Below, piece after piece: positions 1-21,675 of a stretch of DNA of 21,675 bases. The stretch's first letter is position 1; every line of letters starts with the position of its first letter. The translations under genes and the position numbers were made by a program. The notes under the pieces are model-generated. The model saw only the letters and a list, made by a program, of their open reading frames with translations, did not search any database and was not told the DNA's origin. Origin of the DNA: a virus; IMG/VR virus record IMGVR_UViG_3300042991_000454, positions 1 through 21,675 of that record, one strand, 5' to 3'.

Positions 1-1
1 A

Positions 2-43
2 TATATCAAATGTTACGATGAAATCAGTAACAACAAATTGTGA
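2..43 (+). CDS. 3' end of an upstream gene (partial)
   Basis: Codons are open from base 2 to a TGA at 41-43, giving 13 residues ending in SNNKL, followed by a 21-base A-rich spacer before the portal start. A second frame is also open to a TAA at 45-47, so the frame is not certain. Nothing can be said about function. Confidence 0.35.
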   Translation, partial: YIKCYDEISNNKL

Positions 44-64
44 TTAAAAAATAAATAAAATAAA

Positions 65-1480
65 ATGACTACAAAAAATAAAAAAGAGTTTTCTTCACAA
101 AGAATAATCGAACTTTCAGCTATAAATAACGATCCGTATGAATTATCAGAATTTCCATCATACAACAACCGTTGGGTAAATTACGGTGAAGATAATTTAT
201 ATCTTGAAAATTGTTTGCGTGATGCATATTTGCATTCTCCTACTAATCAAGCGGTTATAGACGGAATTGTTAATCTTGCTACAGGTGAGGGTGTTCAGGT
301 TGTTGATAGTACTAACAATCCGATGTCAAATAAGTTCATAAATGAGAACTTTCCGAAAGAAACGATCAAAAAAATGATTGCAGACTTAAAAACTTATGGA
401 TTTTGCGTGATTGAAGTGTACGGTGCTACTTGCAAATACAGAGAAGCAATTCGTTTTCGTTCTGATGTTGCTGATGAAAATGGGAACATAAACTATATGT
501 GGTACTCAAGAGATTGGGCACACTACTCACAAAAATTAAATAAACCAGTTAAAATACCTCTGTTTAAAGAAGGTGTTGATGCTGATCTTTCTGTAATTGT
601 TGCACAATTAGACAAAAAAGGATTTATTTATTATTCACCTGTTGATTATCATGCAGGAATGAATTACATTCAACTTGAGGGCTCTTTATCTGTTCTTCAC
701 CAAAGTAACGTTGCAAATGGTCTGTTTCCAGGACTTTCTATCACCTTCTTTGGTACTGAATTTAGTGATGAACAAATGAATAAGATTGAAAAGGATGTTC
801 AAAAGAAATGGGGTGGTGCATCAAACACTAATAGAGTTATGTTAAACTTTGCAAGTGCTCCAGAGCTAGCAACAAAAGTTGAACCTATTGAACAAACAAA
901 TATTTCAGAACAATTCACCTTCATCACTGCTGAAACAACCGAAAAAATACTTTTAGCTCACGGTGTTAATTCACCTTTACTATTTGGTATCAGAACTGGT
1001 AATAATGGTTTAGGTTCAAATTCAGAAGAATTACAGATGGCTTTTTATCTTTTCTATGAAAGTAAATTGAAACATTATCAAGAATATATTATCACTTTAA
1101 TTAAACGAGTAATGGCATCTAACCTTTTATATGCTGATGTTGAATTTATCACATACAATCCGTTCGCAAACACCGAAAACACACAACAATTAGCTAAAAT
1201 AGAAGAAGTAACAGAAGTTAATTCAGTTGATATATTAGCAAGAATGGATGAAATTAAAACTAAACCAACTGGACATTTAACTTTAGAGAAATTAATGACA
1301 AAAAATTCAGACAAAACTAGTCTTTATAAGTTTATTAAAACAAGTACAAACAACAACATAATTATTAAGAAGTTTGAAATACTTGATAAAAAAGGTTTTC
1401 TTTTTAAACATGACACAATAATTAAGAATTGTTCAGATTACTGCTTCTTTGAAAGAAAATACGTTGAAATTAATAAATAA
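65..1480 (+). CDS. phage portal protein
   Basis: Probable portal protein, the ring at the capsid vertex through which DNA is packaged and to which the neck is attached. The 471-residue length is in the usual range for portals. The N-terminal half has portal-like character: an early segment (about residues 38-60) of the type RWVNYGEDNLYLENCLRDAY followed by NQAVIDGIVNLATGEGV, and a mid-region with amphipathic helices and a loop around residues 300-330 (HGVNSPLLFGIRTG). The gene is followed by an HNH gene and a connector-like gene, which fits a head-neck block. The start is the first ATG after an A-rich leader with no Shine-Dalgarno. The last 60 or so residues are Lys/Asn/Ile-rich and look unlike the rest, so the 3' end may have been altered when the HNH gene arrived. 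The assignment rests on remembered family appearance and context. Confidence 0.75.
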   Translation: MTTKNKKEFSSQRIIELSAINNDPYELSEFPSYNNRWVNYGEDNLYLENCLRDAYLHSPTNQAVIDGIVNLATGEGVQVVDSTNNPMSNKFINENFPKETIKKMIADLKTYGFCVIEVYGATCKYREAIRFRSDVADENGNINYMWYSRDWAHYSQKLNKPVKIPLFKEGVDADLSVIVAQLDKKGFIYYSPVDYHAGMNYIQLEGSLSVLHQSNVANGLFPGLSITFFGTEFSDEQMNKIEKDVQKKWGGASNTNRVMLNFASAPELATKVEPIEQTNISEQFTFITAETTEKILLAHGVNSPLLFGIRTGNNGLGSNSEELQMAFYLFYESKLKHYQEYIITLIKRVMASNLLYADVEFITYNPFANTENTQQLAKIEEVTEVNSVDILARMDEIKTKPTGHLTLEKLMTKNSDKTSLYKFIKTSTNNNIIIKKFEILDKKGFLFKHDTIIKNCSDYCFFERKYVEINK

Positions 1481-1518
1481 GAACTTTTAGAGTAATAAAT
1501 ACTAAATAAAAATAAAAA

Positions 1519-1959
1519 ATGAAATTAGAAGATAAATTAAAAATATTAGTAGAAAAAGGATATACATACGATTGTGAAAGTGGTCACATCTATAATAGAT
1601 ATAATAAACAGGTGACTTGTAAGAGTAGTAATGGTTATATACATTTTGGAACTGATTTTAAAGTAGGTGGTCACCAATTTGCTTGGTATGTACATTATAA
1701 TCAAGTTCCAAATGTTATTGATCATATAGACAGATGTAAAACTAATAATAAAATAGACAATTTAAGAAACGGAAATCAGTCTCAAAACTTATGGAACATG
1801 GATGTAAAACAGGGTTATTCATTAGATAAAAATACTAATACTTATTATGCTCAAATTTGTGTAAATAATAAAAGAATATGTTTAGGTCATCATAAAACAC
1901 CAGAAGATGCAAGACAAGCTTATATAGAAGCTAAAAAATTATATCACAAAATAAATTAA
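1519..1959 (+). CDS. HNH homing-type endonuclease with AP2 DNA-binding domain
   Basis: Free-standing HNH endonuclease of the phage homing type. Residues about 10-90 form an HNH_3-like domain: GHQFAWYVHY supplies the first His, VIDHIDRCKTNNKIDNLR is the D-H-x-D...N..NLR core that coordinates metal and cuts DNA. Residues about 98-146 look like an AP2-type domain (YYAQICVNNKRICLGHHKTPEDARQAY), which would bind the target site. It sits between the portal and connector-like genes with a 38-base gap upstream and 5 bases downstream, so it is cotranscribed with structural genes and interrupts their block. Such genes usually spread by cutting alleles that lack them. It has a close domain relative in the N-terminus of the sigma gene at 5473-6156 and a second HNH-AP2 gene at 13852-14424. 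Confidence 0.85.
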   Translation: MKLEDKLKILVEKGYTYDCESGHIYNRYNKQVTCKSSNGYIHFGTDFKVGGHQFAWYVHYNQVPNVIDHIDRCKTNNKIDNLRNGNQSQNLWNMDVKQGYSLDKNTNTYYAQICVNNKRICLGHHKTPEDARQAYIEAKKLYHKIN

Positions 1960-1964
1960 AAATT

Positions 1965-2477
1965 ATGATTAGTATTTTGTTCATAGATTATCAGGATATA
2001 CTCCATTGGTCTTCGATTAACGGGTCAATAGATGTGTATAAGCTCAATCCACAGATACTTAATGCCCAAATTCTATACACCGAACCAATTTTGGGAAGTA
2101 GTCTTTATGAAAAATTAGAGACTCTGATTGACACTAACGATATTAATATTAACACATATTCAGATTATAAGACTCTGTTAACCAATATGATAGCGCCTTC
2201 GGTCGTGTTTCATACTCTTGAACTTTTTATTCCGATAAACTCATATCAAATTGCTGATGGTGGTACTTTTCAGTATCAACCTTCAAATGCAAGTTACTCA
2301 CCACTTGATGATATTGATAGAATGAGTAAACGTTATCAGATAATCGGTTCAAAATATGATGATAAATTACAACGATACTTATGTGAGAACTCAAATCTTT
2401 TTGCTGAATATACAAACAATACTGGTTTAGTCGATATTAATAAACCATCAATAAAAACAGGACTTTATTTAGGATGA
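1965..2477 (+). CDS. head-tail connector / head completion-like protein
   Basis: A 170-residue protein with the pattern of a Bacteroidota-phage head-completion protein: a short N-terminal strand, then a segment of the type NGSIDVYKLNPQILNAQ, then LGSSLYEKLETLI, then helices. This resembles gp6-like connector proteins, which attach under the portal ring. The C-terminal part (DDIDRMSKRYQIIGSKYDDKLQRYLCEN) is predicted helical and ends in an extended GLYLG tail. It lies one gene after the portal, where such a protein is expected. The start is the ATG five bases after the HNH stop; the next in-frame Met is well inside the conserved part. The family is inferred from residue pattern and position only. 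Confidence 0.6.
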   Translation: MISILFIDYQDILHWSSINGSIDVYKLNPQILNAQILYTEPILGSSLYEKLETLIDTNDININTYSDYKTLLTNMIAPSVVFHTLELFIPINSYQIADGGTFQYQPSNASYSPLDDIDRMSKRYQIIGSKYDDKLQRYLCENSNLFAEYTNNTGLVDINKPSIKTGLYLG

Positions 2478-2563
2478 AACGTCAAGACAATAATATAAAG
2501 AAACTTAAACTCTATTTAAAGAGAGTAGAAAAAAATAATAAAACAAAAAATGGCAACAACTAA
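2474..2563 (+). CDS. possible 29-aa basic peptide
   Basis: An ATG overlaps the TGA of the connector gene (ATGA) and opens a 29-codon frame rich in Lys and Asn, which runs 14 bases past the start of the next gene. Stop-start coupling of this kind is common in this genome, but the peptide has no recognisable feature and may be chance. Confidence 0.2.
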   Translation: MKRQDNNIKKLKLYLKRVEKNNKTKNGNN

Positions 2564-2999
2564 CATTGATACTAATCATAATGTCACCATTATATCGTAT
2601 GATGATTATGAAGCATCAGTTGTATATACAGATGCAGAAGTGGTAACACTTGAACAACAAATAGAAGGTATAACAGGTTCAACTGGTTCATCAGGAACAT
2701 CAGGTGTAGATGGCACATCAGGTACAAGTGGTGCGGGTTCAACAATAGTAAATATTACAGGTGAAACATCTGTTGCAATTAATACTTATATTCGAGCATC
2801 AGGTGGTACTTATAACATCTTACTTCCAGCTACAACTGGATCAGGTGGAACAATTCAAATCAAAAAACTAAATGCTGGAACGGTTACTGCTACTCCAGAT
2901 GGTACTGATTTGATAGACTTCACAGCAAATAAAACTGTAACAGAAGCAGCATCGCTTCTTTTAATTGATGCAGCAGTTGGTTTCTGGGAAATCAATTAA
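2550..2999 (+). CDS. collagen-like tail/fibre protein
   Basis: A 149-residue structural protein. Residues about 1-39 form a short N-terminal region, residues 40-63 are eight Gly-X-Y triplets (GITGSTGSSGTSG and on) that would form a short collagen-like triple helix, and residues 64-149 are a beta-rich C-terminal domain (TYNILLPATTGSGGTIQIKKL ... VGFWEIN) of the kind found at the ends of tail fibres, built of alternating Gly/Thr/Ser strands. The role is probably a trimeric fibre or capsid/tail decoration that touches host surface glycans. The start ATG follows a run of A. The gene is followed 20 bases later by another fibre-like gene in the same direction, so the two may form one appendage. Confidence 0.65.
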   Translation: MATTNIDTNHNVTIISYDDYEASVVYTDAEVVTLEQQIEGITGSTGSSGTSGVDGTSGTSGAGSTIVNITGETSVAINTYIRASGGTYNILLPATTGSGGTIQIKKLNAGTVTATPDGTDLIDFTANKTVTEAASLLLIDAAVGFWEIN

Positions 3000-3019
3000 A
3001 AAATTAATCAATAAATAAA

Positions 3020-4204
3020 ATGAGTTATTTGATAGACAATTCGTATAAAACGTTACAGTACTTTATGGACGGTGAAGACTTTGGAATAGGTCTTCCAACT
3101 ATAATTAGCGGTACAACTGCTGATACAAATACAGATGATCTTGATACTTTTGTAATTTATCAGGGTACAAATGCTGTGATTATAACAGGTGCAACAAAGT
3201 TCATCGGTTTTGAACTTAAAGGTGAATTTGAGGCTGGTAAAACATTAGAGTTTTACACTTACGGACCAACTGTAGGTGCTTACACTTTAATTGCTTCTAT
3301 TGTTGGTACAGGAGCATTACAAACAATTGATGTTGTTATAAATAAAAGTTTAGCAACATATCACGATGATAGTTATAATGTAGATATATCAAAATTAGAA
3401 ATCTACCCTGGTGGTGGTGCGCCAGATTTAATTAAAATATATTATATGTCTTTCTATGACAAATCAAATGACTATGCATTAGAGAGTTACGTTGATACGG
3501 AAGTACAAGCAGTAGAAGCATTAATTCCCGCTGGTTTAGACCCAACAATACCTTATGGTGCTGTACTCACATCAAATTCGGATTCTACAGCAATTACTGG
3601 AAGTACCCGATTATATGTAGAAAACGACACATTATACTTTGGTAATTCAAGTGAAGGTACTAACTTTGGTCTTGTAGGAAATGCTGCTGCACACGGAAAA
3701 TTCAGTTGGGGTTACGGATCAGTTGCCGCTGATGGTGGTTTTGCTGTTGGTTTAAACGCAAACGCATCAAACTATTGTACAGCAATAGGAGTAGGTGCAA
3801 GAACTATTGGAGGTCAAGGACACTTAACACTCGGAACAAATGCAAAAACTGGTTCGGCTACATATTGTGAAAACTCTATAACGATCGGGTTCGGTGATGA
3901 TGGTGTTGCTGACTATAACGCTGGTGTTGATGCATCATATGCAATTGGTGTTCAAAACTTTAAAGTTGAAACATCAGCTTCAAATGTTAAAGTGTTTGGC
4001 GGTAAAAACTTTCAAATTCAAAACTCAACAGGAACAACTTGGATCAATCCACAAGGAATATATTCAGGTTACACTGCTGGTGATACTATAATTGATGGTG
4101 ATGCACATTTTGTATCTGATCCTATTTTAACTGATACGGTTACTGGTTCAAAATATAGAATTCAAGTGATATCTGGAACATTAACAGCAACTTTAATCAC
4201 TTAA
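3020..4204 (+). CDS. fibre protein with YadA-head-like repeats
   Basis: A 394-residue virion protein. Residues 1-150 look like a lectin- or jelly-roll-like domain (IGFELKGEFEAGKTLEFYTYGPTVG). A short helix follows (YALESYVDTEVQAVEALIP), probably a trimerisation coil. Residues about 220-315 carry repeated motifs of the type WGYGSVAADGGFAVGLNANA, CTAIGVGARTIGG and NSITIGFGDDG, the left-handed beta-roll repeat of YadA/trimeric-autotransporter heads, which is also used in phage fibres. The C-terminus (DTVTGSKYRIQVISGTLTATL) is a short beta-domain frequent at phage fibre ends. Likely role: receptor-facing part of the tail. No intramolecular chaperone or peptidase triad was seen. Confidence 0.65.
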   Translation: MSYLIDNSYKTLQYFMDGEDFGIGLPTIISGTTADTNTDDLDTFVIYQGTNAVIITGATKFIGFELKGEFEAGKTLEFYTYGPTVGAYTLIASIVGTGALQTIDVVINKSLATYHDDSYNVDISKLEIYPGGGAPDLIKIYYMSFYDKSNDYALESYVDTEVQAVEALIPAGLDPTIPYGAVLTSNSDSTAITGSTRLYVENDTLYFGNSSEGTNFGLVGNAAAHGKFSWGYGSVAADGGFAVGLNANASNYCTAIGVGARTIGGQGHLTLGTNAKTGSATYCENSITIGFGDDGVADYNAGVDASYAIGVQNFKVETSASNVKVFGGKNFQIQNSTGTTWINPQGIYSGYTAGDTIIDGDAHFVSDPILTDTVTGSKYRIQVISGTLTATLIT

Positions 4205-4223
4205 AATAAAATAAATTAAATTA

Positions 4224-4643
4224 ATGGAAATAGCAACTATAGAATTCGTAATAACTATTCTTGTGTTTCTTGGATCTTTGGTCGGGATCTGGGTTTCACT
4301 TTCGAATAAAGTGGAAAAAATTGACACCCGATTATCTGAAATTGAAACATATAAAGTTACTTCAGAGCAACTAGCAAGAACAAAGTTCACTGAATTAGAT
4401 CAAAAAATTGAAAGAAAAATTGATATGGTTCAAATTGTTATTGAAAATAGAGTAAGAGAAATGCGTGAGGAAAGAAAAGATTTTGAAAGTAAAATGGAAA
4501 AAACTTTTGAAAAGATGTGGCACACTCTTGAAAGAATTGAAGAAAAACTTGACGATAAGATTAAGGACCTCATAATATTGAAGAGCGAACACGACCAAAA
4601 TTATTGCCACTTCAAAAATGAACAAGAAAAAAATGCAAAATAA
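4224..4643 (+). CDS. membrane-anchored coiled-coil protein, lysis-associated
   Basis: A 139-residue protein with a single N-terminal membrane segment (about residues 6-26, ATIEFVITILVFLGSLVGIW) followed by a long, highly charged helix (residues 30-125) with heptad-like spacing of Leu/Ile/Val, i.e. a coiled coil. The topology resembles inner-membrane spanins (Rz-like) and other small anchored coils found near holins. It is directly upstream of two holin-like genes. No outer-membrane lipoprotein partner with a lipobox is visible, although a 30-residue hydrophobic peptide overlaps its 3' end. A role in lysis is inferred from topology and place; it could equally be a superinfection or membrane-scaffold protein. 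Confidence 0.5.
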   Translation: MEIATIEFVITILVFLGSLVGIWVSLSNKVEKIDTRLSEIETYKVTSEQLARTKFTELDQKIERKIDMVQIVIENRVREMREERKDFESKMEKTFEKMWHTLERIEEKLDDKIKDLIILKSEHDQNYCHFKNEQEKNAK

Positions 4644-4710
4644 AATAGTAAACAGAGTGATCATTTCGGTGGTTACTCTGTATATAATTTCAATTTTATT
4701 AATACTATGA
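4618..4710 (+). CDS. possible 30-aa transmembrane peptide
   Basis: ATG at 4618 lies inside the 3' end of the coiled-coil gene and opens a 30-codon frame ending in a TGA that overlaps the ATG of the first holin-like gene (CTATGA). The product starts MNKKKMQNK (basic) and continues into an uninterrupted hydrophobic stretch (VIISVVTLYIISILLIL), i.e. one membrane helix with positive-inside charge. It fills the only gap between the two genes. There is no Cys, so it is not a lipoprotein spanin. The hairpin at 4652-4681 lies within it, so the sequence may be conserved for RNA structure instead. Confidence 0.35.
   Translation: MNKKKMQNKIVNRVIISVVTLYIISILLIL
4652..4681 (+). other. RNA hairpin before holin-like gene
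   Basis: ACAGAGTGATCA pairs with TGGTTACTCTGT (12 pairs, two of them G-T) around a TTTCGG loop. No T-run follows, so it is not a typical terminator. It sits 25 bases before the start of the holin-like gene and could control its translation or mRNA stability. Confidence 0.45.
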
Positions 4711-4964
4711 CTAAATTTACTCAAATGATAGCACCCAACACTGGTGTTTCTTCAAACCGTTTTATAAACATAATAATGGTTGTATTTATGCTAGCCGTTA
4801 TGATGTATTCATTATTCTTTGCTGTGCCCATTGAGATTTTAGAAACGGTTTTGCAATATTCATTGTATATTTTTATTAGTTCGTTGGGCACAAAAGCTGC
4901 TGAAAAAATAACCAGTATAATTAAACAAAAATCTGATAATAAATTTGAAAGTTTTAACAAATAA
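4707..4964 (+). CDS. holin-like small membrane protein, copy 1
   Basis: An 85-residue protein with two predicted membrane segments (about residues 19-42, FINIIMVVFMLAVMMYSLFF; and 48-63, LQYSLYIFISSLGTK) joined by a short turn, and a charged, Lys-rich C-terminal tail. This is the size and topology of small class II/III-type holins, which make lesions in the inner membrane to time lysis. It shares NTGVSSNRFIN, MVVFML and YSLYIFISSLGTK with the protein at 5243-5479, so the two are paralogues. The start is an ATG overlapping the stop of the 30-codon frame upstream. No endolysin is visible in the window; family assignment rests on topology and context. Confidence 0.6.
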   Translation: MTKFTQMIAPNTGVSSNRFINIIMVVFMLAVMMYSLFFAVPIEILETVLQYSLYIFISSLGTKAAEKITSIIKQKSDNKFESFNK

Positions 4965-4985
4965 AAAATAGAGCATGAAAACCAA

Positions 4986-5246
4986 ATGGCATGTAAATAC
5001 AAAAGAAGCAAAATGATATATAAATGTGAAAATGGATACGCTATTGATGAAGATTTAGAAATAACTTTTTGGCAAGATTTAAAAATATTAACTAATAATG
5101 AATTAGATGATATATTAAAAAATTGTAAAAAAACTGAATGTTATGATGAAGGAAAATTAGTTAAAGTTATGTATGATATATTACAAGAGAAGATAAATAG
5201 AAGAAAACAAAAATTAAAAAAAATAATAAAAAATCAGGAAATATGA
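4986..5246 (+). CDS. unknown small charged protein between the two holin-like genes
   Basis: An 86-residue soluble protein of unknown family. It has four Cys (CKYKRSK, YKCENGY, KNCKKTEC), a predicted helical middle (TNNELDDILKNC) and a very basic helical C-terminus (EKINRRKQKLKKIIKNQ). A second in-frame ATG at 5013 overlaps the TGA of a 13-codon frame that starts at 4975, so the real start may be 5013. Its TGA overlaps the ATG of the second holin-like gene, so the two are translationally coupled. The insert between paralogous membrane genes suggests either a regulator of lysis or a passenger of the duplication. Confidence 0.55.
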   Translation: MACKYKRSKMIYKCENGYAIDEDLEITFWQDLKILTNNELDDILKNCKKTECYDEGKLVKVMYDILQEKINRRKQKLKKIIKNQEI

Positions 5247-5479
5247 CAACATTCAGAGCAATGATTAGTAACAATACAGGTGTAAGCTCAAATAGATTTA
5301 TAAATGTATTAATGGTAGTATTTATGTTATTGGTAATGATATATGCCATATTTATACCAGTTGATATAGAAACATTAAAATTGGTTTTGGAGTATTCATT
5401 GTATATTTTTATTAGTTCACTTGGTACTAAATCTGTTGAGAAGATAACAGCACTGATTAAATCAAAATCGGGTCAATAA
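5243..5479 (+). CDS. holin-like small membrane protein, copy 2
   Basis: A 78-residue paralogue of the 4707-4964 protein, with the same two membrane segments (FINVLMVVFMLLVMIYAIFI and LEYSLYIFISSLGTK). The C-terminal tail is shorter and the region between helices differs (PVDIETLKLV against PVPIEILETV-like residues in copy 1). A 26-base run is identical between the copies (4857-4882 and 5393-5418), while codons elsewhere have diverged toward A/T-ending forms. It begins at an ATG coupled to the previous stop. Its stop codon overlaps the end of the convergent sigma gene by seven bases, so no terminator fits between them. The pair may work as holin/antiholin or as two holins. Confidence 0.6.
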   Translation: MTTFRAMISNNTGVSSNRFINVLMVVFMLLVMIYAIFIPVDIETLKLVLEYSLYIFISSLGTKSVEKITALIKSKSGQ

Positions 5480-6156
5480 TAATTATTTATACTAATAAAG
5501 TGTTGTCTATCATGCGCTGGTATATACTTATGATAAATCAATATATTGAAATTATTCACCAGACTTCTTTTAATCAATTCAGTAATATAAGGTAGTGCAG
5601 CACCTCTATTCACATCGAAATTTTTATATTTTTGGATTACGTGAAGATAAGCACCCATCATACAATCGTATTTATCATTCTCCGAATTATATGAAAACTT
5701 GCGTGTAACATTCTTACATATATCAAACAACATTCTCTCTAATTTATTTGTTATTTTACCACGACCTTGACTTATAATAATCTCATATAATAATTCGGTG
5801 TCAATTATATATATTTTAGATTTCTTTGGTTCAGATTTTAACTTAACTACTCTCTCTTTTTTAACTCTCTCTTTTTTCTCTTTTACTTTTTTTTCTTGAA
5901 AGTATAAATTCTCAAAACGCCAATCTTTTTTATCACCATTTTTATACATTAAGCGTTTTAATGGTAATTCTTTTGCGTGCATATAATAACAAAGTCTTGC
6001 GGCATCTGCACAAATATAATCAGATTTATTACAGATTACAGGAACAGTAGCTTTTACACTTTTACCCATATGTGAGAATAATTCACCTGTTGTTGGGTTA
6101 TAAGTCCAACCCTTTTCTATAAATAAATCATAATCTTTTACTCTTTCGGCTTTCAA
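5473..6156 (-). CDS. T4 gp55-like late sigma factor with degenerate HNH-like N-terminus
   Basis: Probable phage sigma factor for late transcription. The C-terminal part (YIIDTELLYEIIISQGRGKI ... MLFDICKNVTRKFSY ... KYDCMMGAYLHVIQKYKNFD ... GAALPYITELIKRSLVNNFN) follows the pattern of T4 gp55-like sigma region 2: a K-L-E/M helix, a core-binding helix with the FD...ALPYIT turn. The N-terminal part (about residues 12-88) aligns with the HNH domain at 1519-1959 (EKGWTYNPTTGELFS against EKGYTYDCESGHIYN; KKDWRFENLYF against NNKIDNLRN), but the His and the D-H-x-D residues are replaced, so it is probably DNA-binding only. The two parts are joined by a Lys/Glu-rich linker. The first ATG in frame is at 6216, which would overlap the upstream gene by 89 bases; a TTG at 6156 matches the start of the HNH relative and an A-rich leader, so it is preferred here. 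Confidence 0.7.
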   Translation of the reverse strand: MKAERVKDYDLFIEKGWTYNPTTGELFSHMGKSVKATVPVICNKSDYICADAARLCYYMHAKELPLKRLMYKNGDKKDWRFENLYFQEKKVKEKKERVKKERVVKLKSEPKKSKIYIIDTELLYEIIISQGRGKITNKLERMLFDICKNVTRKFSYNSENDKYDCMMGAYLHVIQKYKNFDVNRGAALPYITELIKRSLVNNFNILIYHKYIPAHDRQHFISINNYY

Positions 6157-6439
6157 TTTTAATATACTTTTTAATTTCGTGATTACCTTCTTCGTCAAGT
6201 ATATACAACATATCAATTGTTTGTTCTGTTTCGTGCATCACAAAGTATTGATTATCTGACATACATCTGGTCATAATCTCACTCATATCTTGTATCGTTA
6301 GACAATCACAAAGTTTATCAAAAAGGGAAAATTTTGAGATTTTTTGCATATAGTATATATAAAAAAGAGGATGTTCGACAACACCCTTTTTAAGGCCAAA
6401 ATAAGAATTTAAAATTTCAGATTTCCAGAGTGAAACCAT
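6128..6439 (-). CDS. unknown 103-aa protein
   Basis: A 103-residue protein of unknown family in the minus-strand operon between a 58-aa gene and the sigma gene. The start is an ATG at 6439 preceded by an A/T-rich leader; an internal Met at 6349 is an alternative. Visible features: two Cys-Asp rich segments (LCDCLTIQDMSEIMTRCMSDN), a helix-forming middle, and a basic C-terminus (KKYIKIESRKSKRL). The overlap with the sigma gene suggests translational coupling. It may be a partner of the sigma factor, but nothing in the sequence proves that. Confidence 0.55.
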   Translation of the reverse strand: MVSLWKSEILNSYFGLKKGVVEHPLFYIYYMQKISKFSLFDKLCDCLTIQDMSEIMTRCMSDNQYFVMHETEQTIDMLYILDEEGNHEIKKYIKIESRKSKRL

Positions 6440-6468
6440 ATAATTTATATTAAATTAAGTTTTGAAAG

Positions 6469-6645
6469 TTATTCTTTTCTTTCATGTTTTAATAGTTCTT
6501 TTAATTCTTCTTCAAGTTCCTTATAGACATCAGAAAGAGCGGTTACATATTGATTACTCTTTGGTATATTATTCTCACGACAAGCAAAATTCAAAGCATC
6601 ATCATAGAATTTTAATCTTTCTATTATCTCTGAAACTTTATTCAT
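6469..6645 (-). CDS. unknown 58-aa helical protein
   Basis: The ATG at 6645 overlaps the TGA of the SSB-like gene (ATGA). The 58-codon frame encodes MNKVSEIIERLKFYDDALNF at the start, then a CRENN turn and a very acidic/basic helix ending ELEEELKELLKHERKE. The whole protein is predicted helical with a Leu/Ile-rich face, so it may form a small coiled coil or bind its neighbour. It fills the gap between two genes of the minus-strand operon, with coupling upstream, and the long antisense frame on the plus strand is its shadow. Function unknown. Confidence 0.6.
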   Translation of the reverse strand: MNKVSEIIERLKFYDDALNFACRENNIPKSNQYVTALSDVYKELEEELKELLKHERKE

Positions 6646-7391
6646 TTGCCATTAGCTAATTTTTCAAAATCAGTTTCATCATCATCATCTTCACCAAACA
6701 CTTCTGAACTACTAACAAACTTCATGTGTGTCTCGTTCGGGAAAAGTATTTCTTGATGATTGGTCATTTCAGAAAAAAGATGCTCCACGTAATCGCTGTA
6801 ATCCACCGATATTTTCTCGCCCTTCTTATTCTTAATCACTTCTACCATAGCATTTTGCGCTACTATGTCATACTTCCAATTAGCTTTTTTACCATCAATC
6901 ATAACAAGTACTGATGCATATCCAGCTTTATTCATATAAATCGTAACACTCATCTTTTCAATTATTTTATTACAACCTAAAAGTGAATTTTGTACACTTC
7001 TCATCACCTGACCATCACTAAAATTAATAATAAATAATACTTTCTTACCTTTAATTTCATTTATCAAGTGTAAATTCATAGTATTAATTTCTTTCTTTTC
7101 ATAAGTATAAGAACCCAATACTATTTTTACAGGCTTACCTTCAATTTGTGTAACATTTGTAGTGCTGTAGTGCTTCGGTACAAGACCGAGTAATGTCATA
7201 TCGAAATAAGCATTCTCTTTAAGTCGGGGTTTACACGCCCAAACCTGATCATAACCTGAATGTGTGCTTGTGTCAAATCCAAAATCTAACTCTTCATTAA
7301 TTTCTTGATTCGCAACTTCATTGTTCTCCAGTTCTTCACTGGTTTTCTCATCTAGAATTTCATCTAGCTCTTTTACTTTTTTAGTAACCAT
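6642..7391 (-). CDS. probable single-stranded-DNA-binding protein
   Basis: A 249-residue protein with a low-complexity acidic N-terminus (residues 1-40, ELDEILDEKTSEELENNE), a central beta-rich region (about 45-215) that alternates strands and basic/aromatic residues (VKIVLGSYTYEKKEIN, KGKKVLFIINFSDGQVMRS, MSVTIYMNKAGYASVLVMID) consistent with an OB fold, and an acidic C-terminal tail (EVFGEDDDDETDFEKL). The acidic tail is the hallmark of phage SSBs such as T7 gp2.5 and T4 gp32, where it contacts replication partners. It faces the replicase operon from a divergent position. The call is from architecture and neighbours, not from a motif. It is the first gene of the minus-strand operon; the ATG follows an A/T-rich leader. 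Confidence 0.5.
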   Translation of the reverse strand: MVTKKVKELDEILDEKTSEELENNEVANQEINEELDFGFDTSTHSGYDQVWACKPRLKENAYFDMTLLGLVPKHYSTTNVTQIEGKPVKIVLGSYTYEKKEINTMNLHLINEIKGKKVLFIINFSDGQVMRSVQNSLLGCNKIIEKMSVTIYMNKAGYASVLVMIDGKKANWKYDIVAQNAMVEVIKNKKGEKISVDYSDYVEHLFSEMTNHQEILFPNETHMKFVSSSEVFGEDDDDETDFEKLANGK

Positions 7392-7542
7392 AATTTAATT
7401 TTTTATTTTTTGTACTCTCTTCGAGTTATTATATTGTATGATGTAAAATTATAAAAGTTTAATATATTTACAAAATATTTTGATTTTTTATGCAAACTTT
7501 TTTGAAACATTATGATATATAGAATAAAAATAATAAAATTTT
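7392..7542. promoter_or_regulatory. divergent intergenic control region
   Basis: A 151-base A/T-rich gap between the divergent SSB-like and winged-helix genes; both operons must start here. TTTG elements occur on both strands, but none sits at the right distance from a full TAnnTTTG, so exact promoters cannot be named. Confidence 0.45.
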
Positions 7543-7755
7543 ATGGAAACAACAAGAGAAATCTATATCTTCAACAACAAGAGATATATGAAAATTAAAG
7601 ATTGCGCTGAGATGTGTCAGTGTTCAGTAATGACTATTAGAAATCTGGCAATTGAAAAGTTTAGACAAGACAATACAACCTATGTATCATTAGAGGGTAT
7701 TGAAATGTATAAAGCTTTAAAAAAAATAACAAGTGAAGGGAGAAAGAAAAAATGA
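7543..7755 (+). CDS. small winged-helix (excisionase/MerR-like) DNA-binding protein
   Basis: A 70-residue protein matching the helix-turn-helix_17/excisionase type: a first strand (IYIFNNKRYMKIKDCA), helix-turn-helix (EMCQCSVMTIRNLAIEK), then a wing (FRQDNTTYVSLEGIEMYK) and a basic tail (KKITSEGRKKK). Such proteins bind short DNA sites as excisionases or repressors or act as accessory proteins in replication. It is the first gene of the plus-strand replication operon, so a regulator or an origin-binding role is reasonable. Its stop overlaps the next start by four bases. No integrase was seen, so an excisionase role is not supported. Confidence 0.6.
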   Translation: METTREIYIFNNKRYMKIKDCAEMCQCSVMTIRNLAIEKFRQDNTTYVSLEGIEMYKALKKITSEGRKKK

Positions 7756-8144
7756 GTAGTTGTGATAGTAACATGTTTGATGACATGTATGATGAGTTCA
7801 GTATTAAATGCAGAAGATGTGTGAGAAATAACTTTTCGGCTATTGATAATGATGAATGTGATGGTTATGATTGTTCTGTTTATAACGAAGAAAATGAGGG
7901 TTATTTATATGATGAAACTTTCGAAGATATGAATTATCATCCAACAGAAGAGGAGTCGAGATTGATAAAACAACAAGAAAGAGAAGAAAAACTCAAAGAG
8001 TTATCAAAACCTAAATCAAAAAGAAAAACAAATAAGCAACAAATGAGTGTTGAAGAAGCACTAGAAGAAGCACTAGAAGAAGCACTAGAAGAAGACATAT
8101 TCGATGAATTCTTCTCAAAAAATAATGAAGTAAATGATTTATGA
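7752..8144 (+). CDS. Cys-containing acidic protein with EALE repeats
   Basis: A 130-residue protein of unknown family. The N-terminus carries four Cys in CRRC and ECDGYDC arrangement (about residues 19-42), which could bind one zinc ion. The middle is acidic and Tyr-rich, then a basic stretch (KPKSKRKTNKQQ) and three tandem EALE units (residues about 102-113), encoded by three perfect 12-base repeats. The C-terminus is acidic (EDIFDEFFSKNNEVND). It is coupled on both sides (four-base overlap with the winged-helix gene, and its TGA overlaps the ATG of the replicase), so it is likely a partner in replication. It cannot be named further. Confidence 0.55.
   Translation: MSSCDSNMFDDMYDEFSIKCRRCVRNNFSAIDNDECDGYDCSVYNEENEGYLYDETFEDMNYHPTEEESRLIKQQEREEKLKELSKPKSKRKTNKQQMSVEEALEEALEEALEEDIFDEFFSKNNEVNDL
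8055..8090 (+). repeat. three tandem 12-base units in coding sequence
   Basis: GAAGCACTAGAA occurs three times head to tail without change, followed by a fourth unit that begins GAAG. In-frame, each unit codes for Glu-Ala-Leu-Glu, so unit gain or loss would keep the frame. Confidence 0.85.
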
Positions 8145-11100
8145 TATAGAATGTTTTAAGAACTTTTTCAGCATAACGTTGAAAGAGAAAGAAAAAGTGT
8201 ATCAGTATGTTTTACATAATGATATAGAAAAGAAAATGAGTAAAGACGATTTATTAGAACTTGTGAAAGGTGAAACACTAATCGGTTATAATAATAAACG
8301 ATACGATGATTTAATGTTAGATTTTTTTATAGATCGTGACATAGTAACAAATCAAGAGTTGAAAAAGTTTAATGACTACTTGTTTAAGACCGAAGAAAAT
8401 TGGTACATGATTAGACAAGAAAAAATAACACGACCAAGAAAGTTTGAGAGTATAGATTTGTTCAGAAGAAATCCGCTTGGTGAAAAACAATCTTTAAAAA
8501 TGTATGAACACTATAAAAGATTAAACAATATTTCTGAAACACCAGTCGATTTTCAATCTAATGTTAAAGATGAAGAAGTAGAACTTGTCTTACAATACAA
8601 TTTAGATGACGTTGTAGCTACTGAAATACTTTATGATGAAGTTACACCACTGCTTGAGTCTTTGACTGAATTAAGCAAAGAATATGATGTTAAAGATATA
8701 TTATCACAAACATCAGGTGGTATAGTTGATAAACTATTTAAGACTTTTAAATTTGAAAAGATACCACAAAAACTGATAATTGATTTAAAACAAAATATTG
8801 ACTTTACTATTAAAGATCAAGTGGTACTTGAACATCTAAATAAACTTCAAAACTATAATGTTAAAGAATATGATTTAACAGAAATCAAATCAGAAGTAAA
8901 AGAGAAAACTAAAATAAGAAGTGTTGAATATGACATTACAAGAGAATGTCAACCAAGTTTCACGGCTACAATTTTAAATGCAGAAATTCAATTCGGCATC
9001 GGTGGTTTACATTCAAACGTAGAACCATTAAATTTAACAGCTAATGATGATTATGCTATAATAGATTGTGATGTTAACGGTATGTATCCGAACGTTACGA
9101 TTAAACAAAAACTCACACCATTTTATTTTAGTAATAATGACAGAGAAACATTTCTGAAAGTATATCAAGAAATAATAGATAAGCGTGACATGCTAAAATC
9201 ACAAGGTTCAACACTTGAGCAATCATATAAACTTATAGCAAATACTTTAACTGGTAAGTTCAAAGAAATTAATTCTATATTATATGATCCAAGTTGTCAT
9301 ATCAAGATTTGTACTTATGGTCAGTATTTTCTATTCAGTGTACTCGAACAAGTTGAACAATATGTTGACACTATCTGTCAAGTGAATACTGATGGTTTTA
9401 CATTATATGTGAGAAGAGAATATTTGAAAGATATCGAAAATGTTTTAAATAACACAAAAGATATTAAATGGAAAGTAAAACACTTCAAGAAATTCATCAG
9501 TCAGAATTGTAATAACTATGTTGCACTTACTGATAAAGACGAAGTAAAACCGAAAGGTGCTATGTTTAATATAGAAACATATTCTAAGCCACAAATCATT
9601 AAAATATCACTGATGGATTATCTATTGTTTGATAAAGATATTGAACAATCTGTTTCTGAATGCAAAGATATTTATGATTTTTTATTTGTGCATAAGTCAA
9701 GTAAAAGTTTAACAATTGGTGATGAACCATTCATGGGTAAGATTATTAGATTTTATAAATCAAAATCAGGTCATACAATTAAGTCAAATAACAATCAAAT
9801 ACCTAACGGTGATAATGCAGTTGAACAAAACAAAATAGATCAATCAAAATTATCTGATGTTGATTTGCAATTCTATATTAATGAAACAAAGAAACAAGTC
9901 ACTACAATTGTTGGTCACGAACATCAAGATGTAGTTAATCTATTTGCTGAATATAATATTCTGTTGTGTGGTAAAACTGGTCTTAAACAGAAAGACGGAA
10001 CAACTCTGTTTAAAGGTTCAGCTAATAAAGGTCAATACTTATATTCATATGAAACTATTGGTATTGATATGATAGAATACCCTCAATTAATGTATGTTGA
10101 TATAGATCATATAGCAAATGAACACAGATTAATTATTGATATGTGTTTAAGTGCTAATACAATTTATAGTACTTCTGATGTTAATAAAGATAGTTATAGA
10201 TTTTTCTTTAAGAACAATACTGATATCACTGGTAATTACAGATGGCAGAATAAAGATAAAGAAACATCTTTTGAAATCTGGAACAGCATCGGAAATAAAG
10301 TATCTATATCAGGCACAAAACGTAAAGATGAGTTCAATGAAGTAATTGAGAGATACATAATCGTTAATGATACGTTGCAAACATTTCCGATTGATTTACT
10401 TGATTGGGTAAAAGCAAACCCACCAAGCAATGTAAAGAGTGCTGTTAAAAAACAAACTATAAAAAAGATAGATACAAAGATGAATTATAATGAACAAATT
10501 GAACAATTATTTGAATTAATTAAAGATAAATATAAAGTAGAACTAACAGAGAAAAAAGGTGAGAAGTCTATAACCTTTAATGCACCGCCTGATTGGTATG
10601 AACTGACTGGTGGCTGGCGTGATAGTCTTGTCTTATTACAGAAAACAACTTCAAAAACATTTGATATACATTTTCATTCTTATACAGGATCATTTTCTGA
10701 ACAAGATAAAGAAAGATTATATAATGAACTTTCAAAATATTTTGAAAATGGTTTAGTAAAACAATCTGAAAATAGATTACAAGATGTTGTAAATCAATTA
10801 GTTAGTTCTGTGAACAATCCTAATATTGTGAATACTAATACTTTACAAAAAGAAGAATTAGATGATGATGATGAAAAAATATTAGAAAAGTCACCTGTAA
10901 TACCGAAGTTTGTTTATGATAATTTACCAGAAATGTTAAAAGAAATGTGTAGTAAATTTAATAATAATAGAGAGAAAGATGTTTTATTAACTGCTGTATT
11001 AGCAACAACGAGTAGTATGTTATCAGAATGCTATGGTATATACTTTAAAACAACTATTTACCCGAACATATATACATTTGTAAGTGCTGGTGCTGGTAAT

Positions 11101-12168
11101 TTGAAAGGTTCAGCAAAATTTGCGTTTGACTTGACTTATAGATTGAGAACTGAAATGCACAATGAATACTTGAGAGAGAAGTTAATATTTGAAGCAGAAG
11201 AGAAGAATAAGAAATTAGAGTCACCGAAAGAGAAAACATTAAAGATTGCTGGTAATTCATCTGCTGCTACATTTTTACAGAAACTAGAGAGAAACGTTGG
11301 TAATGGTCTTATATTTGAGCAAGAGGCTGATGCAATAGTTGAAGCATTTAAAAAAGAATGGGGTAATTATGATGAAATGTTACGCAAAGCGTTTCAACAT
11401 GAATATCTTGATAGTGATAGAATGACATATAATATAGCAATTGATAAACCAAAGTTATCTATATTTGTGTCTGGTACACCCGCACAATTGTTTAGTTTGA
11501 TTAAATCATCAGAGAATGGTCTATTTAGTAGATTTTTCTATTATATATTTCAAAGTGAAAGTAAGTATTTAGATCCGTTTGAAGATGATGAAGTTGATTT
11601 TCATCAATATTTTAGAGATAAATCAAATATCATTTATGATTTCTATAAATATTATCAAGAAAATCCTGTGAAATTGAAATTATCATCTGAACAGAAAATA
11701 ATATTTAATAATAGAATAGGATTTATGTTTAATGATTTAAGAGATAGACATGAAGGTGCAGATATTGAGAGTGCTGTGAAGCGTTTGGGTACTATGACAT
11801 TTAAATTATTAATTCTGTTTAGTTGTATTACTAACTTTGAAAATAAGAAGAAATACGATGGTATATTAGAAGTTAATAATGTTGATCTAGAAGTAGTATT
11901 ACAAATTGTAGAAACATACTCACAACACATGGAAATCATTTATGTGAACTTGTCGAAACAAGAGAATATAAAGTTCAAAAGTAATCCGATAGATAAACTT
12001 ACTACATTTATAATGTCACAAACTGGATCTTTCACAAGAGAATTAATAGTACAACAAACTAAAAATTTAGGTAAAAGTGAAAGTACCGCAGATAAAGAAA
12101 TAAGAAAATTAAAGAAGAAGAACAAGATAAAAAATATTGATAGATTTCATTATATCGTTGTTAAATAA
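8134..12168 (+). CDS. multidomain replication protein: exonuclease-family B DNA polymerase-VirE-N/primase-like-DUF3987 helicase-like
   Basis: A 1344-residue protein that seems to hold most replisome activities. Exonuclease: D4-x-E6, N54/Y57/D58 (YNNKRYDD) and Y155-xxx-D159 (YNLDD) give all three motifs. Polymerase B: motif A D313-xxxx-Y318-P319, motif B K366-xxx-N370-xxx-G374, motif C VNTDG with catalytic Asp420 and Asn in place of the first Asp. About residues 590-790 resemble VirE-N/BT4734 primase-like domains (QLMYVDIDH at about 650, then TIYSTSDVNKDSYRFFF). Residues 910-1270 look like DUF3987, a RecA-like helicase-type domain, with an atypical nucleotide loop (SAGAGNLKGSAK) and FEQEAD as the Walker B candidate. 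A basic winged-helix tail follows (1275-1344). It starts at an ATG coupled to the previous stop; its stop lies at the edge of an inverted repeat. No inteins or frameshift were seen. Domain limits and the helicase and primase activities are inferred. Confidence 0.8.
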   Translation: MIYDIECFKNFFSITLKEKEKVYQYVLHNDIEKKMSKDDLLELVKGETLIGYNNKRYDDLMLDFFIDRDIVTNQELKKFNDYLFKTEENWYMIRQEKITRPRKFESIDLFRRNPLGEKQSLKMYEHYKRLNNISETPVDFQSNVKDEEVELVLQYNLDDVVATEILYDEVTPLLESLTELSKEYDVKDILSQTSGGIVDKLFKTFKFEKIPQKLIIDLKQNIDFTIKDQVVLEHLNKLQNYNVKEYDLTEIKSEVKEKTKIRSVEYDITRECQPSFTATILNAEIQFGIGGLHSNVEPLNLTANDDYAIIDCDVNGMYPNVTIKQKLTPFYFSNNDRETFLKVYQEIIDKRDMLKSQGSTLEQSYKLIANTLTGKFKEINSILYDPSCHIKICTYGQYFLFSVLEQVEQYVDTICQVNTDGFTLYVRREYLKDIENVLNNTKDIKWKVKHFKKFISQNCNNYVALTDKDEVKPKGAMFNIETYSKPQIIKISLMDYLLFDKDIEQSVSECKDIYDFLFVHKSSKSLTIGDEPFMGKIIRFYKSKSGHTIKSNNNQIPNGDNAVEQNKIDQSKLSDVDLQFYINETKKQVTTIVGHEHQDVVNLFAEYNILLCGKTGLKQKDGTTLFKGSANKGQYLYSYETIGIDMIEYPQLMYVDIDHIANEHRLIIDMCLSANTIYSTSDVNKDSYRFFFKNNTDITGNYRWQNKDKETSFEIWNSIGNKVSISGTKRKDEFNEVIERYIIVNDTLQTFPIDLLDWVKANPPSNVKSAVKKQTIKKIDTKMNYNEQIEQLFELIKDKYKVELTEKKGEKSITFNAPPDWYELTGGWRDSLVLLQKTTSKTFDIHFHSYTGSFSEQDKERLYNELSKYFENGLVKQSENRLQDVVNQLVSSVNNPNIVNTNTLQKEELDDDDEKILEKSPVIPKFVYDNLPEMLKEMCSKFNNNREKDVLLTAVLATTSSMLSECYGIYFKTTIYPNIYTFVSAGAGNLKGSAKFAFDLTYRLRTEMHNEYLREKLIFEAEEKNKKLESPKEKTLKIAGNSSAATFLQKLERNVGNGLIFEQEADAIVEAFKKEWGNYDEMLRKAFQHEYLDSDRMTYNIAIDKPKLSIFVSGTPAQLFSLIKSSENGLFSRFFYYIFQSESKYLDPFEDDEVDFHQYFRDKSNIIYDFYKYYQENPVKLKLSSEQKIIFNNRIGFMFNDLRDRHEGADIESAVKRLGTMTFKLLILFSCITNFENKKKYDGILEVNNVDLEVVLQIVETYSQHMEIIYVNLSKQENIKFKSNPIDKLTTFIMSQTGSFTRELIVQQTKNLGKSESTADKEIRKLKKKNKIKNIDRFHYIVVK

Positions 12169-12267
12169 AAAAAAATCGCGTTGCCTAGGATCGATTTGAA
12201 TTGTAATTGCTTTACAATTTGATTACAATTCAATTACAACAACTCCCTAGGCAACGCGATTTTTTTT
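12168..12267 (+). terminator. 22-bp perfect inverted repeat after the replicase stop
   Basis: The left arm 12168-12189 (A8 then TCGCGTTGCCTAGG) is a perfect reverse complement of 12246-12267 (CCTAGGCAACGCGA then T8). The RNA would end in a strong stem followed by eight U, and the other strand would do the same, so it may terminate in both directions. Inside the 56-base loop lies a second 12-bp inverted repeat, TTGAATTGTAAT (12196-12207) with ATTACAATTCAA (12222-12233). The replicase stop codon merges into the A-tract. It may also belong to the origin. Confidence 0.75.
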
Positions 12268-12610
12268 GATTTTTGAGTGAGTTGTTGTAAATTGTAATGC
12301 ACCTCTCTCTCTTTCTTTTTTTCTCACTTGATGATTTTTATAAGTACTTGATAATTAATAATATATAATATATATATATATTATATATATACTATATATC
12401 TATAAAAACACCATTTGAATTGTAAAAAAAGAGCCCCCATTGTAATACATTACAATTCGATTACAATAACTTTTTTAAAAAAAATCGCGTTGCCTAAGAG
12501 GAAAATGAGAAAGAGAGAGAGCAAGCATTACAATTACAATTCAAATAAAAAAAAATCGCGTTGCCTAAAGAAAATCATGCAAGATATAAGATATATTTTT
12601 AACATATTTT
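12169..12610 (+). other. repeat-rich non-coding region, candidate replication origin
   Basis: No gene of credible composition lies between the replicase and the next promoter. The region contains (a) the core A8-TCGCGTTGCCTA three times direct (12167-12187, 12477-12496, 12547-12567) and once inverted (12247-12267); (b) at least seven exact ATTGTAAT/ATTACAAT octamers, four of them clustered near 12439-12467 and 12527-12540; (c) an alternating pyrimidine run 12303-12316 (CTCTCTCTCTTTCT) and its exact complement 12508-12521; and (d) an almost pure A/T tract of about 55 bases at 12351-12406. Elements (a) to (c) repeat in mirror order on the two sides of (d). Iterated short motifs, palindromes and an unwinding-prone core beside the replicase gene are the usual marks of a phage or plasmid origin. 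The function is inferred. Confidence 0.6.
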
Positions 12611-12622
12611 AACAATTGAAAA

Positions 12623-12654
12623 TTTGGTAGATTAAAATTCATTTATTATATTTG
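12623..12654 (+). promoter_or_regulatory. Bacteroidota-type promoter for the 12672 gene
   Basis: TTTG at 12623-12626, a 20-base spacer, and TATATTTG at 12647-12654 match the known Bacteroidota -33/-7 consensus (TTTG and TAnnTTTG). Transcription would begin close to 12661, a few bases before the gene. Confidence 0.7.
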
Positions 12655-12671
12655 AAAAAAACACAATTAAT

Positions 12672-13028
12672 ATGAAAAGAAGAAATGTAGAAATAACATA
12701 TAAAGAGTATCAAACTTTTTTATTAATGAAAGAAAGATATGATACTATTTCACAACAGCAAGAAGAAGTGATTAAAGATTTGCATGAAAAAAATAGAAAA
12801 TACTCAATAGATAATTCGAATCTACGTAGAGAAGTAAAAACATTAGATGTAAAATTATCAAAGGTTGAAGCAGAATTAAAGATATGTAAAGGTGATATTG
12901 CAGAAAGTAATTTCGATGTAAAATCATATGCTGATATTTATTATCAGAAAAATAAAGAAAGAATTCTACTTCGTTCAAAGGCGAAATATATTAAAGATAA
13001 AAAAGTAAAGAATAATTTTGCCAATTGA
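12672..13028 (+). CDS. unknown coiled-coil protein with YYQKNKERI motif
   Basis: A 118-residue protein. Residues 8-75 form a long Glu/Lys-rich helix with heptad Leu/Ile/Val, a coiled coil that could dimerise (KDLHEKNRKYSIDNSNLRRE, VKLSKVEAELKIC). The C-terminal part (ADIYYQKNKERILLRSKAKY) carries a YYxKNxERI motif also present in the protein at 15903-16154 and in many small phage proteins of the zinc-finger/HNH neighbourhood, and is basic, which suggests nucleic-acid binding. It has its own consensus promoter and no coupled neighbour, so it is probably expressed early by host polymerase. Function unknown. Confidence 0.6.
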   Translation: MKRRNVEITYKEYQTFLLMKERYDTISQQQEEVIKDLHEKNRKYSIDNSNLRREVKTLDVKLSKVEAELKICKGDIAESNFDVKSYADIYYQKNKERILLRSKAKYIKDKKVKNNFAN

Positions 13029-13047
13029 AATATTATATTTATATTTG
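13017..13047 (+). promoter_or_regulatory. Bacteroidota-type promoter for the RHH gene
   Basis: TTTG at 13017-13020, a 19-base spacer, and TATATTTG at 13040-13047. The -33 box overlaps the 3' end of the coiled-coil gene. The start codon is 25 bases after the -7 box, so the leader is short. Confidence 0.7.
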
Positions 13048-13071
13048 TAGTATTATTAACAATTAAAAATT

Positions 13072-13254
13072 ATGACAAAGAAAGATAAAAATAAAAAGGT
13101 ACTCGTTAGTTATAGAATTGACGAAGACATAATAAATAAATTTCGTGGTTGTGCAGGTTTACTCAACGATAATATGAGCGAATTAGTTAGTGATTGGATA
13201 GTAGAGTATATTAATAATTATAAAGATGATGTGATTAATTATTTAAATAAATAA
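13072..13254 (+). CDS. ribbon-helix-helix DNA-binding protein
   Basis: A 60-residue protein with the layout of MetJ/Arc-type regulators: a basic N-terminus (TKKDKNKK), a strand (VLVSYRIDEDII), a first helix (INKFRGCAGLL), the turn, and a second helix (MSELVSDWIVEYINNYKDD). Such proteins dimerise through the strand and bind operator DNA with it. Early expression from a host-type promoter and the position between replication and packaging genes fit a transcriptional regulator of the phage. The Asn/Asp-rich tail is short. No operator was identified with certainty. Confidence 0.65.
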   Translation: MTKKDKNKKVLVSYRIDEDIINKFRGCAGLLNDNMSELVSDWIVEYINNYKDDVINYLNK

Positions 13255-13268
13255 TATATAAAAATATT

Positions 13269-13295
13269 CGCTGTTTTTCATTCATCAGCGTTTTT
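13269..13295 (+). terminator. weak hairpin with T5 tail
   Basis: CGCTG (13269-13273) pairs with CAGCG (13286-13290) around a 12-base loop and is followed by TTTTT. A five-pair stem makes it a weak candidate on its own; it is 20 bases before a stronger one. Confidence 0.4.
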
Positions 13296-13314
13296 GAGTT
13301 AATAATTATTTGCT

Positions 13315-13348
13315 AAAACCTGTTGATTTTATGTCAGCAGGTTTTTTT
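13315..13348 (+). terminator. rho-independent terminator
   Basis: AAAACCTGTTGA (13315-13326) pairs with TCAGCAGGTTTT (13334-13345) with a single G-T pair and a seven-base loop, followed by a run of T to 13348. It ends the short operon of regulatory genes and precedes the late packaging operon. Confidence 0.8.
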
Positions 13349-13402
13349 ATTTAAACAAAACCTCAACTATTTAATATATAACGATAAGTAACTTTATAAA
13401 AA

Positions 13403-13851
<449 letters not shown>

Positions 13852-13855
<4 letters not shown>

Positions 13856-14424
13856 AAGATAGAAGTTCACAACAAAGAGAATATAAAAAATTACATAAAG
13901 ATAGATTAAAAATACAAAGTGATATTTGGAATAAGAATAAAGGTTCTGAATATGTAATTTGGAAATCTATGAAACAAAGATGTTTAAATCCTAATTCACA
14001 AGCATATACTAATTATGGGGATAGAGGTATAAATATTTCTGATAATTTTTTAAATTATGATTATTTTTTAGTATATATAAAATCTTTACCTAATTATGGG
14101 GTAAAAGACTATACATTAGATAGAATAGATGTTAATTATGGTTACGTTGAAGGAAATTTAAGATGGGTTGATAGACATATACAAGCGGTAAATAGAAGAA
14201 AAAAATCAACAAACACAACAGGATATACTGGTATTAGTATAGATAAGAAGACTGGTAAATTTAAAAGTTATATAGGTATTAGAAATAAATTGAAACATTT
14301 AGGTTATTATGAAAGTTTGGAAGCCGCAATAAATATCAGAAATAAATATATATTAGAAAATAAATTAGAAGAATATAAACTACAAACATATATTGAACCA
14401 CCAAAAAACGATCAGAATGAATAG
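13852..14424 (+). CDS. HNH homing-type endonuclease with AP2 domain
   Basis: A 190-residue free-standing HNH-AP2 endonuclease. The N-terminus is basic (SSQQREYKKLHKDR); the core (about residues 35-110) has WKSMKQRCLNPNSQAYTNYG, then YTLDRIDVNYGYVEGNLRW, the L-D-R-I-D-x-x-x-x-Y-x-x-x-N-L-R-W signature of phage HNH enzymes, with DRHIQAVNRRKK after it. The AP2 part follows (GYTGISIDKKTGKFKSYIGI to LEAAINIRNKYI). It is inserted between the small and large terminase genes with stop-start contact on both sides, a common position for such selfish elements. It is a different subtype from the HNH at 1519-1959. Confidence 0.85.
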
Positions 14425-15725
14425 TGGATATTGTTTTCAAACCGACAAAAGTACAACATCAAGCGTGGCAATATCTTGTTGATAAAAAAACAAATCATAT
14501 TCTATATGGTGGTTCAGCAGGTTCGGGTAAATCATTTCTCGGTTGTATGTGGATATTCTTATCTGCTCTTCAATACAAAGAAACTCGTTATCTCATCGGT
14601 CGTGCTCGACTGAACAATCTTAAAAAAACTACACTTAAAACATTTCTCGATATATGCAAGAAGTTTAACTATACTGATTTCAATTTAAATCATGCATCAA
14701 ACACAATTACGATGGGTAATGGTTCTGAAATCGTTCTTGCAGACTTATATAACTACCCGAATGATCCTGACTATGATAGATTAGGTTCATCAGAATACAC
14801 AGCAATTTTCGTTGATGAATTATCAGAAATATCATATAAAGGTTTTCAAGTATTAACATCTCGTATTAGATACAAATTAACAGAATACGATTTAATACCA
14901 AAATTGTTTTGTGCATCAAACCCTTATCAAGGTTGGTCGAAGAATTATTTTTATTTACCTTATGTAGAGAATAGGGAAACAGAACATGTTAAATTTGTTC
15001 CAGCATTACCAACTGATAATCAATATCTTCCAGCATCTTATTTAGAAACTATGTCTCGCACATTAGATCACGCATTAAAGCAACGATTACTTTATGGTGA
15101 CTGGTCATTTGATGCGGATGAGTATAATCTTTTTGAATATGATAAAATACAGCAGTGTTTTTATAATGAAACATTTGTAAACACAAATTTAAATATGTAT
15201 CTCACAGTAGATGTCGGTGATTTAGGAAACGATAAAACAGTGATTGCACTGTGGCGTGGTTGGAATTGTATTAAGCTTGTGAAATTAGAAAAGAATGAAA
15301 CAACACAAGTAGTTGCTAAAATAAACGAATTAAGAATTGAATATAAAATACCGATCACGAATATTATAATTGATAGTGTCGGTGTTGGTGCAGGTGTAGC
15401 AAGTCTTTTGAAAGGTTGTGTTCGTTACATGGGTTCAAACAAACCTATCAATACAGGTTTTAGAAACATCAAAACAGAACTGATGTATAAGTTTGCAGAG
15501 AAGATTAATAATTTAGATTTGAACTTCAACTTTTCTTATGATGATAGTTTGATACAGCAACTATTATTATACAAAAAAGAATTTACAAATTTAATAGCAG
15601 GTATTACTACAAAGGATAGAATTAAACAAGCATTAGGTAAATCTCCAGACACAGCAGATGCACTATATTTAAGAGCATATTGGGAAGTTGGTGTTCCAAA
15701 ACAATCAATCATCCGTGTGCTATGA
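14424..15725 (+). CDS. terminase large subunit
   Basis: Packaging motor ATPase and nuclease that translocates DNA into the prohead. Residues 1-200 are the ATPase: Walker A GGSAGSGKSF (about residue 29), Walker B IFVDELSEI, and the CASNP coupling motif. Residues about 250-420 are the RNase H-like nuclease with its three acidic sites: DVGDLGNDKT (about 263), IIIDSVGVG (about 314) and SPDTADALYL (about 406). The 433-residue length is normal. The start is a GTG that shares its G with the TAG of the HNH gene, which suggests the original start region was changed by the HNH insertion. Its TGA overlaps the ATG of the zinc-finger gene. Confidence 0.92.
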   Translation: MDIVFKPTKVQHQAWQYLVDKKTNHILYGGSAGSGKSFLGCMWIFLSALQYKETRYLIGRARLNNLKKTTLKTFLDICKKFNYTDFNLNHASNTITMGNGSEIVLADLYNYPNDPDYDRLGSSEYTAIFVDELSEISYKGFQVLTSRIRYKLTEYDLIPKLFCASNPYQGWSKNYFYLPYVENRETEHVKFVPALPTDNQYLPASYLETMSRTLDHALKQRLLYGDWSFDADEYNLFEYDKIQQCFYNETFVNTNLNMYLTVDVGDLGNDKTVIALWRGWNCIKLVKLEKNETTQVVAKINELRIEYKIPITNIIIDSVGVGAGVASLLKGCVRYMGSNKPINTGFRNIKTELMYKFAEKINNLDLNFNFSYDDSLIQQLLLYKKEFTNLIAGITTKDRIKQALGKSPDTADALYLRAYWEVGVPKQSIIRVL

Positions 15726-15889
15726 GAATTATAAAATGTTACAAATGTAAACAAGATAAAAAAGAAATAGAATTCGACTACTTGTTCTTCAAAAAAAAAT
15801 ATAGTCGAGTTTGTAAGTTGTGCCAACAGGAAGTAACAGAAGATTTGGGTTCTGTTGAGAGTTGGAGTCTCTCTGGTACAACTTTTTAA
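15722..15889 (+). CDS. small CxxC...CxxC zinc-finger protein
   Basis: A 55-residue protein beginning at an ATG that overlaps the TerL stop. CYKC (residues 6-9) and CKLC (31-34) are spaced as in the four-Cys zinc fingers of small phage proteins. Beyond CKLCQQ the remainder (EVTEDLGSVESWSLSGTTF) has no known pattern. In most relatives the second CxxC is followed by Tyr/Asn/Lys repeats, and these appear instead in the next gene, so this may be the front half of a split gene. Probable nucleic-acid binding protein. Confidence 0.6.
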   Translation: MRIIKCYKCKQDKKEIEFDYLFFKKKYSRVCKLCQQEVTEDLGSVESWSLSGTTF

Positions 15890-15902
15890 AATAAAAAATG
15901 TT

Positions 15903-16154
15903 ATGAGCGATAAGTCAAGAAATTATTATATGAAAAATCGTGAACGTGTTCGTGAGGTTAATAAAATTTATTATGATAAAAATCGTGAAATGATTTTAAC
16001 AAAGGTTAAGAAATATCAAAAGACTACTGGTTCAAAGAAAACTAATAAATACCAAACATTTGATGAATATGAACTTGATGATTTAACAAGGATTGAAGAT
16101 TTCTCGGTTAAACTTACAGAAGATGGTATTATAAAAATAATACAAGCGTTTTGA
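15903..16154 (+). CDS. small basic protein with YYxKNxE repeats
   Basis: An 83-residue protein. The N-terminal half carries YYMKNRERVREVN and YYDKNREMILTKVKKYQK, two copies of a Tyr-Tyr-x-Lys-Asn motif. The C-terminal half (FDEYELDDLTRIEDFSVKLT) is acidic. The start is the ATG at 15903; an earlier in-frame TTG at 15855 is less likely because a gene end lies there. The repeats usually follow a zinc-finger in small phage proteins, which is what the previous gene holds. Its TGA overlaps the TTG start of the HNH gene. Confidence 0.5.
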   Translation: MSDKSRNYYMKNRERVREVNKIYYDKNREMILTKVKKYQKTTGSKKTNKYQTFDEYELDDLTRIEDFSVKLTEDGIIKIIQAF

Positions 16155-16498
16155 ATTTAGATAAAAAATTAGATTTAATTTGGGCAAACACAATTAAGAA
16201 AAAAGGTGAATGTGAATATTGTGGTGCGACTACTTATTTAAATGCTCATCATTTATTCTCACGCTCGAATAGAACTTTAAGATGGGACTTAAATAATGGA
16301 ATTTGTTTGTGTTCAAGTCATCATGCGTTGAATAGTTCTTTTTCTGCACATAAAGCACCTTTAGAGTTTCATTTTTGGTTAATTGATTATAAAGGTTTAG
16401 ATTTTATAAATGATTTAAGAGAAGCTGCAAAAGAAAAGTTCACAATGAAAAAGAAAGACAAAGAAGAACTATTTAAAAAATTAAGTAATGAGTTTTAA
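16151..16498 (+). CDS. HNH endonuclease next to the terminase
   Basis: A 115-residue HNH protein with a zinc-ribbon-like beginning: CEYCGATTYLNAHHLFSRSN, then LNNGICLCSSHHALNSSFSAH. CxxC and CxxxHH sites can hold a structural zinc, and HH plus N..I.LC..HH form the HNH core. Phages often carry such a gene near terminase, where HNH proteins help DNA packaging cleavage. The start is a TTG overlapping the previous TGA; no ATG is available at this spot. Its TAA overlaps the ATG of the sigma gene by one base. It lacks an AP2 domain and so differs from the two homing-type HNH genes. Confidence 0.8.
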   Translation: MNLDKKLDLIWANTIKKKGECEYCGATTYLNAHHLFSRSNRTLRWDLNNGICLCSSHHALNSSFSAHKAPLEFHFWLIDYKGLDFINDLREAAKEKFTMKKKDKEELFKKLSNEF

Positions 16499-17019
16499 TG
16501 ACACCTACCTCAAACGATATATTTGTGTATAAACTCTATTTAAGAGAAGATGAGCTAAAGAAGATTTGTAATTATTATCGTGTATTCGGTTATGATGCAG
16601 AAGATATAATTCAAGAATGTTATTTGAAGTTGTTGACGTTTCCTTTCATCAATCGTTATGAACTACCTTCGGGAGAGCCGAATATAAATGTAATATTCTC
16701 AATCATTCGAAATCTCATTGTCGATTTTAAAAAGAGAGAGACAAATTTTATAGCTGATGAGATTTTTGATATAATTGAAATTGAAGAAGAAGAGAGTAAA
16801 GAAGAAATGTTTCAAACGATTTACACAGAAATTGATAATCTACCAGAGAAAACACGAACAGAGTGGTTCGACAAACAAATCATTCGACTTTATGTTGAAG
16901 AAGCACACACAATTCGCTCATTAGAAAAAGTAACAAGAATTAATCGTTCGACAATACAACCTATAATTCATCAGTTCAAAACTACACTTAAAGTCAAAGT
17001 CAAAAAAGGTGATTTGTAG
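16498..17019 (+). CDS. ECF-like sigma-70 family factor
   Basis: A 173-residue protein with sigma region 2 (ELKKICNYYRVFGYDAEDII, then QECYLKLLTF), the DIIQE core-binding and -10 recognition element, and region 4 (RTEWFDKQIIRLYVEEAHTI, RSLEKVTRINRSTIQPIIHQ), a helix-turn-helix for the -35 box. Between them lies an acidic linker (DEIFDIIEIEEEESKEE), which can act as a region 3-like spacer. It belongs to the packaging operon, so it could extend late transcription into the tail genes. With the gp55-like protein at 5473-6156, the phage has two candidate sigma factors. Confidence 0.7.
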   Translation: MTPTSNDIFVYKLYLREDELKKICNYYRVFGYDAEDIIQECYLKLLTFPFINRYELPSGEPNINVIFSIIRNLIVDFKKRETNFIADEIFDIIEIEEEESKEEMFQTIYTEIDNLPEKTRTEWFDKQIIRLYVEEAHTIRSLEKVTRINRSTIQPIIHQFKTTLKVKVKKGDL

Positions 17020-17041
17020 TTTATAGAAAAATAAAATAGAT

Positions 17042-17512
17042 ATGGCACAGAAAAATTTATATTATACACTTACAGAAAAAATGTTCAACACTTTTACGAG
17101 TGTGGGTTTTCGTTCTGTTACTTTCGGATCGAACAACGATACAGACATTCAAAAACGTATAGCTGATTATCCGTTTGCTCATACATCATTAGCATCATTA
17201 GCACATTCAGAAAAAACTACTCTGTTTTCGTTTACAATAATTGTGGGAGATAAAGTAGATAAAACTCCAACACTGAACTACGCAAAGGACAACACCGTTG
17301 ATATACAGCAGGATTTGTCAAATAAGATGGCACAATTCATTGTTGATATACAAGAAACAGGACTTAACTCATATGATGATTTAGTGACAGGTTATGATGT
17401 TATACTACCTGTAAATGCAATTGCGTATCGTGATGACTTTTCACAAATACACACAGGTTTTGTTTATGTCGTAGATTTTGAAGTGCCAAATTTAGCTGAC
17501 TTATGCTCATAA
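17042..17512 (+). CDS. conserved phage tail/neck protein, candidate tail terminator
   Basis: A 156-residue protein. The N-terminus (TLTEKMFNTFTSVGFRSVTFGS), the HTSLASLAHSEKTTLFSFTI strand pair, a conserved central helix (DIQQDLSNKMAQFIVDIQET) and the C-terminus VVDFEVPNLADLC look like a structural protein recurring in Bacteroidota phages just before the tail assembly chaperone. In other siphophages, tail terminator or tube genes hold this place. The call is by position and remembered look; its exact role is not established here. Confidence 0.5.
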   Translation: MAQKNLYYTLTEKMFNTFTSVGFRSVTFGSNNDTDIQKRIADYPFAHTSLASLAHSEKTTLFSFTIIVGDKVDKTPTLNYAKDNTVDIQQDLSNKMAQFIVDIQETGLNSYDDLVTGYDVILPVNAIAYRDDFSQIHTGFVYVVDFEVPNLADLCS

Positions 17513-17526
17513 AAAAATAGAAGAAG

Positions 17527-18129
17527 ATGATTATACCAAAAAATCAGGGAGATATATTAGTAAAAGATTTTTTAAAATATAAAGATTATATTTTAAATGT
17601 TGACAAAGAGAAGATTAATGAGAAAGAGATTTTATATAAAACAATTAACATATTCTTTCATTTAACAGACAGAGAGATTGACGAACTACCATACACAACA
17701 ATCAAACAATCAGTAAAAATAATTGAGAATGTTCTTAATCAGAAAGTTGATTTGATAAGAGTATTTGAATTAGATGGAGTTGAGTATGGTTTATTACCAA
17801 ATTTTGATGATATGACTTTTGGTGAAATGGTTGATTGTGATACTGATGATGTGATGCAACAAATAGCTGTGCTGTATAGACCTATCATCAAGAAGTCGGG
17901 TGATAAATATTTAATCGAAAAGTATAAAGCAGATATTAGTCATATTGATTTATTAAAAGAGAAGTTAACACTTGACGTTTATAATTCTTTTGTAACTTTT
18001 TTTTTAACTATAAGTCAAAATTTGCTAGTCTCTATCCAGAACTCTATGGTGAAGAAGCAGGTTTCTCTAGTCAATTGGAGGAGTCCTTTGGAACGAAATG
18101 GTCTTGGTATCCTTGGCTTTTCGAGTTGA
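17527..18129 (+). CDS. tail assembly chaperone, zero-frame product (G-like)
   Basis: The zero-frame product is 200 residues. Residues 1-160 are a mostly helical chaperone-like domain (LVKDFLKYKDYI, LFELDG-like RVFELDGVEYGLLPNFDDMT, LYRPIIKKSG), of the kind that binds the tape measure during tail assembly. After the slippery site at 18000-18006, the zero frame gives a low-quality tail (TISQNLLVSIQNSMVKKQVS and on). The -1 frame instead gives a convincing protein (see 18006-18260), so both products probably exist, as with lambda G and GT. A fixed error in the T9 run is an alternative. Confidence 0.7.
   Translation: MIIPKNQGDILVKDFLKYKDYILNVDKEKINEKEILYKTINIFFHLTDREIDELPYTTIKQSVKIIENVLNQKVDLIRVFELDGVEYGLLPNFDDMTFGEMVDCDTDDVMQQIAVLYRPIIKKSGDKYLIEKYKADISHIDLLKEKLTLDVYNSFVTFFLTISQNLLVSIQNSMVKKQVSLVNWRSPLERNGLGILGFSS
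18000..18006 (+). promoter_or_regulatory. -1 frameshift slippery site TTTTTTA
   Basis: In the zero frame the codons are ACT TTT TTT TTA. T-TTT-TTA fits the X-XXY-YYZ rule exactly (the same heptamer as in HIV-1 gag-pol), inside a T9 run at 17997-18005. A -1 slip here joins codons to the frame beginning AAC at 18006. No clear downstream pseudoknot was found by eye. Confidence 0.7.
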
Positions 18130-18260
18130 CAGCAGGTGATGTAACGAAACAAAATAAAGTTCTAAAAATGAATGCTGGTGAAGTTTTAGTTCATCTATGT
18201 TTTAGAATTGATAAAAATAAATATGATAGATTAAATGCCAACGATAATAGAAGCTCTTGA
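18006..18260 (+). CDS. tail assembly chaperone, -1 frame extension (T-like)
   Basis: The -1 frame from 18006 to the TGA at 18258-18260 gives 84 residues (NYKSKFASLYPELYGEEAGF, then SSQLEESFGTKWSWYPWLFE, then LTAGDVTKQNKVLKMNAGEV). The Trp/Tyr-rich W-S-W-Y-P-W-L-F segment and the V-T-K-x-N-K-V turn look like the T-type tail extensions of siphophages. Joined to 17527-18006, the full product is 244 residues. An internal ATG at 18075 could start a shorter product, but this would begin mid-domain. It overlaps the next gene by 26 bases. Frameshift expression is inferred from frame, heptamer and place in the tail operon. Confidence 0.65.
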   Translation, partial: NYKSKFASLYPELYGEEAGFSSQLEESFGTKWSWYPWLFELTAGDVTKQNKVLKMNAGEVLVHLCFRIDKNKYDRLNANDNRSS

Positions 18261-18726
18261 TGCAATAGGTAAAGCAAGTGTTAAAAGTTTGAAATTAGCA
18301 TTGTTACAAAAGTACACAAGTACAGCAAATGATGGTACAAATTACTCATCATCTAAATTTGCTAGTGGTAATTTGTATAATTCTGTATCAGCAAAAGTTA
18401 TTGAGAATAGAGAAACACTACAGATTGAAATGTTAGATTACTGGCGTTGGGTAAATGACGGAAGACAACCTATTAAATATGTACCGATTGAACCACTTAT
18501 AAAATGGATTGATAATAAAGCACAAGTTGATAGTAGTTTTAGACAGAAGTTTCAAGATGCAATTAAAACTAAATCTTCAATTAGAGCATTAGCTTTTGCT
18601 ATATCAGCTAGTATTAAGAAGAGAGGAATTAAACCCACTTTCTTTTTTGATCAGGTTGCAACAGATTATATTTTTGAAGATGTTGATGCCGCAATTGAAC
18701 AATATTTGGATAGTTTGGAATTTTAA
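18235..18726 (+). CDS. HK97 gp10-like neck/tail completion protein
   Basis: A 163-residue protein with the gp10-like layout: an N-terminal helix (IIEALDAIGKASVKSLKLAL), a TSTANDGTNYSSSKFASGNL loop, a strand with LYNSVSAKVIENRETLQIEM, then LDYWRWVNDGRQPIKYVPIE and PLIKWIDNK, the Y-W-x-x-V-x-x-G-R segment of tail-completion proteins that sit between neck and tail. It starts at an ATG inside the chaperone's -1 frame. The FFFDQVATDYIFEDVDAAIE end is typical too. Its place after the chaperone is slightly unusual, as such genes usually come before the tail tube. Confidence 0.65.
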   Translation: MPTIIEALDAIGKASVKSLKLALLQKYTSTANDGTNYSSSKFASGNLYNSVSAKVIENRETLQIEMLDYWRWVNDGRQPIKYVPIEPLIKWIDNKAQVDSSFRQKFQDAIKTKSSIRALAFAISASIKKRGIKPTFFFDQVATDYIFEDVDAAIEQYLDSLEF

Positions 18727-18743
18727 AAAATAATATATAAAAG

Positions 18744-19094
18744 ATGGGTCGTGGATTAGGAGATAGTATAGAGCGAGTGACAAAAAAAACAGGTATAAAA
18801 GCTGTTGTAGATAAGATTGCAGAAGTGTTTGATTTTGATTGTAAATGTAATGAACGCAAAGAGAAGCTTAACAAAATGTTTCCATATATAAAACCAAACT
18901 GCCTCACAGAGGACGAGTATGTTTACTTAAGTACATTCAACTTCAATACAAATGTAATCGGATCAGCAGAAACAACAAAATTGTTAAGAATATATAATAG
19001 AGTTTTTAACAAGAAACAGAAGTTCACAAATTGTATAACATGTTGGAAAAACATTTTAACTGATTTACAAAAAATATATAATGAGTATAAATGA
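18744..19094 (+). CDS. conserved tail-module protein with Cys residues
   Basis: A 116-residue protein with a GLGDSIERVTKKTGIKAVVD start, then FDFDCKCNERKEKLNKMFPY, and a later TNCITCWKNI. This GLGD-E-...-TG-IK...C-C-x-x-R-K-E-K-L-N pattern recurs in tail modules of Bacteroidota phages, but its role is not known to me. The Cys pairs could bind a metal (C..C and CxxC). It lies between the gp10-like gene and two long tail proteins, and its TGA overlaps the ATG of the next gene. The start ATG follows an A/T-rich leader. Probable virion protein or assembly factor. Confidence 0.55.
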   Translation: MGRGLGDSIERVTKKTGIKAVVDKIAEVFDFDCKCNERKEKLNKMFPYIKPNCLTEDEYVYLSTFNFNTNVIGSAETTKLLRIYNRVFNKKQKFTNCITCWKNILTDLQKIYNEYK

Positions 19095-20797
19095 ATATAA
19101 TATTACAACCAGCAAATGCAAGTGTAGTATATGCAAGAAGCCCAATTCTCTATAAGTTCGGTGCATTAAACACTGGTGAAACTTATAAATATCAATTTGA
19201 ACTTCGCATATATACAGGTGCAACTTTTAGTACAGGTTCACAAAGCTACACACAAATTTTTGATAGAAAATATGATTTATTAGATGGAACACCAACTATA
19301 ACAGTTGATGTTTCAAATTTAGTTTATACTTATTTAAGAGATAATTTGAGTTATGATTATGAAAATATAGTCAGAATAAATGGTAGATTACACGAATATA
19401 ATAATGGGGTTTTAACTGTTACATCATTAGCAAGTTATCCTTGGGTAACATTAGGTTATGTTGAATATGTAGAACAAACTACAACAACTACAACAACAAT
19501 AGCAGATCAGTGTTTACCATTTGAAGGAGATGATATGTATTACGATGAAGATGATCCTTGCGGTACAACAAAATCAGCATTTATATTAAGAAGTGACACA
19601 GGCTTACTTTCAACATCAACTATTATATACGCAGGATTTACTTGTTCGATGTCAAGTCTTGCTGATGCTGGTTATTACAGACAAGGTGGTTATTGGAGAT
19701 ATTGGAACGGATTAACTTTCACTGGTTTAGATGGTTATTGTTATCCAGAAACTGGAACAACCACTACAACTACAACAACAGCAGCAACCACAACAACCAC
19801 AACAACAGTAGCAATAGGATTTTTAACAGAATGGACAGTTACAACAGATGACTATTGGAGTGGTAGCACAATATTTTTACCAACGGTTGCTGGATATAAT
19901 TATGATGCTACTGTATATTGGGGAGACTCAACATCATCACATATATCATCTTTTGATGCTACTGGTAGAACACACACATATGCTAATAGTGGTACATATC
20001 AGGTTAATATATTAGGAACATTTGAAGGTTGGTCTATAGCTGGTAATGATTATATTAAAGATAAAATAACAAAAGTTTTAAATTTCGGAGGTGATGGTTT
20101 CAACGGTTTTAAATATTTAGCATACGGATTTGCGACTTGTTATTCACTCACATCTATTGGTACTACACCTATTAAACCTTCTGGTAGTGGTTGTACAGAT
20201 TTTACTCATACTTTTGGATATTGTCCAGCGTTGACTTCTATACCTACAGATTTATTTAGATATCACACATACAATACAAGCTTTGCTGAAACTTTTGTTT
20301 ATAATCAAAGTTTGGTTTCAGTACCAGCAGATTTGTTTAGATATAATACATTAGTTACAACATTTAAATCTGTTTTTGATAATTGTCCTTCGCTGATTAA
20401 TTTACCAAATAGTTTATTTAGATATAATACACTCGTTACTACTTTTGGATTGTGTTTCTCTCAATGTGGTCCAAATTTGATTATACCACAAGATTTATTT
20501 TGGTATAATCCGTTAGTTACGAGTTTTAGATACGCTTTCCAATACGGACAAGCAACGTTAAATTCTACTATATTTAGTCCAACTGGAGAAACATCTAGTA
20601 GATTTTTAAATCAGTCAGTAGATTTCTACCGATGTTTTATCACTTTTGACTTTAACGGAACACAAGGTACTGCACCAGAACTTTGGAACTACAATTACGG
20701 AACAGGTACACCGACATCTACACAGTGTTTTGCTGGAACTGGAAACAGCACATTGAGTTTAACAAATTATACATCAATACCAATAGAATGGAAATAA
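19091..20797 (+). CDS. tail protein with shared N-terminal module, Thr linkers, PKD-like and BspA-like leucine-rich domains
   Basis: A 568-residue adhesin-like tail protein. Residues 1-128 form a beta-rich module (YARSPILYKF, TVDVSNLVYTYLRDNLSYDY) shared with the next gene, probably the part that anchors it to the tail. Two Thr tracts (about 131-138 and 223-239) flank a Cys-containing domain that ends GLDGYCYPETG. Residues about 245-318 resemble a PKD-like fold (VYWGDSTSSHISSFD, then THTYANSGTYQVNILGTF). Residues 325-560 carry BspA/DUF285-type repeats with LFRYNTLVTTF-FxxC-SL-P units of about 25 residues, which in Bacteroidota and other adhesins bind surfaces. The likely task is host or mucus binding. 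Confidence 0.7.
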   Translation: MNIILQPANASVVYARSPILYKFGALNTGETYKYQFELRIYTGATFSTGSQSYTQIFDRKYDLLDGTPTITVDVSNLVYTYLRDNLSYDYENIVRINGRLHEYNNGVLTVTSLASYPWVTLGYVEYVEQTTTTTTTIADQCLPFEGDDMYYDEDDPCGTTKSAFILRSDTGLLSTSTIIYAGFTCSMSSLADAGYYRQGGYWRYWNGLTFTGLDGYCYPETGTTTTTTTTAATTTTTTTVAIGFLTEWTVTTDDYWSGSTIFLPTVAGYNYDATVYWGDSTSSHISSFDATGRTHTYANSGTYQVNILGTFEGWSIAGNDYIKDKITKVLNFGGDGFNGFKYLAYGFATCYSLTSIGTTPIKPSGSGCTDFTHTFGYCPALTSIPTDLFRYHTYNTSFAETFVYNQSLVSVPADLFRYNTLVTTFKSVFDNCPSLINLPNSLFRYNTLVTTFGLCFSQCGPNLIIPQDLFWYNPLVTSFRYAFQYGQATLNSTIFSPTGETSSRFLNQSVDFYRCFITFDFNGTQGTAPELWNYNYGTGTPTSTQCFAGTGNSTLSLTNYTSIPIEWK

Positions 20798-20816
20798 AAA
20801 AGATAAAATATAAAGA

Positions 20817-21675
20817 ATGTCACTAACACTACATACACAACCAATTGGAATTTGTTATTCGAGAACACCGATTATGTATAGATATTCAGGCTGTGAACTT
20901 GATAACTTTTATAATTTTTACTTTTATATCACAACAGGAACATCTACTTCATTCTATAATATACACATCAGTATAAATAGACAGGTTGATATGCAGTCGG
21001 GTTTAACTTTTGATGTTTCAAGTATTCTTTCAGATTATATAGAAAACAATCTTGATTACACAAATGAAAATATAATATACTTTAAATCAGTACTTTATGA
21101 ATACGGTACTGGTAATACTTTCATTCAAACAATAGAAAGTGATGCAGCATTAGCCACACTTGGATATGTGTTCACACAACCAAATACACTTATTAAAACA
21201 GCAGCAGTAAAACAAGTTGATTTTTCAACAAATGATTTAGATGCTTTTGATTATCGTGGCGGTTCGAGTGAATATGAAATCTCTGATGTTGCATACGCTT
21301 CAAGAGAACTTGCACTGATGGGAACATTCGTATCAGGTACAACAGGTCACACATATGCTTATGGTGGGTATGTTGTTTTGCGTGATAAAAATGATATATA
21401 CAACAGAGCTATAAAAATGTTAACACTCGCTGTTACATTTGATTATCCTACATACGCTCAATGTGAGAGTGATGGTGGAGAAGCACTTATAGATAACTTC
21501 ACAGGTGGTTTAAATGAATATCCTGATTATCAAGCGTCTATAATACCACACACAAATAGAAATGCTGCACTTTACGGTGATTTTTCTGACATATTTGCTG
21601 GTTATCGTATATACACTGGTCTTACAGACGGTACATATTATGTAGCTGACCGTGATAAAAATGACACAGATAATG
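20817..21675 (+). CDS. tail protein with shared N-terminal module (partial, runs off the end)
   Basis: An open frame from ATG 20817 to the end of the window, 286 codons with no stop. The first 120 residues match the N-terminal module of the 19091-20797 protein (YSRTPIMYRY against YARSPILYKF; TFDVSSILSDYIENNLDYTN against its SNLVYTYL; ENIIYFKSVLYEY; LGYV). After residue about 125 it diverges into a different domain (DFSTNDLDAFDYRGGSSEYE and so on) without Thr linkers. Probably another tail-attached baseplate or fibre protein. It follows an A-rich leader 19 bases after the previous stop. The full size and end are not visible. Confidence 0.7.
   Translation, partial: MSLTLHTQPIGICYSRTPIMYRYSGCELDNFYNFYFYITTGTSTSFYNIHISINRQVDMQSGLTFDVSSILSDYIENNLDYTNENIIYFKSVLYEYGTGNTFIQTIESDAALATLGYVFTQPNTLIKTAAVKQVDFSTNDLDAFDYRGGSSEYEISDVAYASRELALMGTFVSGTTGHTYAYGGYVVLRDKNDIYNRAIKMLTLAVTFDYPTYAQCESDGGEALIDNFTGGLNEYPDYQASIIPHTNRNAALYGDFSDIFAGYRIYTGLTDGTYYVADRDKNDTDN

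Follow-up and report, generated by a model that had tools for sequence, protein, structure and literature searches.

The virus record analyzed here (IMGVR_UViG_3300042991_000454; 21,675 bases, all of which constitute the window) contains on its plus strand one long open reading frame for a protein of 1344 aa. In it, a family-B DNA polymerase (PolB) with a 3'-5' exonuclease is followed by an AEP-like (primase-like) middle and by a DUF3987 part (Table 1). Besides this ORF, no other recognizable replication enzymes were found in the 21.7-kb record, which comes from a small uncultured virus, probably of Bacteroidota.

Integrity of the fusion and other genes of the record

The first-pass annotation had described a single fusion protein encoded in one frame, and this description was borne out. 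The frame is unbroken and its composition is uniform, with GC values of 0.276, 0.280 and 0.277 and GC3 values of 0.195, 0.174 and 0.198 over the three parts, and no compositional step was seen along the gene, which argues against an assembly chimera. It is true that the fusion is known from a single sequence in one metagenomic contig and that a second copy was not found, as in the case of two genes merged during assembly. However, a chance join would have had to keep 1344 codons open, preserve the even composition and pair two functionally matched genes, in such a way that we consider this artefact highly improbable.

When positions 1-120 and 21500-21675 were compared, the two ends shared no exact repeat of 15-30 bases. 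The last ORF of the record runs off the contig end, which would fit either an incomplete record or a permuted genome cut at that point.

As regards the other genes, the minus strand (6642-7391) encodes a protein of 249 aa whose tail (GEDDDDETDFEKL) is very acidic and which has no family match; as a guess from its sequence, it might be a single-stranded-DNA-binding protein that would complete the replication set. Two HNH/AP2-type endonuclease genes (1519-1959 and 13852-14424, plus strand), one of them lying between the genes for the small and the large terminase, are likely homing endonucleases. A sigma-factor-like protein (phrog_1740, E = 2.5e-9) is encoded at 16498-17019 on the plus strand, and two overlapping frames on the minus strand (5473-6439), with weak HNH and late-sigma-factor similarity, are possibly one frameshifted gene, or two genes.

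Table 1. Features of the 1344-aa reading frame (positions in the window; residues in the protein).
Feature	Positions	Strand	Basis or remark
Whole ORF, PolB - AEP-like middle - DUF3987	8134-12168	+	ATG start, 1344 aa, one unbroken frame
Family-B DNA polymerase with 3'-5' exonuclease, residues 1-600	8134-9933	+	phrog_1252, 7-PolB alignment, PolB structures
Exonuclease motif I YDIEC, D4 and E6, from residue 3	8140-8154	+	Invariant columns
Exonuclease motif II YNNKRYD, N53 and D58, from residue 52	8287-8307	+	Invariant columns
Exonuclease motif III YNLDD, Y155 and D159	8596-8610	+	Invariant columns
PolB motif A DVNGMYP, D313	9070-9090	+	Invariant
PolB motif B K366..N370..G374	9229-9258	+	Invariant
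PolB motif C NTDG, from residue 418, D420	9385-9396	+	Invariant
Probable AEP (primase-like) domain, residues ~601-789	9934-10500	+	Triad pattern, partial threaded model
Candidate AEP motif I MYVDIDH, D656 and D658	10090-10110	+	
Candidate AEP motif II TIYSTSDVNKDSYRFFF, R689	10159-10209	+	His in AEPs, Lys in BT4734-like proteins
Candidate AEP motif III FEIWNSIGNKV, E714	10270-10302	+	
Linker or possible accessory segment in the PriCT position, residues ~790-905	10501-10848	+	PriCT-1 site of relatives
DUF3987 AAA+ motor and C-terminal helix-turn-strand tail, residues ~906-1344	10849-12165	+	Pfam, AF2, Foldseek
Walker A AGAGNLKGSA, K991	11086-11115	+	Leu990 in place of a Gly kept in >90% of the alignment
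Walker B IFEQEAD, E1062 and E1064	11311-11331	+	Acidic residues invariant in DUF3987 alignment
SGTPAQ, sensor-like strand	11470-11487	+	Kept in DUF3987 relatives
SRFFYY, R1133	11527-11544	+	Arg invariant in 65 sequences

The polymerase and DUF3987 parts

The family phrog_1252 (DNA polymerase) matched residues 2-598 with E = 1.1e-104, and, among PDB entries, a profile of this part reached archaeal PolB enzymes as well as Pol II of E. coli. In an alignment of the 1344-aa protein with seven phage PolBs, the catalytic columns of exonuclease motifs I-III and of PolB motifs A-C, all of them recognized at first pass, were invariant in every sequence. The assignment of polymerase and exonuclease to residues 1-600, drawn from sequence comparison, is well supported. 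By tblastn, 925 phage records carry the polymerase part. A protein-primed polymerase was also considered. Phi29-type enzymes carry TPR1/TPR2 insertions, and with the motif distances of phi29 as reference, the 53 residues from motif A to B and the 54 from B to C leave no space for them, so this type was rejected.

At the other end of the protein, Pfam DUF3987 (PF13148) matched residues 1023-1270 with E = 5.6e-41 and 141.4 bits (curated cut-off, 27 bits), and homology to DUF3987 relatives spans residues ~900-1340. This part was modelled by AlphaFold2 with a pLDDT of ~95. A Foldseek search against the PDB gave 220 matches with E<=1e-3 (best E = 1.5e-7), and the 50 matches listed were, without exception, chains of MCM replicative helicases. 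The sequence identity of these matches was 9-14% and their TM was low (0.27/0.30), the latter at least partly because the query held the unmodelled middle. No MCM chain was matched when a profile of the DUF3987 alignment was compared with PDB sequences, and the viral neighbours of this part are DUF3987 and primase/polymerase phage proteins. The DUF3987-like segment of the first-pass annotation is thus upheld by the Pfam score, the confident model and the MCM-type neighbours. The C-terminal helix-turn-strand tail may be a winged helix.

DUF3987 was predicted by Kazlauskas et al. in 2018 to be a primase-associated helicase, substituting for MCM, RepA or DnaB (PMC5862659), and the MCM-like fold predicted here agrees with that proposal. 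In the literature searched, no paper was found that names MCM AAA+ motors as the solved structures nearest to the predicted fold of DUF3987. MCM2-7 and archaeal MCM AAA+ helicases are the nearest solved folds, a likeness that we do not extend to membership. A helicase-like C-terminus is well supported, and from it we infer a helicase activity. This part could alternatively be an initiator, a loader or a DNA-binding ATPase with no processive helicase role, its activity perhaps being weakened by Leu990, which occupies the place of the conserved Gly before the Walker Lys; in addition, no biochemically assayed DUF3987 protein was found in our literature search. Nevertheless, Lys991, the Walker B acids and Arg1133 are retained, a relative from IMG/VR (L011) has Phe at the position of Leu990, and the PDB neighbours are MCM motors; we regard such a non-helicase role as unlikely.

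The middle part and the primase question

By eye, the middle (residues ~600-905) shows VDID, then SYRFFF, strand-forming and preceded by a Ser/Thr-rich turn, and then FEIW before a G..V strand. This is the order of AEP motifs I (hhhDhD/E), II (sxH) and III (hD/E), with Arg for His in motif II. When the middle was shuffled 20,000 times, a regular expression for this triad matched 26 of the shuffles; among the 968 ORFs of the examined loci it matched 10 other ORFs, nine of which have recognizable AEP-type motifs (eight BT4734-like by eye, plus L173, whose Prim-Pol domain was confirmed with Pfam). As the pattern was composed after the motifs had been seen, misses some true Prim-Pols and matches outside the primase domain in the replicase GP55 (described below), the triad is suggestive only.

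Homology searches did not sustain the VirE-N/BT4734-like segment that the first-pass annotation had placed at residues 560-800, for which the AEP-like triad and the domain-order context are what is left. The middle had no match in Pfam, PHROG, NCBIfam or PDB sequences, none to PF08800 (BT4734-like_N) up to E = 10, none in the scan of IMG/VR with short exact patterns, and among phages a single tblastn match, at E = 10. BT4734 profiles of 4 and 42 sequences gave no match or chance level, and a Prim-Pol profile and pairwise alignment were also at chance; motif I alone, in a hand-picked window, beat 200 shuffles against the BT4734 profile. Since 8 of 60 shuffles and 4 of 40 unrelated ORFs match as many BT4734-conserved columns as the middle does (17 of 52), a good-looking MAFFT alignment with BT4734 does not count as evidence. 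A PriCT similarity at residues 775-880 was unsupported on testing and was rejected.

Structure prediction, which had been proposed as a check, was confident for residues ~906-1344 but not for the middle, where the pLDDT was mostly below 50. When threaded on BT4734 sequences, the middle reached a mean of 56, and only the first beta-alpha-beta-beta unit, which holds motifs I-II, was confident (pLDDT ~75-89). A fold search with the middle gave ferredoxin-like matches only, and these were non-significant.

From its sequence features, the middle would most likely consist of a primase core of the AEP type and an accessory segment behind it, a reading that we prefer because the relatives of both joined parts suggest an AEP at this place. 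The absence of significant AEP homology, the change of the motif II His to Arg and the low-confidence fold would also fit a fusion of PolB and helicase with no primase, in which the middle would serve as a spacer with a structural or DNA-binding role (either a degenerate AEP or another domain), the primers being supplied by the host or by transcripts. Against this spacer, which seems rather unlikely to us, D656/D658 and E714 stand in the correct order and spacing, and both parent families show the AEP-ATPase domain order.

Relatives of the fusion protein and its proposed function

A genome scan confirmed 554 DUF3987 relatives, of which the best 80 were all from Bacteroidota, and no related PolB was found at the loci of these best 80. 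According to Pfam, two relatives (L017 and L021) have BT4734-like_N, PriCT-1 and DUF3987 in one chain, and a third (L018), cut by the contig end, has PriCT-2 and DUF3987. Bacteroidota proteins of the BT4734-like_N type, such as L021 and L017, share with the 1344-aa protein a homologous DUF3987 C-terminus (phmmer E-values as low as 2e-70 and identities of 33-37%) and the order of primase then ATPase, but they are ~750 aa long and have no polymerase, and their BT4734 domain is without detectable homology to the middle. The DUF3987 protein of L011 (positions 2-1486) adjoins terminase genes and has a Walker A, DAASFKGK, without Gly before the Lys; it may belong to a similar fusion, its contig stopping before the N-terminus.

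With respect to the polymerase, the PolB ORFs of the 80 nearest IMG/VR loci retrieved are all stand-alone, with 786 residues at most, and no ORF at these loci showed similarity to residues 590-1344. The stand-alone PolBs of phrog_1252 from PHS21, RcSpartan and the crAss-like cr272_1 are homologous over residues 2-598 and have identical catalytic residues, but stop at ~600-720 aa, primase and helicase being encoded in separate genes. A separate primase gene lies near PolB in the phages PHS21, AL and Vibrio LP.1. At L173, PolB is directly followed, in the same order and strand, by a gene for Prim-Pol, PriCT-1 and a D5-like helicase, and the PolB relatives of L122 and L133 are paired with primase-helicases of the Toprim-DnaB type.

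The same fusion, for which a search in other Bacteroidota phages had been suggested, was not found in phage records, at the 80 PolB loci or at the best 80 DUF3987 loci, and among 50,697 records no phage covered 80% of the protein; since the collection scans used short exact patterns, the lack of further copies is no proof of absence. Residues 1-899 gave six weak matches only in 396 Bacteroidota genomes. One of them, to the middle region, fell in a RelA/SpoT-type protein and was rejected as chance, and the other five, partial and in the polymerase region, were read as cellular PolB-type proteins.

A comparable protein is GP55 of the lactococcal phage 1706, a 1317-aa "four-in-one replicase" composed of helicase, AEP primase, alpha-helical domain and PolB, with all four activities demonstrated and over 1000 homologues (NAR 2025, PMC12205980). 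The first-pass annotation, which knew of no characterized example, is therefore right for the PolB-first order but not for this kind of fusion. Both proteins, of similar size, join helicase (predicted in ours), AEP primase (probable in ours), PolB and 3'-5' exonuclease in one chain, and the PolB of GP55 shows remote homology to ours, with hmmsearch E = 1.6e-28 for one sequence and an hhalign probability of 99. By contrast, the order SF3 helicase-PriS-aHD-PolB of GP55 is reversed in the 1344-aa protein (PolB-middle-ATPase), the SF3 helicase has no detectable sequence relation to the DUF3987 part (E = 0.086 for the DUF3987 profile against GP55), and primase activity is demonstrated for GP55 only, ours being a predicted primase. 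By analogy, the 1344-aa protein may work like GP55, with a different architecture. The Pol of Pyrovirus OS3173 (DUF927-exo-PolA, 1606 aa) is a further precedent of a fused replicase, and in it, as in Plasmodium Pfprex, a primase/helicase-like part is covalently linked to an exonuclease-polymerase (PMC7689252). In these two the polymerase is of family A and the helicase-like part is N-terminal (DUF927 in Pyrovirus), and Pfprex is proteolytically processed.

We propose, with a probability of roughly two in three, that the product of this gene is a phage replicase that comes close to being self-contained, with a PolB/exonuclease, an AEP-type primase middle and an MCM-like motor. By homology, residues 1-600 would perform primer extension and proofreading, the middle (~600-905) would lay the primers through its AEP-type core and accessory segment, and the DUF3987 part (residues ~906-1344), an AAA+ motor whose predicted fold is MCM-like, would move on the DNA and unwind it ahead of the polymerase. 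Speculatively, the protein probably acts as an oligomer, in which the C-terminal motor would be a platform tethering several polymerase and primase heads. It would most likely have originated when two adjacent genes with coupled functions were joined, one for a PolB of phrog_1252 and the other for an AEP-PriCT-ATPase primase-helicase of mobile elements.

We lean slightly towards considering that this protein, as PolB-AEP-DUF3987, represents a second class of phage replisome in a single chain, assembled independently of GP55, with the opposite order and with an MCM-like motor in place of an SF3 helicase; if true, one-protein replisome fusions have evolved more than once. If its activities are demonstrated, the protein would help to assign a function to DUF3987, formally a domain of unknown function, for which the MCM-like predicted fold offers a direct test. 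Of practical interest, as was pointed out for GP55, is the de novo amplification of DNA with no primers added. On the same condition, the 1344-aa protein and GP55 would be two one-chain replisomes of inverse order, from whose comparison the minimal needs of a replication fork, and the cooperation of polymerase, primase and motor in it, could be learned.
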